Shown here: one piece after another, positions 1 to 40,328 of the stretch
Numbering within the stretch: position 1 is the stretch's first letter
Layout: each line of letters opens with the position of its first letter
Assembly (NCBI GenBank): GCA_023150845.1
Contig: JAKLKD010000120.1
Location: forward strand, 1 to 40,328
Reading direction: 5' to 3'
From: Myxococcota bacterium
GTDB taxonomy: Bacteria > Myxococcota_A > UBA796 > CAJQPC01
Length of the DNA stretch: 40,328 nucleotides
The notes under the pieces: model-generated
The model's database searches: none
Told to the model about the DNA's origin: nothing
What the model saw: only the letters and a program-made list of their open reading frames with translations
Program-made: the position numbers and the translations under genes

Positions 1-2
1 TG

Positions 3-1934
3 AGCGCGCCCTGGGCGCTCGTTGCCCGGGCGGCGCGGGCGGAGCAGCCCGAGCACGAGCTCTGCGTAGACGAGGACGGCGCCCGGGCGCTGCGTTACGT
101 CGGCGGCGGGGCGCCCCGGGTGGACAGCGCCCCCTTGGGCGGTCGTTGGCTCCTGCTCGGCGGGATGACCGGCCCCTTGGCGGGCCTCGCCCGGGCTCTG
201 GCCGCCCGCGCCCCCGAGGCCCTGCTCTTGGCGCCCCCTGTCGGGGATCCGCCCGCCGGGCTGTTGGAGGACCTCCGCGCGGCGGGGGCGCCGACCCAGA
301 CCTTGAGCGGCCTCGCGGCCCGGGGCGCCATCGACGACGCCGGTCGCCTCGCCGGGCTCATCGTGAGCCCCTGCGCCCGCCGCACCGTCGAGGCCCTGTC
401 CTTAGACGCCCCGGCCCTGCGCGCGGAGCTCCTGCCGACGCTCTTGGACCTCCGGCGCCTCACCGAGCGGGTGGAGCCCTTCCGCCTGCTCATCATCGGC
501 CCCGGCGAGGCCCTGCGTGGGCTCAGCGGCGGGGCGATCTCCGCGGCGGTGGAGCAGGCCGCCGAGGCGCTGATCGTGGCCCGGCGGGCGGCGGGTCGTC
601 CTGGCGCGTCCTTCATCTGCGCCTTGCCCGCCCTGCAGGCCGAGCACGAGCCGAGCCTCGGGGCGGCGCTCACGGCGCGGGCGCCGACGGCGTTGTGGCT
701 GCCCGAGCGCCTCCGGGCGTCCTTCTCCCGGCAGGCCTTGGCGCTCCCGGCCCTGCATGAGCTGGCCCGGGAGCAGGAGCGGGCCCTGGGCGAGCGCACC
801 CTGAGCGCGCTGACGGCGCTCCTGAGCGGCTTCCGCCGGGGGAGCGAGCGGGACCAGCCGCCGGACCTGCCGCTGTCGGCGAGCGGCCTCGACTCCATGG
901 CGGCGGTGGAGTTTCTGCGGGAGGTGGAGGCGCGGTTCACGGTGACCTTCTCCTTGAGCCGCCTCGACTTCGGCCAGGTGACCCTGCGTGGCCTCGTGGC
1001 CGAGGTGCTCCAGGCGCGCCTCGACGCCCCGGCGCCGGACGAGCCCACCCGGGAGCTGCCCGCGCCGCCGCTCCAGCCGTCGGCGCGGCCGCCGGAGGAG
1101 CGCCCGAGCCCCTGGTCCTTCGTGCCTGGGGCGCGCCTCGTGCTCAGCCGGGCGGACGGCCTGCCCTTGGAGCTCTACGTCGCCGGGGAGGGCCCGCCCG
1201 TGGTGCTCTTGCCGCCCATCTGGTCGACGGCGCCCATCTGGCGGGCGCAGATCGAGCGCCTCTCGGCGCGGCACACCGTGATTGTGCCCCATTACCCCGG
1301 CTATGGCCGGAGCGCGTTTGACCCGGCGGTGGCGACGCCCGAGCGGGTGGCGGAGCGCCTCGTGCGGGCGCTGGACGACCTCGGCCATGTTGGCGCCTTC
1401 GCCTTGGTGGGCTGGTCCTTGGGGGGCATGGTGGCGCAGCGCCTCGCGGCGGGTCACCCCGAGCGGGTGCGGGCCTTGGTGCTCGTGAACACGACGGCGC
1501 GGCTCGACGAGGACGACAGCGCGACGCGGGGGGTGGAGCTCCTGAGCGGCCTCGTGGCGGACTTTGAGCGGGGGCTCCTGCCCTTCGGCCCGGCGACCCA
1601 GCGGGCGATGCGGGCGCAGCTTGAGCAGGGCGGCCAGGCGGGCCCCTCGACCCTCTTGATGCACTACGCCTCGGAGACCCTGCGCTTTGACGCCCGGGCC
1701 GAGCTCGGCCACATCCGCGCGCCGACCCTCATCGTGCAGGGCGCGAAGGACAGCCTCACGCCGCCGTCCTTGGGCCGCCTCTTGGCCGAACGAATCCCCG
1801 GCGCGCGCTACGTCGAGCTGCGGGAGGGCGGCCACTACGTCCCCCTGCAGCACCCCGACCGCTTCAACCAGCTTGTCGAGGAGCACCTCCGCGCCCAGGC
1901 CCCGAGCGCCGAGCGCGCGGTGAGCGGGGGGTGA
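3..1934 (+). CDS. C-terminal end of a modular polyketide synthase (KR-like, ACP, alpha/beta-hydrolase), 5' partial
   Basis: The reading frame is open to the left edge, so this is the tail of a larger protein; residues are counted from an internal GTG at 120. Upstream codons resemble the structural half of a PKS ketoreductase. Residues 10-170 resemble the catalytic half, but the usual Tyr and Asn of the active site appear as Ser141 and Glu145, so reduction is unlikely. Residues 225-300 form an acyl carrier protein with the phosphopantetheine motif GLDSM (Ser259). After a Pro-rich linker, residues 335-595 form an alpha/beta-hydrolase with nucleophile Ser433 in GWSLGG, Asp544 in GAKDSLTP and His572 in GGHYVP. 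That is a complete triad, suiting a terminal thioesterase that releases the finished chain. The product cannot be predicted from this fragment. The stop codon lies at the base of a strong inverted repeat. Confidence 0.85.
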   Translation, partial: SAPWALVARAARAEQPEHELCVDEDGARALRYVGGGAPRVDSAPLGGRWLLLGGMTGPLAGLARALAARAPEALLLAPPVGDPPAGLLEDLRAAGAPTQTLSGLAARGAIDDAGRLAGLIVSPCARRTVEALSLDAPALRAELLPTLLDLRRLTERVEPFRLLIIGPGEALRGLSGGAISAAVEQAAEALIVARRAAGRPGASFICALPALQAEHEPSLGAALTARAPTALWLPERLRASFSRQALALPALHELAREQERALGERTLSALTALLSGFRRGSERDQPPDLPLSASGLDSMAAVEFLREVEARFTVTFSLSRLDFGQVTLRGLVAEVLQARLDAPAPDEPTRELPAPPLQPSARPPEERPSPWSFVPGARLVLSRADGLPLELYVAGEGPPVVLLPPIWSTAPIWRAQIERLSARHTVIVPHYPGYGRSAFDPAVATPERVAERLVRALDDLGHVGAFALVGWSLGGMVAQRLAAGHPERVRALVLVNTTARLDEDDSATRGVELLSGLVADFERGLLPFGPATQRAMRAQLEQGGQAGPSTLLMHYASETLRFDARAELGHIRAPTLIVQGAKDSLTPPSLGRLLAERIPGARYVELREGGHYVPLQHPDRFNQLVEEHLRAQAPSAERAVSGG

Positions 1935-1959
1935 GGCCGCGCGCGCTCCCCCCGCTCAC
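1920..1959 (+). terminator. Strong hairpin at the end of the PKS gene
   Basis: A perfect 12-bp inverted repeat (1920-1931 with 1948-1959, arms GTGAGCGGGGGG and its complement) encloses a 16-nt spacer that begins within the PKS stop codon. No T-run follows, so it is not a classical intrinsic terminator. It lies between convergent genes and may limit read-through in both directions or protect the 3' end. Confidence 0.45.
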
Positions 1960-2034
1960 GCTCAGGCCGCCCCGCTCACCCAGCCGCGCCGACACGATCT
2001 CGCGCGGCGTCTGTGTGGGGTGGGCGGCCGCCGC

Positions 2035-2709
2035 TTAACCTTGCACCGAGTCGTCGGCCTTCGCGGCGCCGCGGCGGCTGCGCTCAAACTGCGGCAGCTG
2101 GGCGAGGACCACGTCTTCGCCGAGGGTGAGCGTCGCGAGGCGGATGAGCTTGCGGTAGCGGGTGACGAAGTCCCGCTCGCTCGCCTCGACGGTGGAGCGT
2201 TTGACCTCACGGTCGGCCTTGGCCTGCTCGTGGTTGAGGACGGCGAGGCGGAGGGCCTCGTTCAGCTCCTTGAGCGTGTCGAGGCGGGCGTCGGCGAGCT
2301 TCAGGTCCGTGCGGCCCTCCAGCACGGCGAAGGCGCGCTCGAAGGTCTGGACCTGCTGGGCGGAGGGCTGCTCCAGGACCTCGCTGACCGGGCCGCCGCC
2401 CATGGCGCTGCGCACGGCGGCGACGGCGGCGGCGCCGTGGCGGGCGCGGAGCGTGGCGATGTAGAGGCGCAGCTCCTCCTCAAAGGTGATGTCCTTCTCA
2501 TCAGCGTCGGCCCGGGCGGCGGTCTCCGCCCCGGCGGCGGTGGCGAAGCGCTCATAGTCGTTGAGGAAGGTGGTGTCGCTGTCGCCGATCGTCTCGTCGA
2601 TGAGCGTGAGCAGCGCGGCGGGGAAGCTGCCCGCGGCGCGGCCTTGACGAAGGGCGCTGGCGCAGGTGCGGTTCTGTCCACGGCCATTGGGGAACGGTGT
2701 CTTGTCCAT
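2035..2709 (-). CDS. Conserved-looking helical protein of unknown function
   Basis: I do not recognise a named family. The 224-residue product has no signal peptide or membrane segment and is predicted to be mostly helical, rich in Ala, Glu and Arg, with charged heptad-like stretches in the C-terminal half (about residues 120-200) that could form coiled coil. The frame extends further upstream (to 3060), but that part runs into the tandem repeat array and has an unnatural composition. I therefore start at the ATG at 2709, which has a good ribosome-binding site (GAGGA about 6 nt upstream). It converges with the PKS gene and diverges from the pair at 3310-4904. Confidence 0.7.
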   Translation of the reverse strand: MDKTPFPNGRGQNRTCASALRQGRAAGSFPAALLTLIDETIGDSDTTFLNDYERFATAAGAETAARADADEKDITFEEELRLYIATLRARHGAAAVAAVRSAMGGGPVSEVLEQPSAQQVQTFERAFAVLEGRTDLKLADARLDTLKELNEALRLAVLNHEQAKADREVKRSTVEASERDFVTRYRKLIRLATLTLGEDVVLAQLPQFERSRRGAAKADDSVQG

Positions 2710-2837
2710 GTCGTCCTCGTGATGAAAGCGCGAGGCGCCCCGCCCCGAGCTGTGGGCAGAGGATAGCCACGCCGCTCCCGGGGCCGCAAGCGCCGCTCGC
2801 CGATCCAGCTCAAGAGCCGCCCCAGAGGCCATCGGAG

Positions 2838-2870
2838 GGGCCCAAGCGCGCCGATCGGCGGCGCGGGCCC
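2838..2870. repeat. Inverted repeat upstream of the tandem array
   Basis: Outer arms GGGCCC (2838-2843 and 2865-2870), inner GCGC arms and a central palindrome GCCGATCGGC (2850-2859) form a nearly continuous hairpin with small bulges. It lies between the promoter side of the minus-strand gene at 2035-2709 and the tandem array, so it could be an operator, a cruciform or a transcript hairpin. Confidence 0.35.
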
Positions 2871-2950
2871 GAGAGGATCCTCGGGCCGGGAGCGGGCGGG
2901 GAGGCACGCCGTCGGCGACGGGGTGAGCGAGGGGGAGGGCGGCTGGACAG

Positions 2951-3249
2951 GTCCGGATGGTTCGCGGAGATTCCGTTAGGTCGTATGGACGCGTCCGGAT
3001 GAGTGGCGGAGATTTCCCCAGGTCGTATGGACGCGTCCGGATGAGTGGCGGAGATCCCACAGGTCGTATGGACGCGTCCGGATGGTTCGCGGAGATTCCG
3101 CCAGGTCGTATGGACGCGTCCGGATGAGTGGCGGAGATTTCCCCAGGTCGTATGGACGCGTCCGGATGAGTGGCGGAGATCCCACAGGTCGTATGGACAC
3201 GTCCGGATGGGTGGCGGAGATCCCACAGGTCGTATGGACGCGCCCAGAC
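2951..3249. repeat. 41/42-bp tandem repeat array with higher-order A-B-C organisation
   Basis: Units share the core GGTCGTATGGACGCGTCCGG and begin at 2979, 3021, 3062, 3104, 3146, 3187 and 3228. A partial unit starts at 2951, and the last copy decays by about 3249. Spacing is 42, 41, 42, 42, 41, 41. The second half of each unit has three variants: A (TTCGCGGAGATTCCG), B (GTGGCGGAGATTTCCCCA) and C (GTGGCGGAGATCCCACA), in the order A-B-C-A-B-C-C. This implies a 125-bp segment that was duplicated. Each unit carries the 10-bp palindrome GGACGCGTCC. The mix of 41 and 42 bp breaks any reading frame, so it is non-coding. It lies in the 600-bp divergent gap between 2709 and 3310; the rest of that gap shows only the 2838 hairpin and the 3274 promoter. 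Confidence 0.9.
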
Positions 3250-3273
3250 GGGTTGGGGGCGGCGGCGGGGTGC

Positions 3274-3301
3274 TTGACGCTGAACCCTGGGCTGGGATAG
3301 C
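3274..3301 (+). promoter_or_regulatory. Likely sigma-70-type promoter for the pair at 3310-4904
   Basis: TTGACG (3274-3279) and GATAGC (3296-3301) are separated by 16 nt. Transcription would begin almost at the ATG at 3310, and no Shine-Dalgarno sequence precedes that ATG, so the mRNA may be leaderless. Confidence 0.45.
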
Positions 3302-3309
3302 GTGCGGGC

Positions 3310-3702
3310 ATGTCAACCTGGCTTCCTTGCGTACCCGCCAACTGCCCGCCCGCCGAGGCTCGACCCGCCGAGGGCGTGGTGTTCCGCGTGACGGACGGGG
3401 AGACGCCCGCTCCGCGAGACTTCGTCCCGATGCGGCTTGAGCGCCCTGAGCAGAGCTTCGTGGGGAGAGAGTGTCTGGCGGCGGGGCTCTCCGTGTACAA
3501 GCGGCGGCGGGACCTTGAGCGCCTCAAGAGCTACCCGACCTTCCGGGGGCGGTCGCTCTGGGTGGCCAAGGCGGAGCTGTCGCCGGACCACGGGGTGCTC
3601 TTGGCGACCCCGCCAAAGGCGATCCGCAACTCCCACCACACCTGGTGGTGGCCGAGCGCGCTGACCCCCGAGTCGCTCTTCTCTTCGGACGGCGCGCTGT
3701 GA
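3310..3702 (+). CDS. Small protein of unknown function, first of an overlapping pair
   Basis: The 130-residue product has no signal peptide or membrane segment. Recognisable points are a charged RRRDLERL stretch near residue 65 and a His/Trp-rich motif SHHTWWWP near residue 108. I do not recognise a named domain. Its TGA overlaps the GTG start of the next gene by 4 bp, so the two proteins are almost certainly made together and may act as partners. The ATG lies 8 nt after a -10-like element with no ribosome-binding site, which suggests leaderless translation. The gene follows directly after the tandem repeat array. Confidence 0.7.
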   Translation: MSTWLPCVPANCPPAEARPAEGVVFRVTDGETPAPRDFVPMRLERPEQSFVGRECLAAGLSVYKRRRDLERLKSYPTFRGRSLWVAKAELSPDHGVLLATPPKAIRNSHHTWWWPSALTPESLFSSDGAL

Positions 3703-4904
3703 ACCTCAACCTGCCGCCGCGCGGGCTCCTCGGGGAGCTGACGCTCTTGGAGGTCTTCGATCTCTACGAGGAGCCCATCCTGTTCTCTTGCCGCTCGGCG
3801 AGGGGGGAGCGGTACGTCGGGCTCCTCTGCGCCTCGGACGACGCGCGGCAGGCTTGGCTCTACGCGCCGATCTCCCCGGCGCGTCTTGAGGAGCTCCGGT
3901 CGGGGCGGCTCACCACCTACGACCTGTTTCGAGAGGTCGAGGGGGGAGACCTGGCCTACGTCTCGCGGAGCCGTGAGGCGTCGGGAAGCGCGGGCTGGAG
4001 CGTCGAGTGGGTGATCGCCGCCGAGGTGGATGACGCCCTCCTGCCGACGCCGGGGGTGTCGCTGGAGCTTGAGCCCGAGGAGGCGCGGGGCGAGGACACG
4101 CTGCCCGACCTGAGCGCCCTCGCGGCGCAGGGCCGCCGAGACGTGCTCGCGCTGCGGCTCGTGCTCCCCGACCGTGACGACCACGAGGCCCCGGCCTCTC
4201 TGGTGGGGGCGGTGCTCAGCGGGGTCCAGCACGTCGTCAACGCCATCGGGCAGGCGGTGCTCGCCCGGCCCACGACGCGCGCGCCAATCCCCGTCTCGGT
4301 GCTCAACGACTGCCAGCTCAGCGTCACCGGCGTCTTCGCCGGGTCCTTTGGCGTCACCTTGGGCGGGGCGGGTTCGTCGGACCACTCCCACACGACCAAG
4401 TCTGGGCCCATCTTTGAGCAGCTCTTTAAGCTCCTGTCGGTCACCCAAGACCCCGCGGCGCTGCGGGAGCAGCTCGGGGCCCTCGGGGGGCGCCTGCCGA
4501 ACAAATACAGAGCCTTGCTCTCGACGCTCGGCGCGGTGGAGCGGTTTGAGCTCGGCTGGGGGGCGCCCTCGGGCGGCCCGGCGCGCCGGGCGGCCTTGGG
4601 GCGCGCCGAGGTCGCGACGGGGGTGCGGGTGCTCACGAGCTACACGACCTTAGCGCCTCAAGAGTTCACCGTGCTGGCCCGGCTCATCGGCCTCAACCTG
4701 CGCACCAAGTCCTACGAGCTGCACGATGAGTCGGAGGGCGCGCGCTACGTCGGGCGCTTCGTAGACGCCGTGTCCCCGGCGGCGAGGGTTGCCCGCCTGG
4801 GCGAGCTCTACTTCGCCGTGCTCCAAGACATCCCCGAGGAGAGCGCCGGAGGGGCCGTCGAGCAGCGCCAAGAGCTCTTGGCGCTCGCTCCGGCCGTGGA
4901 CTAG
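3699..4904 (+). CDS. DUF6575-like protein of unknown function
   Basis: The 401-residue product begins at the GTG at 3699, which overlaps the TGA of the preceding gene (GTGA); the frame is open a little further upstream, but only inside that gene. Residues 8-70, around LLGELTLLEVFDLYEEPILF and the following Trp-Leu-Tyr segment, resemble the start of DUF6575-type proteins, whose biochemical role is unknown to me. The middle (about 160-270) looks like a separate alpha/beta segment and the C-terminus is helical and Leu-rich. No catalytic motif, signal peptide or membrane segment is visible. It converges with the gene at 4911-5480, with only 6 bp between stops. Confidence 0.75.
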   Translation: MNLNLPPRGLLGELTLLEVFDLYEEPILFSCRSARGERYVGLLCASDDARQAWLYAPISPARLEELRSGRLTTYDLFREVEGGDLAYVSRSREASGSAGWSVEWVIAAEVDDALLPTPGVSLELEPEEARGEDTLPDLSALAAQGRRDVLALRLVLPDRDDHEAPASLVGAVLSGVQHVVNAIGQAVLARPTTRAPIPVSVLNDCQLSVTGVFAGSFGVTLGGAGSSDHSHTTKSGPIFEQLFKLLSVTQDPAALREQLGALGGRLPNKYRALLSTLGAVERFELGWGAPSGGPARRAALGRAEVATGVRVLTSYTTLAPQEFTVLARLIGLNLRTKSYELHDESEGARYVGRFVDAVSPAARVARLGELYFAVLQDIPEESAGGAVEQRQELLALAPAVD

Positions 4905-4910
4905 GCCGCC

Positions 4911-5480
4911 TCAACCCCCGTCGATCTCCTCCAGGGCCGCGCCCAGGCGCTCTCTCGCGCCGGTCAGGGCTTGGGGCAGGCCGTCGAGGCGGGCGAAGGC
5001 GGCGCGCAGGGGCTGGAGGTCGTCCTCGGCGACGGGGCGCTGGCTGGCGGCGAGGGCGAGCTGGCCCAGGGCCTCGGTGAGCTCCCGGGCCAGGGTGGTG
5101 AGCCGGGCCCGGGGGATGGCGCGGCGCAGGGTCGCCGCCGCGTCGGAGAGCGTCGGCAGGGCCCGGAGCACACGCTCTGGGGCCGTGAGCGTCGGCAGCC
5201 GGGCGAGGGTGCCCGCCTCCAGGGCGAAGGCCCGGGCGCCGCGCCGCAGGCGCTCGCCGAGGCGGCTCGCCGTCTGAAGCTCCGCCGAGGCGGACTCCGC
5301 CAAGGCCAGCAGCTCGGCCACGTCCACGGGCTCCCCGCGGAGCTGCTGGGTGTAGGCCGCCTCGACCTGGGTGAGCAGCGCCTCGGCGCGCTCGGTGATG
5401 GAGTCGGCGCGGTCGCGCAAGGACACCGCCAGGCCGTGCAGGGTGAAGAGGGTGAAGGTGAGGTTCGGATCCTGAGACAT
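4911..5480 (-). CDS. Helical protein of unknown function
   Basis: The product (189 residues from the ATG at 5480) is almost entirely helical, Ala/Leu/Arg/Glu-rich, with repeated heptad-like hydrophobics, so it is probably a coiled-coil or helical bundle. There is no signal peptide. The start is uncertain: no clear Shine-Dalgarno sequence precedes the ATG at 5480, and in-frame ATGs at 5519 and 5585 would add 13 or 35 residues of less protein-like sequence. No family is recognised. It converges with the DUF6575-like gene. Confidence 0.65.
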   Translation of the reverse strand: MSQDPNLTFTLFTLHGLAVSLRDRADSITERAEALLTQVEAAYTQQLRGEPVDVAELLALAESASAELQTASRLGERLRRGARAFALEAGTLARLPTLTAPERVLRALPTLSDAAATLRRAIPRARLTTLARELTEALGQLALAASQRPVAEDDLQPLRAAFARLDGLPQALTGARERLGAALEEIDGG

Positions 5481-5761
5481 AGGAGGTCCAGTCTCCCGCC
5501 AGGGAGGTGAGTGGTTCATGCGCTGGGCAGAGCGAGGCCATGGGTCGGCGGCGACCGTGGGCGTGGGGGCGGCGACGTGGGGCATGGACCGACCCCCGCA
5601 GCCCGGGGAGACCCGGCGCGGGGGGACGATCGTAGGCGCGGCGCGCGGCGCGGCGTGCTCTGAACGACGCGGCGAGAGCTAAGTGGCCTTCTTGAGCGGC
5701 TTACGCGGCTGGTCCAGGGCGTGGGGGCCAGGGCGCGGGCTCGGCGAGGGGCGGCGGGCGG

Positions 5762-5790
5762 TTATGAGAGAGAGGCCCGGCACATATACC
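5762..5790 (+). promoter_or_regulatory. Possible promoter of a candidate small RNA
   Basis: TTATGA (5762-5767) and TATACC (5785-5790) are separated by 17 nt in an otherwise very GC-rich stretch. The -35 match is weak (3 of 6). Initiation would fall near 5797. Confidence 0.3.
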
Positions 5791-5796
5791 GGGTGT

Positions 5797-5870
5797 GGGA
5801 TGACGATGTTGGTGCATCGGAGTCCTGCGAGCCCTCCGGTGGTGGTACACCGGGGGGCTCTCGTGTTTTT
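5797..5870 (+). ncRNA. Candidate small RNA of about 74 nt
   Basis: The span is bounded by a promoter-like element on the left and a hairpin plus T-run on the right, with no coding sequence between 5481 and 6064 for that terminator to serve. It matches none of the classical RNAs I know (tmRNA, RNase P, SRP, 6S, tRNA). This is an inference from the two flanking signals only. Confidence 0.3.
5829..5870 (+). terminator. Intrinsic-terminator-like hairpin with T-run
   Basis: GAGCCC (5829-5834) pairs with GGGCTC (5855-5860), and CCGGTG (5836-5841) pairs with CACCGG (5848-5853), leaving a 6-nt loop and a one-base internal loop. Five T residues follow at 5866-5870. It is the only clear hairpin-plus-T terminator noticed in the window. 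It points along the plus strand. Confidence 0.55.
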
Positions 5871-6040
5871 GGTGTTGAGAGAGCGACCGGGGCCAGGGGG
5901 CGCCGGGTGCGGAGAGCCGCACAAGAAGAGTTTGGCGGATGCGGCGATCAAGCGCAAGAGGGGAGGGGTGAAAAAAGTTGGGGGGTGGGATGCGGGGGAG
6001 CGGAGCGGGCGGGGGCTGGCGGTTTAGGCAACAGGTCCGC

Positions 6041-6060
6041 TATACTCCCCGGCGCGGAGG
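6041..6060 (+). promoter_or_regulatory. -10 element and ribosome-binding site of the HNH gene
   Basis: TATACT (6041-6046) is a near-consensus -10 hexamer; no good -35 is seen at the usual distance. GGAGG (6056-6060) lies 4 nt before the GTG at 6065 and decides that start over upstream in-frame ATGs. Confidence 0.55.
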
Positions 6061-6064
6061 TGCC

Positions 6065-7291
6065 GTGGACACGCTGTTCTTGGAGCGGATGTTGTTGTTG
6101 CTCAGCCAGGGCAGCTTCACGACGACCTACAAATACGCCCTGCTCTTGGCGCTGATTGACTTGAACGTCGAGGGCGCCGGGCGCGGCGGGCCGGTGTCGT
6201 CGGTGACCACGCGGCAGCTCGCCGAGCGGGTGATCGTGCTCTATTGGCCCCACACCCGGCCTTACGCGCGGCGGCGGGCGGCGCTGCGGCGGCTCATGGC
6301 GTCGCGCCCGCTCACCCCGCACCTGCGGCGGGCGGGCCGCCCCAAGGCGCTCCAAGACGCCGGGCGCGCGCTCCTTCAGTCCACGACCTCCCACAAGCGC
6401 GGGCGGTCCCAGGCGGAGATCGTGTCGAAGATCGCCGACCTCCGCGCCGCCGTGCGCCGGATCGATCCCCGCGCCGACCGCCGCCCACACCTCGCCCAGC
6501 GCGCCGACCCCAAGGGCTTTGAGCGCCTCGTGCGGGAGGTCGAGTGGGTGCTCGCCGAGAAGCCCATCCCCCGGCTGCAGGTCGTCGGCCGCCTCCACGA
6601 GCCCTTTTTGTACCGCCTCGACTGGACGATTGAGCAGTCCAAGGGGCGCTTGATCGAGCCCGGCCTGCCCAAGCTCACCGAGCGCGCGCTGCGTGACGGC
6701 TCGCTCTCCAACGCCCTCACGCTCCTGCCCGGCGTGCACGAGCGGCTCGTGTCGCTCTCGGCGGTGCTGCGCCCGCTAATCCACCGCCACTGGTCGGACA
6801 TGGTGGCGCGGCTCAACGCCCTGCCCGAGCGCCACCTGGAGTCGTTCTTGTTCGGGGCGTCCCGGGCGTCTCTGGCGCCTGTGCGTGAGCCGCTGTGGTC
6901 GCTCCAGGGCGGGCGCTGCTTCTATTGTGCTCGCCGCGTGGCGCTCAGCGACGCCGAGGTGGACCATGTGCTGCCCTGGTCACGCCTCGCTGAAGACGGC
7001 CTGGAGAACCTCGTGGTCGCCTGCGCCGACTGCAACAGCGCCAAGTCCGACCTCTTGCCCGGTCGCGAGGCCGTCTTGCCTTGGCTCGGGCGCCCGGCGG
7101 CGGGGCTCACGCGGACCAGCGAGGCGACGGGCTGGCCCCTCGCCCGTGACCGTGTGCGGTCCACCTGCGCGGTGGTCTACCGCCAGCTCAGCCCCGGCGT
7201 GCCCGTGTGGCGCGGCGGCGGCGACGTGGGGCGCCTCACTGAAGACGAGCAGCGGGAGATCCTCACGGCCCTCGGGCGCCTTGAGGACTAG
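6065..7291 (+). CDS. HNH endonuclease with a large N-terminal domain
   Basis: The 408-residue product starts at a GTG with GGAGG 4 nt upstream. The first 250 residues form a helical domain of unknown function, with a TTTYKYALLLALIDL motif near residue 20. The C-terminal third holds an HNH nuclease: the zinc-knuckle Cys pair CFYC (285-288), Asp300-His301 in VDHVLPWS, Asn315, and the second Cys pair CADC (320-323) followed by NSAKSD. This is a complete beta-beta-alpha-metal site, expected to cut DNA with a divalent metal. It is followed on the same strand, about 100-145 bp later, by a DGQHR protein, so the two probably form one module, perhaps restriction or phage defence. The substrate is unknown. 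No maturase or phage terminase context is present. Confidence 0.85.
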   Translation: MDTLFLERMLLLLSQGSFTTTYKYALLLALIDLNVEGAGRGGPVSSVTTRQLAERVIVLYWPHTRPYARRRAALRRLMASRPLTPHLRRAGRPKALQDAGRALLQSTTSHKRGRSQAEIVSKIADLRAAVRRIDPRADRRPHLAQRADPKGFERLVREVEWVLAEKPIPRLQVVGRLHEPFLYRLDWTIEQSKGRLIEPGLPKLTERALRDGSLSNALTLLPGVHERLVSLSAVLRPLIHRHWSDMVARLNALPERHLESFLFGASRASLAPVREPLWSLQGGRCFYCARRVALSDAEVDHVLPWSRLAEDGLENLVVACADCNSAKSDLLPGREAVLPWLGRPAAGLTRTSEATGWPLARDRVRSTCAVVYRQLSPGVPVWRGGGDVGRLTEDEQREILTALGRLED

Positions 7292-7335
7292 CCGCCCGAT
7301 CGTGTGAGGTTGCCGGATCTGCCACAATCGGCGGC
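7291..7335 (+). other. Inverted repeat just after the HNH gene
   Basis: GCCGCCCGAT (7291-7300) and ATCGGCGGC (7327-7335) pair with one bulged base around a 26-nt loop. There is no T-run. It could weaken read-through from the HNH gene into the next gene or be an operator. Confidence 0.25.
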
Positions 7336-7386
7336 GCCGAATGGTGCGTCGGCGACGGGCTGAGTAAGGGGCGAGGGGAGGTGACG

Positions 7387-7461
7387 ATGCCCCTGCTGCT
7401 GCGCCCCAAGCCCACGTTCACCCTGAGCCTGCGCGTGTGGAGACCTTTCAGACCCACTTGA
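7387..7461 (+). other. Possible 24-codon leader ORF, or displaced true start of the DGQHR gene
   Basis: The ATG at 7387 has the best ribosome-binding site in this gap (GGGGAGG, 6 nt upstream) and encodes MPLLLRPKPTFTLSLRVW and a few more residues before TGA at 7459-7461. It overlaps the first codons of the DGQHR gene in another frame. Its product joins smoothly to that protein if the frame shifts inside GCGCGTGTGG (7431-7440). It may therefore be the true N-terminus separated by an indel, or a coupling leader. Confidence 0.35.
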
Positions 7462-9590
7462 GGCTCTCGTTCAAGCTCGACGACGATGAGCGCCTCCTGC
7501 GCGCCCTCTCCCCCGTGCGTGAGGTGTTCAACCTCAAAGACCTCGACTTTGAGCAGCTCATGCAGCGGGACATCGACGACGCCCGCGTCGCGACGGAGCT
7601 GATCCCCTACCTGCTGGAGGAGAGCCGGTCCGGCCTCGTCAAGCTGTTCCCGCCGATCATCGTCGTCGTGCTGCCCGTGAACGATCAGAAGCTCCCGGCG
7701 GATCATTACCCGACCGTGCAGAGCGGCGACGAGGACGACGGCGAGGGCAACACCTGGCACACCGAGCGCTCCGGGGAGCTGGGCCAGGAGGTGTTTGAGC
7801 TCCGCCAGCTCGTGCAGGACGGCGAGCGCTGGGACCACGACTACGCCCGTCTCAAGCTCAACACCGGCCGCTCGGCCCTGGTGATCGTGGACGGTCAGCA
7901 CCGCGCCATGGCGCTCATCGCCATGTACCGCAACTGCACCAAGTGGCCCGACAACGCCCGGGCCGTGGAGCCTTACTACAAGCTGTGGTCCCGCTCGGTG
8001 ATTGAGCGATACGACCTGGACGAGGTCAAGCTCCCGGTGATGTTCTGTGTGTTCCCCGAGCTCGACGGGCGCGACCCCGACCAGATGCCCGTGCATCAGG
8101 CCTGCCGGGCGGTGTTCTTGGCGCTGAATAAGAACGCGCGGAAGGTCACCCGGGCGCGAAACTTCCTGCTGGATGACCGCGACATCGTCAGCTCGTTCAT
8201 GCGCTCGGTGCTCACCGACATCAAGGCCAGCTCCGACATCCACTCCAAGTCCACGCTGCGCCTGTGGAACGTCGAGCTCGACTCCGACGCCGACCGCACC
8301 GCGCTCAACGCCGACACGGCCATCACCGGGGTCACCCACCTCTATGGCCTCATCGAGCGCATCACCCTGCGTGGGAACCCCTTGGAGCGCCTGAACGCCC
8401 CGAGCAGCGCGGGCCGTAAACAGACGACCCTTGAGGCCTGCTTCCGCCGCCTCGTCGTCGAGGATCTGCTCTCCCGTGTGACGCGGGACGAGGCCCGCCG
8501 CGACACCTGCGACCCAGCGACGGAGGCGATCCTCGTGCGGGCGTTCAGCGAGCGCTTCGGCAGGCTCCTCGTGCGGGGGCTGAGCGACTTCGCCCCCTAC
8601 GCCGCGAACAATGAGGCGGCCTTGCTCATCCACCGCCAGCTCGACGCCGGGGCCACGGCGGAGTTTTATCGCACCATCCTCTTTGAGGGCCAGAGCATGG
8701 ATCAGGTGTTTGAGTCCCACGTCGAGTGGCTCAAACAAGAGATGAAGAGCCCCGGGCGCCTGCGCAGCCCCGAGCTGCGCGCGGTGAAGACCGACTTTGA
8801 CGGGCGCGTGAAGGAGCTGGAGGTGTGGCGCCAGCGGCTCGCCAGTGAGCGCATCAACAACCTCTTGGGGAGCGTGCCCGAGCATGTGCGTGAGTCCCCG
8901 AGCGTGCGGCGGACCCTACACGAGCTGCACACCCGCACCTTCACCACGGCGGCCTTTCAGAGCGCGCTGTTCATCACCTTCTTCGCGGCCATCGAGCGTG
9001 AGAACGAGCGCCGCTCCAAGCCCCCCGAGGTGCTCGACCCGCTGACCGCGGCTGAGGTCGAGGCGCTGTTTGATGAGTACCTGCGCCAGGTGAACGAGCT
9101 GTTCGCGCCGACCAAGCTTGAGCGCCTGGAGCGGCTGTTGTTGGTGCTCGTGGGGCGGCTGGATGTCGAGGGCAAGTCGGCGACGGTGACGCCGTGGACC
9201 GAGTGCCTCCGCCACATCCTCATCCCCGGCGAGCTGAAGCCCGACGAGTGGTCCAAGTTCCGCTTCATGTTCGCCGAGCTGTGGCAGCCCAAGGAGCACC
9301 CCGAGCTCAAGGATCAGCTCACCCGGCTGCGTGTGGCTCTGCGGAAGCAGGCCCTGGACGCCTACGTCACCCGCAAGGTGAAGGAGCACGCCCAAAACCT
9401 CGGCGTGCCCATCGCCCGCCTCGACCTCGCCGACGTGGAGCGCCTGCGCGCCGAGTGTGTGGACCACATGACCACGGGGATCCGTGCGCTGCGCAACCTG
9501 AGCGACAAGAACACCGAGCGCCTGCGCGACGAGCTGACCCGCTCCTTGGACCTGCCCGAGACCAACGCCGTCGAGGAGATGGACGGCTGA
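7437..9590 (+). CDS. DGQHR-domain protein (DndB-like)
   Basis: The 717-residue product carries the motif VDGQHR (residues 151-156) within a ParB/DndB-like fold, followed by VFLALNKNARKVTRARNF (226-243), the second hallmark of DGQHR proteins. This family includes DndB of phosphorothioate DNA modification and DpdB of deazaguanine DNA modification, where it acts with modification or restriction partners. The C-terminal 350 residues are helical with long charged stretches and no recognised domain, so the protein is larger than a typical DndB. The GTG at 7437 has no Shine-Dalgarno sequence, whereas an out-of-frame ATG at 7387 does; the start may be wrong or frameshifted. No dnd, dpd or ssp modification gene is present nearby. 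Pairing with the HNH nuclease suggests a stand-alone DNA-targeting module; this is inference. Confidence 0.8.
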   Translation: METFQTHLRLSFKLDDDERLLRALSPVREVFNLKDLDFEQLMQRDIDDARVATELIPYLLEESRSGLVKLFPPIIVVVLPVNDQKLPADHYPTVQSGDEDDGEGNTWHTERSGELGQEVFELRQLVQDGERWDHDYARLKLNTGRSALVIVDGQHRAMALIAMYRNCTKWPDNARAVEPYYKLWSRSVIERYDLDEVKLPVMFCVFPELDGRDPDQMPVHQACRAVFLALNKNARKVTRARNFLLDDRDIVSSFMRSVLTDIKASSDIHSKSTLRLWNVELDSDADRTALNADTAITGVTHLYGLIERITLRGNPLERLNAPSSAGRKQTTLEACFRRLVVEDLLSRVTRDEARRDTCDPATEAILVRAFSERFGRLLVRGLSDFAPYAANNEAALLIHRQLDAGATAEFYRTILFEGQSMDQVFESHVEWLKQEMKSPGRLRSPELRAVKTDFDGRVKELEVWRQRLASERINNLLGSVPEHVRESPSVRRTLHELHTRTFTTAAFQSALFITFFAAIERENERRSKPPEVLDPLTAAEVEALFDEYLRQVNELFAPTKLERLERLLLVLVGRLDVEGKSATVTPWTECLRHILIPGELKPDEWSKFRFMFAELWQPKEHPELKDQLTRLRVALRKQALDAYVTRKVKEHAQNLGVPIARLDLADVERLRAECVDHMTTGIRALRNLSDKNTERLRDELTRSLDLPETNAVEEMDG

Positions 9591-9604
9591 GCGCCGCCGC
9601 CCCC

Positions 9605-12600
9605 TCACCCCGCCGCGAGCACCTCGCTCACCAGGCGGAGCAGCTCGGCGTTCTGGAACGGCTTGCGCAAGAAGTGGGCGTCGGGGGGGAGGCGCTTGGC
9701 TTGGACCAGCTCGGTCCAGGCGTAGCCCGACATCGTGATGGTCTTGAGGCTCGGGTCGTCGGCGGTCGCGATGCGCACCAGCTCGACGCCGTTGCCGCCG
9801 GGCATCACCACGTCGGTGATGAGCAGGTGGAAACGGTGCTCGGCGAGGAGCGTCAGGGCCCGCACGCTGTCTTGGGCCAGGTGCACCTCGTACCCGGCGA
9901 GGCTCAGCACGTCGCCGACCAGCTCCCGCAGGTCGTCGTTGTCCTCGACGATGAGCAGGCGCTCGTTGTGCGGGCGGTCAGGCTCGGGGTCGGCGACTGG
10001 TGGGGCGAGCTCTGGCACGGCGGCGCTCACCGGGAGCAGCAGCTCAAAGGCGCTGCCAAGGCCTAAGGTCGTGTCGACGGTCACCGCGCCGCCGTGGGCG
10101 GTGATGATGCCGTAGGTGGACGGTAAGCCCAGGCCCGTGCCTTGGCCCATCGGCTTCGTCGTGAAGAAGGGATCAAAGATGCGCTCCCGCACCTCGTCGC
10201 TCATCCCCGTCCCGGTGTCCCGCACGGTCAAGGAGACATAGTCCCCAGGCTCAACCCGCAGCGCCGCGGCCTCGATAGGCGCGAGCGACCGATCGGCCGT
10301 GCAGATCTCCAGGCGCCCGCCGCCGGGCATCGCGTCCAGGGCGTTCACGACGAGGTTCATCAGGGCCTGCTCAAGCTGCGTCGGGTCGGCGAGGATCGCC
10401 CAGCTCGAGCCCAGGCTCAGCTCCACGGAGATGTCCGCCGGGATGGTGCCCCGGAGGAGGTCCAGGCGGTCCTCGATGAGCTGGTTCAGGTCGAGGGGCT
10501 GGCGCTGGGTCACCTGGCGGCGCCCGAAGGCGAGGAGCTGCGCCACGAGCTGCGCGCTGCGCTCCATCGCCGCGCGCATCCGGCCGAGCTGGCGCAGCGC
10601 CGTCGGGCGGTCGGTCACCTGCCGGGACACGAGCTCGAGCCCGGCGAGCACCACGGCGATGAGGTTGTTGAAGTCGTGCGCCAGCCCGCCGGCCATCACG
10701 CCCAAGGACTCCAGGCGCTGCGCCTGCTGAAGCTGGGCGTCGCGCCGCCGGGCGGCCTCCTCGGCCTCGCTCAGCGCCGTGAGATCCCGCGCCATGTTGA
10801 ACGAGCGCATCGGCTCACGCATGTCGAGGTAGCCCGTCCAGGAGACGATCACCTCCCGGCCGTCCTTCCGGCGCAGCTTGTGCACCACGTCGCGGAAGCG
10901 TGGCTCGTCGAGGCGTACCTGGGTGGAGACCTGCCTCTGAGCCAGCTCGATCTCCTCGGCCGGCGCGAGGAACCCAATAAAACGCTGTCCGCGCAGCTCC
11001 TCGTCGGTGTAGCCCACGAGGCGGGCGAAGGCGCTGTTCCAGGCGAGCAGGTCCGTCTCGAGGTTGGAGACCACCATGGGCACGTCGAGCTGGGAGAAGA
11101 AGAGGTCACGCACCTCCACGGCGACGTGGCGCTCGGTGATGTCCGTGATGAGCCCGTCGAGGTAGAGCGCGCCGTCGGCGGGGTCTTGGGTGACGGTGTA
11201 GTGCTCGAGGCCCCATACCACCTGGGGGGACGGGTTCGTGGGCGTGAGCCGATACTCAAGGGTGCCCTGGGCCCCGGGCCCGAGGGCGCGCCGCGCCGCG
11301 CGTATCCGCTCATGGTCCTCCGGGGCGATGAGCGCCGCCAGAGGCGCGCCGATAAGCGACGGGGCCGACACGCCGAGGAGCGCCTGCACGCCCTCGGTGA
11401 TGAGCACGATGGCACAGTCATCGTCGAGTCGGGCGCGGTACGCGAAGCCCGGGATGTTGCGGAGCACCGCGTTGAGCTGGGCGCGGTGGGCCTTCGCGTC
11501 TTGGTTGAGGCGCAGGCGGTCGAGGGTCCGGGCGAAGAGCTCGGCCACCCGGAGCAGGAGCTGCTCGGTGAGCTCGTGGCGGCGGGCCCAGCCCTCGGGG
11601 TTCCAGCCCAGGCAGAGGGTGCCCAGGACCAGCTCCCCGGCGTAGAGCCCGGCGCTCGCCATGCCGTAGCCCTCGAGCTCCTCTAGGCCCTTCGGCGCCG
11701 GCGCCCCAGGCGGGCTGAAGTAGAGGAGGTCCCCCGGCGCGATGTGCTGCAGCTCAATGGGCGCCGGGCGGACGGTCGCGGCGCTGGGGCGGGTCTGGGC
11801 GGGATCCTCCCAGCGGACCCGCTCCACGAGGGCTGGGGGGTCTCCGGGCCGGTAGTCCATCACCCGGGCGATGAAGGCCCCGGCGCGGCGGCCGAGCTGC
11901 TCTAGGCCCTCCAGGAGCGCGGCCTGCAGGCCGTCGTCGGGGCTGCGCATCAGGCGCGCGGAGAGCTCGGCCAAGAAACGATCGGTCTCCCGCAGCTCCT
12001 CCAGTCGCCGCGTGGCGTTGAGCTCCACGACGGAGCCGACGACGACCTCGGCGCCGTCGATCTGAATGAGCCGAGCCGTCGAGCGGATGGTCAGGGTGTG
12101 CCCAGCCTCGGTCTCGACGTCGATGTCCATGCTCTGGTGGCCGCCCGCCCGGAGCCGCTCCATCGACGTGTGCCACTGCGCCTCGGTCAGCCGGGGGTTC
12201 GCCTGCCACAAGAGCCGGCCCCGCAGGTCGGCGTTCGCCACGCCGCTGAGCGTGCGCGCGGCCTCGTTCAGGAGGATCAGCCGCCCATCCGGGCTCGCCG
12301 CCCACAGCGCCGTCGCGCTCTCCTCGATGAGCTGCCGGGCCAAGGCGAGGTCGTGGCTGCTGTCCCGGGCCTCCGTCATGTCGACGTCAACGCACAAGAG
12401 CCGCCGCAACGCGCCGCTGGGGTCGGTCAAGGCGCGGCCCCGCAAGAGCCGCCAGCGGTAGCCCTCGCCGACGGAGGCCCTCGCGCGAACGCTGAGGTCA
12501 AAGTCTTCAGGCACGGTCCAGGCCGCGCCGAGCACGTCCCGGGCCCGGGGGGCGTCGTCGGGGTGCAAGAGGCCGCAGATCGCGTCGAGCACGGTGGGCA

Positions 12601-13072
12601 AGGCCGAGGCGGGCACGGAGACGGCCCAGCGCCCGACGGCGGTGATCGCCCGGCCAGGGATGACCTCAATCATCGTGAAGTCGCCGATCATCGCCTCGAT
12701 CATGTCGCGCAACGCGCCGACGTCGAGGCTCGGGGGCGCCACGTCGCCGAAGGTCGGGGCCGGGTCGAGCAGGCTCGCCGGGCCGACGGACTGCACCCAG
12801 GCGATGAGCCCGCCGCTCGGCAGGCCCTCCACCCGCAGGTGGACCGGGGGCAGGATGACCTGGCTTGACGGCGCGCCGATGTCGAGCACCCGCCGCAGCG
12901 CGTCGGTGAGGGTGTCGCGGGCGACGGGATCCAAGGCGGCGAGGGCCTGGTCCGCGTCGGGGGTGGTGAGGCGAATGGCCCCCGCGCCGTCGATGAGGAG
13001 CCACGGGGCCTGGGGCCGCGCGGCGATTCGCTGCAGCGCCTCGATGGTGAGCGTGGGGTCGAGCGGTGTCAA
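9605..13072 (-). CDS. Multi-PAS/GAF hybrid histidine kinase with receiver domain
   Basis: The product is soluble (no membrane segment), 1155 residues from a TTG start at 13072 preceded by GGAG 5 nt upstream. The frame opens at 13129, but those extra codons overlap the promoter. Domains in order, approximately: an N-terminal sensor region, PAS (130-235), PAS (250-365), GAF-like (370-525), PAS (535-650), PAS (660-770), a HisKA dimerisation helix with phospho-acceptor His799 in GGLAHDFNN, a HATPase with N-box Asn910, Asp952 in DTGTG and the GTGLGL box, and a receiver with phospho-acceptor Asp1087 (LLITD) and Lys1137 (LRKPF). It probably senses an intracellular signal and passes phosphate to its own receiver and onward to an unseen partner. 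It closely parallels the next gene upstream, so they are tandem paralogues. It converges with the DGQHR gene. Confidence 0.9.
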
Positions 13073-13115
13073 ACCAGCTCCGGTCGCGGCGTGATTTGGG
13101 GGGGGCGAGCGGACT

Positions 13116-13144
13116 ATAGTAGCCCTCAAGGTGCAAAACCTGAA
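13116..13144 (-). promoter_or_regulatory. Promoter of the downstream hybrid kinase
   Basis: On the minus strand TTCAGG (13144-13139) and TACTAT (13121-13116) are separated by 17 nt, with initiation expected near 13109. It lies between the two kinase genes, so the second kinase can be transcribed separately from the first. Confidence 0.45.
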
Positions 13145-13159
13145 GCCCCAGAAGGGAGC

Positions 13160-15949
13160 TCAGGCCGCGGGCGCCCTCTGCAGCGCCGTCGCGACCATCC
13201 CGAGGAGCTCCTCGTTTCGGTAGGGCTTTCGTAAGAACGGGGCGTCCCGGGACAGGCGGCGGGTGCGCACCAGCTCATCCCAGGCGTAGCCGGAGACGAA
13301 GAGCACGGGCAGGCCAGGCCAGAGCGCCACGGCGATCTCGGCGAGCTCGACGCCGCTGAGGCCGGGCATGATCACGTCGGTGACGAGCAGGTCAAAACGT
13401 TGCCGAGGGAGGACAAGCATGGCCTCCTCGGCGTCTTGGGCGGCGGTGACGTTGTAGCCGTGGAGGCTCAGGATCATCACGCTCAGCTCGCGCAGGTCGG
13501 TGTTGTCCTCGACGAGGAGCACGCTGCCCTCGGCGCTCGTCGGCGCGGGGCTCGGCTCTGACGGGGCCTCGACGGCGATCTGGCTGAGGCTCGCCGCGGG
13601 GAGCAGCACCTCAAAGGTGGAGCCCGCGCCGGGGGCCGAGCGCACGCGGATGGTGCCGCCGTGGGCGGTGACGATGCCGTAGCAGGAGCTCAGCCCCAGG
13701 CCGGAGCCCGCGCCGGGGGGCTTCGTGGTGAAGAAGGGATCAAAGATGCGGTCTCGGGTGCCCTCCTCGATGCCCGTGCCGGTGTCGATGACCGAGAGCG
13801 CGACGTAGGCCCCAGGGCCGATAGGGCTCGCGTCGGCGGCGCCCAGGGTGACGTCGTGGGTGCGCATCGTGAGCGAGCCGCCGTCGGGCATCGCGTCGAT
13901 GGCGTTCACCGCGAGGTTCATCACCACCTGCTCAAGCTGGGTGGCGTCCGCCAGCGCCGGGGACTGGGCGCCGAGCTCCAGGCGCAGGGTGATGTTCGGG
14001 CGCAAGAGCGTGCTCAACAGCGCGCAGCACTCCTCGACGTGCTGGTTGAGGTCGATGGCGGCGCGGTGGCTCACCTGGCGGCGGCCGAAGGCGAGGAGCT
14101 GGTCGATGAGCTGGGTGCCCCGCTCCAGCACGCCCTGGGCGCGGCGGAGGTGGCGCTGGCGCTCGGGGTCGTCGACGCCGGGGCGCTGGGCGAGGCCCAT
14201 GGCGCCGATGGCGACGCCGAGCAGGTTGTTGAAGTCGTGCGCGACGCCGCCGGCCATGACCCCGAGGGCCTCCAGGCGCTGCGCCTGCTGCAGCCGCTCG
14301 GCGTGCACGCGGCGCTCCTCCTCCAGGATGCGGCGCTCGGTGATGTCCCGGGCCACGGCGAAGGTCTGGCGGCGGCCGCGGTTCACGAAGAACCCGCTCC
14401 ACAAGAGCCAGCGCCACTCCCCGGACTTCGTGACGAAGCGCGCCTCCAGGCCGATGGCCCGGCCCGACTCCCGGAGCTGGCGGATGGCGGCGCGGCGGAT
14501 GCCGGGGAGGTCGTCCGGGTGGCAGAAGGTCTCGAAGCGCTGGCCGACCATGTCCGCGGCGCTGTAGCCAAACTCGCGCTCCCAGGCGGCGTTCCAGCGG
14601 AGCACGATCTCCCGCTCGTCGAGGATCACCATGGGGTCGGGGGCGGAGTTGAAGAAGATGTCGCGCTCGTGCTCGACGGCCTTCTGCTCGCTTGCGTCGA
14701 GGAGGATGCCGTCGACGTGGCTGGGCGCGCCCTGGGCGTCGCGCTGGATGACGCCGAAGTCATGCACCCAGAGGGCCTCGCCGCTGGGCTGGAGCACGCG
14801 GTAGGTGTGGTTGCAGCGGCGGTGCTGGAGCGCGGCCTCGTGGGCCTCGCTGAGCACCCGCGGGCCGTCCTCGGGGTGGATGAGGGCGGTGAGGCTCGCG
14901 CCGACGAGGGCCTCTCCGTCGGCGCCGAAGACCAGGGCGGCGTTCTCGCTCACGGCCTCGATGGGGAACTCCGGCGTCCAGCGGCAGCGGTAGGCCACGC
15001 CGGGCAGGTTGGCCAAGAGCGCCTTTCGTTCGGCCTCCCGGGCGACGAGCCTCGCGCGGAGCTGGCGGCGGGAGAGCGCCTGGGTGAGGATGTCGCCGAT
15101 GTCCCGGACGAGCGCCCGCAGGGCGTGGAGGTGGCGCCAGAAGGGCTCCTCGTCGGCCCAGAAGATGCCCATGAAGCCGAGCACCTGGGTCTGGTCCAGC
15201 AGCACGGCGGCGGCGACGCCCAGGTGGGCCGGGGCGAAGGTCGCCCGGGGGTCCGAGGAGTTGGGCCGGGCGATGATCACCCGGTCTTCGGGGAAGCCCG
15301 GCGGCATCGGGAGGTCCTCCCGCGCCACGGCCTCTGGCAGGGGCAGGAGCTGCTCGGGGGTGCGGGACCAGTTCACGATGCGCTCGGTGCGGCCCTCGGG
15401 CTCGTGGCGCTGCATGACGCCGATGAAGGACGCGCCGATGAGCTCGCCGAGCTGGCCGAGGATCTCGCGCATCACGTCGAGGAGGGCGTCGTCGGAGCAG
15501 CGCAGGAGGCGGTGCGCGGCGGCCCGGGGGAAGCCGTCGAGGGCCTCCCGCTCGCGGACGGCGGCGGCGAGCGCCGCGCGCTCGGTCTCGTCGAGGCCGC
15601 TCCCCAAGATGAGCTCTCGCCCGCCGAGACGAATCAGCCGGACCCGGATCATGAGCTGAACTGTTTTTCCGCTCGGCACGCTCATCGCCGCGGGGCGCGC
15701 GAGCTCCCGCTCCGCGCGCAGGGCCTCCAAGAAGCGCTCCCAAGGCAGGCCGTTCGCGCAGAGACCGAGGTCGACGACGTTCTGCCCGATGAGCGCCTTG
15801 GGGGACGACCCGAAGAGCTGGGCGGCTGCGACGTTGGCGTAGCGCAGATCGCCGCGCAGATCGCAGATCCACATCGCCTCGGAGCTGAGGTCGAGCAAGC
15901 TGTGGAGCTCCTCTTGGCTCGGCGAGTCGTCTCCAACGGCAGGGCCCAT
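13160..15949 (-). CDS. PAS/GAF hybrid histidine kinase with receiver domain
   Basis: The 929-residue soluble product starts at the ATG at 15949, with GAGG 5 nt upstream; an in-frame GTG two codons earlier is less likely. Domains, approximately: PAS (15-125), GAF-like (140-295), PAS (305-425), PAS (430-540), HisKA with His571 in GGVAHDFNN, HATPase with Asn682 (N-box), Asp722 in DTGTG and the GSGLGL box, and receiver with Asp858 (LLVTD) and Lys908 (LRKPY). The [16 protein letters not shown] lead-in to the His box is nearly identical to that of the kinase at 9605-13072, so the two arose by duplication. The output partner is not in this window. Its start region faces the FAD-dehydrogenase operon across a 126-bp divergent gap. 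Confidence 0.9.
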   Translation of the reverse strand: MGPAVGDDSPSQEELHSLLDLSSEAMWICDLRGDLRYANVAAAQLFGSSPKALIGQNVVDLGLCANGLPWERFLEALRAERELARPAAMSVPSGKTVQLMIRVRLIRLGGRELILGSGLDETERAALAAAVREREALDGFPRAAAHRLLRCSDDALLDVMREILGQLGELIGASFIGVMQRHEPEGRTERIVNWSRTPEQLLPLPEAVAREDLPMPPGFPEDRVIIARPNSSDPRATFAPAHLGVAAAVLLDQTQVLGFMGIFWADEEPFWRHLHALRALVRDIGDILTQALSRRQLRARLVAREAERKALLANLPGVAYRCRWTPEFPIEAVSENAALVFGADGEALVGASLTALIHPEDGPRVLSEAHEAALQHRRCNHTYRVLQPSGEALWVHDFGVIQRDAQGAPSHVDGILLDASEQKAVEHERDIFFNSAPDPMVILDEREIVLRWNAAWEREFGYSAADMVGQRFETFCHPDDLPGIRRAAIRQLRESGRAIGLEARFVTKSGEWRWLLWSGFFVNRGRRQTFAVARDITERRILEEERRVHAERLQQAQRLEALGVMAGGVAHDFNNLLGVAIGAMGLAQRPGVDDPERQRHLRRAQGVLERGTQLIDQLLAFGRRQVSHRAAIDLNQHVEECCALLSTLLRPNITLRLELGAQSPALADATQLEQVVMNLAVNAIDAMPDGGSLTMRTHDVTLGAADASPIGPGAYVALSVIDTGTGIEEGTRDRIFDPFFTTKPPGAGSGLGLSSCYGIVTAHGGTIRVRSAPGAGSTFEVLLPAASLSQIAVEAPSEPSPAPTSAEGSVLLVEDNTDLRELSVMILSLHGYNVTAAQDAEEAMLVLPRQRFDLLVTDVIMPGLSGVELAEIAVALWPGLPVLFVSGYAWDELVRTRRLSRDAPFLRKPYRNEELLGMVATALQRAPAA

Positions 15950-15976
15950 ACACACCTCAGCGGGTCAAAGCCACGG

Positions 15977-16017
15977 GACATCATAGTGGGAACGCCACGC
16001 CGTTTGCGCGTGATGTC
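15977..16017. promoter_or_regulatory. Divergent control region with -10 element and inverted repeat
   Basis: On the minus strand TATGAT (15985-15980) is a strong -10 for the kinase gene at 15949. A 7-bp inverted repeat (GACATCA at 15977-15983, TGATGTC at 16011-16017) brackets the region and overlaps that -10, so it might be a regulator site. A plus-strand promoter for the gene at 16076 is not obvious. Confidence 0.4.
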
Positions 16018-16075
16018 AGGTCCGCGTAAGCGCCACCTCGGCGCGGGCGGAGGAGACAGGATATGCCGAGAGGGC

Positions 16076-17707
16076 ATGGCGCTCCTCATCACCAACATCC
16101 CCTGGCCCGCGGACGGCTCCGAGCCCCGCGAGGCCCTCGCGGCGCGGCTGCAGGTTCCCGTCGGGACGATCCTTGAGGTCGAGCTGCTCAAGCGCTCCGT
16201 CGATGGCCGTCGGCGCCCGCCGGTCTGGTTGGCGAACTACCGGGTCACGATGAGCGGCGACGAGGCTGCCGTGCTGGCCCGGGGCGCCCACGGCGTGCGC
16301 GCCTTCACCGAGCGTGATCGTGCCCGGTACTCCGAGGTGGACGTGCCCGCCCCGGCCCGCCGCCCCTGGCCCTCGGACGTGCGCCCGATCGTCATCGGCA
16401 TGGGCCCGGCGGGGCTGTTCGCGGCCCTGCGCCTCGCCGAGGCCGGGGCCCCGGTGACCTTGCTGGAGCGCGGCGGCGACGTGCGGGAGCGCCACTTCGC
16501 CGTGCGCCGCTTCTGGCGCCACGGCGAGCTCAACCCCGACACCAACGTCGTCTTCGGCGAGGGCGGGGCCGGGGCCTTCTCCGACGGCAAGATCTACACC
16601 CGCCGCCGCGACGGTGAGCTGGGCTGGATCTTCCGCCGCCTCGTGGACTTCGGCGCGGACCCGGAGATCCTGGAGGAGGGCTGGGCGCACCTGGGCACCG
16701 ACCGCATCCGGGAGATCCTCCCGCGCATGCGCGCGAGGCTCATCGAGCTCGGCGTCGAGGTGCGGTTCCACGCCGAGGTCACCACCTTTGAGGTCGAGGC
16801 CGGGCGCTGCGTCGGCGTGCGGCTGGCGGGCGGTGAGGTCTTGCGCGGCGCGCCGGTGATCGTCGCGACGGGGCACAGCGCGCGGAGCATCTGGCAGGCC
16901 ATGCTCGACGCCGGGGCCGCCGCCGAGCAGCGCCCCATCCACATCGGCGCCCGCATCGAGCACCCCCAGCGCCTCATCGACCTCGCCCGGTACGGGGAGG
17001 CGAGGGGAGACCTGCCCCCGGCGAGCTACCGGCTCACGTCGTCGCCCCCGGCCCGGCCCGGCCGCGCGGCGCCCCGGAGCGCCCACACCTTCTGCATGTG
17101 CCCCGGCGGCACCGTCGTCGCCGCGAGCAACCACCCCGAGCGGGTGGTGGTCAACGGCATGAGCTACTCCAACCGCCGGGCCTACTGGGCGAACAGCGCG
17201 GTCATCGTCGAGGTGCGGCCGGAGGACTACGACGGCCCCGACCCGCTCGCCGGGATGCGGTTCCAGGACCAGATCGAGGAGCGGGCGTGGCGGCTCGGCG
17301 GCGGCGCGTTTAAGGCCCCGGCCCAGCGGGTCGAGGACCTCCTCGCCGGGCGCGGCTCGACGGAGCTGCCGCGCACCTCCTACACCTTAGGCGTCACCCC
17401 GAGCGACCTCCGCGAGGCCCTGCCCGCGCCGCTCATCGAGGGCCTCATCGCCGCGGTGCGCCACTTCGACCGGCAGATCCCCGGCTTCGCGGGCCATGAT
17501 GGCGTGCTCATCGCGCCGGAGACCCGCACCACGGCGCCGATCCGCTTCTTGCGCGGCGAGGACCTCTGCTCCACGACGGTGAAGGACCTGCTGCCCGTCG
17601 GCGAGGGCGCGGGCTACGCCGGGGGCATCGTGAGCGCCGCCCTGGACGGCCGCAACGCCGCCGAGGCCCTCGTTGAGCGCTTCTGCCCGCGCAACGCCGG
17701 AGACTGA
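16076..17707 (+). CDS. FAD-dependent dehydrogenase of the COG2509 type
   Basis: The 543-residue product has an N-terminal domain of about 95 residues (two strands and helices around LEVELLKRSVDGRRRPP), typical of uncharacterised NAD(FAD)-dependent dehydrogenases. A Rossmann FAD site follows with IGMGPAGLFAALRLAEAG (107-124) and Glu131 as ribose ligand. The FGEGGAGAFSDGKI segment and the C-terminal motif VGEGAGYAGGIVSAALDG close the flavin site. The reaction is not known for this family; FAD-linked redox chemistry in the cytoplasm is expected. The ATG at 16076 is preceded by a purine-rich stretch; the frame runs much further upstream, but only as antisense to the kinase. It is first in a three-gene operon: the next gene begins 12 nt after its stop. 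Confidence 0.85.
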   Translation: MALLITNIPWPADGSEPREALAARLQVPVGTILEVELLKRSVDGRRRPPVWLANYRVTMSGDEAAVLARGAHGVRAFTERDRARYSEVDVPAPARRPWPSDVRPIVIGMGPAGLFAALRLAEAGAPVTLLERGGDVRERHFAVRRFWRHGELNPDTNVVFGEGGAGAFSDGKIYTRRRDGELGWIFRRLVDFGADPEILEEGWAHLGTDRIREILPRMRARLIELGVEVRFHAEVTTFEVEAGRCVGVRLAGGEVLRGAPVIVATGHSARSIWQAMLDAGAAAEQRPIHIGARIEHPQRLIDLARYGEARGDLPPASYRLTSSPPARPGRAAPRSAHTFCMCPGGTVVAASNHPERVVVNGMSYSNRRAYWANSAVIVEVRPEDYDGPDPLAGMRFQDQIEERAWRLGGGAFKAPAQRVEDLLAGRGSTELPRTSYTLGVTPSDLREALPAPLIEGLIAAVRHFDRQIPGFAGHDGVLIAPETRTTAPIRFLRGEDLCSTTVKDLLPVGEGAGYAGGIVSAALDGRNAAEALVERFCPRNAGD

Positions 17708-17718
17708 GGAGGGCCCCC

Positions 17719-18666
17719 GTGCCAGCACCCCTGCAGCTCAGCCTAGACGACCTCACCCCCGCGGAGCGCAGCCCCCGGCTGGTAGACGCCTTGGGCCGGT
17801 TCACGATCACGCCCATCGTCTCGCCGGGGCCGGAGTTTGAGGAGGTCTACGCCTTCTTAGACGCCGAGTTTGGCCCCAAGAACGAGCTGGAGGCCAAATC
17901 TACGATCCTCGGCTGGCTCGGGCGCGCGGGGGTAGAGGACGGGCAGTTCGTCGCTTACCACCTGCTCTCTTGCCGCGACGCCGACGGCGCCTTGGCCGGG
18001 GCCCGAGACTGCTTCATCATCCGCCGGGGCGAGGGGCCCTGGGTGGTGCTGCTCTCCCATGTGCTCGTCGGCCCGGCCTGGCGGCGCTCGGGCTTAGGCG
18101 CGCTCCTGCGGGCGGCGCCTGTGGCGCTCTTGCGGGCGGCGGGGGCGCAGACCCACGAGGAGCGGGTGCTCGCCGCGGAGCAAGAGCTCATCGACCCCGC
18201 CGACGAGGCCTCCATCGTGCGCCAGCTCGCCTATCGCCGGGCGGGCTTCTCGGCCCTCAACCCCCAGGTCTTCCCCTACGCCCAGCCCGACTTCCGGCCC
18301 CACGCCGTCGCCGCCGCCGATCCCCGCCCGGTGCCGATGATGTTGACCCTGCGGCGCCTCGGCCTGGAGCAGGCCCAGGAGGCCCCCGCCGCCTTGGCCT
18401 GGGCGGTGCTCGACGCCTTCGACACCGTGCACCAGGAGCACTGCCTCGCCGGGGACCTCGCCGCGCGCCGCGCCTTGGCCGAGGCCTGGTGCCGGGATCC
18501 CGTGCCGATGCTGCGCTTTGACCCCGCCGAGCCCGAGCGCGCCGCGCCGCTCCTCCGCGCCGCGACCCTGCCGCTCTTGCCCCGGCGCCTCGGCGGCACC
18601 CAAGGGGAGCCGGTGGGGGAGATCGCCGAGGCCTGCGCCGCCCTGCGCGCCCGGTGGGCCCCATGA
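17719..18666 (+). CDS. GNAT-family N-acetyltransferase
   Basis: The 315-residue product has a GNAT core at about residues 35-200. The acetyl-CoA-binding motif A is seen as WRRSGLGALLR (121-131) after the strand VLLSHVLV. The C-terminal 110 residues extend beyond a minimal GNAT and have no recognised fold. The acceptor substrate cannot be told from sequence. The GTG start at 17719 has GAGGAGGG upstream. The stop overlaps the next gene's ATG (ATGA), so translation is coupled to the short-chain dehydrogenase. Its place between two oxidoreductases suggests a small-molecule modification pathway, which is inference. Confidence 0.8.
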   Translation: MPAPLQLSLDDLTPAERSPRLVDALGRFTITPIVSPGPEFEEVYAFLDAEFGPKNELEAKSTILGWLGRAGVEDGQFVAYHLLSCRDADGALAGARDCFIIRRGEGPWVVLLSHVLVGPAWRRSGLGALLRAAPVALLRAAGAQTHEERVLAAEQELIDPADEASIVRQLAYRRAGFSALNPQVFPYAQPDFRPHAVAAADPRPVPMMLTLRRLGLEQAQEAPAALAWAVLDAFDTVHQEHCLAGDLAARRALAEAWCRDPVPMLRFDPAEPERAAPLLRAATLPLLPRRLGGTQGEPVGEIAEACAALRARWAP

Positions 18667-19487
18667 GGCTCAAGGCGGGACAGGTCGCCGTCGTCACCGG
18701 CGCGGCGAACGGCCTCGGCCGCGCCTTGGCCCGGGCGCTGGCCGCCCGGGGGCTCACCCTGGCGCTCGTGGACCGGGACGAGGCCGCCTTGTCCGCCTTG
18801 TCCGCCGAGCTCGCCGCCGTCGCGGGCGCCGCGCCCCACAGCGCGACGGCGGTGGATCTCACCGATCGCCCCGCGCTGCGGGCCCTGCCAGGCCGCCTGC
18901 TCGCCCAGCACGGCCAGCTCGACCTCGTGGTGAACAACGCCGGGGTCTCCGTCGGCGGCGCCTTGGCGGAGCTTGGCGAGGACGACATCGACTGGATCCT
19001 CGACGTGAACCTCCGCGCGGCGATGGTGCTGAGCCAGGGCGTCTTGCCCCAGCTCTTGACCCGCCCCGAGGCGGCGATCGTCAACATCTCCAGCACCTTC
19101 GGCATGCTCGTGATGCCGACGAAGACCTTGTACTGCGCCACCAAGTTCGGCCTCCGGGGCTTCAGCGCGGCGCTGCGCTCCGAGCTCCTCGGCGGCCCGG
19201 TGCAGGTGGTCTGCGCGCTGCCCGGCGCGGTGCAGACCGACATCGTGCGGCGGTCCCGGGTGGCCCGGCCCCAGGCCAAAGAGCTTGAGCACGCCTACCT
19301 CCAGGCCCAGGGCTTGCCCGCCGAGGCCGTCGCCGCCCGGATCATCGAGGGCATCGAGCGGGGCCAAGGAGAGCTGCTCATCGGCCGTGACGCCCGCCTC
19401 GTGGACTGGCTCACCCGGCTCTTGCCCCGGGCCTTGCCGGGCCTCATCGCCCGGGAGCGCGGGCGCTTCCCGTTCTTAAACGTCTGA
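18663..19487 (+). CDS. Short-chain dehydrogenase/reductase (SDR)
   Basis: The 274-residue product is a classical SDR: cofactor motif TGAANGLG (12-19), NNAG (91-94), Asn115, catalytic Ser144 in NISS and the Tyr157-x3-Lys161 pair in YCATK. Asp37 after the second strand suggests preference for NAD(H) over NADP(H). It resembles SDRs that act on lipophilic alcohols or ketones, with a hydrophobic C-terminal segment (about 245-265) that could touch the membrane. The ATG at 18663 overlaps the stop of the acetyltransferase gene, so it is the last member of the 16076-19487 operon; an in-frame ATG three codons upstream is less likely. A weak hairpin follows the stop. Confidence 0.9.
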   Translation: MRLKAGQVAVVTGAANGLGRALARALAARGLTLALVDRDEAALSALSAELAAVAGAAPHSATAVDLTDRPALRALPGRLLAQHGQLDLVVNNAGVSVGGALAELGEDDIDWILDVNLRAAMVLSQGVLPQLLTRPEAAIVNISSTFGMLVMPTKTLYCATKFGLRGFSAALRSELLGGPVQVVCALPGAVQTDIVRRSRVARPQAKELEHAYLQAQGLPAEAVAARIIEGIERGQGELLIGRDARLVDWLTRLLPRALPGLIARERGRFPFLNV

Positions 19488-19507
19488 CCGAGGCGGAGGC
19501 GGGAGGC

Positions 19508-19521
19508 TGGCGAGAGCGCCA
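19508..19521 (+). terminator. Weak hairpin after the SDR gene
   Basis: TGGCG (19508-19512) and CGCCA (19517-19521) pair around a 4-nt loop, about 20 nt after the operon's last stop, followed by ACAAAGTTT. The stem is short and the T-run minimal. Confidence 0.25.
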
Positions 19522-19584
19522 ACAAAGTTTGCCATCGCCGCCGGGCGCCTCGGGCCGCCGCGCCAGCCCGCCCGAGGGCCCGAT

Positions 19585-19600
19585 CCCGAAGATCTTCGGG
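19585..19600. promoter_or_regulatory. Perfect 16-bp palindrome upstream of nrdA
   Basis: CCCGAAGATCTTCGGG reads the same on both strands. It lies about 80-100 bp upstream of the nrd promoter and about 100 bp after the SDR stop, so it could be an operator for a dimeric regulator. Nothing in the window identifies the protein. Confidence 0.35.
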
Positions 19601-19664
19601 TGGATCGAGGTCTGATCCCCGCGAACCCGCCTGAGAAGCGGGGTCCAGAGATTCCTGACGCTCG

Positions 19665-19681
19665 ACCACTACATCTGGTGT
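19665..19681 (+). promoter_or_regulatory. Likely NrdR box
   Basis: ACCACTACATCTGGTGT has the imperfect palindrome and spacing of the NrdR operator (CAC half, AT-rich middle, GTG half). It directly abuts the -35 element of the nrdA promoter. A second, degenerate half-site (ACCACTATAGG, from 19698) lies 33 bp downstream and overlaps the -10, as expected for paired NrdR boxes about three helical turns apart. NrdR represses ribonucleotide reductase genes when dATP is plentiful. Confidence 0.6.
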
Positions 19682-19708
19682 TGACGTGCTGACGCGCACC
19701 ACTATAGG
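19681..19708 (+). promoter_or_regulatory. nrdAB promoter
   Basis: TTGACG (19681-19686) and TATAGG (19703-19708) are separated by 16 nt, one of the best promoters in the window. Initiation near 19715 would give a leader of about 270 nt before the nrdA ATG at 19985. That leader (19715-19984) is C-rich and G-poor with no strong hairpin or T-run. The frame is open through it from a TTG at 19709, but its composition is not protein-like. Confidence 0.65.
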
Positions 19709-19984
19709 TTGAGTTTCGGGTCGGGTTCCGGTCAAAGGTCTTGCCCCGTCAAGTCCTCCCGGTCCCTCCCCACCCACTCCAAACTCTGCCCGCGCCGATC
19801 TCCACACCTCGCCGAACCGCCGCGCCCTGCGGCCTCTCCAAGCGAACGTGCACCGACTCTCTCCCCGGTGCGACTTCGCGCATTCGCCAACAAACCCGCG
19901 CTATCTGACCGACCCCGCCACGCGACGCCCCACGCTCGCGAGCGGGTCCCGTTGCCCTCGTCCCGCCTTCCTGCTGAGGCTCCG

Positions 19985-22414
19985 ATGCTGCAATCGAACG
20001 AGAACCAGTCCGACCTCTCCCACGACCTGTCCGCCGGGCCTACGGTGCGCCTCAAGGCCCCCGACGGCTCCTTGCGCCCCCTGAGCGTCGACAACCTGCA
20101 CACGCTCTTGGCGCCGATGGGCGTGGGCCTGGAGCAGCTCGACCTCCGGCGCTTCGCCGATCGGGTCTTCGCCGGGCTCTACGACGGCGTGAGCGAGTCC
20201 GAGCTCGACCGCCTGCTCGTGCAGGTCAGCTCCGGCCTCATCGCTGAAGAGCCCGACTGGGCCCAGCTCGCCGCCCGCCTGCTAAACCGGGTGCTCGTGA
20301 AGGAGGTCCGCGCCCAGGGCGTGCGCACCTTCTCCGAGTCCATCCGCCTCGGCCACCGCGAGGGCCTCATCTCCGACGTCACCGCGGCCTTCGTGAACGA
20401 GCACGCCGCCGTGCTCGACGCCGCCATCGACGACCGCCGCGCCGAGCTCTTCCTCTACTTCGGCCTGCGCACGGTCTACGACCGTTACCTCCTGCGCCAC
20501 CCCATCACCCGCAAGGTCACCGAGACCTCGCAGATCTTCTTCATGCGTGTGGCCTGCGGCCTCTCCCGCACGCCCGAAGAGGCCATCGAGCTCTACCGCC
20601 TCATCTCCTCTTTGGAGTACCTGCCGTCGAGCCCCACCCTGTTCAACGCGGGCACCCGGCACAGCCAGATGTCGAGCTGTTACCTCCTGGAGTCCCCGAC
20701 GGACGACCTCGAGGGCATCTACCAGCGCTACACCGACATCGCGAAGCTCTCCAAGTTCGCGGGCGGCATCGGCGTGGCCTGGCACCGGGTGCGCGCCCGG
20801 GGCTCCCTCATCCGGGGCACGAACGGCCAGTCCAACGGCGTCGTGCCGTGGCTCAAGACGCTCGACGCGTCCGTCGCCGCGGTGAACCAGGGCGGTCGGC
20901 GCAAGGGCGCGTGCTGCGTGTACCTAGAGAGCTGGCACGCCGACATCGAGGAGTTCTTGGAGCTGCGCGACAACACCGGCGACGAGGCCCGCCGCACCCA
21001 CAACCTGAACCTCGCCAACTGGGTCCCCGACCTGTTCATGAAGCGGGTCCAGGCGGACGAGGACTGGTCGCTCTTTGACCCCAAGGTCGTGCCCCACCTC
21101 GTCGATCTCTACGGCGACGCCTTCGAGCGGGCCTACGTCGAGGCCGAGCGCGCGGGCAAAGCCATGCGCTCGGTGAAGGCCCGGGATCTCTACGGCCGCA
21201 TGATGCGGACCTTGGCCCAGACCGGCAACGGCTGGATGACCTTTAAGGACGCCTGCAACCGCAAGGCGAACCAGACCGCCCTGCCCGGCGCCGTGGTCCA
21301 CTCCAGCAACCTCTGCACGGAGATCGTCGAGGTCACGAGCCAGGGCGAGACGGCGGTGTGTAACCTCGGCTCGATCAACCTCGCGCGTTTTGTCGTCGAC
21401 GGCGCCTTCGACTTCGACAAGCTCTCGGACTGCGCCCGGGTCGCCGTGCGGTTCTTGGACCGCGTCATCGACATCAACTACTACCCCACCCCTGAAGCCG
21501 CCGCGTCCAACAAGCGCTGGCGCCCCGTGGGCCTGGGCGTGATGGGCCTCCAGGACGTGCTCTTCCAGCTCCGGCTGCCCTTTGATGGCGACGAGGCCCG
21601 GAACCTCTCCACACACATCCAGGAGGAGATCTACTACGCGGCGCTGTCCGCCTCCGTCGAGCTCGCCGAGGCCGAGGGCGCCCACCCGAGCTTCGACGAG
21701 ACCCGCGCCGCCCGGGGCCAGCTCCAGTTTGACCTCTGGGGCGTGAAGCCCGGCGCCAACCGCCAGGGCCAGCTCGGCCTCTTCGGCGCCGACCCGGCCC
21801 GGCGCTGGGAGGCCCTCAAGGCCCGCATCGCCCAGCACGGCCTGCGCAACTCCTTGCTCATCGCCATCGCGCCGACGGCGACCATCGCCTCCATCGCGGG
21901 CTGCTACGAGTGCATCGAGCCCCAGGTCTCGAACCTCTTCAAGCGCGAGACGCTCTCCGGCGAGTTCTTGCAGGTCAACCGTTACCTCGTGGACGACCTC
22001 AAGCGTATCGGCATGTACACCGAGTCTGTGCGTGAGCAGATCAAGGCCGGTGAGGGCAGCATCCAACACATCGAGACCTTGCCCGCCGAGCTGCGTAACC
22101 TCTACCGCACGGCCTGGGAGCTGCCCCAGCGGGCGCTCATCGATCTGGCCGCCGACCGCTCGCCCTACATCGATCAAGCACAGTCGTTGAACCTCTTCAT
22201 GGCCGAGCCCACCATCGGCAAGCTCAGCTCGATGTACGCCTACGCCTGGAAGCGTGGCCTGAAGACGACCTACTACCTGCGCTCTCGCCCGCGCACCTCC
22301 ATCGCCAAGACCGTCACCTCCGCCGCCGCGGCCACGCCGACGGCCCCGGTGAAAGACTCCGCCGCCATCGCCTGCTCCCTTGAGAACCCCGAGTCCTGTG
22401 AGGCCTGCCAGTGA
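19985..22414 (+). CDS. nrdA: Ribonucleoside-diphosphate reductase class Ia, alpha subunit
   Basis: The 809-residue product reduces ribonucleoside diphosphates to deoxy forms with the beta subunit. Residues 18-105 look like an ATP-cone, the dATP/ATP activity switch, though its usual KRDG start is degenerate (KAPDG). Active-site residues are all present: redox Cys232 (SSCYLL) and Cys459 (AVCNLGS), the Asn442-x-Cys444-x-Glu446 triad (NLCTE) with the thiyl-radical Cys, Tyr763-Tyr764 (TTYYLRSR) of the radical relay, and a C-terminal CEAC pair (805/808) that passes electrons from thioredoxin. The ATG at 19985 has TGAGG 7 nt upstream; the longer frame from 19709 is leader sequence. The stop overlaps the nrdB start (GTGA). 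Confidence 0.96.
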   Translation: MLQSNENQSDLSHDLSAGPTVRLKAPDGSLRPLSVDNLHTLLAPMGVGLEQLDLRRFADRVFAGLYDGVSESELDRLLVQVSSGLIAEEPDWAQLAARLLNRVLVKEVRAQGVRTFSESIRLGHREGLISDVTAAFVNEHAAVLDAAIDDRRAELFLYFGLRTVYDRYLLRHPITRKVTETSQIFFMRVACGLSRTPEEAIELYRLISSLEYLPSSPTLFNAGTRHSQMSSCYLLESPTDDLEGIYQRYTDIAKLSKFAGGIGVAWHRVRARGSLIRGTNGQSNGVVPWLKTLDASVAAVNQGGRRKGACCVYLESWHADIEEFLELRDNTGDEARRTHNLNLANWVPDLFMKRVQADEDWSLFDPKVVPHLVDLYGDAFERAYVEAERAGKAMRSVKARDLYGRMMRTLAQTGNGWMTFKDACNRKANQTALPGAVVHSSNLCTEIVEVTSQGETAVCNLGSINLARFVVDGAFDFDKLSDCARVAVRFLDRVIDINYYPTPEAAASNKRWRPVGLGVMGLQDVLFQLRLPFDGDEARNLSTHIQEEIYYAALSASVELAEAEGAHPSFDETRAARGQLQFDLWGVKPGANRQGQLGLFGADPARRWEALKARIAQHGLRNSLLIAIAPTATIASIAGCYECIEPQVSNLFKRETLSGEFLQVNRYLVDDLKRIGMYTESVREQIKAGEGSIQHIETLPAELRNLYRTAWELPQRALIDLAADRSPYIDQAQSLNLFMAEPTIGKLSSMYAYAWKRGLKTTYYLRSRPRTSIAKTVTSAAAATPTAPVKDSAAIACSLENPESCEACQ

Positions 22415-23405
22415 ACACTCCCCGCCGCGACGTGATCGCCGAGACGACGCCGATGATCTTAGACCCTGGCTTCAACCTGACCTTACGCCCGATGCGTTAC
22501 CCGGGCTTCTATGAGATGTACAAAGACGCGATCGCGAACACCTGGACGGTGGAGGAGGTGGACTTCTCCCAAGACATCAGCGATCTGCGTGAGAAGCTGA
22601 GCCCGGCGGAGCGCCACCTCATCAACCGCCTCGTGGCCTTCTTCGCCACGGGCGACAGCATCGTCTCCAACAACCTCGTGCTCAACCTCTACAAACACAT
22701 GAGGCGCTGCACGTCCAGTTCTACCTCACCCTGCTCGACACCTACATCCCCGATCTGCACGAGCGGGAGCAGGCCTTCGCGGCGGTGGAGAACATCCCCA
22801 GCGTGCGGGCCAAGGCCGAGTTCTGCTTCAAGTGGATGGACAGCGTCCACCACCTCGACCGCCTTGAGACGAAGGCCGACCGCCGCGCGTTCTTGATGAA
22901 CCTCATCTGCTTCTCCTGCTGCATCGAGGGGCTCTTCTTCTTCGCGGCCTTCGCCTACGTCTACTTCTTACGCTCCAAGGGCCTGCTCAACGGCCTGGCC
23001 TCGGGCACGAACTGGGTGTTCCGCGACGAGAGCGGCCACATGCGCTTCGCGCTGGAGGTCGCCCGCACCGTGCGCAGCGAGGAGCCCGACCTCTTCGACG
23101 ACGCGATGCGCCGGGACGTCGAGCGCATGATCCGCGAGGCCGTGGACTGTGAGATGGTCTTCGCCAACGACCTCTTGAGCCAAGGCGTGGCCGGCCTCAG
23201 CCCCCAGGACGTGCGCACCTACCTCGAGCACGTCGGCGACCAGCGCCTCATGAACCTCGGCCTCGATCCCATCTTCGGCGCCGCGAACCCGTTCCCCTTC
23301 ATGGACCTGCAGGACATGGTCGGCCTCGAGAACTTCTTCGAGCGCCGCGTCTCCGCGTACCAGATCGGCGTGACGGGTGAGGTGAGCCTGGACGAGGAGT
23401 TTTAA
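22411..23405 (+). pseudogene. nrdB: Ribonucleoside-diphosphate reductase beta subunit, interrupted by a frameshift with missing sequence
   Basis: The first frame (22411-22700, GTG start overlapping nrdA) encodes a normal NrdB N-terminus to SNNLVLNLYKH, including the expected first metal ligand Asp in FFATGD. The family then normally continues through about 16 residues (an INAPEAR...LFEE segment) into EALHVQFY. Here EALHVQFY follows at once from 22701 in a different frame, which stays open to 23405. That frame contains the other ligands and the radical Tyr: Glu and His of EALH, Tyr of HVQFY, Glu of CIEG, and Glu and His of RDESGH. Roughly 46 nt appear to be missing, not a multiple of three. 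Every other part looks functional and under selection. Since the enzyme is usually essential, a sequence or assembly error, or a very recent mutation backed by another copy, is likely. Confidence 0.85.
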
Positions 23406-23421
23406 GGGTCGGGGCTGGCGC

Positions 23422-25794
23422 TCAGCGCCGCCTCGCCCGCAGCGCCTCGCCCTCTCGCCAGCGCACCTCAAAGCCCAAGGCGTCGAGCGCCGCCGCAAGG
23501 GCGGGCAGGCCGCCGCCCAAGGCCTCGCCGACGCTCGGCGGGATGACGGCCGGGCCCTTGCGGGTGAGGCCGTCCACCCGGGCGATGAGGCGCTCGACCT
23601 CGTCCACACGCAGGGCGCGGGCGCCGAGCACCCGGTAACCGAGCGCCGCGTAGAAGCTGTCGGGCAGGCTCGGGTCACGCTCCACCCCCAAGGCCGCCGG
23701 GGCGGCGGGCAGGATGGGGTCGTCGTTGAGGCCCTGCGGACCCTCGCCCGGGCGCTGCAAGCTCCACAAGAGCGCGCGCTGGCGTAAGGCGTCGGGGCTC
23801 AGCCAAGACACGACGTAGAGGTGCGCCCGGCCCCAGCGCACGTCCAGGGCGGCGAGCAGGCGGCGGTCGCGGTCGCGGAGCGTGTCGAGGCGCAGCGGCG
23901 TCTCCTCCGCGCGGAGCGTGCCGAGCGCGCTCTGCAAGACGTAGAGCAGGCCGCGCAGGTCCGGGGGCAGGCGGTCGACCTTGGGGCCGCGTAAGGCGCC
24001 GAACACCGCGTCAAAACGGGCGGTCACCCAGGCCGCGGCGCGGACCCGCAGGCGCTCACGCTCGGGCGGGGTGAGCAGCTCATGGCGCAGGAGCTTGACC
24101 TCGGGGCTCGTCGGGTGGCGGCCGCGGGTCAAGGTGGCCACGGGCGCGCCCTCCCAGCAGAGGCGCCCGCGGTCGTCGAGGCTCCACTCGGCGTCGGGCG
24201 CGGCGACGGCGCGCTCCAGGCGCTCCTTCAGGGCGCCGATCACCGCCTCACGGATGGGCCCACGCAGAGGCGCGGCGAGGGGGTCCGGGGCGTAGTTGAG
24301 GCCGTGCAGGCGGCCCACGGCCCGGCTGGAGTCCTCCGGCGTGCTGAGCCCCTGCACCCACACCCGGCCGCCGCCCTCCACAAATCGCCGGGTGAGCTGC
24401 TGGTGGAGCGCGTCGCTGAGCTTGTCTTCGGTCTGGGCGCAGCGCTCCCGCCAGGCCGCGGCGTCCACCATCCAGTCGTCCCTGGCGGCGATGTATGACC
24501 AGGTGCGCACATAGGCCATGCGGGTCATCAAGGCGTCGATGTCGCCGTCGGTGCGGTCGAGGCCCCGGAAACGCGCCTCGACCCAGTCCTCGCTGAGCTG
24601 GCCCCGGGGGCTCAAGAGCTGGCGCAGCACCGCGGCGAGCAGGAGCGCGTGGCTGTCCGTGAGGTCTTTGCGGAAGTCGGGGACGCTGCACACCTCCCAG
24701 GCCAGGCGGGTGGCCCGGGCGCCGTGGATCATGTCCAAGAGCTCGGCGTCCTTCACGAAGCTCCGCAGCACCTCGTGGTCCTCCCAGTCGCGCACCTGGA
24801 TGAAGCAGGGCAGGGGAGGGCGGGCCTCCAGGCTCTCCAGAAGCGCCGGGACGCTGTGATAGTTGAGGTTGGAGCTCCGCCAGAAGAGCTTCTTGAGCGG
24901 CGGGAAGCGGTGCTGCTCGATGGCCTCCACCGTCTCGGGGTCAAGGGCGCCCAAGGCCATCAAGGTGCCGAAGCTGCCGTCGCGCTGGTAACGCCCGGCC
25001 CGCCCGGCGATCTGGGCGAGCTCTGTGGGCTCCAAGGCGCGGTGGGCCCGGCCGTCAAACTTACGCAGCTCGGAGAAGCTGACGTGGTGCAGGTCCATGT
25101 TGAGGCCCATGCCGATCGCGTCGGTGGCGACCATGTACTGGACCTCGCCGGACTGGTAGAGCCCGACCTGGTTGTTTCGTGCCCGTGGTGACAGCGCGCC
25201 GAGCACGACGGCGGTGCCCCCGTGGCGGCGGCGCACCCGCTCGGCCAAGGCGTAGACGTCCTCGGCGGAGAAGGCCACCCAGGCTGAGCGCTGGGGCAGG
25301 GCCGAGAGCTTCTTCGGCCCGGTGTACCGAAGGGTCGAGAAGCGCGGGTGGCGCTGAATCTCCGCCGTCGGGATGAGCTGGCGCATCAGGGGCTCGATGG
25401 TGTCCGAGCCCAAGAACATGGTCTCGATGACGCCTCGGGCGTTCAGCAGGCGGTCGGTGAAGACGTGGCCGCGGTTGTGGTGCCCCGCGAGCTGCACCTC
25501 GTCCACGGCCAGGAACGACACCGGGCGCTGCACGGGCATCGCCTCGACGGTGCACACGAAGTAGCGCGGCTCCAGGGGCACCCGGCGCTGCTCCCCGGTG
25601 ATCAGGGCGACCTGGGACTCCCCCTTGAGCGCCACGACCCGCTCGTAGACCTCCTGGGCGAGCAGGCGCAGCGGCAGCCCGATCATGCCCGTGCGGTGCT
25701 GGAGCATTCGCTCCACCGCGCGGTGGGTCTTCCCGGTGTTGGTGGGGCCGAGCAGGGCGCAGACCGTGCCGGGGGCGGAGAGGCGATGGCTCAC
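23422..25794 (-). CDS. SUV3-like DEAD/DEAH-box RNA helicase
   Basis: The 790-residue product has a Walker A loop GPTNTGKT (16-23), Walker B as DEVQ (98-101) in place of DEAD, GSDT (129-132) as motif III, and QIAGRAGRY (261-269) as motif VI. This set is characteristic of the SUV3 family, known from the mitochondrial degradosome and from some bacteria, which unwinds RNA 3' to 5' for decay. The C-terminal 430 residues are helical and contain the family's accessory region, with an Arg-rich end. The GTG start at 25794 has no clear ribosome-binding site. It stands alone and converges with nrdB; its start faces the thioredoxin-like lipoprotein gene across an 84-bp divergent gap. The RNA target and exonuclease partner are unknown. 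Confidence 0.85.
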   Translation of the reverse strand: MSHRLSAPGTVCALLGPTNTGKTHRAVERMLQHRTGMIGLPLRLLAQEVYERVVALKGESQVALITGEQRRVPLEPRYFVCTVEAMPVQRPVSFLAVDEVQLAGHHNRGHVFTDRLLNARGVIETMFLGSDTIEPLMRQLIPTAEIQRHPRFSTLRYTGPKKLSALPQRSAWVAFSAEDVYALAERVRRRHGGTAVVLGALSPRARNNQVGLYQSGEVQYMVATDAIGMGLNMDLHHVSFSELRKFDGRAHRALEPTELAQIAGRAGRYQRDGSFGTLMALGALDPETVEAIEQHRFPPLKKLFWRSSNLNYHSVPALLESLEARPPLPCFIQVRDWEDHEVLRSFVKDAELLDMIHGARATRLAWEVCSVPDFRKDLTDSHALLLAAVLRQLLSPRGQLSEDWVEARFRGLDRTDGDIDALMTRMAYVRTWSYIAARDDWMVDAAAWRERCAQTEDKLSDALHQQLTRRFVEGGGRVWVQGLSTPEDSSRAVGRLHGLNYAPDPLAAPLRGPIREAVIGALKERLERAVAAPDAEWSLDDRGRLCWEGAPVATLTRGRHPTSPEVKLLRHELLTPPERERLRVRAAAWVTARFDAVFGALRGPKVDRLPPDLRGLLYVLQSALGTLRAEETPLRLDTLRDRDRRLLAALDVRWGRAHLYVVSWLSPDALRQRALLWSLQRPGEGPQGLNDDPILPAAPAALGVERDPSLPDSFYAALGYRVLGARALRVDEVERLIARVDGLTRKGPAVIPPSVGEALGGGLPALAAALDALGFEVRWREGEALRARRR

Positions 25795-25816
25795 GAGACG
25801 CCGTGTAACGTCGCCC

Positions 25817-25846
25817 TTGCGGCCCCGCCCGCGCGCCGGGGATACT
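25817..25846 (+). promoter_or_regulatory. Promoter of the thioredoxin-fold lipoprotein gene
   Basis: TTGCGG (25817-25822) and GATACT (25841-25846) are separated by 18 nt. The gene start at 25879 is preceded by GGAGGAG at about 25866-25872. Confidence 0.45.
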
Positions 25847-25878
25847 AACGGAGCTTCAGCCTGCTGGAGGAGCTCAGA

Positions 25879-26436
25879 ATGTCCGACCCCGTCCGCGCGC
25901 CGCGCCTGATCGTGATCCCCCTGATCTGTGTCATCGGCTGTTCATCCGTCGCGCCTCTCGCGGACGGTCCCGTCACAGATTTTGCGCTTTTTGACGTGAA
26001 CCCCGGATCTCCGAGCTTTGAGCAGGAGGTCTCGCCGCGGGACGTCGAAGGCCAGGTGAGCCTGTGGTTCTTCGGCCACGCCACCTGCGCCTACTGCGGG
26101 GCGCAGTTTGAGCTCCTCGATCAGCTCCGCGAGGAGGCCGCGGCGGCCCAACCCCCCCTCGACGTCGCCTTCTTCGGCGTGAACGAGGCGGGCCACGAGG
26201 CCGGCAACGACACGATCACCGAGGGCCTCGCCACCCCCTGGCTCCAAGACACCGAAGAGACAAACGCCTGGGCGGCTTGGGGCGTGGAGTTCCGGGACGT
26301 CGTGATCCTCGACGACGGGAACGTGCCCATCGCGGTGATCAACCTGACCTACAACGACCTCAACGACCCCCAGAACTATGACGAGCTGTGGCGTACCCTA
26401 GAGGACGCGGTGGCGTACAGCGCGACCCAGCCCTGA
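25879..26436 (+). CDS. Thioredoxin-fold lipoprotein with CxxC
   Basis: The 185-residue product has a lipoprotein signal: basic start, hydrophobic LIVIPLICVIG and Cys21 as the lipidated residue. Residues 35-180 fit a thioredoxin/redoxin fold, with the redox pair Cys70-Ala-Tyr-Cys73 after the strand VSLWFFGHAT. A thiol-disulfide or peroxide role in the periplasm or at the membrane is expected. The usual cis-Pro is not obvious; the LATPWL segment is a candidate. It stands alone, divergent from the helicase. Confidence 0.8.
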   Translation: MSDPVRAPRLIVIPLICVIGCSSVAPLADGPVTDFALFDVNPGSPSFEQEVSPRDVEGQVSLWFFGHATCAYCGAQFELLDQLREEAAAAQPPLDVAFFGVNEAGHEAGNDTITEGLATPWLQDTEETNAWAAWGVEFRDVVILDDGNVPIAVINLTYNDLNDPQNYDELWRTLEDAVAYSATQP

Positions 26437-26564
26437 GTGTCCGAGAACTTTTTCACCTCCAAAGAGGCGAACGGCCCGAGGCGTCGGCAGGATTCACTTG
26501 CGTAGCTTCCAGAAATTTGAGAGTATGGTTAGTTTACACAACCTGGAAACGCGCGGAGGCTGCC

Positions 26565-27278
26565 ATGACCGAGCGGCATCATCCCACTCGAGAAAAATGG
26601 GATGACCTGATTCAAGGGGTCGAGCGCGCGTTGAGCGAGCTGGGCATCACCCAGTTCGACACCCGCGCCGCCGTCATGGACGGTGTTCGTGAGGCCCTCG
26701 AGAGCGCCATCGAGGTGCTCGACGACCACCCTTTCCCCACGGGCACCCGCCGCGAGCCCGAGATCACGCTGCTCTCCGGGCGCCGCGGGGAGGCCCCCGC
26801 CCGGCGCGGCGCTGTCCCCGGTCTGCGCCTCGCCCAGCCCGACGAGCACGTCGATCCGGAGCTTGAGCTGGAGGTGGACGACACGCCGCCGCCGAAGGTG
26901 CGGGTCGTCCGGGTTCACCCCGATCGTTCGCCGAGCCACCAGGAGCCCGCCGCCGCCAGCGCGCCGTCGCTCCAGCCCGAGCCCGACGGCCTCGATCTCG
27001 ACGAGCCTACGGGCGGCCGGGGCGGCCCGTCGTCGCTGACGGCCTTGGGCCGGGTGCGCCTCTCCTTGGAGACGCGCTACAGCCAGACCCTCTACCGGGG
27101 CGAGCGCGCGCGGCCTTACCGGGTGTCCTGCAGCACGGGGCGCTTTAGCGTCATCGTGGACGGATTCTGCCTCGACCCCCTCACGGCCGGCCAGTCCGTG
27201 GACGTGGAGGGCCGCACCTTACGCCTGGAGGGCAACGAGCCCGCCACGGGCGCCTACGCGCGGCTCGACGAGCGCTGA
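26565..27278 (+). CDS. Protein of unknown function with acidic, Pro-rich middle
   Basis: The 237-residue product starts at the ATG at 26565, with GGAGG 5 nt upstream. The frame opens at 26388, but the earlier codons lie partly inside the preceding gene. Residues 1-60 are helical, 85-150 are low-complexity with many Asp, Glu and Pro, and 150-237 form a beta-rich C-terminal domain around YSQTLYRGERARPYRVSCST. There is no signal peptide or membrane segment. The layout (helical head, flexible linker, small beta domain) suggests an adaptor or binding protein; no family is recognised. The 128 bp before it contain AT-richer sequence at 26498-26545 where a promoter is likely. It converges with the next gene, 6 bp apart. 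Confidence 0.7.
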   Translation: MTERHHPTREKWDDLIQGVERALSELGITQFDTRAAVMDGVREALESAIEVLDDHPFPTGTRREPEITLLSGRRGEAPARRGAVPGLRLAQPDEHVDPELELEVDDTPPPKVRVVRVHPDRSPSHQEPAAASAPSLQPEPDGLDLDEPTGGRGGPSSLTALGRVRLSLETRYSQTLYRGERARPYRVSCSTGRFSVIVDGFCLDPLTAGQSVDVEGRTLRLEGNEPATGAYARLDER

Positions 27279-27284
27279 GGCGGC

Positions 27285-27845
27285 TTAGTCGCAGGCCTCA
27301 TGGGCCGCGGCGCTCGCCTCCAGCGCCCGAACCGCGAGCTCGGAGTCCGAGAGCGCCGGGGAGGTCGCCTGGGCGGCGCTCCAGGCGCCTTCGGTGAGCG
27401 CGGCGTCAAAGGCGGCCTGGGCGAGGTTTCGGCGCTCAACCCAGGCGGCGTTCTCCGCCATGACGAGGTCAAGGGCGCCGATGAGGGACTCCTCCTCATC
27501 CGACGCGGCGCCGCTGCGCGCGCCGGCCCCGGCGGCCTTGGCCTTTCGACGGGCGGCGGCCTCGGGGGTCTGCCGGACCTCCCCGGTGCGCAGGTCCTTC
27601 AGCCCGCCCCGGCTGGCCTGGCGGCGCATCGCCGCGGCGCGGGCCTCGGCGGCGTCACGCTCGGACATCGCCTGGGCCAAGGACTGCTCCACCCCGGCGA
27701 GCTCCCGGGCCGAGGCGTCGGTCATGCGGGTGTAGTAGTCGAGCGCCTCACCCCACGCCTTCGCCGCGACCTTCTGCTGCTCGTCGCAGGAGGGGCCGCC
27801 GCACGCGCCCAAGGGCACGATCAGGAGGAGAAGGAGGGCTCTCAT
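27285..27845 (-). CDS. Small lipoprotein, helical, unknown function
   Basis: The 186-residue product begins with MRALLLLLIVPLGAC, a clear lipoprotein signal with Cys15 as the lipidated residue. The mature part is almost all helix, Ala/Glu/Arg-rich, with coiled-coil potential at residues 40-85 and a Lys/Arg/Ala-rich stretch at 95-120. Cys20 and the penultimate Cys could form a disulfide in the periplasm. The frame extends nine codons upstream to a GTG at 27872, but the ATG at 27845 gives the proper signal peptide. No family is recognised. Confidence 0.75.
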   Translation of the reverse strand: MRALLLLLIVPLGACGGPSCDEQQKVAAKAWGEALDYYTRMTDASARELAGVEQSLAQAMSERDAAEARAAAMRRQASRGGLKDLRTGEVRQTPEAAARRKAKAAGAGARSGAASDEEESLIGALDLVMAENAAWVERRNLAQAAFDAALTEGAWSAAQATSPALSDSELAVRALEASAAAHEACD

Positions 27846-27874
27846 GGTGCTCAGGACCTCAAGGAACGACACTA

Positions 27875-27903
27875 CCGGGGGCCGCCACGCGGGCGACCCC
27901 CGG
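27875..27903 (-). terminator. Strong hairpin downstream of the cytochrome c gene
   Basis: A 12-bp stem (27892-27903 with 27875-27886, one G-U pair in the minus-strand RNA) closes a 5-nt loop, 24 nt after the cytochrome c stop and 30 nt before the lipoprotein ATG. No T-run follows. It probably ends or attenuates the cytochrome c transcript. Confidence 0.5.
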
Positions 27904-27926
27904 CGAGATGCGCGTCGTGACCGAGC

Positions 27927-28358
27927 TTACTGGGGCTTGAAGGTCATGACGTGGGCGGCCAGGGCGGCGATCTGCTCGTCGTTGAACTGGGCGCCGTAGG
28001 GGGCCATCATCGGGCTCTTGCCGACGGCGGCGCCGCCCTCCTTGATGACCTTCTTGATGTGGGCCTCGTCGCGGGTCTTCCAGAACTCGGGATCGCCGAA
28101 GGCCGCGGGCTTGGGGTTGAGGCCGGCGGCGGCGACGCCGTCACCCTTGCCCTCGAGGCCGTGGCAGGTGCCGCAGACCTGGCCGAAGGTCGCCTTGGCG
28201 TCGAAGGCCACGGGCTCGGCGGGGGCCGGCGGGGGCTCGGCGGGCTTGGGGGCCTCGGCGACGGGGGTGGGAGGGGCCTCGGGGGCCTTGGCCTGCTCGC
28301 CGCCGCCGCAGGCGACGAGAGTGGCGACAAAGGAAAGCGCGAGAACGACGTTGCGCAT
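27927..28358 (-). CDS. c-type cytochrome lipoprotein
   Basis: The 143-residue product has a lipoprotein signal ending at Cys17 (VATLVAC), a Pro/Ala/Glu-rich tether (20-50) and one class I cytochrome c domain (52-143). The heme site is CGTCH (62-66), and Met117 or Met118 in SPMMAPYG is the likely axial ligand. It would be anchored in the membrane facing the periplasm and carry electrons. The ATG at 28358 has AGGAAG 7 nt upstream; the longer frame runs into the divergent promoter region. No oxidase or reductase gene is adjacent, so the partners are unknown. Confidence 0.9.
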   Translation of the reverse strand: MRNVVLALSFVATLVACGGGEQAKAPEAPPTPVAEAPKPAEPPPAPAEPVAFDAKATFGQVCGTCHGLEGKGDGVAAAGLNPKPAAFGDPEFWKTRDEAHIKKVIKEGGAAVGKSPMMAPYGAQFNDEQIAALAAHVMTFKPQ

Positions 28359-28522
28359 GGTGGTCTTCCTGGGTGATCCGGGCCGCCGCCCTCGGACGCG
28401 AGGCAGGGGGAGGCGCGCTCGAGCGTTGAACGGCGATGAGATAACGCGCCGCGCGCGACGCACCAAGCGCCCGCGCCTCGGGGTGGGTGCGGCGATCCGT
28501 CGCGGTGGGCGGCGTTCGGGGC

Positions 28523-28550
28523 TTGGGCTGGGCCCGCGCTGGCGTATACT
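28523..28550 (+). promoter_or_regulatory. Promoter of the zinc-ribbon/TPR gene
   Basis: TTGGGC (28523-28528) and TATACT (28545-28550) are separated by 16 nt, and a GGAGGAG ribosome-binding site precedes the ATG at 28572. Confidence 0.55.
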
Positions 28551-28571
28551 CATCGCTTCGGAGGAGCCCGG

Positions 28572-30953
28572 ATGGCTCGGAGCTACTGCTTTAGCTGCGG
28601 CGTGGAGCTGGAGGACGCCGCCTCCCTCGCGCCGATCTGTGATCGGTGTCAGGCCGAGCTCGCTGGGCGCGCCCGCTACTTCTTCGTGATGCGGGAGGGC
28701 GCCCGGGCCGATGGCCCGCTCACCGAGGAGCAGGTCGCCGGGCAGATCAAGACGGGGCTCCTCGCCGGGTGGGACCGGGTGGGGGAGGCCGTCGTCGTTG
28801 GCTCCGGGGAGCCCCAGCGGTACCGGCGCCTGGAGCAGCACCCGCTGTTCGCGCCCTGGTTCACCCCAGGGGATCGCCGCTACGCCGTCGTCGTCGGCAC
28901 CCAAGAGCAGGCCCGGGCCCTGAGCCGCACCCGGCTCCGCCAGCGCGCGGTGAAGGTGATCGCGCCGGTCTTGCTCTTGGGGAGCCTCGTGCACCTCGGC
29001 TGGACGATGGTGCGGCACGACTTCAACCCCTTGGAGCTGCCGCTCATCTTGAGCCTGCGCCAGAGCGGCGGAGAGGTGATCGACGGCGCCTTGGTCACGG
29101 TGAAGAAGGCCGTGGACCCGTCGGTGGCCGAGGCCCAGCTCGCCGAGGCCCAGGGCCTCCCCGGCGAAGACCTCATCTTGACCCTACAAGACCAGTGGCC
29201 CCAGGCCGCGGGGGGCCCCGATCGGGTCGCCTTGGCCCAGACCTACCTCCTGCGGGGCACGGTGGAGTCCTTGCAGGACGCCCGCCGGGAGCTGGAGGTC
29301 TCCGTCGCCGCGAAGCCCAAAGACGTCGTGGCTTTGGCGGGCCTCGCCGTGGTCTACGCCGAGCTGAGCGCCGCCGGAGACTCGGCGATGGGCGAGCGGT
29401 CCGTGCAGATCTGGCGGCGGGCGCTGGCCTTGGATGAGGCCGCCCCCGCCGTCGTCGAGGCGCGCCCGGGCATCGCCTTGGCCGGTCGATCCTACGACGA
29501 GGCGATTCAGCGCGCCCAAGAGTGCCTCACCCTGCGCCCAGACAGCGCGCTCTGCGTCTGGTACCTCGGCGGCGCCTTGGTCGGCGCGGGCCGCCACGCC
29601 GAGGCCCTGGAGTCCTTGTCCCGGGCGAAGGAGGCCCTGCCCGACGCGCCCATCGTCGCTTTGGCCTATGGCCGGGCGAGCTTAGAGAGCGGGCGTTACG
29701 CCGAGGCCGAGCGCACCTTGGCGGCCTACGCCAAACGGTACCCCGACGACGTCGGCGTGCTGAGCCTCCTCGCCCGGCTGCACCGTGAGCTCGGGCGCTT
29801 CGAGAAGGCCGTCGACGCCGCGCGCCGCGCCCAGAAGGCGAGCCCCGACGACCCCTCGCTTAAACTGACCCTCGGTCAGTTACTCCTGCACGGCGTCGGT
29901 GACGCCCCGGCGGCGTCGGCCCTGCTCTTGCCCCTCACCGAGGACAAGCAGCTCGACGTGCACCTCCGCCGGGAGATCCTGCTGCACGCCGCCCAGGCGA
30001 GCCTCGCCGCCGGGCGCCTCGACGACGCCCAGCGTGTGACCGGCGATCTCGTCGATCTCGCGCCCCAGTGGCCGCCGGGGGCCTTGGCCCGGGCGGAGCT
30101 GCTCTCGGCCCGAGGGGACGTCTCCGGCGCGGACGCCGCCCTGCGCCTCGCCGACACCGCTGAGGTCGGTGAGCGGGACGCCGCCCGGTATCACCTGCGC
30201 GTCGCCGCCCTCTACACCCGCCTGGGTCGTGATCGCCTCGCGCTCGACGAGCTGGAGGCCGCCCGCGAGGCCCAGCCCAACGGGATCTTGCCCCGCTACG
30301 CCTTGGCCGAGCACCTGCTGCGGTCGGGGGACCCCCGGGGCGCCGCCCGCGAGCTGCTCAAGTCCGCCACGATGGACCCCGACGTGCTCGGCCCCCGGGA
30401 CCCCGTCGAGGCCATCCCCTACACGCCGCCCCAAGGAAAAGAGCTCGCGCGCCTGCTCTTTGAGGCCGCCCAGGCCGATCCGAGCCTCGGCGACGTGTCC
30501 CTCCAGGCCGCCATGGCGCTCTTGGAGTCCCAGTCTTGCCTCGTCGGCGCCGGGGACTGCGCCCGGGCCGAGCAGCTCCAGAGCGTCGTGCTCAGCCAGT
30601 CGCCGACGGAGCCCTCAAGCCTCCTGCTCATGGGGCAGCTCCTCCTGCGCCGGGGCGACGCCGCCGGGGCGCTGGAGCGCCTCGGTCAGCTCAGCGGTGA
30701 CGTGGCCGAGTCCGGCTGGACCCTCGCGCTCCGCGCCTTGGCCACGGCGAAGGTGAACAAGGCCAGCGAGGCGGTGAAGCTCGCCCAGCGCGCCGACACC
30801 AGCGCCCCGAGCGACCCCGGCGTGAAGGCCCTGCTCGCCCAGGCGCTGTGGGCCATGGACGAGCGGGAGCAGGCGATCACGATGGCTCTGGGCGCCTTGG
30901 CCCTGGATCCCCATCGCACGAGCCTGCGCCGTTGGCTCGCCGACTCGCGCTGA
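28572..30953 (+). CDS. Zinc-ribbon, single-TM protein with a large TPR domain
   Basis: The 793-residue product has an N-terminal zinc ribbon with Cys6-x2-Cys9 and Cys23-x2-Cys26. A GYF-like domain follows (about 36-75, FFVMREGARADGPLTEEQV), then one membrane helix (about 127-147) and a long C-terminal part made of TPR-type helical hairpins (about 200-790; for example residues near RAQECLTLRPDSALCVWYLG). The Cys-rich head would be cytoplasmic and the TPR arm periplasmic, so it may scaffold or sense across the membrane. No enzymatic motif is seen. It stands alone under its own promoter, divergent from the cytochrome gene. Confidence 0.8.
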   Translation: MARSYCFSCGVELEDAASLAPICDRCQAELAGRARYFFVMREGARADGPLTEEQVAGQIKTGLLAGWDRVGEAVVVGSGEPQRYRRLEQHPLFAPWFTPGDRRYAVVVGTQEQARALSRTRLRQRAVKVIAPVLLLGSLVHLGWTMVRHDFNPLELPLILSLRQSGGEVIDGALVTVKKAVDPSVAEAQLAEAQGLPGEDLILTLQDQWPQAAGGPDRVALAQTYLLRGTVESLQDARRELEVSVAAKPKDVVALAGLAVVYAELSAAGDSAMGERSVQIWRRALALDEAAPAVVEARPGIALAGRSYDEAIQRAQECLTLRPDSALCVWYLGGALVGAGRHAEALESLSRAKEALPDAPIVALAYGRASLESGRYAEAERTLAAYAKRYPDDVGVLSLLARLHRELGRFEKAVDAARRAQKASPDDPSLKLTLGQLLLHGVGDAPAASALLLPLTEDKQLDVHLRREILLHAAQASLAAGRLDDAQRVTGDLVDLAPQWPPGALARAELLSARGDVSGADAALRLADTAEVGERDAARYHLRVAALYTRLGRDRLALDELEAAREAQPNGILPRYALAEHLLRSGDPRGAARELLKSATMDPDVLGPRDPVEAIPYTPPQGKELARLLFEAAQADPSLGDVSLQAAMALLESQSCLVGAGDCARAEQLQSVVLSQSPTEPSSLLLMGQLLLRRGDAAGALERLGQLSGDVAESGWTLALRALATAKVNKASEAVKLAQRADTSAPSDPGVKALLAQALWAMDEREQAITMALGALALDPHRTSLRRWLADSR

Positions 30954-30978
30954 GCGGGCGAACGGTTACTCTCCGGGG

Positions 30979-31524
30979 ATGCTTCGCGCCCCCCAACTCG
31001 CCCCCGTTCGCACCCGCAGCACGGTCGGCCCCCGGGACCTCGCTCGGCACCCCCGCGATCCCGGCGCGCTCGGCTTCGCCTTGGCCGAGGTCGTCGAGGC
31101 CGCCGCCGCCAAGGGCCTGCCGCGCCCGGCGATCCTCGGCTTCTCCGGCACCCACGTCGAGCAGCACGACCTCCCGCCGCTCATCGCCCAGAAGGCCGAC
31201 GTGCACCGCTTCATCGCCGCCGTCGCCGGGCAAGAGGGCATGGAGGCCGTCGCCGTCGTCGGCACCTTAGGCGTGCGGAAGGGGCGCGGTGAGCCCCAGC
31301 CGGGCCTCGTGGTGTTCATCGAGTGGCCCGACGGCGCCTGGTGGCTCTGGACCCGGCCCCTGCGCGATCGCGCCATTCGGGAGGATCTCCCTCCAGAGAT
31401 CCGCGCGGCCTGGGACGGCTGGCCCCGGCCGAACGGCCTCGGCGGCTTCTGGACCCGGGCCCGGGTGGAGGGCCTGCGCCTGCAGCGTGAGACCGTCGAC
31501 GGCGCCGACGAGCTGCTCAACTAA
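30979..31524 (+). CDS. Protein of unknown function
   Basis: The 181-residue product has no signal peptide or membrane segment and appears to be an alpha/beta protein. Recognisable stretches are VEQHDLPPLIAQKADVHRFI (near 60-80) and a Trp-rich strand pair EWPDGAWWLWTRPL (near 115). No family is recognised. A -10-like GTTACT (30965-30970) ends 8 nt before the ATG and there is no ribosome-binding site, so the message may be leaderless, with the same geometry as the gene at 3310. Its TAA overlaps the TAG of the convergent gene on the other strand. Confidence 0.65.
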   Translation: MLRAPQLAPVRTRSTVGPRDLARHPRDPGALGFALAEVVEAAAAKGLPRPAILGFSGTHVEQHDLPPLIAQKADVHRFIAAVAGQEGMEAVAVVGTLGVRKGRGEPQPGLVVFIEWPDGAWWLWTRPLRDRAIREDLPPEIRAAWDGWPRPNGLGGFWTRARVEGLRLQRETVDGADELLN

Positions 31525-32474
31525 GGCTCCCGCAGGGGATCCTTCGCGCCGAGCAGGGTGCGGGCCGAGGCGCCCAAGGCCGCCGCGCCGAGCACACCCA
31601 AGGTGATCGGGCCCACCCAAGGCAGGCTGCCGACGAAGGCCACGACGGCGAGCCCGGCCAAGAACGCGAGGCCCCGGCGCCGAGCGAGCTCGGGGATCGG
31701 CAGGGCCTCCCCCAAGGAGAGGCAGAGCGCCACGCCGCCCAGAGCCAAGGCCGCGAGGGTGATGAGCACGAGCAGGGCCGCGACGGGGATGCCGATGACG
31801 ACGAGCACGAGGAGCACGCTCGCCAAGGCGACGAGCAGCCCGAAGGCCGAGCCCGCGACGAGGGCGCGCATCGGCGCCTGCTGCAGCGCGTCGGAGACGT
31901 TGCGCACCTGCTGGGGGAAGAGCGCGAGGCCCAAGAGGCCCAGGGCCCCGAAGGTGAAGGCCGCGGTGAGCCTGCGCCAGACGCCCTTGAGCGGCCGCGG
32001 CTCGGGGTCGCCCAAGGTGTGAATCACCCGGCCCATCACCCGGCCGTCCTCCTCGACGTGCACCTGGCCGCCGATGGACACCGCGTCGCCGGTCACTTTG
32101 CCTGTGCCGTAGACGATCACGTCGCCGCCGAAAGAGACCGCGTCGCCCCGCACCGTGCCGTAGACGAGGAGCGGCGCGCCGAAGCTCGTCGCCTTGGAGG
32201 TGACCTCACCCACCCGGATGATGACCGGGTCGCCCTGAACGCCGCCGACGCCGATCTCCAGCTCATCGGCCCGGTCACGCTCGATGTCGTCGATGCGCCG
32301 CCGCAGCTCCTTGATCTCCGCGCCTTGGCGCTCGATCAGCATCAGGAGGCGCTCCTCGCGGTCGGTGAGCCGCGGGTCGTCAAGGAGCGAGACCTGGGCC
32401 TCGTCTCCGCCGGGCGGATCCTCAGTGGGCGGCGCCTCTTGGGCGAGGGCCGCCAGGGTCAGGGCGAGCCACAT
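31521..32474 (-). CDS. Bactofilin-like repeat protein with C-terminal membrane helices
   Basis: The 317-residue product has a signal-like N-terminus (MWLALTLAALAQEA), a short coiled coil (38-70) and a beta-helix-like repeat region (85-152) with the pattern VYGTVRGDAVSFGGDVIVYG, similar to polymer-forming cytoskeletal (bactofilin) proteins. About four membrane helices follow (168-186, two in 203-250, 268-305). It would sit in the inner membrane with the beta-helix in the periplasm. It is the last gene of the sigma/anti-sigma operon, one base after the anti-sigma stop (junction TGAGATG), so it is probably co-expressed and perhaps part of the signal the sigma factor answers to. Its stop overlaps that of the convergent gene. 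Confidence 0.8.
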   Translation of the reverse strand: MWLALTLAALAQEAPPTEDPPGGDEAQVSLLDDPRLTDREERLLMLIERQGAEIKELRRRIDDIERDRADELEIGVGGVQGDPVIIRVGEVTSKATSFGAPLLVYGTVRGDAVSFGGDVIVYGTGKVTGDAVSIGGQVHVEEDGRVMGRVIHTLGDPEPRPLKGVWRRLTAAFTFGALGLLGLALFPQQVRNVSDALQQAPMRALVAGSAFGLLVALASVLLVLVVIGIPVAALLVLITLAALALGGVALCLSLGEALPIPELARRRGLAFLAGLAVVAFVGSLPWVGPITLGVLGAAALGASARTLLGAKDPLREP

Positions 32475-32475
32475 C

Positions 32476-32973
32476 TCAGACTCGGCCGGGGCTAAACACG
32501 CGCCCGAGCAGGTCTCGTGTGGCCCCGAGGCCCATCAAGAGCGCCGCGCCGAGGCTGACGCCCAGGAGCGCGACGCCAGGCTCCACGAGGTCGAGGGACA
32601 AGGCGCCCATCGCCGCGCTCGCGCCGCCCATCGCCGCGGCGGCGTCCACCATGAGCGCCGGGCCGTCCCCGGTGACCACGACGAGCAGGGCGGCGGCGGC
32701 CGCCATGGCCAAGGCGAGGCCGAGCTCGGCGCCGAGGGTGGGCTCGACGACGGGGACCGGCGGGGAATGAATGGCCTCGAGGATGGCGTGGGGGAGGTCG
32801 GCGGGGGCGACGGGGTCGTCTACGGCGGCGAAGGCGGCGGCGAGCGGCTCCAAGGTGGCCGCGCGGGTGGCGCAGCGGCTGCAGGAGTCGAGGTGCACCG
32901 CGACGCTGGCGGCAACCTCATCCTCTAAGGCGCCGTCAACAAAGCGGCGCAGGAGGTCGTCGTGGACGTGCAT
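32476..32973 (-). CDS. Zinc-finger anti-sigma factor
   Basis: The 165-residue product begins with HDDLLRRFVDGAL and carries the anti-sigma zinc motif His27-x3-Cys31-x2-Cys34 (HLDSCSRC). A linker and one or two membrane helices follow (about 77-100 and 131-155). Proteins of this type bind and hold an ECF sigma factor at the membrane until a signal releases it. The start is the ATG at 32973, one base after the sigma stop; the longer frame to 33048 overlaps the sigma gene and is not protein-like. The C-terminal sensor part is short and hydrophobic, so the signal may be sensed in or near the membrane. Confidence 0.9.
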   Translation of the reverse strand: MHVHDDLLRRFVDGALEDEVAASVAVHLDSCSRCATRAATLEPLAAAFAAVDDPVAPADLPHAILEAIHSPPVPVVEPTLGAELGLALAMAAAAALLVVVTGDGPALMVDAAAAMGGASAAMGALSLDLVEPGVALLGVSLGAALLMGLGATRDLLGRVFSPGRV

Positions 32974-32974
32974 C

Positions 32975-33577
32975 TCAGCCTCCCATCCCGGCGACGACGC
33001 CTTGCACGCCCGGCTCGTCGGGGAGCTCGGCGGCCTCGTACAGCTCACGCAGGCGGCGGCGGGCGCGGAAGATGCGGTTCATCACCGTGCCGAGGGGGAG
33101 CTCTAAGGTCTCGGCGATCTCCTGGTACTTGAAGTGCTCGAAGTGGTAGAGCACCAGGACCTCGCGGTACATCGGCGGGAGCTGGCCCAGGGCCTCATGC
33201 AGGCGCTCGGCACGCTCTTGGCGGGAGGTCTCCTCCAGGGGAGACGAGCGGGTGTCGGCCAGCTCTCGGTCGCCGAGCTCCGTGGTGAACCGGCGGCGGC
33301 GCTGCTCATCGATGGCGGTGTTGCGCGCGATGCCGAACACCCAGGTCGAGAACTTGCGCTCGGGGTCGTAGCGGTGGAGGTTGCGGATCACCTTCACCAA
33401 GGTGTTCTGGGCGGCGTCCCGGGCGTCCTCGTCGTCGCGGAGCATACGGGCGCAGAAGCGGTACACCGAGGGGGTGTAGCGCTGGATCAAGGCCGACTGC
33501 GCCTCCTCGTCGCCCCGCGCCGCGGCGGCGATGAGGTCACGCTCGTCAGTCTCAGCTCGAAGAAGTCGCAGAGCCAG
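32975..33577 (-). CDS. ECF-family RNA polymerase sigma factor, start codon unusual
   Basis: The product contains sigma-2 (ERDLIAAAARGDEEAQ through KFSTWVFGIARN) and sigma-4 (LGQLPPMYREVLVLYHFEHF, then an HTH around YQEIAETLELPLGTVMNR). Conserved sigma-2 sequence continues upstream of the first standard start, TTG at 33490, but no ATG, GTG or TTG lies between it and the in-frame stop at 33596-33594. I place the start at a CTG (33577) with GGAGG 5 nt upstream, giving 200 residues. A GTG-initiated frame at 33597 instead joins sigma-2 smoothly if one base is skipped near 33555, so a 1-nt error is possible. TACACT (33633-33628, minus strand) is a -10 candidate. It heads the operon with its anti-sigma factor and is probably autoregulated. 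Confidence 0.85.
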   Translation of the reverse strand: MALRLLRAETDERDLIAAAARGDEEAQSALIQRYTPSVYRFCARMLRDDEDARDAAQNTLVKVIRNLHRYDPERKFSTWVFGIARNTAIDEQRRRRFTTELGDRELADTRSSPLEETSRQERAERLHEALGQLPPMYREVLVLYHFEHFKYQEIAETLELPLGTVMNRIFRARRRLRELYEAAELPDEPGVQGVVAGMGG

Positions 33578-33693
33578 AATCGCCTCCAGGCGTAGTCACG
33601 CCGTCTGCTATGGAGGGCTACGTCGCCAGTGTAGCGTCTATTTCGTTCAACCTCGCGTTGGGGATCTGCCCGTCAGGATCGACCGCGAGGTGC

Positions 33694-33699
33694 TATCTT
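33694..33699 (+). promoter_or_regulatory. -10 element of the gene at 33721
   Basis: TATCTT (33694-33699) would start transcription about 15 nt before the ATG at 33721. No clear -35 and no ribosome-binding site are seen. Confidence 0.3.
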
Positions 33700-33720
33700 G
33701 GTCATCCCAAGGGCCCGCGG

Positions 33721-35109
33721 ATGGAACAAGCCAAAAAGCTCCGACGCTACACGAGCAAAGATTACAACCAGCTCGTGGAGTTCCCGGTTGAGATCGTCAG
33801 CCGGGACGGCGTCGTGCGCCATTACAGCTTCGAGGCCTCGGTTCGCCTCTACCAGCGGCGCATCGCTAGCGCCATGAGCCGTTACCCCGACCAAGAGGTC
33901 GCCCGCGCCGAGGTGCAGCACTGCCGGGCGCGCATTGAGCAGCTCCGCAAGTCTTACCTCGCTCGTTATGGCTGGGCGGGGATCCGCAGCCAAGAGGGCC
34001 CGGTCCTCCAGGTGGGGCCCCTCGCCGGGGAGGTGGCGGCCTTCTTGCGCCGCTACTTCGAGGAGGAGGAGAACCTCGACGAGCTGCAGATCGTCTGGGT
34101 GCACGACGACGAGCACTACCAGATGTGGTGGGTGAAGCTCAACCACGCCGAGCGCTCCAACCTGCTCTACCTCTTCCGTTTTGAGCACCACGGGGCCTGT
34201 GAGGGCCGCGAGGCCTTCTTCGCGATGCTGCGCCTTTTGCGGGTGGCCCAGGGGGAGCTCGTCGAGAGCGTCGTGGCCTTCCACCACACGGCGGACTGCG
34301 GGCTGATCCTCAGCGGCACGGGCACGCCAAACGACGCCTTGGAGCAGTGGAAGGAGCGGGTCGCCATCGCCGAGCAGGAGGAGCAGCTCGAGATGATGGA
34401 GGCCGCCGAGCGCGCCCGGCAGGATCCCTACACCGACGCCCTGCGCATGCTCTCCAGCGGCGACTCCATGGGCGCGCTCAAGCGCCTGGAGGACGCGCTC
34501 ACGAGCGGTCCCTTCCGCCGCCCCGTCGCGCTGGCGACGGCGGTGGTCGCCGAGTCCGTCGGCGCCTATGACTCCTGCGAGGCCGCGGGGCTCATCGGCG
34601 TACATTACCTGCCGATGGACCCGGTCTTTCATTATTACGTCGGCCTCGCGCGCCTGCGCCAGGGCCGCGCCGACGACGCCTCGGCCGCCTTCGAGATGGC
34701 CGCCCGGGGCGGGCGCCTCTTGTTCCCGGTGACGCTCCTGCGCGCGCTCCTGCGGGTGCGTGGGGGCGACCTGCGCGGCGGCGCGACCTTACTCAGCCAG
34801 GCCCGCGGGGAGGCCCGGGCTGAAGATGAGGAGCTCCTCGGCGAGCTGCGCGGCCTCTGGGTGGCGCTGCAGGGCTGGTGGTGGCTCGCGACGGCCGGGG
34901 TGCTCCTCGCCTGCGTGGCGCTGGGGCTCTTCTTCGCGGGCACCTCGGCGCCCGTCGTCATCGGGAGCGCCGGGGTCGCCTTGGGGCTCAGCCTCGGCAT
35001 GCGGCTCTACGCCGCACGCTTCGCGACCTTAGACGCCCTGCGCACGCTGCAGATCCCGCCGCCGGAGTCCCTCGGCGGCGGCCAGCGCATCGACGACCTG
35101 GTGCCTTGA
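33721..35109 (+). CDS. TPR-like protein with two C-terminal membrane helices
   Basis: The 462-residue product has an N-terminal alpha/beta part (1-220) of no recognised family, with Trp/Tyr-rich strands around HYQMWWVKLNHAE. Helical repeats of TPR type follow (about 235-370), then two close membrane helices (about 380-432) and a short polar tail. The ATG at 33721 is preferred over 33610 because the 37 extra codons cross the -10 element and look non-coding. Its stop is overlapped by the next gene (TTGA), so it may head the glycosyltransferase operon and assist envelope polysaccharide work; that link is inferred only from position. Confidence 0.75.
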   Translation: MEQAKKLRRYTSKDYNQLVEFPVEIVSRDGVVRHYSFEASVRLYQRRIASAMSRYPDQEVARAEVQHCRARIEQLRKSYLARYGWAGIRSQEGPVLQVGPLAGEVAAFLRRYFEEEENLDELQIVWVHDDEHYQMWWVKLNHAERSNLLYLFRFEHHGACEGREAFFAMLRLLRVAQGELVESVVAFHHTADCGLILSGTGTPNDALEQWKERVAIAEQEEQLEMMEAAERARQDPYTDALRMLSSGDSMGALKRLEDALTSGPFRRPVALATAVVAESVGAYDSCEAAGLIGVHYLPMDPVFHYYVGLARLRQGRADDASAAFEMAARGGRLLFPVTLLRALLRVRGGDLRGGATLLSQARGEARAEDEELLGELRGLWVALQGWWWLATAGVLLACVALGLFFAGTSAPVVIGSAGVALGLSLGMRLYAARFATLDALRTLQIPPPESLGGGQRIDDLVP

Positions 35110-36023
35110 GCTGGCCCCGCGCCTCCTCCGCGCCGCCGCCCCCCGCTGAGGAGCCCAACCTGCGCCTCGGCCGGGTGTTCGCCCGCGCGCCGAACCACCT
35201 CGGCGACGGGGTGATGGCGCTCCCGGCGCTGCGCGCGCTCGGCGCCGCCAGCGAGTCCTTGGTCATCGCCGCCCCGGCCTGGGGCGCGGCGCTCTACCGC
35301 GGCCTCGGGGCGACGGTGATCCCCCGTGGGACGGCGCCCGAGGCCGACGTCGCCGTGCTGTTCCCGCCGAGCTTCCGGGCGGCCTGGGAGGCGCGGCGGG
35401 CGCGGCGGCGGATCGGCGTGCGGGCGGACTGGCGGGCGGCGCTCTTGACCGACGTGGTCGAGCCCGTAGACGGCCACCGCGCCGAGGAGTACGCGGCCCT
35501 GGTGGCGCGCCTCGGGCTCAATGTGGTCGGGCCGCCGTCGTACCCGGTCTACCCCGAGGACGAGGCTGAGGTTGACGTGCCCGAGGGCCACCTCGCCCTC
35601 AACCCGCTCAGCCCCTCGGGCCCCCCGGTGATGTGGCGGGGCTTTGAGGCGCTCATCGAGGCCTCCCCGTGGCCCGTCGTGGTCTATGTCGGCCCGGGCG
35701 AGCGCTGGGACGGCCCGGGCGAGCGGCGGGTGGGCCTGCCGCTGCCGACCTTGGCGGCGAGCCTGCGCCGGGCGCGGGCGCTCGTCTCCAACGACTCCGG
35801 CGTGGCGCACTTCGCCCGGGCGGCGGGGGTGCCGACGGTGGTGATCTACGGGAGCACCTCCCCGGCTCGCACGGGCCCCGCGGGCAGCCTCGCCGTCGAG
35901 GGGCCGAGCCTCGCCTGCCGCCCCTGCTACAAGAAGCGCTGCCCGTTCCCCGGCGTGCCCTGCCTGGAGATCTCCCCGGAGCGTGTGCTCGCCGCGGCGG
36001 CCCAGGCCGCGGAGGGCCGGTGA
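35106..36023 (+). CDS. Glycosyltransferase family 9, heptosyltransferase II-like
   Basis: The product (305 residues from TTG at 35106) has the GT9 N-terminal motif APNHLGDGVMALPALRAL (28-45), the donor-site motif VSNDSGVAHFARAAGVPTVV and a Cys-containing tail (RPCYKKRCPFPGVPCLE) typical of lipopolysaccharide heptosyltransferase II (WaaF). It would add heptose or a similar sugar to lipid A-core from an ADP-sugar on the cytoplasmic face. The start is uncertain: the TTG overlaps the previous stop, and an in-frame GTG at 35175 would trim 23 residues just before the first motif. The next gene begins within its stop (GTGA). Confidence 0.85.
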   Translation: MSWPRASSAPPPPAEEPNLRLGRVFARAPNHLGDGVMALPALRALGAASESLVIAAPAWGAALYRGLGATVIPRGTAPEADVAVLFPPSFRAAWEARRARRRIGVRADWRAALLTDVVEPVDGHRAEEYAALVARLGLNVVGPPSYPVYPEDEAEVDVPEGHLALNPLSPSGPPVMWRGFEALIEASPWPVVVYVGPGERWDGPGERRVGLPLPTLAASLRRARALVSNDSGVAHFARAAGVPTVVIYGSTSPARTGPAGSLAVEGPSLACRPCYKKRCPFPGVPCLEISPERVLAAAAQAAEGR

Positions 36024-36949
36024 GCGCCCTGGTCATCCGCTTCAGCTCCTTGGGCGACGTCGTGCTCGCCGCCGGGGTGACGGCGGCCTTGGGGGACGTG
36101 GTGTTCGGCACCAGCGCCGCCTTCGCCCCAGTGGCGGCGCGGTTTGTCGGGGTGCAGGAGGTCGTGGCCTTGTCGCCCGGCGAGTCTCCGTGGTCCTTCG
36201 CCCGGCGCCTGCCCCCGGTGGACCGGGTGATCGACCTGCAGGGCTCGCTGCGCAGCCACGCCGTTTGTTTGTTGGTCAACCAACCAACGACTCGGCTCAC
36301 CAAACATGGGCTGCGGAGGCGGGCGCGGGTGGCGTTGAAGACGGCCCCGCCGTCGAGGAGCGTCGTCGAACGTTACGCCGACGCCGCCGGGGTTCAGCTC
36401 GGGCCGACGCCGTGGCTCACCCGGGGGCCCTTGGCGGGCGGCGGCCCCGTCGTGCTCGCGCCGGGGGCGGCCCACGCCACAAAACGATGGCCGGAGGCGC
36501 GCTGGGCGGCGCTGGCGCGGGCCATCGAGGTGCCGGTGACGCTCCTGGGCGGAGAGGCTGAGGCGCCGCTGCTGCAGCGGATCGCCGAGGCCGCCGGGCG
36601 CGAAGACCTCAGCGTCGTCGCCGAGCGCGGCTTTGAGCGCAGCTTCGCCGTCTTGGAGGCCTGCCGGGCCGTCGTCGCCAACGACAGCGGCCTCTTGCAC
36701 CTCGCCGGGGCCCTGGGTGTGCCGGTGATCGGCCTCTTTGGCCCGACGACCCCCGAGGACGGCTTCTGGGCCTGGGAGGGCCAAGGCCGCGCCTTGGGGG
36801 TGCCCTTGCCCTGTCGGCCCTGCGCGCGCTTCGGCGGGCCACGCTGCCCCATCGGCGACCACGCCTGTCTGGAGGACCTCGCCGTCGAGCGCGTCCTCGA
36901 CGCCTTGGGTGAGATATGCTCGGCGGGAGCAGGGAGCCGCCCCCGGTGA
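36020..36949 (+). CDS. Glycosyltransferase family 9 (heptosyltransferase-like)
   Basis: The 309-residue product starts MSALVIRFSSLGDVVLA, the standard GT9 opening, and has LAPGAAHATKRWP (about 148-160), the donor-site segment VVANDSGLLHLAGALGVPVI and a C-terminal Cys cluster (PCRPCARFGGPRCP). It probably acts with the preceding enzyme on lipopolysaccharide core. The GTG at 36020 overlaps the upstream stop and its own stop overlaps the next GTG. The AT-richer patch at 36260-36310, with a GTTGGT/ACCAAC inverted repeat, stands out from its surroundings but keeps the frame. Confidence 0.87.
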   Translation: MSALVIRFSSLGDVVLAAGVTAALGDVVFGTSAAFAPVAARFVGVQEVVALSPGESPWSFARRLPPVDRVIDLQGSLRSHAVCLLVNQPTTRLTKHGLRRRARVALKTAPPSRSVVERYADAAGVQLGPTPWLTRGPLAGGGPVVLAPGAAHATKRWPEARWAALARAIEVPVTLLGGEAEAPLLQRIAEAAGREDLSVVAERGFERSFAVLEACRAVVANDSGLLHLAGALGVPVIGLFGPTTPEDGFWAWEGQGRALGVPLPCRPCARFGGPRCPIGDHACLEDLAVERVLDALGEICSAGAGSRPR

Positions 36950-37977
36950 AGGTTCACCTCGTCAGCGTTGACTTTCCGCCGGAGCGTGACGGCGGCGTCG
37001 CCTCCTGGGCAGAAGACCTCGGCCGCGCCTTGGCGGGCGCCGGGGCCGAGGTCGTCGTGTACACCCGCAACGCGCCCAAGACCCGGGCGTATGACGCGGC
37101 GCTCCCGTTCCCCGTGGTGCGCATGGTCGGTCGGAGCTGGGGGAAGTGGCAGGCCCAGTGGGTCGCCGCCCAGGTCGGCTGGCGCCTCCGCCGCGGGGAC
37201 CGCCTGCTGCTCTCGACCTGGCCCGCCGGGGCGCTCCTCGGGCCCTGGGCGGCGCGGCGCGGCGTGAAGGTGGGCGTGGCGTTCCACGGCTCGGAGCTCA
37301 CCCGGCTGCACGCCCCTCCGGCGGCGCTCACCCAGCTCCTGCAGGTCGCTACGGCCTGTCTGCCGGTGAGCGACTACCTCTCCGCCCGGCTGCGAGACCT
37401 CGGCGGCCAAGGGCGCCCGGTGCCGATGCCGACCCCAGCGGCCCCCGAGCCGCCCCGGGCCGAGGGCCAAGGGCTCATCGTCGTCGCCCGGTTGAACCCC
37501 CTCAAGGGTGTCGAGCGCGCCGTTCGCCTCGCCGCGGCCCTGGGCTGGCCCCTGGAGATCGTCGGGGAGGGCCCCTCGCGGCCCCGCATCGAGGCCCTGG
37601 TCGATCAGCTCGGCGCCGACGTCACCCTCGTCGGGCGCCGCCCCCGAGCTGAGGTGCTCCAGCGCCTCCGGGGCAAGGCGGCCTGCCTGCTCTTGCCCCA
37701 CGCTGAGCCCGACGGCAGCGGCGCCGAGGGCCTCGGCCTCTGCCTGCTGGAGGCGATGGGGCAGGGGACCCCGGCCATCGGCAACGCCACCGGCGGGGTG
37801 CCTGAGGCCTTGGGGCCCGGCCTCTTGCTCGCCGACCCCGATGATGTACAAGGCGCAGCGACGACGGTGCGCGCCTGGCTCAAAGGAGGCGAGCGGGGGG
37901 CCGAGGGCTACGCCTGGGTGCGGGCGAACCACGGGCCGGAGCGCGCCGCGGCGGCGGTGTTGGAGGCCTTGGCATGA
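36946..37977 (+). CDS. Glycosyltransferase family 4
   Basis: The 343-residue product has a GT-B fold: an N-terminal Gly-rich acceptor loop FPPERDGGVASWAEDLGRAL (10-29), VARLNPLKGVERAV opening the donor domain, and the GT4 donor motif AEGLGLCLLEAMGQGTPAI with the E-x7-E pair. It transfers a sugar from a nucleotide donor, probably to a growing surface polysaccharide. GTG at 36946 overlaps the previous stop; an in-frame ATG at 36916 would lie inside the preceding gene. Confidence 0.88.
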   Translation: MKVHLVSVDFPPERDGGVASWAEDLGRALAGAGAEVVVYTRNAPKTRAYDAALPFPVVRMVGRSWGKWQAQWVAAQVGWRLRRGDRLLLSTWPAGALLGPWAARRGVKVGVAFHGSELTRLHAPPAALTQLLQVATACLPVSDYLSARLRDLGGQGRPVPMPTPAAPEPPRAEGQGLIVVARLNPLKGVERAVRLAAALGWPLEIVGEGPSRPRIEALVDQLGADVTLVGRRPRAEVLQRLRGKAACLLLPHAEPDGSGAEGLGLCLLEAMGQGTPAIGNATGGVPEALGPGLLLADPDDVQGAATTVRAWLKGGERGAEGYAWVRANHGPERAAAAVLEALA

Positions 37978-39119
37978 GCGGGCTGCGGGTGCTGCACCTC
38001 TACCGGCCGCGCCTGCCGTCCACCCGGGCGCAGTCGATTCAGGTGATCAACACCTGCCACGCCTTGGCCGTGGCGGGCTGTGAGGTGACGCTCTTGGGCG
38101 ACGCTCCCCGGGACAACATGCCCCAGTCGGAGCTGCCCACCGTCGCCCAGGTGCTCGAGTTCTACGGCCTCCCGCAGCACCCGAACCTCGTGCTCAAGCT
38201 CTCCCCGACGGCCCAGCCCGGCCCCCAGGGCTTCTGGTTCAGGAAACACGCGCTGTGGTGGTGGTGGCGGGCGAGCCGCGACACCACCCGCCCGGCGGTG
38301 ATCCTCGCCCGGGCCAAACGGTACGTCGATGAGTACAGCGTCTTGCCTTGGGGCCCGCCCGTCGTGCTGGAGGCCCACGAGGTCGACTCTGAGCTCGCCG
38401 CCGAGGCCCGAGAGGATCCCGCGCCGCTGCGGGCCCTGGAGGAGCGCCTGCTTCGGGAGTGCGCGGGCCTCGTGACGAACTGTGAGGGCACGATGCGGCT
38501 CTTGGAGCGGGCGCACCCCGGCGTGCTCCCGGAGAACCGGGCGGTGGTCTACAACGCCACGGCGCCGAGCCGGGTGCGCGACTGGCGGCCAGGCCCGGAG
38601 CGGATCGTGGGCTACTTGGGGTCGTTGCGGAGCTTCAAGGGGCTCCTCACCTTGGTCCGGGCCGCGCCGATGCTGCCCGAGGACGTCCGGGTGGAGCTCC
38701 TCGGCGGGTCGAAGGAGGAGATCGCCGCGCTCCAGCCCCTCCCGCCGAGCCTGCTCACGCCGGGGGACCAGCCCTACAACGACGTGCCTGACCGGGTCGC
38801 CCGCTGGCGCTGCGCGGTCGTGGCGCTGGACGACAACGTCTTCGGGCGCTCCTTGTGTAACCCCCTCAAGCTCTGGGACTACCGGGCGGTGGGCCTGCCG
38901 CTCGTGCTGCCGGACCTGCCGACGCTTCGTGAGGTCATGGACGAGAACTTGAGCTTCTGGTACACCCCGGGCGACGCGGACTCCTTGGCGGACGCCATCG
39001 AGCGGGCCCTCGTCGAGGGGCCCGAGCAGCGCGGGCGCCGCCGCCACCTGCGGAGCTGGGCGGACCGGGCGCAGGAGCTGCTCCCGATCTTGGAGCGCGC
39101 GGCCAAAGGCCCAGGCTGA
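37974..39119 (+). CDS. Glycosyltransferase (GT4-like)
   Basis: The 381-residue product fits a GT-B transferase: VLHLYRPRLPSTRAQSIQVI at the N-terminus, EAHEVDSELAAEA (about 134-146) resembling acceptor-domain motifs, GYLGSLRSFKGLLTLV opening the donor domain and a C-terminal PLKLWDYRAVGLPLVLPDLP segment, where KLWDY matches the donor-site region of distant GT4 members. The canonical E-x7-E is not obvious, so the donor may differ. The ATG overlaps the previous stop (ATGA). Next gene starts 2 nt after its stop. Confidence 0.82.
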   Translation: MSGLRVLHLYRPRLPSTRAQSIQVINTCHALAVAGCEVTLLGDAPRDNMPQSELPTVAQVLEFYGLPQHPNLVLKLSPTAQPGPQGFWFRKHALWWWWRASRDTTRPAVILARAKRYVDEYSVLPWGPPVVLEAHEVDSELAAEAREDPAPLRALEERLLRECAGLVTNCEGTMRLLERAHPGVLPENRAVVYNATAPSRVRDWRPGPERIVGYLGSLRSFKGLLTLVRAAPMLPEDVRVELLGGSKEEIAALQPLPPSLLTPGDQPYNDVPDRVARWRCAVVALDDNVFGRSLCNPLKLWDYRAVGLPLVLPDLPTLREVMDENLSFWYTPGDADSLADAIERALVEGPEQRGRRRHLRSWADRAQELLPILERAAKGPG

Positions 39120-39121
39120 GC

Positions 39122-40249
39122 ATGGCGCTCGTCTATGTTCTCCGGTACTTCCCGACGCTGACCGAGACCTTCGTGTACCGCGAGGCCGCGGAGGTCGCCG
39201 CTCGGGGCCTGCCCCTGGGCCTCGTGGCCTTGGGCGCCCGGGCCGACGGGGCGGCGCTCACGGACGCCCCACCTTGGACGCCGCTGCGCCCGACGCCTGG
39301 CGGCCTGCTCCACGCGGTTGAGGGGGCCGCGGGCAGAGAGGCCCTCCGCGCGCTCCAGGGGCGACAGGGGCTCAAGCGCGCGCTGCGGGCGGCGGCTTTG
39401 GTGGGTGGGCTCGGCCCCGAAGACGCTTTGCACGCGCACTTCGCCGGGGAGGGCGCCGAGTGGGCCCAGGCCCTCGCCGCCGCGAGCGGCCTGCCGTATG
39501 GCGTCACGGTTCACGCCGTGGACCTCTTCCGACCTCGCCCCAGCCTAGAGGCCGTCCTGCGCGGCGCCGCCGTCGTGCTCACCGTGAGCCGCTACAACGC
39601 CGAGGCCCTGGAGCGGCGCTACGGGGTGCGCGCCCAGGTCGTGCGCTGCGGCGTGAACCCCGAGCGCTGGGCGGCGGCCCGGCCGGAGGGCGACGGCCCG
39701 GCGGTCTCCGTGGGGCGGTTTGTGCCCAAGAAGGGGCTCGATCTGCTCATCCGCGCCGTTCCTCAGGTGCCGGGGCTGCGGGCGAGGCTCGCCACGGACG
39801 CCCCGGCGGACTTGGCGAGCCCCGCCGTCGAGCTCCTCGGGCTCCGGCCTACGCCGGAGATCGTGGCGTTGTACCAGTCTGCCAGCATGTTCGTCTTGCC
39901 CTGCCGGGTCGCGCCGGACGGCGACCGCGACGGCGTGCCCGTGGCGATGATGGAGGCCATGGCGGCGGGCCTGCCCGTGGTGACGACGAGCCTGCCCGGC
40001 CTGGAGGAGCTCGTGGATGAGCGCACGGCCTGGATCGTCCCCCCGGATGACGAGGCCGCCTTGGTCGAGGCCCTGCGCGACGCCTGGGGGCACCCCGAGG
40101 AGCGGCGCCGCCGAGGGGAGGCGGGCCGGGCGCGGGTGCTGGAGGGCTTCACCGTGGCGGGGCAGGCTGAGGGGCTCCTGCGGGCCTGGGCTGAGGTGGG
40201 CTGGGGACCGGCGGCGGAGGCCCTGCGTGTCCACCCCGGCGGCCGCTGA
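39122..40249 (+). CDS. Glycosyltransferase family 4 (WcaL-like)
   Basis: The 375-residue product begins with VYVLRYFPTLTETFVYREA, the opening of GT4 enzymes such as colanic acid WcaL. It has HAHFAGEGAEWAQALA (about 104-119), SVGRFVPKKGLDLLIRAV in the donor domain and GVPVAMMEAMAAGLPVVTT with the donor-binding Glu. It likely adds a sugar during exopolysaccharide or O-antigen repeat assembly. The next gene's ATG overlaps its stop (TGATG). Confidence 0.88.
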   Translation: MALVYVLRYFPTLTETFVYREAAEVAARGLPLGLVALGARADGAALTDAPPWTPLRPTPGGLLHAVEGAAGREALRALQGRQGLKRALRAAALVGGLGPEDALHAHFAGEGAEWAQALAAASGLPYGVTVHAVDLFRPRPSLEAVLRGAAVVLTVSRYNAEALERRYGVRAQVVRCGVNPERWAAARPEGDGPAVSVGRFVPKKGLDLLIRAVPQVPGLRARLATDAPADLASPAVELLGLRPTPEIVALYQSASMFVLPCRVAPDGDRDGVPVAMMEAMAAGLPVVTTSLPGLEELVDERTAWIVPPDDEAALVEALRDAWGHPEERRRRGEAGRARVLEGFTVAGQAEGLLRAWAEVGWGPAAEALRVHPGGR

Positions 40250-40328
40250 TGGCCACGCCCGCCCCAGACGCGGCCCTGCGGGCGTACCTGGCCGCCGCCG
40301 CCGCGGGCGGTGACGAGGTCGCCGCGAG
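40249..40328 (+). CDS. Start of a further gene, 3' partial
   Basis: An ATG overlapping the previous stop opens a frame that runs to the right edge (26 codons, MATPAPDAALRAYLAAAAAG and onward). The composition fits coding sequence, but too little is present to name it. Tight overlap suggests it continues the glycosyltransferase operon. Confidence 0.55.
   Translation, partial: MATPAPDAALRAYLAAAAAGGDEVAA

Follow-up and report, generated by a model that had tools for sequence, protein, structure and literature searches.

In this study, we analysed a stretch of 40,328 nucleotides (hereafter, the window; contig JAKLKD010000120.1, assembly GCA_023150845.1) from a Myxococcota bacterium and found a gene coding for an HNH nuclease directly followed by a gene coding for a long DndB-like protein. 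As judged from genome comparisons, this pair behaves as a unit inside one genus and not outside it. The reading that we tentatively favour is that the two genes make up a compact defence cassette that targets DNA, an NTPase-regulated nuclease built from parts of phosphorothioate (PT) defence systems. The HNH protein would be the nuclease or nickase of this cassette, and the long DndB, a predicted ParB/sulfiredoxin-fold NTPase with a DGQHR motif that would bind DNA and nucleotide, may restrain or license it, distributing over two genes the division of labour known from GmrS/GmrD, SspE and DndI. Under this scheme, the two proteins would be physical partners, cleavage would be gated by NTP, and the cassette would act against phages and distinguish self from foreign DNA.

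The HNH gene (6065..7291, + strand) codes for a protein of 408 amino acids and begins with a GTG codon that, together with its GGAGG Shine-Dalgarno sequence, is conserved in a sister genome of the same genus. The protein comprises an N-terminal TTTYKYALLLAL helical region, a mostly helical central part and a C-terminal Cas9-like HNH domain bearing zinc cysteines, D300-H301, N315 and N324. An initial annotation, made from the sequence alone, had described a complete HNH site fused to a helical domain, and both features hold. Residues 285-332 match the Pfam families HNH (E 5e-10) and HNH_4 (E 3e-9), the residues D300-H301, N315 and N324 are invariant among the 12 homologues aligned, and a structure model of moderate confidence (pLDDT 57.6) shows chiefly helices in the remaining sequence. 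The D-H-N-N arrangement is the pattern of HNH nickases. A fold search with the model retrieved chiefly Cas9 and other HNH domains, none with E <0.001. Against full-length Cas9 and IscB models, the HNH domain alone matches (25-38 bits versus cut-offs of 100-375), and we rejected the identification of this protein as a Cas9 or IscB, that is, as a RuvC plus HNH enzyme. A sulfur-binding domain (SBD) at the N-terminus was also rejected, as hhalign comparison of the HNH family with an SBD-HNH profile gave a probability of 0.2%. In phage records, the HNH nuclease finds only HNH-domain matches and the long DndB has no match. Upstream of the HNH gene, a TATACT hexamer and the Shine-Dalgarno sequence are conserved with the sister genome, which constitutes weak evidence for a candidate promoter of the pair at 6016..6064 (+ strand); a sigma-70 scan called no promoter at this site. 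Further upstream, the window carries some 7 units of a 42-bp tandem repeat where no gene was recognised (2944-3242), and codes for a protein (3645-4904) that matches DUF6575 (Pfam E 2e-14), one of the families to which no function has been assigned.

The second gene (7387..9590, + strand) was delimited by Pfam matching, by alignment with seven other long DndBs and by analysis of a deletion near its start. It lies on the same strand as the HNH gene, and the spacer between the HNH stop codon and the likely original DndB start (7292..7386, 95 nt) contains no terminator-like site, which supports the cassette reading. The open frame, annotated initially as a DGQHR protein of 717 residues, extends from 7437 to 9590. 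Its DGQHR motif (residues 152-156) and its Pfam DndB match stand, but its start is doubtful, as it uses an internal GTG codon (7437) with no Shine-Dalgarno sequence. The match to PF14072 (E 7e-7, 29.1 bits) falls exactly at the curated cut-off of 29.1, and the NCBIfam DGQHR model matches only below its cut-off. Moreover, D152-R156, Q43-R44 and F227/N231 are invariant among the eight aligned long DndBs, so that the DGQHR, QR and FxxxN motifs and the profile match together place the protein in the DndB family. The structure model (pLDDT 42.6) is too poor for use; in consequence, no complex with the HNH protein could be predicted, a point that weighs against the cassette.

Comparison with the sister genome clarifies the doubtful start. 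There, the DndB start is intact and consists of an ATG codon (position 4547 of locus L026) behind GGAGGTGA, and the window has an aligned ATG at 7387 preceded by the same Shine-Dalgarno sequence, which is likely the original start. Relative to the sister genome, the window has lost 49 nt just before ~7435. This deletion breaks the frame opened at ATG 7387 after 16 codons, the frame ending at about codon 24, and removes the N-terminal GxxGxF strand conserved in other long DndBs; accordingly, the length of 717 amino acids is doubtful. Loss of both the proper start and a conserved strand, in a genome where no PT genes were found, would fit a decaying remnant of a lost PT locus that no longer functions in the window species. 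We regard this explanation as quite improbable, because the rest of the 717-aa frame remains open and constrained. In addition, nrdB, coding for the small chain of ribonucleotide reductase (22411-23405, same contig), is frameshifted by a similar deletion of 46 nt relative to the sister genome, in DNA that is otherwise near-identical. As nrdB is an essential gene, we suspect that the 49-nt deletion is an assembly error, which appears likelier than a true loss, and we do not read the DndB gene as dead.

The window protein belongs to a subfamily of long DndBs of about 600-775 amino acids, distinct from canonical DndB (about 390-400 amino acids); both forms occur together in one locus in genome G026 and in Nonomuraea. 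The C-terminal half, initially singled out as unusually long, turned out to be typical of the whole subfamily, being common to all eight aligned members. The Asticcacaulis protein, for instance, shares 35% identity with the window protein across 97% of the latter. We found long or mid-size DndBs in PT loci of Asticcacaulis, three cyanobacteria, Nonomuraea and several Myxococcota. In Asticcacaulis and the cyanobacteria, the loci include a cysteine desulfurase, DUF4007, an ATPase and a PAPS reductase, and in Myxococcota and Nonomuraea they include dndA, dndC and dndD, or Ssp genes. Elsewhere, the gene directly upstream of the long DndB is usually of GIY-YIG type (170-260 amino acids), and this pairing with a long or mid-size DndB recurs across phyla, mostly in PT loci (L011 7197-10160, L025 8957-11990, L036 560-3548, L037 6954-9443 and L038 7904-10360). 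In the window and in the sister genome, the HNH gene occupies the place of the GIY-YIG gene, without adjoining PT genes, and searches of both genomes as a whole detected no relative of GIY-YIG. The cassette probably arose when an HNH gene joined a long DndB of the kind that elsewhere accompanies a GIY-YIG nuclease inside PT loci. That PT-linked long DndBs usually have a nuclease gene directly upstream supports the cassette reading, as do the PT loci of Geminocystis and Cyanobacterium HL-69, where a distant HNH homologue and a long DndB lie within ~4 kb. In genome G114 (L035 347-3805), a PT-dependent SBD-HNH restriction gene adjoins a long DndB divergently, with an AAA ATPase gene downstream.

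Signs that the pair is a unit come from the two related genomes. They share a homologous block (6016-9597 in the window) that begins 50 bp before the HNH gene, extends 7 bp past the DndB stop codon and has sharp ends. The right flanks of the pair differ between the two genomes, the kinases to its right in the window lying on another contig in the sister. The dN/dS values between the two genomes (0.29 for HNH and 0.17 for DndB) indicate purifying selection on both genes. A constrained block that is kept in two genomes with different right flanks supports the cassette. However, neighbourhood in other genomes, which the initial annotation had chosen as the test of its proposal, went against it. 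The HNH family is present in 38/379 genomes of the phylum and a full or mid-length DndB in 7/379, and in a count covering this phylum plus plasmids and viral contigs the two were adjacent in only 2 of the 38 HNH-bearing genomes, the window genome and its sister. A single GTDB-wide contig scan returned the sister genome only. As judged from the adjacency count, the pair is not a two-gene defence system conserved in unrelated genomes. At the level of whole genomes, 5/7 DndB genomes also carry the HNH family; this co-occurrence is not significant after removal of the genus and one partial hit (p = 0.07). In the HNH tree, the DndB-linked proteins form one clade of single origin, placed beside a lone paralogue of the window genome. 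Confinement to one genus and a single origin both speak against a cassette.

The wider HNH family also speaks against it. The paralogue in the window genome (L087 3823-5139) is 56% identical and stands alone, with neither DndB nor HIT neighbour, and the usual neighbour of the family is a HIT gene, whose identity was confirmed by Pfam. Among 20 HNH loci examined in Myxococcota, the HIT gene is directly upstream on the same strand in 12 and convergent in 2. Two betaproteobacterial plasmids have the same HIT neighbour, whereas in gammaproteobacteria a SAM methyltransferase gene lies upstream, some of these loci being near BREX, type I-F CRISPR or McrBC. A distant branch, homologous over residues 19 to 345 (hhalign 97.7%, E 2e-12), occurs in several Ssp-type PT loci. 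These HIT-HNH and methyltransferase-HNH neighbourhoods (HIT-HNH pairing or related contexts: L086, L088, L090, L093, L095, L096, L099, L100, L102-L105, L017 and L018) resemble the window in having the same HNH family over most of its length and defence-type contexts, and differ in the partner gene, with no DndB present; HIT-HNH is possibly an undescribed defence pair. Partners that vary (HIT, methyltransferase or none), the lone paralogue and adjacency in one genus are what would be expected of two independent defence genes, a stand-alone HNH nuclease and an orphan PT-type DndB, that became neighbours by chance. This explanation is nearly as likely as the NTPase-regulated cassette, although the block conserved in two species and the spacing and strand of the pair, which suit one operon, argue against it. 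The defence module proposed initially therefore survives in part: relatives of each gene sit in defence contexts, the long DndBs in PT loci and the HNH proteins with the systems and partners above, while the combination is not conserved outside one genus.

As first annotated, no modification genes were found in the scanned part of the window around the pair. The further suggestion that such genes lie elsewhere is borne out in the sister genome and not in the window genome. In the former, contig C154 carries DndC, DndD, a second DndD-like ATPase, a weakly DndE-like gene and an FtsK-type gene, unlinked to the pair. In the latter, a draft metagenome assembly of 444 contigs (95.7% complete), family searches found no DndC, DndD, DUF4007 or GIY-YIG gene. 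They detected only a PAPS reductase of CysH size (248 aa), and no DndD exceeded the cut-off, whereas DndC and DndD were both recovered in this way from the sister genome and from G026. DUF4007 (SspB, PF13182) was found in the positive controls G142 and G120 and in neither of the two genomes. DndC, DndD and DUF4007 are thus likely absent from the window genome, which probably has neither a Dnd system, with DndC and DndD accompanying DndB, nor an Ssp system. In a Dpd deazaguanine system, DpdB is accompanied by neighbouring DpdA and DpdC; no Dpd model matches the DGQHR protein, and each of the two genomes has two TGT-family genes, which may be of Tgt or DpdA type. The PT context of related DndBs, the unlinked DndC and DndD of the sister and the SBD-HNH neighbour in G114 would fit a PT accessory acting in trans, in which DndB would be a regulator or reader of PT, cleavage by the HNH protein would depend on PT status, and the modification genes would lie elsewhere in the genome. 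We consider this unlikely given the gene content of the window genome and the HNH protein lacking a detected sulfur-binding domain. The missing PT genes also count against the favoured cassette; in the sister genome, its self/foreign mark could be PT made elsewhere in the genome.

SspE joins a DUF262 ParB-fold NTPase to a DUF1524 HNH nickase, like GmrSD and DndI. The window pair resembles these enzymes in coupling a DGQ(H/Q)R NTPase to an HNH nuclease, a likeness of functional analogy only, and differs from them in its families: PF14072 and PF01844/PF13395 are among the Pfam matches of the two window proteins, and PF03235 (DUF262) and DUF1524 are not. A ParB fold and an HNH domain on one chain are established for GmrSD (PMC4619093) and DndI (PMC11662687), in which DGQ(H/Q)R ParB-fold NTPases control HNH nickases (PMC11662687, PMC4619093); GmrS and GmrD may also be encoded separately (PMC4619093), and fusions of ParB folds to HNH PF01844 have been reported (PMC12704722). 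These precedents support the cassette reading. Among the closest known systems are also the long DndB-like proteins of Dnd/Ssp PT loci, for example on the Asticcacaulis plasmids pASTEX02 and pASDW145_2, which have the extended C-terminal half and the motifs QR, DGQHR and FxxxN in common with the window protein; there, a GIY-YIG gene is upstream and PT modification genes adjoin, whereas the window has HNH upstream and no PT genes nearby. ScoMcrA-type SBD-HNH enzymes are similar in that an HNH nuclease lies near a long DndB in G114, but the window HNH has no detectable sulfur-binding domain. PADLOC models cover neither full-length family. Several kinds of nuclease, HNH and GIY-YIG among them, have already been described in the vicinity of Dnd genes (PMC10853773), and we found no description in the literature of an HNH-long DndB pair without PT genes, which is a variant of these known Dnd-linked nuclease arrangements.

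A bolder version, to which we give only a small chance, is a two-gene restriction system that works independently of PT: the long DndB, as an NTPase, would gate the Cas9-like HNH nickase, and self would be told from non-self without a PT mark; the pair would then be one of several nuclease-swapped long-DndB cassettes (GIY-YIG, HNH and possibly SBD-HNH). The role of DndB is itself disputed, as it has been considered a repressor, an ATP sink or a nuclease (PMC10853773). Long DndBs are repeatedly encoded behind a nuclease gene and can move out of PT loci in the company of another nuclease, which suggests that they may control nucleases, and not transcription only.
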